From contig JAIMKT010000027.1 of assembly GCA_020692245.1 (NCBI GenBank), positions 10,288 to 47,175 of the forward strand: a DNA stretch of 36,888 bases, given 5' to 3'. The stretch comes from Microcoleus sp. GA_180221_E-2-1-MAG-45_12 (lineage in GTDB: Bacteria; Cyanobacteriota; Cyanobacteriia; Cyanobacteriales; JAAUUE01). Positions 1-36,888 of this stretch are shown piece by piece (position 1 is the first letter of the stretch; every line of letters begins with the position of its first letter). The position numbers and the translations under genes were made by a program. The notes below the pieces were generated by a model. That model ran no database searches. It worked only from the letters and a program-made list of their open reading frames with translations, and was not told the origin of the DNA.

Positions 1-2357
1 CCCTCCTCTAGGGTCTTAGTCTGGGTAGGAGATTTTTGGGGCGGAAACACCTGACAGAGTAGGACTTCTCCCCCCGGATTCAACAGAGAAGGTAACAGAG
101 ATAAGGCTCTGCGGGAATTAGGACCCCCCGCCACCGGAACTAGCCACCGTTTCTGAGAAGTAAAAGAATTTCTCGGTTGAGTTCCATTTCCTAGCTTCAC
201 CAACAACACATCACACTTCGCTTGACTAATCATGGCGGCGATCGTCCCCCCAAACAGATGATCCCTGGGGGAATGCCAAACCTGCCAGTCCATAATTAAC
301 ATATCGCTATTCCGAGCTTCTAGGGTATCGAGGATCGTTTGATTGATGCTGTGGGTGAGGCGGATTTGGGTGTGAATAGATACCTTCAGTTCTCGCCCAA
401 GACGTTCTGCTTGTTGGAGACGACGGCGACCTTCAGTATTGCGGGTTGTATTTTGGTTCAGTGCCACCCCAGAAGCCACAGGCATTAGGTACAGACAATC
501 AATTTCATAATCTAGAGTTTTGGCAAAATTGGCAGCAATCTGGATCAAAGCCGTTAGATGGTTGGCACTAGGTAGGGGCAGAATCAAGGGAATCAATATC
601 CGTCCCTTGCCAGCAGCAGGAGCTTGGGTCTGGTAAACCAAGTAGGAAGAGCTTTGCTGTCCGTTCATTCTCGTCTGCCCCTGCAACTTATTGGCTTCCG
701 CGCGGATGATATCCCCTCTGGTAATGATTCCTACCAACTTTTTCCCCTCAATTACTGGCAGCCTCGATAGCTGGTATTGATGGAGGAGATACAACACTTC
801 CGTGAGATTTGTTTGGGGATTCACCGTCAAGGGATTGGGAGTCATGATGTCTTGGAGCAGAGGAGAGCCAAGGGTCGGGTCGTGATCGTCAAGGTCGGAT
901 TGGGTAATGATGCCTACGAGTTTGTCATCCCGGAGGACAGGAAAACCCCGGTGGTGCGATCGACCAAAAGCCATCAAAGTTTCTTCGAGGGTCAGGCTAC
1001 TGGGAAGACTTTCTACTTCTCGTTGCATCACTTCAGCCGCAGTGATATCGATCAAAGAATCATTAAAAAAGTCTTTTTGGGGCAGTTTATAGCCATACCA
1101 ATCCAGCAACCTCTGGTAGAGAGAACCCTTGGCAAAAAAATCCGACATCAGATAGGAACTCACACAGCTAATCATCAGGGGCAGGACTAGATTAAAATCT
1201 GTAGTCAACTCAAACACGATCACGATCGCCGTCATCGGCGCCTTGGATACACCACTAAAAAAAGCTCCCATCCCCGCCAGAGCATAATTTTCTGCAGATC
1301 CCAAGTGCATAATATCTACTTCAAAAGTCCCCACCACATAGCCCAAGGCTGAACCCAAAACCAGAGAAGGCTGAAACAAGCCCCCCGGTGCTCCCGAACC
1401 GTAGGAAAAGATCGTCAAAACAAAGTAGGGAACAAAAGCCAACGCCGCAAACTGCCAACTGACTGACCCGGTAACAATTACTTCCCGGAGACTTGCATTG
1501 TTATAGAACAAGTTGGGCAACAAAGCCACCACCACCCCGCAGCCCAGTCCCGTCAGTCCTACTTGGGTGGGCAGTCCTAGGCTCATGCTCTGGTAAAAAT
1601 TGAGACTAGCTAAAATTCCCCGGTTTAATAAGCCGCCAAACATTCCCGCCAACAGCCCCAGTAATAAATAAAAAGGAATTTCTGGAGCCGATAAACTAGT
1701 CGATATCTGATTTATGGGTAGGTCTAGCATCAGGGTGCTGCCCCCCAAAAGCCGGGAGATCACCGCCCCAATGAAACAGGCAATAATCGCAATTCCTAGG
1801 GTGATACTAGAAACATCTTGGAGGAGTTCTTCGATGACAAACAAAGTTCCCGCTAGGGGAGTATTGAAGCCTGCTGCTAGACCAGCCCCGGCTCCAGCAG
1901 CAATCATCTGTCGTCTTTGTTCGGGGGTTGTGGGCAGCCAATGACTAAGTTGAGCCGCGATCGCCGCCCCGATATGCACTGTCGGGCCCTGCCTGCCCAT
2001 GGTTAACCCCGCAGCCAGGGAGAGAATTGTACTCAAAAGTTTGACAACGGCGACCCGGAGATTAAGGGCGATCGGGAACTTTGCTAACACTGCCTTCACT
2101 TGGGGAATGCCACTCCCCACAGCTTCTGGGGCAAACTGTTCCATGAGAAACCCAGAGAGATAGCCAAAGCTAAAACCAATAATAGGCAGAATCAAAAGGG
2201 GTGGAAAAATTTCGGTGGATTGCAATCGCCAAGAACCCAGCCAGCCAATGCCTTGCTTGAGAACCACGGCGGACAACCCAGAAACTAATCCAATTAAACA
2301 GGCTTCCACGATCGCTAATTGTTTCCCTAGGGGTCGCCATTGTAGCCACTTAATCAT
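1..2357 (-). CDS. CLC-type chloride channel/transporter with CBS pair and USP domain, partial (3' end outside window)
   Basis: Multi-pass membrane protein for anion flux across a cyanobacterial membrane. I translated about 785 codons from the ATG at 2357 without a stop; the gene continues past the left edge. Visible CLC motifs are GSGIP at residues 81-85, GRQGP at 121-125, an IEEL segment, and GAPGGLFQP near the selectivity filter. After the membrane domain come two CBS domains (about residues 430-555), which usually bind adenine nucleotides, and then a universal-stress-protein-like domain from about residue 585. The usual gating glutamate in GREGP is Gln123 here (codon at 1989-1991), while the internal Glu pair in IEEL is kept. 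By analogy with ClC-ec1 this could favour channel-like, proton-uncoupled transport; that is inference. The exported propeller gene lies 40 bp upstream on the same strand. Confidence 0.93.
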   Translation of the reverse strand, partial: MIKWLQWRPLGKQLAIVEACLIGLVSGLSAVVLKQGIGWLGSWRLQSTEIFPPLLILPIIGFSFGYLSGFLMEQFAPEAVGSGIPQVKAVLAKFPIALNLRVAVVKLLSTILSLAAGLTMGRQGPTVHIGAAIAAQLSHWLPTTPEQRRQMIAAGAGAGLAAGFNTPLAGTLFVIEELLQDVSSITLGIAIIACFIGAVISRLLGGSTLMLDLPINQISTSLSAPEIPFYLLLGLLAGMFGGLLNRGILASLNFYQSMSLGLPTQVGLTGLGCGVVVALLPNLFYNNASLREVIVTGSVSWQFAALAFVPYFVLTIFSYGSGAPGGLFQPSLVLGSALGYVVGTFEVDIMHLGSAENYALAGMGAFFSGVSKAPMTAIVIVFELTTDFNLVLPLMISCVSSYLMSDFFAKGSLYQRLLDWYGYKLPQKDFFNDSLIDITAAEVMQREVESLPSSLTLEETLMAFGRSHHRGFPVLRDDKLVGIITQSDLDDHDPTLGSPLLQDIMTPNPLTVNPQTNLTEVLYLLHQYQLSRLPVIEGKKLVGIITRGDIIRAEANKLQGQTRMNGQQSSSYLVYQTQAPAAGKGRILIPLILPLPSANHLTALIQIAANFAKTLDYEIDCLYLMPVASGVALNQNTTRNTEGRRRLQQAERLGRELKVSIHTQIRLTHSINQTILDTLEARNSDMLIMDWQVWHSPRDHLFGGTIAAMISQAKCDVLLVKLGNGTQPRNSFTSQKRWLVPVAGGPNSRRALSLLPSLLNPGGEVLLCQVFPPQKSPTQTKTLEE

Positions 2358-2396
2358 GGTGTCTTGCTTATCTAGATAGAGGTTAACTAACTTGAT

Positions 2397-3515
2397 TTAT
2401 TGGGGAGTGAAACCCAAGTGAGAGCGGGCGGCGGCAGAACCATCCAGAACCCAAGCCAAACCTAGACTCGTACCAATCCAGAGTTTATTCCCAGTATTGG
2501 GAGATAGAGCCATGATCCGGCTAGAGGGTAAATTGGGTATCTGTCCAGTAATAGCCCCACTGGGGGGATCCAGCTTGAACAGACCGTCTTCCATACCGAC
2601 CCAGAGGCTCCCATCGTTGGCAAACCGGATCGAGGTAATATTGCGATCGCTCACACTGCTAATCACCCGGCTGACAGTTCCCGATCGAGGATCAATCACC
2701 ACCAAACCACTGGGAGTCCCCGCCCACACTGCCCCATCCCTTGGGTTTGTCGCCAGAGTTTGCACCAAGCCGCCAATAATTTGGGGAATCCGCCGCAGAG
2801 GGAGCGCTGAAGCCGTATTTATCCGCACCAAACCCTCCAGCGTACCGATCCAGAGCTGTCCCTCCTGATCAAGGGTAAACGCATTGGCACTAACTCCCGG
2901 CAAAGCTTCCCAAGTGGTCATCACCAAACCTTCATCAGGACTAATTAGGGCAATCCCTCGATCGGTTCCCACCCAGAGATAGCCCCGGCGATCGATCAAC
3001 AAGGACAAAATTCGGGGCGAAGGCAGGTTAATAGTCTGGGCTGTCACTTCATTACTCCGGGGATCCACCCGCAACAGTCCCTCGTAGGTTCCTACCCAAA
3101 TTCGCCCCACTTTATCCATGACCAGAGAGCCAATGGTGTAATTGGGCAGGCTAACTTCCTGTAGTACTTCCCCCGTATTCGGGTTAATTCTCGATAAACC
3201 CCGCCAAGAGCCAATCCATAATCCCCCCGTACTATCGGTCTGGAGGGCGCTTACTCGGTAATCTGTGCCTTGGGGCAGGTTGGGCGTATTTGTCCGGGGT
3301 GGTGGGGGAGCAGTGGCAGGAAAGGAGGGCGGGACAGTCATGGAATCTACAAAAGGTTGGGCGATCGCCACTCCTGAAATACCAACCCCAAAATTATCAA
3401 AATCATCAAAACTATGGGGAACAGCCAAATTATAAACAGCACTAAATACTAAGGTAGTTAGACATAAATTACCCATTGATCTAATTGATCTGGTTGATCG
3501 GAATTTTTGATGCAT
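2397..3515 (-). CDS. Exported beta-propeller protein (two-component-regulator propeller repeats)
   Basis: About 372 residues from the ATG at 3515. A TTG at 3530 would add five residues, but only the ATG has a purine-rich GGGGA upstream. The N-terminus is basic then hydrophobic and ends near AIAQ, consistent with a signal peptide. The rest is a run of roughly 40-residue repeats carrying the LWIGT..GL / IWVGTYEGL signature of the Reg_prop propeller family, followed by 'R(I/V)(N/D)P..G' turns; I see about seven or eight blades. Such propellers form the sensor part of some hybrid kinases, but this protein has no kinase or membrane domain after the propeller. It probably acts as a periplasmic or extracellular binding module; the ligand is unknown. 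It lies between the kinase at 3620-5386 and the CLC gene, all on the same strand. Confidence 0.8.
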   Translation of the reverse strand: MHQKFRSTRSIRSMGNLCLTTLVFSAVYNLAVPHSFDDFDNFGVGISGVAIAQPFVDSMTVPPSFPATAPPPPRTNTPNLPQGTDYRVSALQTDSTGGLWIGSWRGLSRINPNTGEVLQEVSLPNYTIGSLVMDKVGRIWVGTYEGLLRVDPRSNEVTAQTINLPSPRILSLLIDRRGYLWVGTDRGIALISPDEGLVMTTWEALPGVSANAFTLDQEGQLWIGTLEGLVRINTASALPLRRIPQIIGGLVQTLATNPRDGAVWAGTPSGLVVIDPRSGTVSRVISSVSDRNITSIRFANDGSLWVGMEDGLFKLDPPSGAITGQIPNLPSSRIMALSPNTGNKLWIGTSLGLAWVLDGSAAARSHLGFTPQ

Positions 3516-3619
3516 AAAAATTTTCCCCAAGGTAGGTAGCTAAGGGTAACTAGAGATATTACGGGGTTTATTAAAGATGACTCAAGGTAATTTAAAAAGT
3601 ACCCAACCATGACTAGAAA

Positions 3620-5386
3620 TTAACTATGGCGGCGAAATATAGGAATTTCGATCGTCATTTCCGATCCCCAGCCGACGGTAGAACTACAAATCAAGTCTCC
3701 CTTGTGCTTTTCCGCAATAATCTTATAACTAATTGCCAAACCTAAACCTGTACCTTTACCCACGGGCTTGGTGGTAAAAAAGGGATCAAATAGGCGAGAT
3801 TGTACCTCTGGCGGTATTCCCAAGCCATTGTCCCGAATTTTAATCGCCACCCTCGAACTATGGCGCAGCAAGCTCGTAGAAATCCAAATTTTAGGCTGGT
3901 GACGGGGATTGATTTCCTGTTGTTCCTCAAGGGTATCGATCGCATTACTCAACAAATTCATAAATACCTGGTTCAACTGCCCCGGATAGCACTCCACCGA
4001 AGGCAATTTACTATAGTCCCGAATGACTTGAATCTCTGGACGAGCCGTGCCATCTTCCTTGGGGGGTTGGGCGTGGAGTTGGTGTTGGAGAATTAGCAGG
4101 GTATTATCCAGCCCTTCATGAATATTGACAGATTTCAGTCCATCTTCATCTAGCCGAGAAAAATTCCGTAGGGATAGCACCATCTGCCGAATCCGCTCTG
4201 CTCCTGCTTGCATAGAAGTCATTAAGCGAGGCAAATCCACCCGAATAAACTCTAGGTCTACTTCTTGCACTGCCGTCCTAATCTCTGGTAATGGATCAGG
4301 ATAGTATTCGGCGTACAAAGTTGTCAGCCACAATAAATCACTCACATACTGGTTGGTATGGGAAAGATTGCCGTAAATGAAATTCACAGGGTTATTGATC
4401 TCGTGGGCAATGCCCGCCACCAGTTGTCCGAGGGAAGACATTTTTTCGTTTTGGACGAGCTGGGTTTGGGTAGTTTGTAACTGGTGCATGGCGACTTCTA
4501 GCTGCTCTGCCTGCGCCCGAAATTCGGCTTCACTCTGCCGCAGGGCTTGTTCGGTTTCCTTACGTTCAGTGATATCGGTACTAGAACTCACAATCCGATA
4601 AATCATCCCTTGACTATCCCGGAGGGGCGTGAGGCTGGTTTCCCACCAAGTTTTCTGCCCCGATCGATCATGACGCTGTTCGTAGTTGACAGTCTTGCCT
4701 GTTCGCACACATTTCTCGTACTGGCGCAGGGATTCTATAGCCACCGCCGTTGGGAAAATCCGCACAGGGACATTGCCCGGATGTACTTTGGAGGTTTCCA
4801 GCCCAATTAATTTTTCGTAGGCTGGGTTCATGTCCACAAAGGAAAAATCTACCTTGTTTGCTCGCCACTGGACATCAATAATTAAAATCGCTGTTTCTAC
4901 ACCATCATAGATACTCCGCAGGAACTGCTCCCGTTCTTGGAGGACATCTAGGTTTCTGTGGCGATCGCTAATATCCCGGAGATATACTCCCAATCCGTCA
5001 CTGCTAGGAAAAGCTCGAATCTCTAGCCATGTATTTGTAGTAGGACAAAATTCCTCAAAGGTCAAAGGTATTTGTTGATCGATCGCGACTTGGCACTTCT
5101 CCACACAAAGTTTGTAAAACGCTTGATTTACGTCACAAGGCAAATGCCTAGCAATGACTTCCTCGATCGACTTCTCAAATAATTCCTCGGCAGTTTTTTG
5201 AAATATGATTTCTGCCTGACGATTCAAATAACAAAATCGCCCTTGACTATCCAACATAAAAAAAGCATCGGCAATGTGTTCTAGTAAATTCAAGACCTTT
5301 TTGTGGGAGTTTTGCCAGTTTTGATCGCCACCAGCACGTTTATGCTTGGGAAGATCGATCGAGTTTTTTTTGCTGTGACTGAGCAT
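3620..5386 (-). CDS. Soluble PAS-PAS sensor histidine kinase
   Basis: 588 residues, ATG with a GGAG ribosome site upstream. Two PAS domains are visible (about residues 28-140, starting 'LLEHIADAFFMLD', and 150-275, ending in the typical 'DITERKETEQ' linker). A coiled coil follows to about residue 315. The phosphoacceptor region reads MSSLGQLVAGIAHEINNPVN, with His328 as the probable phosphorylation site. The ATP-binding domain shows an N box (NLLSNAID), G1 (DNGLGIP), an F box (FDPFFTTKP) and G2 (GKGTGLGLAIS). No membrane segment is seen, so it is probably cytoplasmic. This H-box variant is common in cyanobacterial kinases. No response regulator is adjacent, so the partner is unknown. The neighbouring propeller gene downstream might share its transcript (89 bp gap). 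Confidence 0.92.
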   Translation of the reverse strand: MLSHSKKNSIDLPKHKRAGGDQNWQNSHKKVLNLLEHIADAFFMLDSQGRFCYLNRQAEIIFQKTAEELFEKSIEEVIARHLPCDVNQAFYKLCVEKCQVAIDQQIPLTFEEFCPTTNTWLEIRAFPSSDGLGVYLRDISDRHRNLDVLQEREQFLRSIYDGVETAILIIDVQWRANKVDFSFVDMNPAYEKLIGLETSKVHPGNVPVRIFPTAVAIESLRQYEKCVRTGKTVNYEQRHDRSGQKTWWETSLTPLRDSQGMIYRIVSSSTDITERKETEQALRQSEAEFRAQAEQLEVAMHQLQTTQTQLVQNEKMSSLGQLVAGIAHEINNPVNFIYGNLSHTNQYVSDLLWLTTLYAEYYPDPLPEIRTAVQEVDLEFIRVDLPRLMTSMQAGAERIRQMVLSLRNFSRLDEDGLKSVNIHEGLDNTLLILQHQLHAQPPKEDGTARPEIQVIRDYSKLPSVECYPGQLNQVFMNLLSNAIDTLEEQQEINPRHQPKIWISTSLLRHSSRVAIKIRDNGLGIPPEVQSRLFDPFFTTKPVGKGTGLGLAISYKIIAEKHKGDLICSSTVGWGSEMTIEIPIFRRHS

Positions 5387-5956
5387 TTTGCTCCTAAATC
5401 TGCGTATTGATAAAATGATAAAAAGTTTAAAGAAGTGAATTAAAAAATTGCATCAAAACAATAAGTTGTATTTATCATAATTAGCATATTATGAAATTTA
5501 GCTTAAGTTTTGTTAACCTAACTGTATATTTCTTCATAAACACCCCAATCTATTCACAACTTTTTTCTAAGATAACGTATAAAATATAACATTTAGTTAA
5601 ATGGTTCGTAACTTTCAAAACTTTATTTCATAGGTATTTCATATGTATTTCATTGGTTTTGAAGATGTAGTTAAGATCAATTAATCAATCAAACTCTTAC
5701 CCTTCCTGAGATGAGAGCAGATGAGCGCAGGCAGATGAGAGCAAAAATGAGATAAAAAAAGAGCAGAGTCATCTCCGCCCCCTCAAAATTATTTTGTCTT
5801 CCCAGAAACCACCTTACCAGGGCTAGTCAGTATATACACTTAAAGTCTAGTCTGAAATGGAAGTTACCCTACCTTGAGATTTGCACCAATTTTTATAATC
5901 TTCTGGAAGAGAAAAATATACCGTTGTGAGTGATTCTTAGTAGCTGATGGCAGGGT
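5387..5956. other. AT-rich intergenic region upstream of the kinase
   Basis: No gene is visible in this 570-bp stretch. The part next to the kinase start is very AT-rich and presumably holds its promoter. At about 5709-5750 there is a degenerate purine-rich direct repeat built around ATGAGAGCAG. I see no convincing hairpin followed by a T-run. Confidence 0.5.
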
Positions 5957-6829
5957 TTAAGGATTATCCCCTAGGGTTTCTCCAAAAACAGGCTCACGGG
6001 TCTTGAGATTGAATCGGTAGCCACTGGGCAGAATATGCAATTTGGCATCACAGAGAGCAAGGGCTTCATCAGGTAATAGCTTATGCAAGTTGCTGTGGGT
6101 AATATTTGCCACATCCACGATCGTTACTGCCCCTTCCCCAATTACCTCAAACACATCACCATTCACCACAATGGCAGTATTTTCATCAATCCCCAACCCC
6201 AAAACTACAGGTTGTTGAGCCAAAGCCGAGAGTAAACGCCCAATTCTGCCCCTCTGGGAAAAGTGTTGATCCAAAACCAAGCCGGGTAAAAATCCCATAC
6301 CTCGATCCATATGAACTACTTCTACTCTAGGATTCGTTTCCCCATCTCCCTTGACAATCATCATCTCTGGCATCATCGCTGCCCCCGCACTAGTCCCACC
6401 CACCACTAACCCTTGGTTATAGCGTTCATGGATTAAGCGATCGAACTCTGTATCCTTGAGACAAGCCGTAATCCGAGCCTGATCACCGCCAGTAAAGTAA
6501 ACCCCCGTAGCCCAACGCAACAATTCCAAGGATTCGGAGCGATCGGCATCTTCACGATCCTTAGTATCCAGAATTTTCACTTCCTCCACACCCAAGCGCT
6601 CAAATACATCTAGGTAGTCTGACCCCACTTCTCCAGGGAGATCCGTTGCCACAGTCATGACCAAAATATGCGCTTGCCGCCCACCGGACTGGCGAATGAA
6701 CTCTCGCAATACTTTACAGTCATTTTTTTTATCTTCTGCACCCCCAATAATCACTAACTGACCATGAGTAGGCTGGGAAGGTTGATTAGTTTCTGATGTT
6801 GTTGCTAGAGGTTGAGATTGTTCGGTCAT
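5957..6829 (-). CDS. cphB: Cyanophycinase
   Basis: 290 residues; ATG with a GGAG ribosome site. Cyanophycinase is a serine-type exopeptidase of the S51 family that releases beta-Asp-Arg dipeptides from cyanophycin, the cyanobacterial nitrogen store. Family hallmarks: 'GQLVIIGGAEDKK' at the start of the fold, 'VYFTGGDQARI', and the nucleophile elbow VGGTSAGAAMM with the probable catalytic Ser147. Family members are usually about 270 residues, and the extra length is a Ser/Thr/Gln-rich N-terminal leader of about 22 residues. The usual neighbour cphA (cyanophycin synthetase) is not next to it: 570 bp without genes follow downstream, and the repeat-protein gene lies upstream. The isoaspartyl peptidase at 18705-19634 would perform the next degradation step. 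Confidence 0.95.
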   Translation of the reverse strand: MTEQSQPLATTSETNQPSQPTHGQLVIIGGAEDKKNDCKVLREFIRQSGGRQAHILVMTVATDLPGEVGSDYLDVFERLGVEEVKILDTKDREDADRSESLELLRWATGVYFTGGDQARITACLKDTEFDRLIHERYNQGLVVGGTSAGAAMMPEMMIVKGDGETNPRVEVVHMDRGMGFLPGLVLDQHFSQRGRIGRLLSALAQQPVVLGLGIDENTAIVVNGDVFEVIGEGAVTIVDVANITHSNLHKLLPDEALALCDAKLHILPSGYRFNLKTREPVFGETLGDNP

Positions 6830-6946
6830 GGTTGTAAGACTCCTAAGTTGTTGAAAAAATTGATGAAATATGAAAAATATCTCTCTTCCGTCATTGTAGG
6901 CAGAGGAGAGATACCACAGGTTATATTAGAGATTTTCATTAACCTC

Positions 6947-9900
6947 TTAAAGGGCGAAGCGAGTCACGGCTAGGAACCCGGCTAATGCGGAAGCCCCTAG
7001 GGAGAACAAGGCGGAGCTAAATACCCACCATGCAGCCCCAGAAGCAGCTTTACGAGTTTCCCGGACTTGTTTCTGAGCCTCGTATTTGACAGCATCGAGT
7101 CGTCTTTGGGTTTCCTGTTGCACTCGTTCCACCTGATGGAGGACACTATCTCGTGTGGATTCTACTTGACCAATAATCCGGTTCGCATCTGCCTCGGAAA
7201 TATCTTCCCGGGAACTGAGAAGAGCAACCAAAGTATTTCGATCGAAATGAGTGAGTCGATCGCGGAGAGCCTCTATCCCTAACTGCGGATCATTAAACAG
7301 TTGGCTAAAGTCCTGCTTGATGCCGTCATAGTTGAGTTCGGGACGTTCTAAGCCATTCAGGTAGTTGCGGATGCTATCAAAAACTTTATCGATGGCAGCT
7401 TGTACAGCCTGTTGCACCTTCTGGAGTTGATCAGTGACCGCCTTAAAGTTTGCTTCCACTTGATCAGCGATCCGATTAGCTTCTTCCTCGGTCATGTCCT
7501 TGCGTTGAGCCAACAGAGCCACAAAGGTTGCTCGATCGAACTGAGCCGCCCGATCGCCGAGACTACTTAATCCCGCCATTGGATCCTGTAACAGAAGTTG
7601 TAGATCTCGCTTAATACCTTCAGGATTGAGTTCCTCTTTGTTAGTATTTTGCAGATAGTTTTCCAAGTTAGTTTCAAAGTCAACGGCTTGTTTTTGGACT
7701 CGGCTGGCTAAACGGCGGGGAGCTTTGATTACCTTCCGAATGGCAGATTGAATTTGATCGATCGCCCGATTAACTTGCTCCTCACTGAGGTCTTCCCGTT
7801 GACTCAAGAGTTTCACCAAGGTTTCTCGATCGACATGGGACAAGCGCTCCTGCAAGGCAGAAGTTCCGGCTTTCGGGTCATGGAACAAAGTCGAGAGATC
7901 CTGTTGAATACCTTCAGGATTTAGCTCTTCTAAGTTAGTTTTCCGCAGATAATCCGCTAGAGCTTGAGTAGTTTGATCGTACTGATCTTTAGCTTTACCT
8001 GCCAATTTTTTGGGAGCTTGCAAGATGCTATCCCGGACTGATTCCACCTGATCTAGCACCTGATTTACTTGTTCTTCACTGAGATCTTGACGTTGGCTCA
8101 ATAACTGCACCAAAGTATCTCGATCGAACTGCGAGAGCCGACCTCTAAGAGCATTTAACCCTGCTTCTGGATCATCAAAGAGGGTTTTCAAGTCCCGTTG
8201 GATATCTTCAGGATTAAGCTCATCCTTATGGGTATTGCGTAGATAATCAGCTACTTTGTTTCGGAGTTCTTGGGCTTGTCCTTGAACACGTTCTTGCAAT
8301 CCCTGAGCCTGAGATAGAACCTGATTACGGGTATCTTCTAGTCGATCGAGAATCTGACTCCTTTCTTCCGAGCTGATATCTTCCCGTTGGCTCAAAATTT
8401 GCTCCAAAGCGTTCCGGTCAAACTGATTCACTCGATCGCCCAAAGCATCTAAACCTGCTTCTGGGTCTGCCAAGAGGAGATTAAACTCCTGCTCGATCGC
8501 CTCTGGATTTAACTCAGATTTGTCCGTAGAGCGTAAATATTCTTCGACTCGATGACGCAATCCTTGAGATTTTCCTTCCGCTTCTGCCGTTTGCACTGTG
8601 GTAAACACCTCAGTCCGGATCTCTGTCAAATAACCAGCGACATCTTGGGCTTTTTCTGGCGTGAAATCATCCCTGAGGCTCAAGGCTTCCACAAAGTAAT
8701 CGTGATCGATCGACTCCAATTCTTGGCGGATAGCCCTTGGATCTGCTGCCTCATCATAAATCACATCCCGAAATTCCTGCTTGATGGTTTCCCGGTTTAG
8801 TTTCCACGGCGGTGATAACAACAGGTAATTTTCTAGGTCGGCTTGAACAACGCTAAAACGCTTGGAGGGCTGATTAGCTTTGCCGTTAGCCTTGCCGTTA
8901 GAGTGACTATTAGAATTACCATTAGATGAGTTATCTGGCTGGAGAAGATTGCTCCCAAGGGTGCGGAGTTGCCCCCCAATTTTTTCTACATCCACATCCG
9001 AAAGATCAACATTTTGTAAGACCCGGCTGAGGAGGGCAGTAGTCCCCAATTGCAGAGCCTGACTGGTCAAGCTGCCTTGCGGTTTTAGCTGGGAAGAAGT
9101 TGTTTTGACTAATTCACTCAACTGCTCGCTGAGTTTACCTGATTTTAATTCCTCAGGAGCCAACCCCTGCAATTGTTTAATTAATGCTTGGGGATCAATT
9201 TGTTCTTTCGCCCCCACCACCTGTTTCCAAGCCGCTTCTAGTTGATCAGTGATCCGCTCAACATCTTTCTTGGAGAGGTCAGTGCGGCTACTCACCAATT
9301 TAGTTAAGGTATCTCGATTCACATTTTTGAGCAAATCACTACTGGCGATCGATTCCAAATCTGCATCTTTCAACAACTTGGCAAACTGACTTCCCAATTG
9401 ATCTAGATTCAAATTCGGTAGCTGGACTTTATCGAGGGAACTTTGCAAGGTTTTTTGGATTGTATCGGGGTCAAAACCAGAGGTCAACTCCCGACGCACG
9501 GCGGCTGTCACCTCTTCGGCGGTGGAAACCACTTGGTTCTTGGCAATATTTGCCCCCAACATGGCAGTTCCCGTTCCTAACAAACCTTGAATACCCGTGG
9601 TAGCGGCACTAATAATCGACCCCAGCAAGGAACCCAAGGTGGTAGAGCCAAACCAAGTCAGCAAGGTGAAGAATATCGCCCAAATACTCACCCCTGTTAT
9701 GGCTCCCAACTCTGGGCTAGCCACTAAACTCAGCTTCACAGCCAGAAAACAGGCAGCAAATAAAGCAATACTCACACTTACTAATAATCCCAAACCAACT
9801 TTGGTATCAAGGCCCACACTGTCATCTGTGTTGTCTGATTTTTCCGGTACGGTAGAATTACTAGAGCTATCGGGAGCAGCAATCACAGCGATCGCTAGGT

Positions 9901-10141
9901 TTGTAAACAATAATTGAAAGGCAAAAGCCATCACCACACCCACTACTAGGGCTAGTAGGAAATTAGGGGTTGAGAATAAAACAATATTTTCGGTAATTGG
10001 TAATTGGGCGACCATTTGGTTAGGCAATAACGTTGCTGCCCAACTACTTGAAGTGCCAAAAACAAAAGCGATGGTAGTTACGATCGTTACTGAGAAGATC
10101 ATTGTCATAAAAAAGTTACGAACCTGTCGAAGTGAAATCAT
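6947..10141 (-). CDS. Large membrane protein with tandem helical repeats
   Basis: 1064 residues; ATG preceded by a strong GGAGG site. The first 200 residues hold about four hydrophobic segments (around residues 10-35, 53-88, 115-140 and 150-175). The middle is hydrophilic and made of repeats about 97 residues apart. Each has 'ELNPEGI..DL..LF.DP.AGL.AL..R', then 'FDR.TLV.LLSQR.DLSEE..NRI.DQVE'. Five clear copies start near residues 539, 632, 732, 830 and 927; two more diverged copies lie N-terminal (about 210-310 and 440-520). One hydrophobic helix ends the protein. An Asn/Ser/Lys linker near residue 415 separates the halves. Related proteins occur in cyanobacteria, but I know of no firm function. 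It starts 21 bp after the 69-residue gene, which suggests co-transcription. A membrane-anchored scaffold or mechanosensing role is only a guess. Confidence 0.85.
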   Translation of the reverse strand: MISLRQVRNFFMTMIFSVTIVTTIAFVFGTSSSWAATLLPNQMVAQLPITENIVLFSTPNFLLALVVGVVMAFAFQLLFTNLAIAVIAAPDSSSNSTVPEKSDNTDDSVGLDTKVGLGLLVSVSIALFAACFLAVKLSLVASPELGAITGVSIWAIFFTLLTWFGSTTLGSLLGSIISAATTGIQGLLGTGTAMLGANIAKNQVVSTAEEVTAAVRRELTSGFDPDTIQKTLQSSLDKVQLPNLNLDQLGSQFAKLLKDADLESIASSDLLKNVNRDTLTKLVSSRTDLSKKDVERITDQLEAAWKQVVGAKEQIDPQALIKQLQGLAPEELKSGKLSEQLSELVKTTSSQLKPQGSLTSQALQLGTTALLSRVLQNVDLSDVDVEKIGGQLRTLGSNLLQPDNSSNGNSNSHSNGKANGKANQPSKRFSVVQADLENYLLLSPPWKLNRETIKQEFRDVIYDEAADPRAIRQELESIDHDYFVEALSLRDDFTPEKAQDVAGYLTEIRTEVFTTVQTAEAEGKSQGLRHRVEEYLRSTDKSELNPEAIEQEFNLLLADPEAGLDALGDRVNQFDRNALEQILSQREDISSEERSQILDRLEDTRNQVLSQAQGLQERVQGQAQELRNKVADYLRNTHKDELNPEDIQRDLKTLFDDPEAGLNALRGRLSQFDRDTLVQLLSQRQDLSEEQVNQVLDQVESVRDSILQAPKKLAGKAKDQYDQTTQALADYLRKTNLEELNPEGIQQDLSTLFHDPKAGTSALQERLSHVDRETLVKLLSQREDLSEEQVNRAIDQIQSAIRKVIKAPRRLASRVQKQAVDFETNLENYLQNTNKEELNPEGIKRDLQLLLQDPMAGLSSLGDRAAQFDRATFVALLAQRKDMTEEEANRIADQVEANFKAVTDQLQKVQQAVQAAIDKVFDSIRNYLNGLERPELNYDGIKQDFSQLFNDPQLGIEALRDRLTHFDRNTLVALLSSREDISEADANRIIGQVESTRDSVLHQVERVQQETQRRLDAVKYEAQKQVRETRKAASGAAWWVFSSALFSLGASALAGFLAVTRFAL

Positions 10142-10162
10142 TTTTTTACCTCCAAAATAGTC

Positions 10163-10372
10163 TTAAGCATCCCGATAATTTGCATCTAACCAACAGCGAG
10201 GCAAGTCTTCACCTGAAGGAAATATGAGATTATCTTTCTTACTTGGTGCTGGATCCTGCTCTTCTTCCCCTGCTTGCCCCTGCACGACAATCTCACTCTC
10301 CATGGGGTCAATTAACAATTGAATATCCATAACCTCTACTAAGGTTCCTGTCCTTCTATCCTGTAGTAGCAT
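10163..10372 (-). CDS. Small conserved cyanobacterial protein of unknown function
   Basis: 69 residues; ATG with a GGAGG site seven bases upstream, so the start is well supported. The protein begins 'MLLQDRRTGTLVEVMDIQ', has an acidic middle ('QAGEEEQDP') and ends 'FPSGEDLPRCWLDANYRDA'. This pattern recalls a small hypothetical family I have seen in cyanobacteria; I know of no biochemical function. It lies 21 bp before the large repeat membrane protein on the same strand and downstream of the CsbD-like gene, so the three may belong to one stress-related cluster. That link is inference from spacing only. Confidence 0.75.
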   Translation of the reverse strand: MLLQDRRTGTLVEVMDIQLLIDPMESEIVVQGQAGEEEQDPAPSKKDNLIFPSGEDLPRCWLDANYRDA

Positions 10373-10686
10373 AAATATCCTCCCTATTAAATTTTTAATT
10401 CCTTAGTTTAATTAACAAATTGTTAGTGATTTATTCACAAGTTAATTAATGATGAATTGAATAATTTAGCCGACAACCAGAATTTTTATCCCCTGAATTT
10501 AAGACTTTGACAGCCACTAATTAGTCAAATGGCTATAGAAATAGTTCTCATCCAGATATATTCTAAATACATGAAGAAAAGATAAATCCCCGCCTCAAAG
10601 GCTAGACTAAACATTACCTAATATCCTGATCAGGGGGGACTTAAAAATCAATTATGTGCCTTACCAAACTAAAAATTGCTTAGAGA
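10373..10686. other. AT-rich intergenic region
   Basis: No gene is seen. The region separates the CsbD-like gene from the 69-residue gene and probably contains the promoter of the latter. A perfect 10-bp palindrome (CCTGATCAGG, 10625-10634) is present but has no loop and no T-run, so it is not called a terminator. Confidence 0.45.
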
Positions 10687-10869
10687 CTAGTCAATGGCTT
10701 TTTTGACTTCATCTTTGACATCTTCAGCCGCATGACGCACCTTAGCCTCTGCTTGTTTTGCCTTACCTTCAGCTTGATCCTTTGGATCACCAGTTAGATT
10801 ACCAACGGCATCTTGAACTTTGCCTTCAATATTTTTGGCAGTTGCCTTAGCTCTATCTTCTGTACTCAT
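10687..10869 (-). CDS. CsbD family general stress protein
   Basis: 60 residues; ATG with GGAG upstream. The sequence is short, highly charged and rich in Lys, Asp and Ala, with the CsbD core 'NIEGKVQDAVGNLTGDPKDQ' followed by 'AEGKAKQAEAKVRHAAEDVK'. CsbD-like proteins are induced by general or osmotic stress in many bacteria (sigma-B controlled in Bacillus), but their molecular role is not established. The protein is predicted to be soluble and helical. It lies upstream of the 69-residue protein and the repeat membrane protein on the same strand, with a 314-bp gap, so it is probably a separate transcript. Confidence 0.92.
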   Translation of the reverse strand: MSTEDRAKATAKNIEGKVQDAVGNLTGDPKDQAEGKAKQAEAKVRHAAEDVKDEVKKAID

Positions 10870-11278
10870 GATTGATGTACTCCTTATTAATGAATTGATT
10901 AATACATGGAATTTAAGAATTACTCACCAGACTTGGCTTGGGTTCCCAACTTTGGCTTCTGTTATCAGTGTGGGGAGAAGCTATTTTATTTATGGAATGA
11001 CTTGATTGAATACGATACAAAACTTAACAATGTGCCTACTTGTTTAATATAAGTGTTAATTTTATGAATATATTTGCCATTTTTCGTTGATATTGCTTAA
11101 ACGAAGTAGCATAGCCCCGATATTGATTTTTCTAGGGTTAAATGATTATTGGCAGGAGCTTAAACTAATAGTGAAATTATTACAGTTTGGAAATTTTAAC
11201 TAGCTTCAGCGATCGCAGCGATTAGATTATAGTCTTCATGCTCTTTCGCAACTCTCCATCAGTTCTAGGTAAATTAAT
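10870..11278. other. Intergenic region without recognisable gene
   Basis: About 400 bp of AT-rich sequence between the csbD start and the remnant at 11279. It must hold the csbD promoter. It includes one HIP1 octamer (about 11210). I see no conserved small gene or RNA. Confidence 0.4.
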
Positions 11279-11618
11279 ATGGCTCGATCGATCGCAGCAA
11301 AAGACATAACCTTAAGAGAATTAAAGCAAAATCTAGGGCTATACATGGCTGAAGATGCTAAGTTTTTTTTAGGGAATGGTTAGATAGTTTTGCTGTTTTG
11401 AGTGAAGAAGATCAACGTTTATTAATGAATTTTTGTTTTTGAAAACTCTACAAAATGAGTATGCCAATTCCCGGCTGTTTTCTTTAATTAATCCAGAGAA
11501 TGAACTTTATCAAGTATTGCAGGTGTTGAGATCTATCGGCTCGGAAATTAGTCAAGGATAAACTGAAAACTATTTGAGTCAGATTAGTCAAAAATTAGCC
11601 AAAGCTTACCAGATTTAA
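11279..11618 (+). pseudogene. Decayed gene with two frameshifts and one in-frame stop
   Basis: From the ATG at 11279 the frame reads 'DITLRELKQNLGLYMAEDAKFF' in part and then hits TAG at 11381. Shifting frame at the run of eight T (11363-11370) restores a plausible continuation, 'REWLDSFAVLSEEDQRLLMN'. A second T-rich stretch (11431-11440) requires another shift, giving 'LKTLQNEYANSRLFSLINP' and onward. An in-frame TAA then interrupts the frame shortly before the final TAA at 11616-11618. The start resembles the N-termini of cyanobacterial hypothetical proteins with an '(I/L)TLRELEQ..GL..AED..FF.EW' pattern; the family is not certain. Its end overlaps the stop of rsmB on the other strand by four bases. 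Both shifts sit in homopolymer runs, so sequencing error is an alternative, but the extra stop favours decay. Confidence 0.65.
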
Positions 11619-12937
11619 ATTTGCTGTAACTTCACCATAAAAAAGCCATCCATATCTTGCTGATGAGGGAGAATTTCAATCCAACCAGCCTCGTTAGCGA
11701 AGGGGGAAGTAATCGATCGCGGCGATGGTGCAATAATCTGCCATGAGGGATGCTGGGCAAGAAAATCTTTAATTACTAACTGGTTTTCGAGGGGATGGAG
11801 AGTACAGGTGGCGTAAACAAGTTCTCCGCCGGAGCGTACCCAAGTGGCAGCACTAGCGAGGATTTCTTGTTGAGTTTGATTGAGTTTAGTGATTCGCTCC
11901 GGGTTTTGTCGCCAACGAATATCCGGGTGACGATGCAAAGTTCCTAAACCAGAACAGGGAGCATCTACCAAGACTCGATCGGCTGTGTCTATAAATTCGG
12001 GAATATCTCGACTATCACCGGGCTGAATCTGGATAGATTTGAGTTGGAGACGGGCGCAGTTTTGCTGGAGTTGAGATAGGCGCTTGGGTCGATCGCACCC
12101 CCAGATTGTCCCTTGATCTTGTATGAGTTCGGCAATGTGGGTAGTTTTGCCCCCCGGTGCAGCACAGGCATCAATAATCACCTCTCCGGGTTGGGGATCA
12201 AGAAAATGGCTGACTAGTTGGGCGCTAGCATCTTGGATTGTCCACCAACCTTCGGTAAAGCCGGGAAGTTGGGTAATAAGGCCAGTGCTGCCTTTAATGC
12301 GTAGTCCTTGGGGCAGATGGGGAATGGGAACGGCAATAATATCTACCCCAGCAAAAGCAGTGATCACTGACTCGATCGAGGTTTTCAGAGGATTAATGCG
12401 TAAATCTAAACTCGGTGCTTGATTAAACCAGTGACAAAGCTCGGCAGTGGCTACTTCTCCGTAGTTGCTTAACCATAGTTCTACAATCCAGTCGGGGAAA
12501 CTCTCCACAGTCCCAAGGCGATCGACCACTGGCTCTTGGGGAAATTCTACCCCTGTGCGTAAATACTGCCGGAGGAGACCATTTACAAAACTAGCTAAAC
12601 CCGACAATCCTTGATCCTTTGCCATCTGCACCGTGGTATTCACTGCTGCCGAATCAGGAATCTGTTCTAGGTAACGGAGTTGGTACAAGCCCAAATGGAG
12701 AATTAACCTGAGGTCTGGGGGTTGCTTCTGGGCAGGTTTCTTGGCTAGTTGGTCAATAATAAAATCTAGGGAGCGTTGGCGGCGGACACAACCATAGACT
12801 AACTCCGTGACGAGGCGGCGATCGACACTAGTTAACTCTCCTTGCCGCAACTGTTGATCGAGGGCAACATCGGTGAATAGGTGCTGACGATCGATTAATT
12901 TCAGGACATTAAAGGCTATCTGTCGGGCATTAGTCAC
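11615..12937 (-). CDS. rsmB: 16S rRNA (cytosine-967-C5)-methyltransferase
   Basis: 440 residues, the family's usual length, with a GTG start. An N-terminal NusB-like RNA-binding domain (about residues 1-140, with 'LVTELVYGCVRRQRSLDFII') is followed by a Rossmann SAM-dependent methyltransferase domain. Motif I reads 'VIDACAAPGGKTTHIAEL'. The motif IV proline-cysteine appears in 'VLVDAPCSGLGTLHRHPDIR', and the catalytic Cys of motif VI in 'LVYATCTL'. The enzyme methylates C967 of 16S rRNA in the cytoplasm. The GTG start overlaps the TAG stop of the upstream VOC-like gene by one base, which points to translational coupling. Confidence 0.95.
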   Translation of the reverse strand: MTNARQIAFNVLKLIDRQHLFTDVALDQQLRQGELTSVDRRLVTELVYGCVRRQRSLDFIIDQLAKKPAQKQPPDLRLILHLGLYQLRYLEQIPDSAAVNTTVQMAKDQGLSGLASFVNGLLRQYLRTGVEFPQEPVVDRLGTVESFPDWIVELWLSNYGEVATAELCHWFNQAPSLDLRINPLKTSIESVITAFAGVDIIAVPIPHLPQGLRIKGSTGLITQLPGFTEGWWTIQDASAQLVSHFLDPQPGEVIIDACAAPGGKTTHIAELIQDQGTIWGCDRPKRLSQLQQNCARLQLKSIQIQPGDSRDIPEFIDTADRVLVDAPCSGLGTLHRHPDIRWRQNPERITKLNQTQQEILASAATWVRSGGELVYATCTLHPLENQLVIKDFLAQHPSWQIIAPSPRSITSPFANEAGWIEILPHQQDMDGFFMVKLQQI

Positions 12938-13518
12938 TAGTTAGCAACCTCAGCCATTTCAATCACCCGTTCATCTAGGTCTTTTACCAAAAAATTGAGG
13001 GGCTTATCCCGGCGGACTTTGTACTTCAGACGGCGAGATTGGACTCTCAAGAGTAGGAGTTGCAGACATTCTCGATCGAAGCACACATGACGTTGTTGAT
13101 TTTTACTGCCGATGGTTGCCCCGGTGACAATATGTAACTGGGTATTTTTTTTGAGTTGATACCACAAACCCTCTGTACCAGTAAATTTACTGCTCGTGGT
13201 CGATCGTCCCAAGGAAGAACCCATATACATCGGATCGATCGCCACTGTCCCCATGGTCTGCTCGTAGTTGTAGTAATAGTGCAGAGGAACTTCTGCCACC
13301 GATAGCTCCAGCAACCCCTCATAGAAATCACGGGCAATCTTCAGATCAGATACCATAATCGTATGGACTTTGGGCGCACTGGTCAAGAACATCCACATGG
13401 CTCCGGCGTAGGCTGCCAATAGCATCACCATAATGCCTTGGGTAGACAGCAGCCCATCAAGGGGTAATTCTGGAAAAAAAGCACTGAAAACAACACTTTG
13501 AATCAATAGAGAGTCCAT
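12937..13518 (-). CDS. Membrane-anchored glyoxalase/VOC-like protein of cyanobacteria
   Basis: 193 residues, ATG start. One hydrophobic segment at about residues 28-48 is followed by 'APKVHTIMVSDLKIARDFYE', a typical opening of a vicinal-oxygen-chelate (glyoxalase-like) domain, and by 'EVPLHYYYNYEQTMG'. The remainder contains 'GLWYQLKKNTQLHIVTGA' and a conserved-looking 'RHVCFDRECLQLLLL'. Metal ligands cannot be assigned with confidence and the substrate is unknown. The gene ends in a one-base overlap with rsmB, so the two probably form an operon read from a promoter in the 13519-13656 gap, back to back with the ferritin-like gene. Confidence 0.75.
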   Translation of the reverse strand: MDSLLIQSVVFSAFFPELPLDGLLSTQGIMVMLLAAYAGAMWMFLTSAPKVHTIMVSDLKIARDFYEGLLELSVAEVPLHYYYNYEQTMGTVAIDPMYMGSSLGRSTTSSKFTGTEGLWYQLKKNTQLHIVTGATIGSKNQQRHVCFDRECLQLLLLRVQSRRLKYKVRRDKPLNFLVKDLDERVIEMAEVAN

Positions 13519-13656
13519 ACTAATTGAGATTATTTATTAATAAGTGCAATAAAATAGCTACGGATGCGGGTAAAATTAGGCTAACAGAAGTTATGAAATT
13601 CTATCGTAATTTTAACTTAATCATTGCCAAATCAGCTTTGCTACCACCTATCTATC

Positions 13657-14094
13657 ATGATGAAAGACCTAAACCTAGAAAAAACGATCGATGTCCTCAA
13701 ATCCATCATGGAATTTGAACTAGCCGGAGTTGTCCGCTACACCCACTATTCGCTAATGGTTACGGGGCCGAACCGGATTCCCATCGTGAGTTTCTTCAAA
13801 GCTCAAGCTACAGAATCTTTGCTCCATGCTCAACAGGTAGGAGAAATCCTCACCGGGCTAGAAGGACACCCCAGCCAAAAAATTGCTGCCATTGAAGAAA
13901 CCTATAAACATTCTGTGCGAGATATTCTTGAAGAAAGCCTCAACCACGAAAAAACTGCCCTAGATTTGTACAAAGATCTATTAGATATTGTCGAAAATGC
14001 CAGTGTCTATCTAGAAGAATTCGCTCGCACCATGATCGGACAGGAAGAACTCCACAACATTGAAATCAAGAAAATGCTCCGAGATTTTAGTTAA
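13657..14094 (+). CDS. Ferritin-like / bacterioferritin-type protein
   Basis: 145 residues from the ATG at 13657; a second ATG follows immediately at 13660, and a TTG at 13624 would add 11 residues that do not look conserved. Four-helix-bundle ferritin features: a helix with 'EFELAGVVRYTHYSLMV', an ExxH pair in 'ATESLLHAQQVGE', 'LEESLNHEKTALDLY', and a terminal 'GQEELHNIEIKKML'. The Glu and ExxH positions fit a carboxylate-bridged di-iron centre. The likely role is iron storage or detoxification in the cytoplasm. The gene is convergent with trpF, with only two bases between the stop codons, so no separate terminator fits between them. Confidence 0.85.
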   Translation: MMKDLNLEKTIDVLKSIMEFELAGVVRYTHYSLMVTGPNRIPIVSFFKAQATESLLHAQQVGEILTGLEGHPSQKIAAIEETYKHSVRDILEESLNHEKTALDLYKDLLDIVENASVYLEEFARTMIGQEELHNIEIKKMLRDFS

Positions 14095-14096
14095 AT

Positions 14097-14774
14097 CTAG
14101 AAATTAAGGGTCGATAGTTGGGCAAACAGTTTCGCTACTTTCTCTATATCCTTGTTGCCGGGAGAAATTTCAACCCCACTAGAGAGATCAAGACCATCGG
14201 GTTTGAGGTTGCGGAGGGCGATCGAGATATTCTCTGGATTCAGTCCCCCGGCTAAAAACCAAGGACGACAGGGAGTAAAATCTGCCAACATTGACCAGTC
14301 AAGAGTGTGTCCTGTCCCCCCCAACAGTTGTGGATGGTAGGCATCAAGGAGGAAGGTGTCTACCACGGTTTCATAGTTAACAATATTTTCTAAGTCTTGC
14401 CTATTTCTAATTCGTAAAGCCTTAATAATTTCTACCTTAGATAAATCTCTGGATAAATCTTTAGATAAACTCCCAGATAACTGTTGCCGTAACTCTCGAC
14501 AATAATCTACGGTTTCCTGTCCGTGGAGTTGGACTGCCTTCAAGCCAGTTTTGGCGACAATCTGCACCACGTCTGCAATCTCCGTATCCACAAACACCCC
14601 GATCGACTCCACTGTTGCTGGTAAGTAGGGAATAATTGTCACCAGTTGCTCTGGGGTAATATACCGGGGGGAATTAGGCACTAAAATAAACCCCAAAGCC
14701 GTGGCTCCGAGATGGGCGATCGTCTCTCCCTGTTCCAGATTCGTAATCCCACAAATTTTTACCCGCAAAGTCAT
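14097..14774 (-). CDS. trpF: Phosphoribosylanthranilate isomerase
   Basis: 225 residues; ATG start. A TIM-barrel enzyme of tryptophan synthesis that converts N-(5-phosphoribosyl)anthranilate to the carboxyphenylamino-deoxyribulose phosphate. Hallmarks are 'RVKICGITN' with the catalytic Cys near the N-terminus, 'ALGFILVPNSPRYI', 'GVFVD', 'VQLHGQE', 'LLDAYHPQLLGGTG' (catalytic Asp), 'FLAGGLNPENI' and 'GLDLSSGVE'. The family is usually about 205-215 residues; the extra length is a low-complexity stretch near residues 97-112 encoded by four 12-bp repeats (14437-14484). As in other cyanobacteria, it is not in a trp operon. Confidence 0.95.
   Translation of the reverse strand: MTLRVKICGITNLEQGETIAHLGATALGFILVPNSPRYITPEQLVTIIPYLPATVESIGVFVDTEIADVVQIVAKTGLKAVQLHGQETVDYCRELRQQLSGSLSKDLSRDLSKVEIIKALRIRNRQDLENIVNYETVVDTFLLDAYHPQLLGGTGHTLDWSMLADFTPCRPWFLAGGLNPENISIALRNLKPDGLDLSSGVEISPGNKDIEKVAKLFAQLSTLNF
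14437..14484. repeat. 12-bp tandem repeat (4 units) inside trpF
   Basis: On the plus strand, units at 14437, 14449, 14461 and 14473 read TTAGATAAATCT, CTGGATAAATCT, TTAGATAAACTC and CCAGATAACTGT. The core is AGATAA in all but the second unit, which has GGATAA. A period of four codons keeps trpF in frame and encodes '(K/R)DLS'-type repeats. The same kind of unit occurs at 16399-16458. Confidence 0.85.
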
Positions 14775-14971
14775 AGCAGTTGTTAGTTAACAGTAATCTG
14801 AGCTTAGTCACCATATCTTCACACCAAGCAACAAAGTTTTGCTTATACAAAGTCTGTATTGCGATCGAAGGGGAATTGTTTTTAGAGAGTATTGCCTCAA
14901 CAAAAATTAATTAACTTGCTAATATTATATCTTATTGGTCAGAATTGATAAGAATCGGGAAAGAACAAAAT

Positions 14972-15295
14972 ATGTTGAAGCAAAAACTAAAGATTCAGAT
15001 TGCTCAGGAAGCAATTATAGTATTTTGCCGAAAATGGAAGATTAAAGAAATGTCTTTTTTTGGTTCTGTTTTACGGGATGACTTTCGAGCAGACAGTGAC
15101 ATTGATGTTATGGTAAGTTTTGAGGATGATTCAAATTGGGGGCTTTTAGAGCTAGTTCGGATGAAACGTGAACTTAAAATTTTACTAGGACGTGAGGTTG
15201 ACTTGCTGACCAGAAAATCGATCGAACAAAGCCACAATTGGATCCGTCAGAAAGAAATCTTAGGAACTGCTCAGGTTGTTTATGTTGCGGGATAA
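14972..15295 (+). CDS. MNT-type minimal nucleotidyltransferase, antitoxin of a HEPN-MNT (type VII) pair
   Basis: 107 residues from the ATG at 14972, which has GGGAAAG upstream; a TTG at 14945 would add nine residues. The polymerase-beta-like nucleotidyltransferase signature is complete: 'FFGSVLRDDFRADSDIDVMV' with Gly31-Ser32 and metal ligands Asp43 and Asp45, and 'LLGREVDLLT' supplying the third acidic residue. In characterised HEPN-MNT systems (MntA-HepT) the MNT protein adds AMP to the HEPN RNase and neutralises it. It overlaps the HEPN gene by 14 bases, as expected for a co-translated pair. Confidence 0.88.
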   Translation: MLKQKLKIQIAQEAIIVFCRKWKIKEMSFFGSVLRDDFRADSDIDVMVSFEDDSNWGLLELVRMKRELKILLGREVDLLTRKSIEQSHNWIRQKEILGTAQVVYVAG

Positions 15296-15623
15296 TGCAT
15301 CTTTACTTGATATTGTTCGAGCCGGACAATTAATTTTGCAGTTTACTAAAGGTATCAACCGTAATCAATTAGAATCGGATTTGCTCATACAATCTGCAAT
15401 TCTTTATCAAATTTCAATCATGGGAGAAGCAACAAAACGATTATCTCGTGAGTTCCGAGAACAACATCCAGAAGTTCCTTGGGATGATATGGCAGGAATG
15501 CGAGATGTAATTGCCCACCAATACGATCGAATTGATTTAGATATTGTTTGGCAAGTCATTCAGAGAAACATTCCTGAACTGCTAAGTATATTAGTAATTC
15601 TGCTCCCCATTCAAGATACCTAG
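15282..15623 (+). CDS. HEPN domain RNase toxin (HepT-like)
   Basis: 113 residues from the ATG at 15282; a TTG at 15276 adds two residues. The HEPN active-site motif R-x4-H is intact as Arg74-His79 in 'GMRDVIAHQYD', preceded by 'LSREFREQHPEVPWDDMAG', which is typical of this DUF86/HepT family. These proteins are metal-independent RNases that cut tRNA or mRNA when not AMPylated by their MNT partner. The start lies inside the end of the MNT gene. No membrane segment is seen. Confidence 0.88.
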   Translation: MLRDNASLLDIVRAGQLILQFTKGINRNQLESDLLIQSAILYQISIMGEATKRLSREFREQHPEVPWDDMAGMRDVIAHQYDRIDLDIVWQVIQRNIPELLSILVILLPIQDT

Positions 15624-15666
15624 AAGATATCAACTAAACTCTAGCTTTACCTTCCATTACTTTCTT

Positions 15667-15702
15667 TACCTCCTCTACCTCCTCTACCTCCTTTACCTCC
15701 TG
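15667..15702 (+). repeat. 9-bp tandem repeat TACCTCCT(C/T), four units, in the leader of the helicase-like gene
   Basis: ACCTCCT begins at 15668, 15677, 15686 and 15695, an exact 9-bp period. The block ends about 10 bp before the ATG at 15712. ACCTCCT equals the anti-Shine-Dalgarno core of 16S rRNA, so the mRNA leader has no ribosome site but carries four copies of its complement. Confidence 0.85.
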
Positions 15703-15711
15703 CTCCCCCCT

Positions 15712-17316
15712 ATGCCCCCCCTGATCGAATCCCAAGTGCATACTTCCCTCCGGGCTTACCTGCGGCAACAGGGCGATTATAGCTGGCCTCATCATTTGAC
15801 TATGGCTCGGTTAGTAGCTAGGGCTTTGCGGTTGGGTCGATCGGCTCTCATGCAAACGAGTACTTCTCCCCCGGTGTATGCCCTGAGCTATCTAACTCCG
15901 GCGCTTCTCTGGCAGGGGGCTGTGGTGTTGGTGATTCCTCCCTTGTGGCAAGAGCCTTGGGTCGAAAAGTTAATTCCGCAATTACAAGCAGCCTTGGGAA
16001 CTAATCGAGAGGTGGTGGTGAGCGATCGATTCCTCTCTGAGGATTTTGCTGGAGTCTTAATCACGAGTCCTCAAAACTGGTTGAGCGATCGCCTGAGGAT
16101 AGTTACCAATATAATTACCAATCCAGAAGCTAATCAAGAAGCTAAATTTCCACCGGGAATTCCCACTTTGATCGATGGGGCAGATGATTTAGAGCCTTGG
16201 GCAAGGGAGTGCCTAACTCAAACTATGCTGCCAGGAGATTGGGATCAGTTAATTGCCCACTATCCCCAGCAAAAAGAAATAATTCGAGATGTCAAAATCA
16301 AGTTAACTAAAAGTTTTTTCGATCGTCCTCCTAATCCCTACGGCTGTTGTTTATTAGACACCTCAGAACAAGAACTTATTCATAATCTGGGGAGTAAACT
16401 TGTAGATAAATTTGCAGATCAAATCCTAGATAAACCTGTAGATAAACTTACAAATAAACCTGAGTTCTTAGCCCACAATCTAGGAAAATTTTCTCAACAA
16501 TTAGGACAACCATCAGGGCAAATTCTCTGGGCGGGGGTCGATCGACAGCATGGTTATTTTACTTTGCACAGCACTCCCGCAGAAGTAGCCACTAGTTTGA
16601 GCAAGGTTTGGCAACAGCAACCCGTAGTTTTCATGGGCAGGGCAATGGATTTGGAAGTAGAAGCCACAGCCTATCGCCAGAACGTGGGCTTAGGGGGTTT
16701 AACTTGTTTGAAATTTCCCCCAGACCTGCAAACAGAATTGATTCAACTCTACCTGCCCGATCGCCTGCCTTTGCCCAATACACCCCAGTTTCAAGCCGCC
16801 CTCGAACAGCAGGTCATGGATTTATTAACCATTAGTCGCAGTGATAAGGGGTTCATTGTGATTTTGATAGAAGATAATCCCCTAAAACAGCAGATGGCGG
16901 CGGTGATGGCGGGGGAATTTGGCTCTAGAGTCCAGATGGAAGTGATCACCCCAAACCCAGCCCCGATTTTAGTGACAGGTTGGCAGTTTTGGCGAGAATG
17001 TCAGCATCAGTTCCCTTCCCCAAAGCTGCTCATTATTGCCACCTTGCCGATCCCTTCCCTCGAAAATCCCCTTGTGGCTGGTCAAGTAGCCTACTACAAA
17101 CAACAGCGCCTAGACTGGTTCCGGCTCTATCTTCTACCCACGGCTCTACGAGAACTCCAAAGGGCGATCGCCCCCGCCCGTCGTCATCAGGGAGTTGTGG
17201 CTATGCTTGATAGTCGAGTTAACCACCGCAGCTATGGACAGCAGGTACTCACTGCCCTCAGTCCCTTTGCCAAAATCAACTACCTCGATCCCCGTCTTTG
17301 GGAGTTGTTGTCTTAA
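15712..17316 (+). CDS. Degenerate DinG/XPD-like helicase of cyanobacteria
   Basis: 534 residues; ATG without a Shine-Dalgarno sequence. The C-terminal part follows the DinG helicase C-domain layout: 'LLIIATLPIPSLENPLVAGQ', then 'LDWFRLYLLPTALRELQRAI', and 'GVVAMLDSRVNHRSYG'. The N-terminal part has 'YSWPHHLTMARLVARALRLG' and then 'RSALMQTSTSPP', where a helicase would have its Walker A lysine; none is present. The DEAH-box position appears as 'TLIDGADDLE', and the arginine-finger motif VI (usually QGxGRxxR) is 'QRAIAPARR'. ATP hydrolysis therefore looks unlikely or altered. A 60-bp in-frame repeat adds about 20 residues near position 230. The family assignment rests on pattern memory only. 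Confidence 0.65.
   Translation: MPPLIESQVHTSLRAYLRQQGDYSWPHHLTMARLVARALRLGRSALMQTSTSPPVYALSYLTPALLWQGAVVLVIPPLWQEPWVEKLIPQLQAALGTNREVVVSDRFLSEDFAGVLITSPQNWLSDRLRIVTNIITNPEANQEAKFPPGIPTLIDGADDLEPWARECLTQTMLPGDWDQLIAHYPQQKEIIRDVKIKLTKSFFDRPPNPYGCCLLDTSEQELIHNLGSKLVDKFADQILDKPVDKLTNKPEFLAHNLGKFSQQLGQPSGQILWAGVDRQHGYFTLHSTPAEVATSLSKVWQQQPVVFMGRAMDLEVEATAYRQNVGLGGLTCLKFPPDLQTELIQLYLPDRLPLPNTPQFQAALEQQVMDLLTISRSDKGFIVILIEDNPLKQQMAAVMAGEFGSRVQMEVITPNPAPILVTGWQFWRECQHQFPSPKLLIIATLPIPSLENPLVAGQVAYYKQQRLDWFRLYLLPTALRELQRAIAPARRHQGVVAMLDSRVNHRSYGQQVLTALSPFAKINYLDPRLWELLS
16399..16458 (+). repeat. 12-bp tandem repeat (5 units) inside the helicase-like gene
   Basis: Units at 16399, 16411, 16423, 16435 and 16447 read CTTGTAGATAAA, TTTGCAGATCAA, ATCCTAGATAAA, CCTGTAGATAAA and CTTACAAATAAA. 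They encode LVDK, FADQ, ILDK, PVDK and LTNK. Three of the five carry the TAGATAAA core also present in the trpF repeat, on the opposite strand relative to the gene. Confidence 0.85.
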
Positions 17317-17348
17317 GAATTACAATCTCAAAACAGTGTGAAATCAAC

Positions 17349-17376
17349 AGAATGTGAACGGGAAGTCCCACATTCT
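17349..17376 (+). other. Inverted repeat (8-bp stem) after the helicase-like gene
   Basis: AGAATGTG (17349-17356) and CACATTCT (17369-17376) are perfect complements around a 12-base loop. No T-run follows, so it is a weak terminator candidate. It may be the left-end hairpin of the TnpB element or a relic of another element's right end. Confidence 0.5.
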
Positions 17377-17492
17377 ATCCGTTGCAGATGGGTGGCGGGA
17401 TGAAAGTGAACCAAAAGTAAACTGAGCAATAGCAAATCAATAGAAGTTGTATATGTTATAATTATTTTATCAGTATCCTATAATCTTGATAA

Positions 17493-18686
17493 ATGTATAA
17501 AGCGTACAAATACAGAATCTATCCCACAAATGAGCAAGAAGTCTTGTTTGCCAAATCTTTTGGTTGTGCTAGATGGTTCTGGAACTACGCTCTAAACCTA
17601 TGCCAAGAAACCTATAAAGATACTGGCAAGGGACTATCTAGGGGATACATACAAGGTTTGCTACCAGCCCTCAAAAAAGAATACGAATGGCTAAAGGAAC
17701 CATATTCCCAATGCCTGCAAGTAGTAGCTCTAAACCTCTCTACTGCTTACAAAAACTTTTTTGATAAACGGGCAATGTTGCCAAAATTCAAATCAAAGCA
17801 TGGTCGGCAGTCAGTTAGCTATCCCCAAAACGTCAAGTTTGACGGTGACAAAATTAATCTACCTAAAATTGGCTTAGTCCACTGCCAACGTCACCGGGAC
17901 TTTGAGGGCGACATTAAAACTGTCACTGTATCCCGAAACCCTGATGGAAAGCATTTTGTTTCTGTCTTGGTTGACGATGGCAAAGAAAATCCCAGATTGG
18001 TTCCAGTAGATAAAGCTATTGGGATTGATGTAGGGTTAACTCATTTTGCAATTACCAGCGATGGGTCTAAGTTTGGCAACCCTAGGCATTTTGTCAAGCG
18101 TCAACGCAATCTAAAGCGCAAACAGCAAAAACTTTCTCGCAAAAAGAAAGGTAGTCAAAACCGCAAAAAAGCAAGATTAGTAGTGGCAAAAGTCCACTCC
18201 AAAATTGCTAGATGTCGTGAAGATTTTTTGCACAAGCTATCCCGCAAGATAGTTAACGAAAACCAAGTTATTGCAGTAGAAAATCTGAATATCAAAGGAA
18301 TGGTCAGGAATCATAATCTAGCCAAAGCGATTAGTGATGTTGGCTGGGGAATGTTCTGTACAATGCTTAAGTACAAAGCTGAAAGAGAAGGGAAACAATA
18401 CATCGAGGTTGATCGGTGGTTCCCTAGCTCCAAGGCTTGCCATGTATGCCTAAATCGAGTTGACAGCCTCAGTCTTGATATCAGGGCATGGACTTGTAAG
18501 CATTGCGGTACTCACCATGATCGTGATGTAAATGCGGCGATCAATATTAGAAATGAAGCCTTGCGGATTCTGGCATTAGGAACTAGTGCTTCTGTCTGTG
18601 GAGGGGATGTAAGTCGCTCTGGTAAAACTTCGGTTTTGTTGGACGCTATTCCCGTTGAATCAGGAAGCCCACGCTCTATCGCCTAG
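17493..18686 (+). CDS. tnpB: TnpB RNA-guided nuclease (IS200/IS605 OrfB), apparently intact
   Basis: 397 residues, ATG; no clear ribosome site. It begins 'MYKAYKYRIYPTNEQ', the classic OrfB N-terminus with a helix-turn-helix-like region. The RuvC catalytic triad is complete: Asp179 in 'GIDVGLTHFA', Glu263 in 'VIAVENLNIKGM', and Asp345 in 'HHDRDVNAAINI'. A zinc-ribbon lies between the last two (CHVC and CKHC pairs). A basic 'RNLKRKQQKLSRKKKG' bridge region is present. TnpB proteins cut double-stranded DNA next to a short TAM, guided by an RNA from the element's right end, and promote retention of the element. The last part of the gene overlaps the expected guide-RNA scaffold. TATAAT-like boxes occur at about 17456 and 17477 upstream. 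Confidence 0.93.
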   Translation: MYKAYKYRIYPTNEQEVLFAKSFGCARWFWNYALNLCQETYKDTGKGLSRGYIQGLLPALKKEYEWLKEPYSQCLQVVALNLSTAYKNFFDKRAMLPKFKSKHGRQSVSYPQNVKFDGDKINLPKIGLVHCQRHRDFEGDIKTVTVSRNPDGKHFVSVLVDDGKENPRLVPVDKAIGIDVGLTHFAITSDGSKFGNPRHFVKRQRNLKRKQQKLSRKKKGSQNRKKARLVVAKVHSKIARCREDFLHKLSRKIVNENQVIAVENLNIKGMVRNHNLAKAISDVGWGMFCTMLKYKAEREGKQYIEVDRWFPSSKACHVCLNRVDSLSLDIRAWTCKHCGTHHDRDVNAAINIRNEALRILALGTSASVCGGDVSRSGKTSVLLDAIPVESGSPRSIA

Positions 18687-18728
18687 CAGTGAGCGATGGG
18701 TAGTTCACGCAATATAGCCTGTGGTGGT
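18560..18728 (+). ncRNA. Putative omegaRNA (TnpB guide RNA), extent approximate
   Basis: Known TnpB guide RNAs come from the 3' end of tnpB through the right end, with the guide being the flanking DNA. Two hairpins are visible here: AAAAC-TTCG-GTTTT (18624-18637), a UUCG tetraloop, and the terminal ATCGC/GCGAT stem (18678-18697). If the element ends at 18708, the guide would start at 18709 (GCAATATAGCCTGTGG) and match the 3' end of the isoaspartyl peptidase gene. The 5' end is a guess. Confidence 0.45.
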
Positions 18729-19634
18729 TTCTAGAGGTAAATCTAAAGTATCACCGCTTTTTTCGCCGTCGTGATAGGCAGCAAATAGAACTTGGCTAGT
18801 TTTGCCCCAACCAATTCCCCCCTGAGCATCGAGGGCGATCGCCCCAAAATCCCGCTCATTATTTTTTGCTTCCGTAAAGGATTTCTCTAAGGCAGACTTT
18901 AAGGAAAAGCCGTCACTAACTCGGATCACAATTTTCGCTGCTAGACACTCTTCGAGAATATCTTCCCCAATGCCTGTACAGCTAACCGCCGCTAAAGAGT
19001 TGGCATAGTTCCCCGCCGGAGTTGCCGAATCACTCACCCGTCCGATCCGCTCAAAGCCCTTGCCCCCGGTGGAAGTTCCCACCGCAATCCGACCTTCTCG
19101 ATCGATGACTACCACGCCGATCGTTCCCCGTCCCGCATCTGGGTTATTCGCCACAACCCCCGCCATGGCTGACCTAAAGCCTTGATCTCGTTCAGCCATC
19201 CATTCATGCAAGCGAGTAGTAGTTAGGGGATTGTAGAGAGGAACCTGCAACTCCCTCGCCAGTTCTACTGCCCCATAATCAGAGAGGATGCGATCGCTGT
19301 GGTCTTGCAAAAACTGCGCTAAATCAATGGGATGTTGTACCCGTGAGACATTAATCACCCCACTAAAACGCTGCTTCACGCCGTCCATCAACGCTGCACT
19401 CATGCGAATTTGCCCATCGGCTTGCAATACCGAACCAGTCCCCGCATTAAACCTCGGTTCATCTTCTAGGTGATGACAACCCAACACCACCGCCTCGATC
19501 GCCGACATTCCCAACAACAATTGCTCAGAAACTATATGAACAATTTTGCCCAGAGCCTCCCGCACCGGAACTAAGCCACCCTTATCTTGGACAGAGTTAC
19601 CCGCCCCCCCGTGAATAATAACTTTTGGTTGCAT
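18705..19634 (-). CDS. iaaA: Isoaspartyl peptidase / plant-type L-asparaginase
   Basis: 309 residues; ATG start. An Ntn-hydrolase precursor that self-cleaves before a threonine; the nucleophile is probably Thr171 in 'AGRGTIGVVVID', followed by 'GTSTGGKGFERIGRVSD', the oxyanion and substrate region. The N-terminus 'KVIIHGGAGN' and 'FNAGTGSVL' fit the alpha subunit. The enzyme cleaves beta-Asp-X dipeptides, including beta-Asp-Arg from cyanophycin made by the cyanophycinase at 5957-6829, and has asparaginase activity. The TGA stop (18705-18707) lies inside the inferred right end of the TnpB element, so the element appears to supply the stop codon and part of the last sense codon. The protein still looks full length, ending in 'LETTTGYIA'. 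Confidence 0.93.
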   Translation of the reverse strand: MQPKVIIHGGAGNSVQDKGGLVPVREALGKIVHIVSEQLLLGMSAIEAVVLGCHHLEDEPRFNAGTGSVLQADGQIRMSAALMDGVKQRFSGVINVSRVQHPIDLAQFLQDHSDRILSDYGAVELARELQVPLYNPLTTTRLHEWMAERDQGFRSAMAGVVANNPDAGRGTIGVVVIDREGRIAVGTSTGGKGFERIGRVSDSATPAGNYANSLAAVSCTGIGEDILEECLAAKIVIRVSDGFSLKSALEKSFTEAKNNERDFGAIALDAQGGIGWGKTSQVLFAAYHDGEKSGDTLDLPLETTTGYIA

Positions 19635-19774
19635 TATATTTAGTTGCCTTGGTAGATGCCTTGATGTATTTTAGATTTGCTAGATTTGTCAATCAGATTT
19701 ATGAATAAACTTTTTGGACGCAAGCCTTGCGCCCCTACCTCTATAATCAGACTTGATATAAAGTACTTTCAAAA

Positions 19775-20812
19775 TTAATCATCTGCCGCTCCGAGGAAAT
19801 CATCTAAATCCTCCGGCACTTCATAATCATCACTGAGGGGTTCCTCTGGAGCAACTTCCAAAACCATCACGGCTGGCTGCCCTTGAGATTTTTCCCGGAG
19901 CTTTTCTCGATACTTCGCCGCCATTTCTTCAGCCATTTCGTAGACCAACTCCCGATTATTGATCATATCTCCGGGTTCCGGCTCCAACTGCTTCGTAGAC
20001 AAAGAAATTCGCCCCCGTTCTGCATCTAGATCAATAATCATCACCTTGACTTCATGGTTGACATCAAAAACACTGTGGGGTGTATCAATGTGATCGTGGG
20101 AAATTTCGGAAATGTGCAATAGACCACTAACTCCACCAATATCGATAAATGCGCCGTAGGGTTTAATGCCTCGCACCGAACCAATCACTACTTCCCCGAC
20201 TTCCAAACGATTCATTTTCTTCTCTACCAAAGCTCGACGATGGCTGAGGACGAGGCGATTACGATCTTCGTTTACTTCTAAGAATTTTAGGGGTAACTCT
20301 TCCCCAGTTAAGTCTTCCTTAGGCTTGCGAGTGCTGATGTGGGAGCCGGGAATAAAGCCCCGTAGTCCTTCAATCCGCACCAAGGCTCCGCCCCGATTTG
20401 TGGCAAATACCAAAGACCTGACCGTCGCATCTTCTTTTTGCAACTGCCGTACCCGTTCCCACGCCCGCATGTATTCAATCCGGCGAATAGACAGAGTAAG
20501 CTGCCCGTCTTCGTTTTCGTCAGTCAGAATAAAAAATTCTCTAGTCTCGTTCGATTGCAATATTTCTTCGGGATTGTCTACCCGATTGATAGACATTTCC
20601 TGAATGGGAATAAAAGCGGCGGTTTTCGCTCCAATATCAATTAAGGCTCCCCTCGGTTCGAGGCTAAAAACTTTACCAGGGACAATATCGCCGGGGCTGA
20701 AGTGATAGTCATACTTATCTAAAAGGGCTGCAAAGTCCTCTAGGGTAAAACCAATATCTTGGGTAATTGCTTTAGTAGTTACTTGTTTTACGGGTATTTT
20801 CTGGCTGACCAT
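19775..20812 (-). CDS. rps1A: 30S ribosomal protein S1
   Basis: 345 residues; ATG start. Three S1/OB-fold RNA-binding domains: about residues 38-108 ('GDIVPGKVFSLEPRGALIDI'), 125-190 and 207-275 ('VGEVVIGSVRGIKPYGAFID', 'GLLHISEISHDHIDTP'). Cyanobacterial and chloroplast S1 have three such domains instead of the six of E. coli, and the length fits. The tail is acidic. It helps load mRNA on the 30S subunit, which matters in cyanobacteria because many genes lack good Shine-Dalgarno sequences. It is divergent from apcA across a 584-bp gap. Confidence 0.95.
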   Translation of the reverse strand: MVSQKIPVKQVTTKAITQDIGFTLEDFAALLDKYDYHFSPGDIVPGKVFSLEPRGALIDIGAKTAAFIPIQEMSINRVDNPEEILQSNETREFFILTDENEDGQLTLSIRRIEYMRAWERVRQLQKEDATVRSLVFATNRGGALVRIEGLRGFIPGSHISTRKPKEDLTGEELPLKFLEVNEDRNRLVLSHRRALVEKKMNRLEVGEVVIGSVRGIKPYGAFIDIGGVSGLLHISEISHDHIDTPHSVFDVNHEVKVMIIDLDAERGRISLSTKQLEPEPGDMINNRELVYEMAEEMAAKYREKLREKSQGQPAVMVLEVAPEEPLSDDYEVPEDLDDFLGAADD

Positions 20813-21396
20813 GCGTATAGTTTTTTACTTAATCCTAATAATTTATATTTGGTGACGGAGCCTCCTGTCGTTGCGAATGCACGTGACCCAGTATGTAGCT
20901 TTAACCCCTAGGGACTGCGGTTCAAAGCAAACTTTAGGATTAGTTGGGCTGAATTAGTTTTAGATAAATTCTAATAAATATTTACTGACTAAATTTTACT
21001 AAACAATTTACTAACTAGGTTTACTAACTAAATTTGACGATGACGGGAGCTAGGTTAGGGGTTAGTCCCAACTGCCTATCATAGCTCATAATCACGGCAA
21101 AAAAGGAGGCAGCAAAAATCGGCGATCAAATTGTTCAGCGATCGAGAAATAGAATTGTCGGTAATTTTGGTAATGGCTGTGTAATTGTCGGGTAATTGCG
21201 GGGTAATTGCGAGTTAATTATGAGGCTTCCCATTAAGAAATATTACGAATAGATTTAGGAAAGGGGCAAGATACTAGAAAATAGTTTCCGTGAGTGATGT
21301 CTTCGCTGCTTCTTGAGATGAAAGTCCCTAGAGTCGGTTTGAAGATCGCTTTCTAACAAATAAAAATGATTACTACTTCTTGGAGGAATCCTATAC
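20813..21396. promoter_or_regulatory. Divergent promoter region between rps1A and apcA
   Basis: A 584-bp gap without a gene. It must contain the rps1A promoter (minus) and the strong apcA promoter (plus); I cannot place the -10 boxes securely. The only strong structure is the set of phased TAAT(T) repeats at 21171-21219. apcA has a good ribosome site, GGAGGA, ending about 9 bases before its ATG. Confidence 0.6.
21171..21219 (+). repeat. TAAT(T) elements at an exact 11-bp period upstream of apcA
   Basis: TAAT at 21171, then TAATT at 21182, 21193, 21204 and 21215. Flanks are similar (GTAATTGTCGG, GTAATTGCGGG, GTAATTGCGAG). Elements one helical turn apart lie on the same DNA face, which fits a cooperative regulator site or a bent segment. 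They lie 180-225 bp before the apcA start. Confidence 0.7.
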
Positions 21397-21882
21397 ATGA
21401 GTATCGTCACGAAGTCGATCGTGAACGCTGATGCTGAAGCCCGTTACCTCAGCCCCGGCGAACTAGACCGCATCAAAGGCTTTGTTTCTTCTGGAGAACA
21501 ACGCTTAAGAATTGCCCAAGTTATTGCTGATTCCCGCGAACGTCTTGTTAAGCAAGCTGGTAATCAGTTGTTCCAAAAACGTCCTGACGTTGTTTCCCCC
21601 GGTGGTAATGCCTACGGTGAAGAAATGACTGCGACCTGCCTCCGGGATCTAGACTACTACCTCCGTCTAGTTACCTACGGGATTGTTGCTGGTGATGTCA
21701 CCCCGATCGAAGAAATCGGTCTAGTTGGAGTCCGGGAAATGTACAAGTCCCTCGGTACCCCGATCGAAGGTGTGGCAGAAGGTGTCCGGGCGCTGAAGAA
21801 CGCTGCTGCCTCCCTGTTGTCTGGTGAAGATGCGGCTGAAGCTGGCTCCTACTTTGATTATGTGATCGGCGGTCTCCAGTAA
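21397..21882 (+). CDS. apcA: Allophycocyanin alpha subunit
   Basis: 161 residues, the exact family length; ATG with a GGAGGA site. It begins '[20 protein letters not shown]'. The phycocyanobilin is attached at Cys81 within '[16 protein letters not shown]'. The protein forms the (alpha-beta)3 trimers of the phycobilisome core that pass excitation to the photosystems. It is followed by apcB after 85 bp and by apcC, in the conserved apcABC order. The core-membrane linker gene apcE, often upstream of apcA, is not here; rps1A occupies that side in the opposite direction. Confidence 0.99.
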
Positions 21883-21967
21883 GAACTTAGAAAAGTAAGC
21901 AATTACCCTCAAGTTTTTCTTTTGTTATTCCCAATCACAATTAATAATTCAACTCAGGAAATAAATT

Positions 21968-22453
21968 ATGCAAGACGCAATTACCGCAGTTATCAATTCT
22001 TCTGATGTCCAAGGCAAATACCTAGACACCGCAGCTCTCGAAAAGCTCAAAGGCTACTTCAAAACTGGCGAACTTCGGGTTCGTGCTGCTTCCACCATCA
22101 GCGCTAATGCCGCTACGATCGTCAAAGAAGCTGTAGCTAAATCCCTCTTGTACTCTGATGTCACCCGTCCCGGCGGCAACATGTACACCACCCGTCGCTA
22201 TGCTGCTTGCATTCGTGATTTGGACTACTACCTCCGTTACTCTACCTACGCTATGCTAGCTGGCGATCCTTCCATCCTTGATGAGCGGGTTCTCAATGGT
22301 CTAAAAGAAACCTACAACTCCTTGGGCGTGCCTATTACTTCTACTGTTCAAGCTATTCAAGCTATGAAGGAAGTAACTGCTAGTCTAGTTGGTGCTGATG
22401 CTGGTAAGGAAATGGGCGTGTACTTCGATTACATCTCCTCTGGCTTGAGCTAA
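21968..22453 (+). CDS. apcB: Allophycocyanin beta subunit
   Basis: 161 residues; ATG. It begins '[20 protein letters not shown]'. The chromophore cysteine is Cys81 in '[16 protein letters not shown]', and the 'PGGNMY' segment carries the asparagine that is normally gamma-N-methylated. It pairs with ApcA in the phycobilisome core. A 230-bp gap with a long-range inverted repeat separates it from apcC. Confidence 0.99.
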
Positions 22454-22478
22454 GTCTAGAAGTATCTTTGTAAATAGT

Positions 22479-22608
22479 TTTGGTCTGGGCAGTTAGGTAT
22501 TGAGTTTTAGGTTATTGCAGACAATCTTTAGTTAGATAGAGTTTCGATAAACTAGGGCTTGGACTGGACTCCCAGACTGAAATATATACCCTAATACTCC
22601 AGACCAAA
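22479..22608 (+). other. Long-range inverted repeat in the apcB-apcC spacer
   Basis: TTTGGTCTGG (22479-22488) is the exact complement of CCAGACCAAA (22599-22608). In the apcABC transcript these could pair and enclose about 110 bases. There is no T-run, so RNA processing or stability is more likely than termination. apc operons are known to give both apcAB and apcABC transcripts. Confidence 0.5.
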
Positions 22609-22683
22609 CTCCCAAGAAATCCAAAAATACATAATATTTTTCACATACAGAATTTTGACTGTAAATTTAGGAGAATTCAGTCC

Positions 22684-22887
22684 ATGAGAATGTTTAAGAT
22701 TACCGCCTGTGTCCCCAGCCAGACCAGAATTAGAACCCAAAGAGAATTGCAAAATACTTACTTTACCAAGTTGGTTCCCTACGATAATTGGTTTAAAGAG
22801 CAACAACGCATCATGAAAATGGGCGGCAAGATTGTAAAAGTGGAATTAGCTACTGGTAAGCAAGGTACTAATACTGGATTACTCTAG
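22684..22887 (+). CDS. apcC: Phycobilisome core linker Lc7.8
   Basis: 67 residues, the family's length; ATG with AGGAG upstream. It begins 'MRMFKITACVPSQTRIRTQR' and contains 'YDNWFKEQQRIMKMGGKIVK', the CpcD-like linker fold. It caps the allophycocyanin trimers in the core cylinder and adjusts their absorption. It is the last gene of the apc operon and is followed by a clear terminator. Confidence 0.98.
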   Translation: MRMFKITACVPSQTRIRTQRELQNTYFTKLVPYDNWFKEQQRIMKMGGKIVKVELATGKQGTNTGLL

Positions 22888-23028
22888 TAAAAATATCCTT
22901 TGTAGTTAGGTCTGATGAACTAAATAATTGTTTGTACTAAAGGTTTGCAATAAAGCCAATGATGCCCTAGTTGAGCACGTTTAGAAATGATTTTGAATTG
23001 TGTGGATAAACTATAAATAAAAATTTTG

Positions 23029-23050
23029 GAGGTCTTGAGACCTCTTTTTT
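23029..23050 (+). terminator. Rho-independent terminator of apcABC, probably bidirectional
   Basis: GAGGTC-TTGA-GACCTC followed by six T (23045-23050). On the minus strand the same stem is followed by an A/T-rich tract, so it may also end the convergent methyltransferase transcript (stop at 23060). Confidence 0.9.
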
Positions 23051-23059
23051 GTTTGGCAA

Positions 23060-24196
23060 TTATTTGTTTTGAAAGTTATTCCAGAGATAATTAATTTTAC
23101 GGATAGCTTTTTGAAAAAAGTTGGGTTTAAGAATTACCAGCATGTCTTGATAGGTAGTGAAATCTTTGCGCCCACACCAAGAACCGTAATGTTTACTGAG
23201 GAGAGAAAAGCCTCGATCGCCAATCAAAGACGCAACGACTGGCTCTAGGAAACCTGTAGCATTTTCGGGCTTGTCTGGGTTATTTGTAATACAATCCCCA
23301 AGATCATAAACCAGATTTTGGGTACTCTTGCCAGCTTTGATGAGTTCCTGAGATTCTTCATTAACTAAAAAACAAGTAAATAAACAGCGTCCCCCCGGTT
23401 TTAGGACTCGTTTGATCTCATCGAAATAGTGGGAGATTTCATAGCCCCGCACGTGGGTAAACACAGAAGTTAGAAAGATGACATCAAAACTTTCATCGGG
23501 GTAGGGAAAGATAAAATCCTTGGCTTCCACATCTCCTGCCGGGTTATACCATTTATTATGAATATTGACTTTTTGAAATTGAAAGTTAGGAAATTGGGGG
23601 GTAATATTAGCTTGAGTCCACTGAATGAGGTTATCAATAATATCAAAACCTTCGTAGCGAGCGGTGGAGTTTAGGTAATAAGCAAGGACGTAGGCGAGGC
23701 GACCAACTCCACAACCAACATCAAGGACGTGATCCGTAGGTTTGAGGTCTGCATGTTGGATTAGATAGGAGAGAAATTCTAAGCCTACGGGTAAGAACGC
23801 CCCCCCAATGGTACTCATATCTTCTTGGCTGGGCAGGGGCAATGAAGGATTAACAATAGCCAGCATCGATTGACCATTTTCAGCACCAAGTTTGGGGACA
23901 ATCTCCACGAGGGTGTCTTTTAGGTCTGGGGTAGGTAGGGTATTTAGGGGAATTGTGATCCGAAATCTGGCGTTTTTTGCTTCGGGGATGTGGGGAAATG
24001 CTTCTTGTAATTTGGGACTGGGAAGATTTTTTTCTAGGTCAAAGGAATTAATTTTCTGGCCGCTAATCTTGATTTCAAAACTAGTGAGGGGTCGATCGAC
24101 CGGGGAGATTAACCAGCCAACTAATTTTAAGACTCCATCGTTGATATTGGTAATATTAAGCCAGCCTTTAACAGCAATGGGTCTGGTAGAGAGCAT
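23060..24196 (-). CDS. Class I SAM-dependent methyltransferase with N-terminal beta-rich domain
   Basis: 378 residues; ATG. The N-terminal 110 residues ('VKGWLNITNINDGVLKLVGW', 'LTSFEIKISGQKI') look like a beta-sandwich module of the kind found beside glycosyltransferases and methyltransferases of polysaccharide clusters. The methyltransferase domain shows motif I 'HVLDVGCGVGRLAYVLA', 'YEGFDIIDNLIQWTQAN', 'FPYPDESFDVIFLTSVFTHV' and 'IKRVLKPGGRCLFTCF'. This arrangement fits the type-11/type-25 methyltransferase group. The substrate cannot be told from the sequence; a sugar or cell-surface polymer is possible. No glycosyltransferase is nearby. Confidence 0.82.
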   Translation of the reverse strand: MLSTRPIAVKGWLNITNINDGVLKLVGWLISPVDRPLTSFEIKISGQKINSFDLEKNLPSPKLQEAFPHIPEAKNARFRITIPLNTLPTPDLKDTLVEIVPKLGAENGQSMLAIVNPSLPLPSQEDMSTIGGAFLPVGLEFLSYLIQHADLKPTDHVLDVGCGVGRLAYVLAYYLNSTARYEGFDIIDNLIQWTQANITPQFPNFQFQKVNIHNKWYNPAGDVEAKDFIFPYPDESFDVIFLTSVFTHVRGYEISHYFDEIKRVLKPGGRCLFTCFLVNEESQELIKAGKSTQNLVYDLGDCITNNPDKPENATGFLEPVVASLIGDRGFSLLSKHYGSWCGRKDFTTYQDMLVILKPNFFQKAIRKINYLWNNFQNK

Positions 24197-24263
24197 TTTC
24201 TGGATTCCTTAATAATAAATAGGCAAACAAAATTATTAACATTCTAAGACCACAGGGGAATTT

Positions 24264-24842
24264 ATGAAACTATACTTGATGCGCCATGGGATAGCGATCG
24301 AACGGGGTACTTATACAGAAGATGGCGATCGACCCCTTACGGAGGTGGGGATCAAAAAAACTCAACGGGTTGTCCAACAGTTACAGACATTAAATTTAAA
24401 TTTTGATCTAATTGTCACCAGTCCCCTAGTCCGGGCGCAACAAACGGCGGCGATCCTCCAGCAGCAATATCCCCATGTTCCCCTAGAAATTTCCGATCAC
24501 CTAGCTCCGGAGGGCAATTTACCAGATTTTTTAACTTGGTTATTTTCTGATCAGCAACCAGTTAATCAATCTTCTCCTCAAGCTGATGATCTTCAATCAA
24601 GTCATTCTCAGCCAAATAATTCTCAATCCTTGGGGAAAGATTCAAAAACTAGAGTCATAGCGATCGGGCATGAGCCAGATTTAGGAAATTGGGCAGAATT
24701 ATTATTGTATGGACAGATCAGGGGAGGAATTTTGCTCAAGAAGGCGGGGATTATTGGTTTAGAGTTGCCTGCCACAGGGGAGGCGATCGCCCAGAGTCAA
24801 CTGTTTTGGCTGACCTCTCCCAAGCTATTAGTTGTTGATTAG
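24264..24842 (+). CDS. sixA: Phosphohistidine phosphatase SixA
   Basis: 192 residues; ATG. The histidine-phosphatase RHG motif is residues 7-9 in 'MKLYLMRHGIAIERGTYTED'. Later come 'IVTSPLVRAQQTAAIL' and the second catalytic histidine in 'VIAIGHEPDLGNWAE', as expected for SixA. SixA removes phosphate from phosphohistidine in signalling or phosphotransfer proteins. Typical members have about 160 residues; this one carries a Gln/Ser/Asn-rich insert of about 35 residues before the second motif. Confidence 0.9.
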   Translation: MKLYLMRHGIAIERGTYTEDGDRPLTEVGIKKTQRVVQQLQTLNLNFDLIVTSPLVRAQQTAAILQQQYPHVPLEISDHLAPEGNLPDFLTWLFSDQQPVNQSSPQADDLQSSHSQPNNSQSLGKDSKTRVIAIGHEPDLGNWAELLLYGQIRGGILLKKAGIIGLELPATGEAIAQSQLFWLTSPKLLVVD

Positions 24843-24949
24843 TTCTTGAGACTTAATCTTGATTCCTCGCCATAAATTTACCTAGCACTGGGACAATTTT
24901 GTGGGAAAATGAAATCAATTTCTCATCCAATCAACTTTTTCCTGAACAC

Positions 24950-24975
24950 AACTGCATGAACGCAGTTACATTTTT
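24950..24975 (+). terminator. Possible weak terminator after sixA
   Basis: AACTGC-ATGAAC-GCAGTT (24950-24967) is a 6-bp stem followed shortly by a run of five T (24971-24975). It is short and the T-run is displaced, so the call is weak. Confidence 0.35.
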
Positions 24976-25027
24976 GATTATTTAGTTGAGACTATTATTT
25001 AAAACTTAAAATTTAAGACTTAAAATC

Positions 25028-25255
25028 ATGAAGGTTGGCGATCGTATCCGTGTCACTCAGTCTGTTATTATCTATCATCACCCCGCCCACAAGGGAGAAG
25101 GCTTCGATCTCAAAGGACAAGAGGGAGAAATTATTGCCGTAGTTACCGAGTGGCAAGGCAGACCCGTGAGCGCCAACTTCCCCATTCAAGTCAAATTTCC
25201 AGAGAGGCTCCGGGCGCACCTGCGAGAGGATGAGTTGGAGATAATTGAGGAATAA
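25028..25255 (+). CDS. ftrV: Ferredoxin-thioredoxin reductase, variable (alpha) chain
   Basis: 75 residues, as in other cyanobacteria; ATG. The SH3-like beta-barrel is recognisable from 'MKVGDRIRVTQSVIIYHHP', 'GFDLKGQEGEI' and the end 'AHLREDELEIIEE'. It partners the catalytic iron-sulfur chain FtrC, which is not in this window, and stabilises the complex that passes electrons from ferredoxin to thioredoxin in the light. It stands alone, with gaps of about 185-205 bp on both sides. Confidence 0.95.
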   Translation: MKVGDRIRVTQSVIIYHHPAHKGEGFDLKGQEGEIIAVVTEWQGRPVSANFPIQVKFPERLRAHLREDELEIIEE

Positions 25256-25460
25256 GTTTCGGGATGATTTAGAGATATTTAACAAGCCATCGCCAGCATT
25301 AAAAAATTACTAGAACATCTCTAAAAATTTACATGGCTAACCAGAAGATAAGAAAACCATTGATTCACTCTCATAATTTGGGATAGATAAATTTCAATGG
25401 TATGATTCTCGTAATATTCCTTAATTACAATAATTACAATTAAGTAAAGGCAGAATTCTT

Positions 25461-27068
25461 ATGGTGCAGGCACCCATATCTCCAGTAGTCTTGGTAATTC
25501 TTGATGGTTGGGGCTATCGTGAACAAAGTCAAGCAAACGCGATCGCCATCGCCAAAACTCCAGTCATGACTAGTCTCACTCAGGCTTACCCCAGTACCCT
25601 GATCCAAGCATCGGGGAAAGCAGTGGGCTTGCCAGAGGGACAGATGGGCAACTCCGAAGTTGGGCACTTAAATATTGGGGCGGGTCGAGTAGTTCCTCAA
25701 GAACTGGTGCGGATTTCTGATGCAGTAGAAGACGGCACGATCCTCAAAAATCCCGCCCTGGTGCAGGTCTGCCAAAAAGTTTATGCAGCAGGTAGCAAGC
25801 TCCATCTCATGGGCTTATGTTCTAATGGGGGAGTCCATTCCCATCTTTCTCATCTGTTGGGTTTAATTGACTTAGCCAAATTGCAGGGAATTACCGAGGT
25901 TTGTATTCACGTAATTACCGATGGTAGAGATACGGATCCCAAGGCGGGAATTGAAGCCGTGCAATCGATCGCCGCCCATACCCAAAAAGTTGGAGTTGGT
26001 AAAATTGTCACCGTGAGTGGACGCTACTACGCCATGGATCGGGATCATCGCTGGGATCGGGTACAGTTAGCCTACGAGGCGATGACCAAAGAATTAGCCG
26101 AAGCCGAAAATCTGGGTTTATCTGCTCAAGAGTATGTAACCAAGTGCTATCAGGAAGACCTGACCGATGAATTTATTCTCCCCAAGCGTCTAGCACCGGG
26201 GGCAGTGGCAGCGGAAGATGGGGTGATCTTTTTTAACTTCCGTCCCGATCGAGCCAGAGAACTCACCCAAGTCTTTACCGATCCCAAGTTTTCTGGATTC
26301 CCCAGAGAGCAGATACAACCCCTGCATTTTGCCACCTTCACCCAGTACGACCCTAATCTGCCCGTCGCCGTCGCCTTTCTGCCCCAAGATTTAACAAATA
26401 TCCTTGGCGAAGTAATTGCCAATCACGGCTTAAAACAGTTTCGGACGGCAGAAACCGAAAAATATGCCCACGTCACCTACTTTTTCAATGGGGGTCTAGA
26501 AACGCCCTTACCCGGAGAAGACCGCCATATGGTGCAAAGCCCGATGGTGACTACCTACGATAAGGCTCCGGCTATGTCGGCGGCAGATGTAACTACTGGG
26601 GTGATTGAGGCGATTCAAAAAAAGATTTATTCTCTAATTGTGATTAATTACGCTAACCCAGATATGGTAGGGCATACAGGGAAAATAGAGGCGAGTGTGC
26701 AGGCGATCGAGACGGTCGATCGATGTGTGGGGCAGCTCTTGGAAGCAGTAGTTAAAGCCGGGGGAACCACCCTGATTACCGCAGATCATGGCAATGCAGA
26801 ATACATGGCTGACGAAGCAGGAAATCCTTGGACAGCCCACACCACCAACCCTGTGCCGTTTATTTTGGTGGAAGGAGAAGGGCGGAAAATTCCCGGACAT
26901 GGCAACCAAGTTAGCCTCCGCACCGATGGCAAACTCGCAGATATTGCGCCGACAATTTTGGAACTACTCCAACTGCCTCAACCCCCAGAAATGACCGGAA
27001 CCTCTTTGATTAGCAAATCAGAAATAAATATCCGCCCCAGTCGTACGCCTGTTCGTATCTCTCTCTAG
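25461..27068 (+). CDS. gpmI: 2,3-bisphosphoglycerate-independent phosphoglycerate mutase
   Basis: 535 residues; ATG. A two-domain, metal-dependent enzyme of the alkaline-phosphatase superfamily that interconverts 3- and 2-phosphoglycerate. Motifs: 'VVLVILDGWGYRE' (metal Asp), the phosphoserine loop 'GQMGNSEVGHLNIGAG' with Ser65, 'HVITDGRDTDP', 'GRYYAMDRDHRWDR', 'NYANPDMVGHTG' and 'TTLITADHGNAEYM'. In many cyanobacteria secG follows directly; here the 214 bp downstream contain no secG and the next gene is purD. It is preceded by an AT-rich promoter-like stretch. Confidence 0.97.
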   Translation: MVQAPISPVVLVILDGWGYREQSQANAIAIAKTPVMTSLTQAYPSTLIQASGKAVGLPEGQMGNSEVGHLNIGAGRVVPQELVRISDAVEDGTILKNPALVQVCQKVYAAGSKLHLMGLCSNGGVHSHLSHLLGLIDLAKLQGITEVCIHVITDGRDTDPKAGIEAVQSIAAHTQKVGVGKIVTVSGRYYAMDRDHRWDRVQLAYEAMTKELAEAENLGLSAQEYVTKCYQEDLTDEFILPKRLAPGAVAAEDGVIFFNFRPDRARELTQVFTDPKFSGFPREQIQPLHFATFTQYDPNLPVAVAFLPQDLTNILGEVIANHGLKQFRTAETEKYAHVTYFFNGGLETPLPGEDRHMVQSPMVTTYDKAPAMSAADVTTGVIEAIQKKIYSLIVINYANPDMVGHTGKIEASVQAIETVDRCVGQLLEAVVKAGGTTLITADHGNAEYMADEAGNPWTAHTTNPVPFILVEGEGRKIPGHGNQVSLRTDGKLADIAPTILELLQLPQPPEMTGTSLISKSEINIRPSRTPVRISL

Positions 27069-27282
27069 GCTAGAAACCACCTCTAGGGTAAGATACTTTA
27101 GGAGGAATTGCTGAGATTAAGTAATTTTTCTTTGACAAGAAGTGAGGTTTTAATAGTTACTTTTGCAGTCATAAACAGGAGATTATTAATTATAAATAAT
27201 TTTCCTTGTGTAAAGCTGTGTATTTACCTAGAATTAACCTTAGCAACATCTCAAGTTATGTCATAATTTTTGGTCAAATCAA

Positions 27283-28686
27283 GTGAAAGTTTTAGTCGTA
27301 GGTAATGGAGGTCGGGAACATGCGATCGCATGGAAACTGCTGCAATCTCCCAAGGTAGAAAAGGTTTTTTGTATTCCGGGCAATGGCGGTACTGCAACTT
27401 TACCCGGTTGTCAGAATATGTCCCTTCAGGTGGATGATTTTGAGGGGATTGCCACTATTGCTTCCGTGCAAGGAGTCGCCCTGGTGGTGGTTGGTCCAGA
27501 AGCACCCTTAGCTGGGGGGATAGTGGATTTTCTCCGGTATCGTCACGGCCATATCCCTGTGTTTGGACCGACAAAGGAAGGAGCGCAAATCGAGTCTAGT
27601 AAGCTCTGGGCAAAGGAACTCATGCACCGAGCGGGAGTACGCACAGCTAAGGCAGTAGAGTTTACGGAACTTGAGGCGGCGTTAAATTATCTAGAACAGC
27701 AACCACTGCCGATCGTAATCAAAGCGGATGGTTTAGCAGCAGGTAAAGGTGTAACGGTGGCAACCACTCTCCCAGAGGCGATGGAAGCTGTCCAATATCT
27801 CTTTAAACAGAGATTTACCAAAATCTTGATTGAGGAATTTGTTACTGGTCAAGAAGTTTCTATTCTTGCTCTGACGGATGGCTCGATCGTCCGACCTTTA
27901 CTCCCAGCCTGTGACCACAAAAGAATTGGGGAAGGTGATACTGGAGAAAATACTGGCGGCATGGGGGTTTATGCTCCTGCTCCCTGGGTGACTCCAGAGT
28001 TAATGGCAAAAATTGAAGCGGAAGTTCTCCAGCCAACGGTGAATACTCTGCGAGAACAGGAGATTACTTACCAAGGAGTGTTGTATGCCGGGCTGATGAT
28101 TACGGAAGCTGGGGAACCTATAGTTTTAGAGTTTAACTGTCGGTTTGGGGATCCGGAAACCCAAGCAATCCTGCCCCTGTTAGAAACTCCCTTAGTAGAT
28201 TTGTTAATCGCCTGTACTGAGGGAAATTTGGCAAAGTTTCCAGTCCTAGATTGGCTACCGGGATCAGCGGTGTGCGTGGTTGCTTCGGCAGCAGGCTATC
28301 CGGGGAAATTTCAACGAGGGGATGAAATCACTGGGCTTTCGGAAGCCAAGGAAAAGGGCGCGCAGGTATTCCAAGCAGGGACAACTTTGAATCATCAAAA
28401 GAAATTGTTAACCGATGGGGGACGGGTTCTTAGTGTGACGGGGCTAGGCGTGAACTTGGCTGAGGCGATCGAGCAAGCCTACGCTGGGCTGGCAGTGATC
28501 AATTTTCCGGGGATGTACTATCGGCGAGATATTGCTGGAAGAGTGATCCCGCCGGAGGTTGGTAATCCCCAAGATATTACGCCATCTGATCTAGAATCTA
28601 ATCTAGAACCCGAACTAGATGCCCCAGAAGTTCCTCCTGAAGCTGAACCATTACCTGAAAATGCCCAGCAGACAGATTTAACCTAA
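27283..28686 (+). CDS. purD: Phosphoribosylamine-glycine ligase (GAR synthetase)
   Basis: 467 residues; GTG start, where the family's conserved N-terminus begins ('MKVLVVGNGGREHAIAW'). An ATP-grasp enzyme of purine synthesis that joins glycine to 5-phosphoribosylamine. Visible motifs: 'VVVGPEAPLAGGIVD', 'IVIKADGLAAGKGV', 'GENTGGMGVYAPAP' and 'VLEFNCRFGDPETQ'. The usual protein ends near 'YRRDIAGR'; here about 50 further residues follow, rich in Glu and Pro, probably disordered. This tail is not needed for the fold. Confidence 0.97.
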   Translation: MKVLVVGNGGREHAIAWKLLQSPKVEKVFCIPGNGGTATLPGCQNMSLQVDDFEGIATIASVQGVALVVVGPEAPLAGGIVDFLRYRHGHIPVFGPTKEGAQIESSKLWAKELMHRAGVRTAKAVEFTELEAALNYLEQQPLPIVIKADGLAAGKGVTVATTLPEAMEAVQYLFKQRFTKILIEEFVTGQEVSILALTDGSIVRPLLPACDHKRIGEGDTGENTGGMGVYAPAPWVTPELMAKIEAEVLQPTVNTLREQEITYQGVLYAGLMITEAGEPIVLEFNCRFGDPETQAILPLLETPLVDLLIACTEGNLAKFPVLDWLPGSAVCVVASAAGYPGKFQRGDEITGLSEAKEKGAQVFQAGTTLNHQKKLLTDGGRVLSVTGLGVNLAEAIEQAYAGLAVINFPGMYYRRDIAGRVIPPEVGNPQDITPSDLESNLEPELDAPEVPPEAEPLPENAQQTDLT

Positions 28687-28792
28687 TCTCAATCTCTGGA
28701 GCCATTACTATAAAGTTTGGGGCGATCGCTCTATTTTCTGAGCCAGATTTGCTAAATTGAATACAAACATTAAATTTTAGAAGCTAGAACTA

Positions 28793-29065
28793 ATGGTAAA
28801 TATTGTGCAAATAGGGGAGATGGGAACTGAGTTATCAGCAATAGTACAGGAAGTGAGCGATCGCCAAACCCAAATTGTCATCGAGTCGGCGGGTAAGCCT
28901 GTGGTAGCAGTGGTTCCCTATGGTTATTTAATGAATTTGCTTGAGGCATTGGAGGATACGATCGATAGTGCATTACTAAAAAATGCTGTTGAGAGTAATG
29001 ATAGATTTTTCAGCTTTGAGGAAGTAATTGAGGCACATAACCAAGCTCATAATGTAGAGGTGTGA
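28793..29065 (+). CDS. Phd/YefM-type antitoxin, without adjacent toxin
   Basis: 90 residues; ATG. The N-terminal two thirds follow the Phd/YefM pattern: 'ELSAIVQEVSDRQTQIVI', then 'GKPVVAVVPYGYLMNLLEAL', followed by an acidic C-terminal tail that in this family wraps the toxin. Such proteins bind DNA as dimers, repress their own promoter and neutralise a RelE/ParE or Doc toxin. No toxin gene follows: the next gene, 99 bp on, is a DNA methyltransferase. It may be an orphan or work with a distant toxin. Confidence 0.75.
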   Translation: MVNIVQIGEMGTELSAIVQEVSDRQTQIVIESAGKPVVAVVPYGYLMNLLEALEDTIDSALLKNAVESNDRFFSFEEVIEAHNQAHNVEV

Positions 29066-29164
29066 GTAGAGAATTATAGATATTAATTTTGTGATTTTTG
29101 TGAAATTGGCATGGAATCAGATTAAGATATAAACCAAAATATTACCCCCAGATATATTAAGTCT

Positions 29165-30799
29165 ATGCCTAATCAACTTTTCTATGGCGACAATCTTGAA
29201 GTTTTGCGGCGACACATCAAGGATGAATCGGTAGATTTGTGTTACATTGATCCACCTTTTAACTCGAAGCGCAACTACAACCAGATTTATAACAACGTCG
29301 GCAAAGAAGATCAGGCCCAGGCTCAGGCTTTTATTGATACATGGACTTGGGATGATTATGCTAATCAGGGTTTAGAAGAAATTCAAACTAATTATTTGGG
29401 TCGTTTTACTGCTCAAAGTATTGATCTAATTTCTGGCTTAGTTAAGGTTTTAGGTAAGGGCAGTTTACTAGCTTATCTTGTGAGTATGACTTTACGAGTT
29501 GCTGAAATTTATCGAGTCTTAAAACCTACAGGAAGTTTTTATTTACATTGCGATCCCAGTGCTTCTCATTACTTAAAAATTATCATTGATGCTATTTTTT
29601 GCGCTCAAGGTGGAAATTATTTGAGTGAAATTATTTGGAAAAGAACATCAAGTCACAGTGATTCTAATAAATATGGGCGTGTTCATGATGTAATTCTTTA
29701 CTATAGTAAGAACTCTAAGGTTAATTGGAATGAGCAATATCAATCTTATGATCAGAAATACATAGATCAGTACTATAAGTATAGTGATCCTGATGGTCGT
29801 AAGTTCATGTCTGGAGACATAGGAGCAGCAGGATTATCTGGTGGTGGATATGAATATGAATGGAACAACATAAGAAGAGTTTGGCGTGTCCCCGAAAGTA
29901 CTATGCAGAGGCTTGATAGTGAAAATCGCATCTACTATACAAAGAATGGATTCCCCAGAATGAAAAGGTATTTAGATGAAATGCAGGGATTACCAATACA
30001 AGATACCTGGACGGATATTGAAGCATTAAGATCGTGGCATAGTGAGAAATTAGGTTATCCAACACAAAAACCAGAAGCATTGTTAGAAAGAATCATCAAG
30101 GCAAGTTCTAATGAAGGTGATGTAGTGCTTGATGCTTATTGTGGTTGTGGAACTACGGTGGCAGTTTCTCAGAGGTTGGATCGGCAGTGGATTGGGATTG
30201 ATATTACCTATCAAAGTATTAGTTTAATTTTGAAAAGATTAGAAGATGCTTTTGGTCAAGGGGTGTTAGAAAATATTGTCTTAAACGGCATTCCTAAAGA
30301 TATGAACTCTGCTGTAGCTCTGGCGAACAAGCGGGACGATCGAACTCGGAAAGAGTTTGAGAAATGGGCAGTACTTACCTATTCTAATAACCGAGCTGTT
30401 ATCAATCAGAAAAAAGGTGCAGATAAAGGAATTGATGGGATTGCCTACTTTCGGAGTGAAAAAGACGATCCAGAAAAGATTATTTTACAGGTGAAATCTG
30501 GCAAGGTTTCCTCTAGAGATATTCGAGATTTGCAAGGTACAATGACCCGTGAAAATGCAGTTTTGGGTATATTTATTACTCTAGAAAAACCCACTAGAGA
30601 CATGATCAAAGAAGCCAAAGAAGCAGGAATTTATCGTAGTCAATACATGAGTAATCCGGTGGATAAAATTCGGATTGTGACTATCCAAGAAATTATCGAA
30701 GATCAAAAACGCCTTGATATTTTATTGGCTTTAGAAGTTTTGAAATCTGCGGAAAAACAAATGGAGGTTAGACAAGTTACATTAGATTTAGATTCCTAG
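29165..30799 (+). CDS. Beta-class DNA methyltransferase fused to an Mrr-like nuclease domain
   Basis: 544 residues; ATG. The N-terminal 370 residues form a beta-class (type III Mod-like) amino-methyltransferase: motif IV DPPF at residues 29-32 comes first, then 'FYLHCDPSASHYLKII', 'YPTQKPEALLERII', and the SAM-binding motif I 'VLDAYCGCGTTVAV' from residue 321. After 'RDDRTRKEFEKWAV' a second domain begins that resembles Mrr-type PD-(D/E)xK nucleases: Asp424 in 'ADKGIDGIAYF' and Gln442-x-Lys444 in 'IILQVKSGKVSSRDI'. The Q-x-K form is used by some Mrr relatives. The chain could therefore methylate and cut DNA; whether the nuclease is active is unknown. No separate Res or specificity gene is present. 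It sits in a small defence/toxin-antitoxin island. Confidence 0.85.
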   Translation: MPNQLFYGDNLEVLRRHIKDESVDLCYIDPPFNSKRNYNQIYNNVGKEDQAQAQAFIDTWTWDDYANQGLEEIQTNYLGRFTAQSIDLISGLVKVLGKGSLLAYLVSMTLRVAEIYRVLKPTGSFYLHCDPSASHYLKIIIDAIFCAQGGNYLSEIIWKRTSSHSDSNKYGRVHDVILYYSKNSKVNWNEQYQSYDQKYIDQYYKYSDPDGRKFMSGDIGAAGLSGGGYEYEWNNIRRVWRVPESTMQRLDSENRIYYTKNGFPRMKRYLDEMQGLPIQDTWTDIEALRSWHSEKLGYPTQKPEALLERIIKASSNEGDVVLDAYCGCGTTVAVSQRLDRQWIGIDITYQSISLILKRLEDAFGQGVLENIVLNGIPKDMNSAVALANKRDDRTRKEFEKWAVLTYSNNRAVINQKKGADKGIDGIAYFRSEKDDPEKIILQVKSGKVSSRDIRDLQGTMTRENAVLGIFITLEKPTRDMIKEAKEAGIYRSQYMSNPVDKIRIVTIQEIIEDQKRLDILLALEVLKSAEKQMEVRQVTLDLDS

Positions 30800-30947
30800 G
30801 GAAGAGTCACCGGAGTTTTTGCGGGGGAAACAACAGGCGAAGATGGAGGCGATCGAGCATTTACGGTCTTTTAGCTTAAACGATGAACAAATAATGCAAT
30901 GTTTAGACCTAACCCTAGAGGAACTTCAACAAATAAATTTGCAATAA
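30792..30947 (+). pseudogene. C-terminal remnant of an Rpn/PD-(D/E)xK-type gene
   Basis: An open frame without a good start ends at TAA 30945-30947. It reads 'EESPEFLRGKQQAKMEAIEH' and then 'SFSLNDEQIMQCLDLTLEEL'. This is the tail pattern of cyanobacterial Rpn-family (recombination-promoting nuclease) and related proteins, where a G-K repeat is followed by '.L..EQIA..L.L....V'. The first ATG is at 30843 (34 codons). The body of the gene is missing; the methyltransferase gene takes its place. Confidence 0.55.
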
Positions 30948-30985
30948 TATACAGGATTACATAAAACCCATTGTCAGGCTAAAAT

Positions 30986-31279
30986 ATGACTCCACAACTC
31001 ACCGATGCGATCGCAGCGATCAAAACCCTCTCACCCCTAGAGCGTCAACAACTAGTACAAATTCTCATCCAAAGTGATTCAGACTTAAACTCTCAAACCG
31101 ACCTTAAAAACCTCAGTAACCAGTTTTTGCAAGGTATCTCCCTTACCCAGCTACTAGCCATCAAAACTCCCCCAACTATTGATAACATCAAAGATATTTC
31201 CACTAACTGTTGGCCGCCAGAAGACTCTATTGAAGATTTCCTAGCCTTTCTGAAACAGCAACGCCAAGGGGTAAACTAG
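30986..31279 (+). CDS. Putative antitoxin of a VapC-like pair
   Basis: 97 residues; ATG. It begins 'TPQLTDAIAAIKTLSPLERQ', a helical opening shared by small cyanobacterial antitoxin-like proteins, and ends with an acidic/aromatic 'WPPEDSIEDFLAFLKQQRQG', which may contact the toxin. No known DNA-binding fold is evident. The assignment rests mainly on position: it ends 10 bp before a PIN-domain gene on the same strand. Confidence 0.65.
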   Translation: MTPQLTDAIAAIKTLSPLERQQLVQILIQSDSDLNSQTDLKNLSNQFLQGISLTQLLAIKTPPTIDNIKDISTNCWPPEDSIEDFLAFLKQQRQGVN

Positions 31280-31289
31280 ATAAATACCC

Positions 31290-31691
31290 ATGAGTCTTTT
31301 CCTAATTGATACTGATATTGCCTCTTTCATTTTCAAAGGGAGCAATTATGCTGACCCATACCTACCAATTCTTAATGGTCAGGAATTAGCTCTGTCATTT
31401 ATGACCGTTGCAGAATTATTTCAGTGGGCAATCTTGCGGCAGTGGGGCGATCTTCGTTTTGCAGAGCTAGAAAAATACCTGTCAAATTACCTGATTGTTC
31501 CGGTCGATCAACCTCTTTGTCGAGCATGGGCGCAGGTACGATCCAATTGCCAAAGCGCAGGACGAATTATTTCTCCCCAAGATGCTTGGATTGCAGCAAC
31601 AGCAATACGCTATGACTTACCGCTAGTAACTCACAACGTCAAAGATTTTTTAGGAGTTCCCAATTTACAACTCATCACCCCTTCACCCTAA
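31290..31691 (+). CDS. PIN-domain RNase toxin (VapC family)
   Basis: 133 residues; ATG. PIN-domain acidic residues are in place: Asp7 and Asp9 in 'LFLIDTDIASFIF', Glu in 'SFMTVAELFQWAI', Asp in 'ISPQDAWIAATAIRYDLPLV', and 'THNVKDFLGVPNL' near the C-terminus. VapC proteins are magnesium-dependent RNases that cleave tRNA or rRNA and are held by their antitoxin. It forms a pair with the preceding small gene and ends 12 bp before the O-methyltransferase gene. Confidence 0.9.
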   Translation: MSLFLIDTDIASFIFKGSNYADPYLPILNGQELALSFMTVAELFQWAILRQWGDLRFAELEKYLSNYLIVPVDQPLCRAWAQVRSNCQSAGRIISPQDAWIAATAIRYDLPLVTHNVKDFLGVPNLQLITPSP

Positions 31692-31703
31692 AACCTAAAT
31701 AAT

Positions 31704-32360
31704 ATGAAAACGCTGAATTTGACCGATCGACTCTATGAATATCTCCTCTCAGTTTCCCTCCGGGAGCCAGAAATTCTCCAAGAACTCCAGGCCGAAACAG
31801 CACCTTTGACCGGGAGTGGGATGCAAATTTCTCCAGATCAGGGAGCTTTTATGGCGTTGTTGGTGCAACTGATGGGAGCCAAGAAAACCTTAGAAATTGG
31901 GGTATTCACAGGTTATAGTTCCCTTGCTGTTGCCCTCGCCCTGCCCCCCGATGGCAAAATCACCGCCTGTGATGTCAGCCCCCATCATGGAGAAATGGCT
32001 CAACGCTACTGGCAAAAAGCTGGAGTGAGAGAAAAAATTGATTTCCACCTTGCCCCCGCCCTAGAAACCCTCGATCGCCTCCTAGCCACTGGAGCCGAAG
32101 GAACCTACGATTTTGTGTTCATTGATGCGGATAAAAGAAATTACGATAATTATTACGAAAAGTCTTTGCAATTAGTGCGATCGGGGGGGCTGATTGCCAT
32201 TGATAACGTCCTCTGGGGGGGCAGTGTGGCAGACCCAACCATCCAAGACCATGACACCGTAGCCATTCGGCAACTCAACACGAAATTACAGGGGGACGAT
32301 CGCATCACCTTGAGCCTATTGTCGATCGCCGACGGCTTGACCCTCGCCCTCAAACGTTAG
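31704..32360 (+). CDS. SAM-dependent O-methyltransferase (caffeoyl-CoA OMT-like)
   Basis: 218 residues; ATG. A cation-dependent O-methyltransferase of the type-3 group. It has 'KKTLEIGVFTGYSSLAVALA' (SAM motif I), 'ITACDVSPHHGEMAQRYW', the metal-binding 'DFVFIDADKRNYDNYYEKS' and 'GGLIAIDNVLWGGSVADP'. Such enzymes methylate catechol-like compounds; the natural substrate in cyanobacteria is usually unknown. It follows the PIN gene closely, though a functional link is unlikely. Confidence 0.92.
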   Translation: MKTLNLTDRLYEYLLSVSLREPEILQELQAETAPLTGSGMQISPDQGAFMALLVQLMGAKKTLEIGVFTGYSSLAVALALPPDGKITACDVSPHHGEMAQRYWQKAGVREKIDFHLAPALETLDRLLATGAEGTYDFVFIDADKRNYDNYYEKSLQLVRSGGLIAIDNVLWGGSVADPTIQDHDTVAIRQLNTKLQGDDRITLSLLSIADGLTLALKR

Positions 32361-32491
32361 ATTTTAATTGAGTTTAACTTTCTGGTTTTCTCTCTTGTTT
32401 TCTTTCGGAGCCGGGATCATGACAAAAAATACCCTAAAATAGCTGTGAGCGAGTAAAACTATTCTCCTCGCCTGAAGATGTAATCTTAGCT

Positions 32492-34552
32492 ATGCAAAAA
32501 ATCAAAGCCCTGATCGACCATTGGTGGTCTGAATTTACGCTCCAAACTAGATTAATGGCGGCAGCAACTCTCTGTGTGTCCCTAGTCATGAGTGGGTTAA
32601 CTTTTTGGGCAGTGAATACAATTCAGCAGGATGCCCGATTCAACGATACTCGGTTTGGCAGAGACTTGGGATTGCTCCTTGCCGCCAACGTGGCTCCCCA
32701 AGTGGCAGATAATAACCTAACGGAGGTAGCCCAGTTTTCTCGCCGCTTCTACGACAGCACCTCCAGCGTGCGCTACATGCTCTATGCAGACGAAGGGGGA
32801 AATATTTTCCTAGGCATCCCTTTTTCGGAAACTCCCATTCGTAATTCCCTAACGATTCAGCGCAAAATTCAACTCCCCGAAGAATACACCCAGAGCGTGG
32901 CAGCGGCGGATTTCACTTCTTCCCCCCTCGTCCGCCAACACCTCACTCCCAACGGCGAAATTACTGATGTCTTTGTCCCCCTTGTCCATGAGGGCAAATA
33001 TCTGGGCGTGTTAGCGATCGGCATTAACCCCAACCCGATTATTGTGGCTTCTTCAAACCTAACTAGAGATGTGACGATCGCTGTATTTATTACCATCTGG
33101 GTCATGGTGATCCTAGGGGCAGTGTTCAACGCTTTAACCATTACTCAACCCATCAAGGAATTACTCTTTGGAGTGAAAAATATTGCGGCGGGAAACTTTC
33201 AACAAAGAATTGATTTACCCCTTGGTGGCGAGTTGGGGGAATTAATTTCTAACTTCAATGAAATGGCAGAAAAACTCTCCCGGTATGCCGAACAAAATAT
33301 TGAAGAATTGACCTCAGAAAAAGCCAAGCTAGAAACCCTCGTTTCCACGATCGCCGACGGAGCAGTGCTGATTGATACGAATCTCCAAGTAATTTTAGCA
33401 AACCCCACCGCCCAAAAAATCCTCGGTTGGGAAGGGGTGAATCCCATTGGCGAGAATGTCCTCCATTACCTCCCCGCCGATATTACGGTCAAACTCACCC
33501 GTCCTTTGTATCAGATTATTAATAACAAAGTCCCTGATCATTTCCCTGATCTAGAAAGTAATGAAAGTGATGAATTTCGCTTAACTTTAACTCAACCTGT
33601 GAGCCGTACCGTAAGGATTCTTTTAACTAGGGTTTTGGATCAATATCGAGAAACTGTCAAGGGGATTGCTATCACCATTCAAGATATTACGAGGGAGGTG
33701 GAATTAAACGAAGCTAAAAGCCAATTTATTAGTAATGTTTCCCATGAATTAAGAACCCCCTTATTTAATATTAAATCCTTTATTGAAACCCTCCATGAGT
33801 ACGGTGATGATTTGACGGAAGCAGAGCGCCGAGAATTTTTAGATACAGCTAACCGAGAGACTGATCGCCTAACTCGCCTCGTGAATGATGTCCTTGATCT
33901 TTCTAAGCTAGAATCTTGCCGAATTTACAACCTAGAAGCCGTGGATATTGTCCTGCCCATTGAGCAGACCCTGAGAACCTATCAGCTTAATGCCCGGGAT
34001 AAGGGCATCGAACTCAAACAGGAAGTGATGCCCAACCTACCCCCAGTGAAGGGACACTACGATCTGTTGTTGCAGGTATTTGCCAACTTAGTGGGGAATG
34101 CCTTGAAATTTACATTAGATCGGGGACAGGTTACTATCCGAGCCTACTTGCTAGAACCCGGACAGGTCAATGAAGGCGAACACTGCCCTCTAGTTTCCCG
34201 TCATTCCTTCCCCAATCAAGCCCAGAATCCGGTGGTGAGAATAGAAGTTGCCGATACAGGGATTGGCATTGATCAAGAAGATCAAAAGGCTATTTTCGAT
34301 CGCTTCTTTCGGGTAGAAAATCGGGTGCATACCCTCGAAGGCACGGGGCTGGGTTTGTCGATCGTCCGCAATATTATTGATAAACACCACACTAAAATTT
34401 ATCTAGTTAGTGAAGTGGGAGTTGGTACAACTTTTTGGTTTGATCTAGAAATATATCAAGAAGAGTCTCTCCAAGTTTCTCCATCTCCAGAAGAATTTCC
34501 TCAAGTTTCTCTATCCCCAGAAGTGCCTTTAGAAAGTCTTTCTTTAAAGTGA
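32492..34552 (+). CDS. nblS: Membrane sensor histidine kinase of the NblS/Hik33 (DspA) type
   Basis: 686 residues; ATG. Domain order: transmembrane helix (about residues 20-45), periplasmic sensor domain (about 46-190), second transmembrane helix (about 193-218), HAMP ('ITQPIKELLFGVKNIAAGNF'), PAS ('ADGAVLIDTNLQVILANPTA'), HisKA with His418 in 'NVSHELRTPLFNIKSF', and HATPase with 'FANLVGNALKFT', 'DTGIGIDQED' and 'EGTGLGLSIVRN'. This order and the PAS and H-box sequences match NblS/Hik33, an essential kinase that responds to high light, cold, osmotic and redox stress and acts through RpaB on photosynthesis genes. The C-terminus carries a duplicated ten-residue, Pro/Ser-rich segment ('QVSPSPEEFP', 'QVSLSPEVPL'). 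The stop codon lies in the first unit of a 14-bp repeat. Confidence 0.92.
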   Translation: MQKIKALIDHWWSEFTLQTRLMAAATLCVSLVMSGLTFWAVNTIQQDARFNDTRFGRDLGLLLAANVAPQVADNNLTEVAQFSRRFYDSTSSVRYMLYADEGGNIFLGIPFSETPIRNSLTIQRKIQLPEEYTQSVAAADFTSSPLVRQHLTPNGEITDVFVPLVHEGKYLGVLAIGINPNPIIVASSNLTRDVTIAVFITIWVMVILGAVFNALTITQPIKELLFGVKNIAAGNFQQRIDLPLGGELGELISNFNEMAEKLSRYAEQNIEELTSEKAKLETLVSTIADGAVLIDTNLQVILANPTAQKILGWEGVNPIGENVLHYLPADITVKLTRPLYQIINNKVPDHFPDLESNESDEFRLTLTQPVSRTVRILLTRVLDQYRETVKGIAITIQDITREVELNEAKSQFISNVSHELRTPLFNIKSFIETLHEYGDDLTEAERREFLDTANRETDRLTRLVNDVLDLSKLESCRIYNLEAVDIVLPIEQTLRTYQLNARDKGIELKQEVMPNLPPVKGHYDLLLQVFANLVGNALKFTLDRGQVTIRAYLLEPGQVNEGEHCPLVSRHSFPNQAQNPVVRIEVADTGIGIDQEDQKAIFDRFFRVENRVHTLEGTGLGLSIVRNIIDKHHTKIYLVSEVGVGTTFWFDLEIYQEESLQVSPSPEEFPQVSLSPEVPLESLSLK

Positions 34553-34610
34553 AAAGTAGAAAGTGAAAAGTAGAAAGCGAAAAGTAGAAAGCGAAAAGTA
34601 GAAAGTGAAA
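34549..34610 (+). repeat. 14-bp tandem repeat G(T/C)GAAAAGTAGAAA, 4.4 units
   Basis: Units start at 34549, 34563, 34577 and 34591, with a partial unit at 34605. The first two have GTG and the next two GCG. The stop codon of the preceding kinase gene (34550-34552) is inside unit 1. The block ends 16 bp before the ABC transporter start, and purine-rich GAAA/AGAAA runs make up its sequence. Confidence 0.9.
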
Positions 34611-34626
34611 TTAAATAATATTTTTT

Positions 34627-36366
34627 ATGAATCAATTAAGTCGGGTGCTAATCAGTCTTAAATCCTATACTCTGATTGTAGCTGGAGCAATTTTGAGCTT
34701 GTTATTATTGACGGCAGCAAATGCAGCGACTCCCCAATTATTTCGCTGGGGCATTGATCAGGGCATTGCTCAGAAAGACTTAAATATTGTCATCCAAAGT
34801 GCGGTGTTTCTGGTGCTACTTGCCATCGGTCGGGGTTTATTTAACTTTGGGCAAACTTTCCTAGCAGAGCAGGTCTCACAGTCGATCGCCTACGATCTTC
34901 GTAATAAGATATTTGTCAAAATTCAAAATCTAAGTTTTAGTTACCATGACCAATCTCAAACTTCCCAGCTATTAACCAGAATTACTAGTGATGTAGAACA
35001 AATTCGGAGCTTTATTGGCACTAGTTTGATTCAAGTTGTCGGGGCAGTAGTGGGGTTGATCACGATCTCGATCTTGATGATTTTAATGAATTGGCAGTTA
35101 GCTTTAATTACCCTAGCAATTATTCCCCTCACGGGCTTGATTTTGGGTTTATTTCTCTCCAGAAATGCTGCTTTATTTGGCAGTCTTCAAGAGAAACTAG
35201 GAAATCTGAATGCTATTCTCCAAGAAAATTTGGCGGGGATCAGAGTTGTGAAGGCGTTTGTTCGGGAATCTGAGGAACTCGATCGCTACAACCGCATGAA
35301 CCAAGACCTGATCCACACAAATATGCGGGCGATTATGGCAATTCGTAATGCTTTTCCGTATATTTTCTTGTTGAGTAATTTAGTCACTGTGGCGGTAGTG
35401 GGTTATGGGGGCTGGCAGGTAATTAATGATAAGTTCTCGATCGGGGAACTGGTGGCGTTTAATTCCTATTTGCTCTATATTCTTCAACCTATCTTGTTAA
35501 TTGGGTTCTCGGCTCCGGCGATCGCTCAGGCGGGAGCTTCGGCAGAACGGGTTTATGAAGTGGTGGATGCGGTGGTGGAAATTAAAGACCGTCCCCAAGC
35601 CCAACCTTTTGCTGTTTGTGGGGGCAGAATTACCTTTGAAAATGTGTCTTTCCGCTATCCGGGGGCAACTCAAGAAGCTCTAAAGGGGATTTCCTTTGAA
35701 ACTAAGCCCAACGAATTAATTGCCATTATCGGCATGACGGGTTCCGGCAAAAGTACAATTATGAACCTGATCCCCAGATTTTATGATGTAACTTCGGGTT
35801 CTGTACGGATTGATGGGCGGGATGTCCGGGATCTACAGTTAGAAAGTCTGCGATCGCACATTGGTATCGTCTTCCAAGAAACTACCCTATTTTCCGGCAC
35901 CCTCCGGGACAACATTACCTACGCTGCCCCCAATGCGCCCCTAGAAAAAGTAATGGAAGTAGCGAAAATGGCGCAGATCCATGATTTTATTACTGACCTG
36001 CCCGATGGTTACGATACGGTAATTGGGGAAAGGGGTGTGGGCTTATCTGGGGGACAAAAACAACGAATTGCGATCGCCCGGACTCTCCTCACAGATTACA
36101 AAATTCTGGTTCTCGATGACAGTACCTCAGCAGTGGATGCCAAGACAGCAAACCAGATTCAGGCAAGTTTAGATGATCTGATGCGTCGCCACACCTGCAC
36201 AGCTTTTGTGATTGCCCAACGGATTAGCACGGTCAAGAAGGCCGATCGCATCCTACTCATGGATCGGGGTTGTCTCGTTGCCCAGGGAACCCACGAGGAA
36301 TTGATGCGCCATAGTCCTCTCTACGGTTCGATCTTGGAATCACAAATGCGACCGAAGGTAAAATAA
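34627..36366 (+). CDS. ABC exporter half-transporter with a degenerate ATP site
   Basis: 579 residues; ATG. The N-terminal 310 residues hold six transmembrane helices of the MsbA/MdlB exporter type, with 'RGLFNFGQTFLAEQVSQSIA' and 'NLAGIRVVKAFVRESEE'. The nucleotide-binding domain has Walker A 'GMTGSGKST' (near residue 369), Q-loop 'GIVFQETTLFSGT', signature LSGGQKQR, and Walker B 'ILVLDDSTSAVD'. The catalytic Glu is Asp498 and the switch His is Gln531 ('VIAQRIS'). The same two changes mark the degenerate site of heterodimeric exporters such as TM287/288. The partner with the complete site is not in this window. It probably exports a lipid, peptide or drug-like compound. Confidence 0.93.
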   Translation: MNQLSRVLISLKSYTLIVAGAILSLLLLTAANAATPQLFRWGIDQGIAQKDLNIVIQSAVFLVLLAIGRGLFNFGQTFLAEQVSQSIAYDLRNKIFVKIQNLSFSYHDQSQTSQLLTRITSDVEQIRSFIGTSLIQVVGAVVGLITISILMILMNWQLALITLAIIPLTGLILGLFLSRNAALFGSLQEKLGNLNAILQENLAGIRVVKAFVRESEELDRYNRMNQDLIHTNMRAIMAIRNAFPYIFLLSNLVTVAVVGYGGWQVINDKFSIGELVAFNSYLLYILQPILLIGFSAPAIAQAGASAERVYEVVDAVVEIKDRPQAQPFAVCGGRITFENVSFRYPGATQEALKGISFETKPNELIAIIGMTGSGKSTIMNLIPRFYDVTSGSVRIDGRDVRDLQLESLRSHIGIVFQETTLFSGTLRDNITYAAPNAPLEKVMEVAKMAQIHDFITDLPDGYDTVIGERGVGLSGGQKQRIAIARTLLTDYKILVLDDSTSAVDAKTANQIQASLDDLMRRHTCTAFVIAQRISTVKKADRILLMDRGCLVAQGTHEELMRHSPLYGSILESQMRPKVK

Positions 36367-36503
36367 TCTGCGATCAATTCTTAATCTAGCAACGCCATTT
36401 TTTTAGTGAGTGACTATCCTCAGTAAATTCACTACTAAATTCACTAGTAACAAACTATTAAGTAATCCTTGATTTTATACATACCTTTAAGGAGAGGTAC
36501 CCT

Positions 36504-36888
36504 ATGTTAGACTTAGAAAAAAATTATCATAAGTCTATGCGTACCCGTATTTTTCTCCCCTTGGTACTAGCCGCCGCCATCTTCACCGCCCAACCCGCCC
36601 TCTCTCAAAACACAACCGAACTATTTCGCCAAGGAATCGCTGCTACCCGTGCCGGAAATTTCTCCGTATCAGAGCAAATATTTCGCACCATCATCTCCCT
36701 TGAACCAAACAATTCTAATGCTTACCTCAATCTGGGTCTTTCTTTGTATATACAAGGAAATCTAGCAGAAGCAATTACCAACTACCGTACTGCTATCCGC
36801 CTTGACCCTAACGATGCTCTTGCTTACATGGGGCTGGGTCTTGTCCTGAGAGACGAAGGGAATCTAGGAGAAGCAATTAATAACTTCC
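36504..36888 (+). CDS. Exported TPR-repeat protein, partial (3' end outside window)
   Basis: 128 complete codons are visible from the ATG at 36504, which has AAGGAGAGG upstream. A basic start is followed by a hydrophobic run 'IFLPLVLAAAIFTAQPALSQ', a typical signal peptide with cleavage near ALS-Q. Tetratricopeptide repeats begin at once: 'LFRQGIAATRAGNFSVSEQI', 'AYLNLGLSLYIQGNLAEAI' and 'AYMGLGLVLRDEGNLGEAI', each 34 residues apart. TPR proteins bind partner proteins; this one would act in the periplasm. The frame is open to the right edge. Confidence 0.9.
   Translation, partial: MLDLEKNYHKSMRTRIFLPLVLAAAIFTAQPALSQNTTELFRQGIAATRAGNFSVSEQIFRTIISLEPNNSNAYLNLGLSLYIQGNLAEAITNYRTAIRLDPNDALAYMGLGLVLRDEGNLGEAINNF

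What the first reader, a model, noticed from the sequence alone, without database searches (positions are those of the whole stretch)
17493..18728. TnpB element whose right end supplies the stop codon of iaaA and whose guide would match iaaA
The TGA of iaaA (18705-18707) lies within GTAGTTCAC, the inferred element end at 18708. The next bases, from 18709, are iaaA 3' coding sequence and would be the omegaRNA guide. TnpB has its full D-E-D triad, and UUCG and terminal hairpins are visible. The nuclease would then target the empty iaaA end and maintain the element there, while the gene keeps a working stop.
Basis: partly seen in the sequence, partly recalled or inferred. Interest (0 to 1): 0.55.

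Follow-up and report, generated by a model that had tools for sequence, protein, structure and literature searches.

The report
TnpB transposon swapping a stop codon
A small mobile DNA element sits exactly on the overlapping stop codons of two cyanobacterial genes, its right end supplies a new stop for one of them, and the same kind of harmless stop-codon landing recurs in related elements in other cyanobacteria.

Summary
A congeneric genome (Coleofasciculaceae cyanobacterium SM2_1_6) has the locus without the element: the helicase and iaaA genes end tail to tail with overlapping TAA stops, TCTTAA|GCAATATAGCC. In the window 1392 nt lie between TCTTAA and GCAATATAGCC. The element's last bases, GTAGTTCAC (18700-18708), are its conserved right end. 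They turn iaaA's end from GCT TAA into GCG TGA, so the protein is unchanged; the helicase keeps its TAA. The predicted guide from 18709 matches the empty site for 26 nt, beside CTTAA, a variant of the usual TTTAA motif.

The element is an IS200/IS605-type TnpB element without tnpA. Beyond the finding, the stop swap recurs. Site motif and right end both carry an antisense stop one base from the cut (T-TAA, G-TGA). In 10 of 102 distinct right-end junctions an antisense frame of at least 100 codons ends in that TGA, including argJ, ntcA, rsfS and msrP. In argJ, 25 of 28 element-free loci read ACT TAA; the filled one reads ACG TGA. Selection against gene disruption explains most of this. I found no report of it in the library searched. 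Nuclease activity is untested; 31 extra bases at the left end are unexplained.

The parts
15712..17316 (+). helicase-like gene (DinG/YoaA-type C-terminal part); its stop TAA 17314-17316 lies inside the insertion-site motif
   Evidence: Pfam Helicase_C_2 9.3e-8; NCBIfam YoaA and DinG below cut-off; stop retained at the junction
17312..17316 (+). CTTAA, the insertion-site / target-adjacent motif (TAM) next to the empty-site junction
   Evidence: empty site in G001; copies have TTTAA 62, CTTAA 4 (window included), GTTAA 4, ATTAA 2 of 72 (NTTAAC required by the search except for the window)
17317..17347 (+). 31 extra bases between the empty-site junction and the left end recognised by homology; absent from G001; origin unexplained
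   Evidence: the 31-mer has no second copy in the 10 genomes searched at up to 3 mismatches
17348..17402 (+). left end, starting C as in relatives, with subterminal hairpin sequence
   Evidence: compared by eye with L015-L026 left ends; hairpin not folded here
17493..18686 (+). tnpB, 397 aa, D179/E263/D345 and CxxC pairs at 316 and 335
18597..18708 (+). omegaRNA (reRNA) scaffold: three predicted helices; GAA of GGAAGC predicted to pair with TTC of the right end
   Evidence: 27-sequence alignment; 11 of 22 pairs with two-sided changes, 95.4% of cells paired, 0 of 500 shuffles as high on these measures
18700..18708 (+). right end GTAGTTCAC
   Evidence: end of all 26 BLAST-found loci that hold a right end; empty site
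18705..18707 (-). TGA stop of iaaA, supplied by the element; the third base of the last codon (18708) is also the element's
18705..19634 (-). iaaA (asparaginase/isoaspartyl peptidase-type), protein end TGYIA unchanged against G001
18709..18724 (+). predicted 16-nt guide, antisense to the 3' coding end of iaaA
   Evidence: identical to the empty site for 26 nt; guide length taken from ISDra2 (PMC8612924, passages)

Best explanation
This is an IS200/IS605-family TnpB element of the tnpB-only (IS1341) kind that landed on the overlapping stop codons of two convergent genes. Such elements insert just 3' of a TTTAA-like motif. The motif stays on the left, so the sense gene keeps its TAA. The antisense gene loses its native stop to the far side of the element, but the right end (...TTCAC) resembles the motif (...TTTAA) and carries TGA antisense in the same register. 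The gene is therefore closed at the same residue (GCT TAA becomes GCG TGA). The right-end transcript then reads a guide from the 3' coding end of iaaA. By analogy with studied TnpBs it would cut any allele that keeps the motif plus this sequence, so the element is restored or copied, while its own copy is spared because TTCAC replaces the motif. Shown: right boundary, stop swap against G001, unchanged protein end, guide match, catalytic residues, covarying scaffold, recurrence in other genes. Inferred: transcription, cleavage, maintenance, and mobilisation in trans by a TnpA encoded elsewhere.
For: Empty site in G001 (identified with SM2_1_6). Right end present in all 26 loci that hold one. 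A mid-gene insertion in L030 gives a frame open for 571 codons through the junction only if TTTAA is kept and the element starts at C, which fixes the cut. Recurrence: 10 of 102 distinct right-end junctions have an antisense frame of at least 100 codons ending in the right-end TGA, against 6 and 1 in the other two phases; 5, 1 and 9 of 99 after a stricter filter. Background: 20 of 1480 TTTAA sites in 400 kb of one genome (p 8.7e-6), or 41 of 2240 if CTTAA is allowed (p 9.1e-5). Gene identity: ArgJ 1-405/405, NtcA 1-193/193, RsfS 4-99/99, MsrP 3-312/320 of the profiles. argJ: 25 of 28 element-free loci end TAA after AC|T, 3 end TGA, and the filled allele reads AC|G TGA. Scaffold covariation. 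The genome has two Y1 transposase matches, both on other contigs.
Against: The empty-site comparison rests on one congeneric MAG (87% complete). The window insert carries 31 bases that other copies lack at their left ends. The motif here is CTTAA, not TTTAA. The window's scaffold alone folds no better than shuffled sequence (z 0.35). No expression or cleavage data exist. ntcA in the congener G070 has TAG and no motif there, so that case lacks a clean empty allele. Only five of the nine other phase-2 frames tested matched an NCBIfam family; L031's frame is 91 codons from its first possible start.
Confidence: 0.85

Rival explanations
1. The 31 bases 17317-17347 are native left flank. The element inserted at ATCAA (17343-17347), and G001 lost 31 bases, for instance by aberrant excision cut at the upstream CTTAA. 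iaaA would then have ended GCT TGA before insertion, so the stop is still re-supplied but by TGA replacing TGA.
For: Left ends of other copies align by eye to C17348, not 17317. Joining the flanks this way gives GCT TGA, a stop at the same residue.
Against: It needs a separate deletion whose right edge falls exactly on the insertion point. No copy with a TCAAC left junction was seen: 72 of 102 junctions matched NTTAAC, which the search demanded, and the printed stretches of the other 30 showed none, though many of those had no recognisable left end at all.
Confidence: 0.3
2. The TnpB or its RNA is no longer active. The element is a passive relic held at a neutral site, and no cleavage maintains it.
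For: Single copy in this genome at DNA level (one weak 158-nt second match). No tnpA in the element. Motif is CTTAA. The single RNA is no more stable than shuffles.
Against: Open 397-aa frame with D-E-D and zinc-ribbon cysteines. Right end and scaffold conserved. The guide still matches the congener's allele.
Confidence: 0.35
3. The stop-codon position is not special. Insertions scatter over TTTAA sites, and only harmless ones survive; stop codons are simply one kind of harmless site because the motif contains TAA.
For: Inside-gene insertions are depleted (16 of 65 against 1130 of 1480 background sites); stop sites rise together with intergenic ones (39 of 65 against 324 of 1480).
Against: Among non-disruptive sites, stops are 10 of 49 against 26 of 350 in the background (Fisher p 0.007). 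The background is one genome with crude ORF calls, so the excess is weak. This rival does not contradict the stop swap; it explains its frequency.
Confidence: 0.7
4. Chance or misreading: TGA belongs to native iaaA sequence.
For: None found.
Against: G001 has TAA and no GTAGTTCAC there.
Confidence: 0.02

Closest known systems
IS200/IS605 family, IS1341-type (tnpB-only) elements; ISAam1 TnpB
   Same: TnpB of the same family; TTTAA motif like that reported for ISAam1 (given as TTYAA and as TTTAA in PMC12477157, passages seen); no target duplication; guide read from the right flank
   Different: cyanobacterial element sitting on two stop codons; 31 extra left bases. No direct sequence comparison with ISAam1 was made
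ISDra2 TnpB of Deinococcus radiodurans
   Same: closest natural solved structure by sequence (8bf8, E 1.1e-73; a designed nuclease, 9yyg, scores higher); right-end RNA with about 16 nt of flank as guide and a proposed donor-joint cleavage model (PMC8612924, passages)
   Different: motif TTGAT, whose reverse complement holds no stop in the relevant register
IS608 of Helicobacter pylori
   Same: cleavage sites TTAC (left) and TCAA (right) (PMC5934647, passages) also carry an antisense stop one base from the cut (G-TAA, T-TGA), so the same stop register would follow; this deduction is mine
   Different: has its own tnpA; no stop-codon survey of IS608 was made here
IStrons (group I intron plus IS)
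   Same: another way to make an insertion harmless to the host gene (PMC4227781, passages)
   Different: IStrons splice out of the transcript; here the gene is simply closed by the element's own end

Membership tests
IS200/IS605 (IS1341-type) TnpB element | TnpB with RuvC D-E-D triad and zinc ribbon | tested here: met
IS200/IS605 (IS1341-type) TnpB element | insertion 3' of a short motif without target-site duplication | tested here: met
   empty-site comparison; motif across copies; left boundary uncertain by 31 nt
IS200/IS605 (IS1341-type) TnpB element | subterminal hairpins at both ends | tested here: inconclusive
   right-end helix supported by covariation; left end only compared by eye
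IS200/IS605 (IS1341-type) TnpB element | right-end RNA with the flank as guide | tested here: inconclusive
   covarying scaffold and matching flank; no RNA data
IS200/IS605 (IS1341-type) TnpB element | no tnpA in the element (tnpB-only) | tested here: met
   two Y1_Tnp matches in the genome, on contigs C72 and C48, not C31
IS200/IS605 (IS1341-type) TnpB element | RNA-guided cleavage of the empty site | not testable with these tools
   needs biochemistry
IStron / splicing element | group I intron in the element | tested here: not met
   no Rfam match in the window at gathering thresholds

The most novel reading that the evidence does not exclude
Elements of this group are built for stop codons. 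The target motif (T-TAA antisense) and the right end (G-TGA antisense) share the stop register, so landing on a gene's last codon costs the host nothing. The guide is then copied from conserved 3' coding sequence, so the nuclease can home into the same gene in other species, much as integrases use tRNA gene ends. For argJ, of 28 element-free congener loci, 21 match the 16-nt guide with at most one mismatch, 15 have TTTAA or CTTAA beside it, and 10 have both (counted from the rows).
Probability: 0.2. Interest if true: 0.75.

Novelty: new member of a known kind. Interest (0 to 1): 0.5.

Why it matters
It shows with empty alleles how a TnpB transposon can occupy the ends of conserved genes without changing their products, and why its guide then points at conserved coding sequence. 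Because this group and IS608 have cleavage sites with the same antisense-stop register, it suggests a simple rule linking transposase cleavage sites, host tolerance and TnpB homing that can be tested across public genomes.

Tried and rejected
Native-stop reading: contradicted by G001. TTTAAC as the motif: rejected, since only the cut after TTTAA leaves the L030 host frame open for 571 codons. In the same call, L037 gave a longer fused frame with a cut one base earlier; looked at again, its left frame is an inositol-monophosphatase-like protein (name recalled, not searched) ending in the motif's TAA and its right frame is a different protein, so I kept it as a sense-stop case. Outgroup check of the intergenic region: none of 28 outgroup iaaA loci and 5 had the helicase or S1 neighbour in the stretch held (about 1.5 kb or 4 kb of flank at most), so polarity rests on G001. 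The outgroup proteins mostly end within a few residues of IaaA's end by eye, a few run longer. Stop position as a test between the 31-nt scenarios: fails, because both give a stop at the same residue. Origin of the 31 bases: no other copy in 10 genomes. A first count of non-genic background sites (last line) treated antisense stops wrongly and was replaced. Between 102 and 99 junctions, one spurious right end (L161 plus strand, which is one of the six phase-0 cases) was dropped because it lacks GTAGTTCAC, and two failed the filter; I take these to be L078 and L088, which lie at contig edges, and L078 is a phase-2 case. From 41 distinct right-end regions I left 14 out of the alignment by eye: the spurious one, eight with other or degenerate upstream sequence (L084, L085, L086, L092, L099, L123, L125, L126) and five with the core but extra inserts or a different layout (L030, L151, L154, L168, L173); the covariation result applies to the 27 kept. 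Rfam: nothing. Literature: searches (listings) and passages in PMC12477157, PMC3119063, PMC7290912, PMC4227781, PMC2806898, PMC8612924, PMC5934647 and PMC11870625 gave no report of stop codons supplied by IS200/IS605 ends; PMC6006769 held none of the terms sought. Meers 2023 is not held, so absence from print is not established.

Full report
Setting. The window lies in a 4.2 Mb cyanobacterial genome in 132 contigs. The only other held genome of its genus and family is G001. Its contig of 10,690 nt with a 96% identical iaaA agrees with a named record of the same length and identity, Coleofasciculaceae cyanobacterium SM2_1_6, so I take the two to be the same.

Check of the observation. iaaA ends in TGA at 18705-18707 within GTAGTTCAC, 18700-18708. 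In G001 the 3' ends of the helicase gene and iaaA adjoin: TCTTAA|GCAATATAGCC. In the window TCTTAA is followed by 1392 nt (17317-18708) and then GCAATATAGCC. In G001 the two genes' TAA stops overlap. In the window the helicase keeps TAA, and iaaA's last codon and stop change from GCT TAA to GCG TGA, both changed parts coming from the element. The IaaA protein ends TGYIA in both.

Element boundaries. A search of 388 genomes of the order found matches in 288 (its list of places is capped). Of the 30 loci it delivered, 26 hold a right end and all 26 read GTAGTTCAC there, with unrelated flanks from the next base on. On the left, 72 of 102 junctions had a recognisable left end: TTTAA 62, CTTAA 4 (window included), GTTAA 4, ATTAA 2 (the search required NTTAAC for all but the window, so other motifs would be missed). 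In L030 the element interrupts a gene, and only the cut TTTAA|C leaves a frame open for 571 codons. By homology the window's left end starts at C17348, but the empty site puts it at 17317. The 31 bases between are absent from G001 and have no second copy in 10 genomes searched. Either the element arrived with them or they are old flank lost in G001. Both give a stop at the same residue of iaaA, so I leave this open.

Protein and RNA. TnpB has D179, E263, D345 and two CxxC motifs, matches NCBIfam IS200_TnpB above its cut-off and aligns with ISDra2 TnpB. An alignment of 27 right-end regions, chosen by eye from 41 distinct ones, gives three helices. 11 of 22 pairs change on both sides and 95.4% of cells are paired, with no shuffle of 500 as high and slid versions at 35-53%; the number of further pair types is not unusual (94 of 500 shuffles as high). 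The pairs between GAA and TTC in the outer helix never vary and so prove nothing by covariation. The single window sequence is not unusually stable.

Guide. The 26 bases from 18709 equal the empty site, next to CTTAA; the filled site is preceded by TTCAC. In a search of G000, G001 and G002 with up to 3 mismatches, TTAA plus 16 nt of guide occurs exactly only in G001, and with 2 mismatches at the filled junction itself.

Recurrence. I read the right flanks antisense into 102 distinct right ends, found in loci L014-L043 and L078-L187 after removing near-identical flanks. Open frames of at least 100 codons occur in 6, 1 and 10 junctions for phases 0, 1 and 2. Phase 2 is the one closed by the right-end TGA. 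With a stricter right-end filter the counts are 5, 1 and 9 of 99. In phase 2 reading stops at the codon after the junction codon (92) or at the junction codon (7) in all 99; the other phases run on for medians of 17 and 14 codons. The ten are iaaA (window) and frames in L016, L031, L040, L078, L094, L108, L129, L147 and L160. NCBIfam names RsfS, MsrP, NtcA and ArgJ above cut-off and a PEP-CTERM domain in L160; L016, L031, L078 and L147 have no match. argJ is the best control: in 28 loci from 27 congener genomes without the element at this place, 25 end TAA and 3 TGA directly after the same coding sequence, while the filled allele ends in the element's TGA with ACT changed to ACG, both threonine. 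ntcA is a weaker case: the one congener allele seen ends TAG without the motif.

How unusual. In 400 kb of G087, 20 of 1480 TTTAA sites lie at such an antisense stop, so 9 of 99 is a 6.7-fold excess (p 8.7e-6; with CTTAA allowed 41 of 2240, p 9.1e-5; without the window 8 of 98, p 5.9e-5). With left and right ends both known, 65 insertions divide into 39 intergenic, 16 inside an ORF, 7 at a sense stop and 3 at an antisense stop; the window fits both stop classes and is counted as sense. The background is 324, 1130, 13 and 13 of 1480. Most of the excess is therefore explained by loss of gene-disrupting insertions. A residual excess of stops over intergenic sites (p 0.007) rests on one background genome, simple ORF calls and a sample rich in G070, G087 and G108, and should be treated as a lead.

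Mechanism. The register follows from the two cleavage sites: ...TTAA| on the left and ...TCAC| on the right, whose complements are T-TAA and G-TGA from the cut. In IS608 the sites are TTAC and TCAA (PMC5934647, passages), giving G-TAA and T-TGA, the same arrangement; ISDra2's TTGAT does not give it. That such sites preserve antisense stops is my deduction. The maintenance role of TnpB is taken from PMC8612924 and PMC11870625 (passages).

Verdict. The element is an ordinary kind; the stop swap is real, recurs, and I found no report of it in the library searched.

Noticed in passing
L094 and L106 (G108), L107 (G087): Short relatives (286-309 nt measured from motif to right end) with the same left motif and right end but no room for tnpB; probably non-autonomous derivatives. 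All three also sit on stop codons.
   Followed up: partly
L092, L123, L125, L126 (G070): Right ends of the family with unrelated sequence in place of the tnpB-proximal RNA scaffold (by eye).
   Followed up: no
G070 (28 matches) and G087 (19 matches): Large expansions of the same right end in one genus, a good natural system for empty/filled comparisons.
   Followed up: partly
G000, nine further TnpB-like matches: The window genome holds nine other TnpB relatives at 30-44% protein identity, several partial.
   Followed up: no
window 21397-21882 and 21968-22453: Two adjacent phycobilisome subunit genes of 161 aa (Pfam PF00502), an ordinary cyanobacterial pair.
   Followed up: no
window 6947-10141: 1064-aa minus-strand ORF with only a marginal internal match to a bacterial DNA-binding (HU-type) domain.
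   Followed up: no
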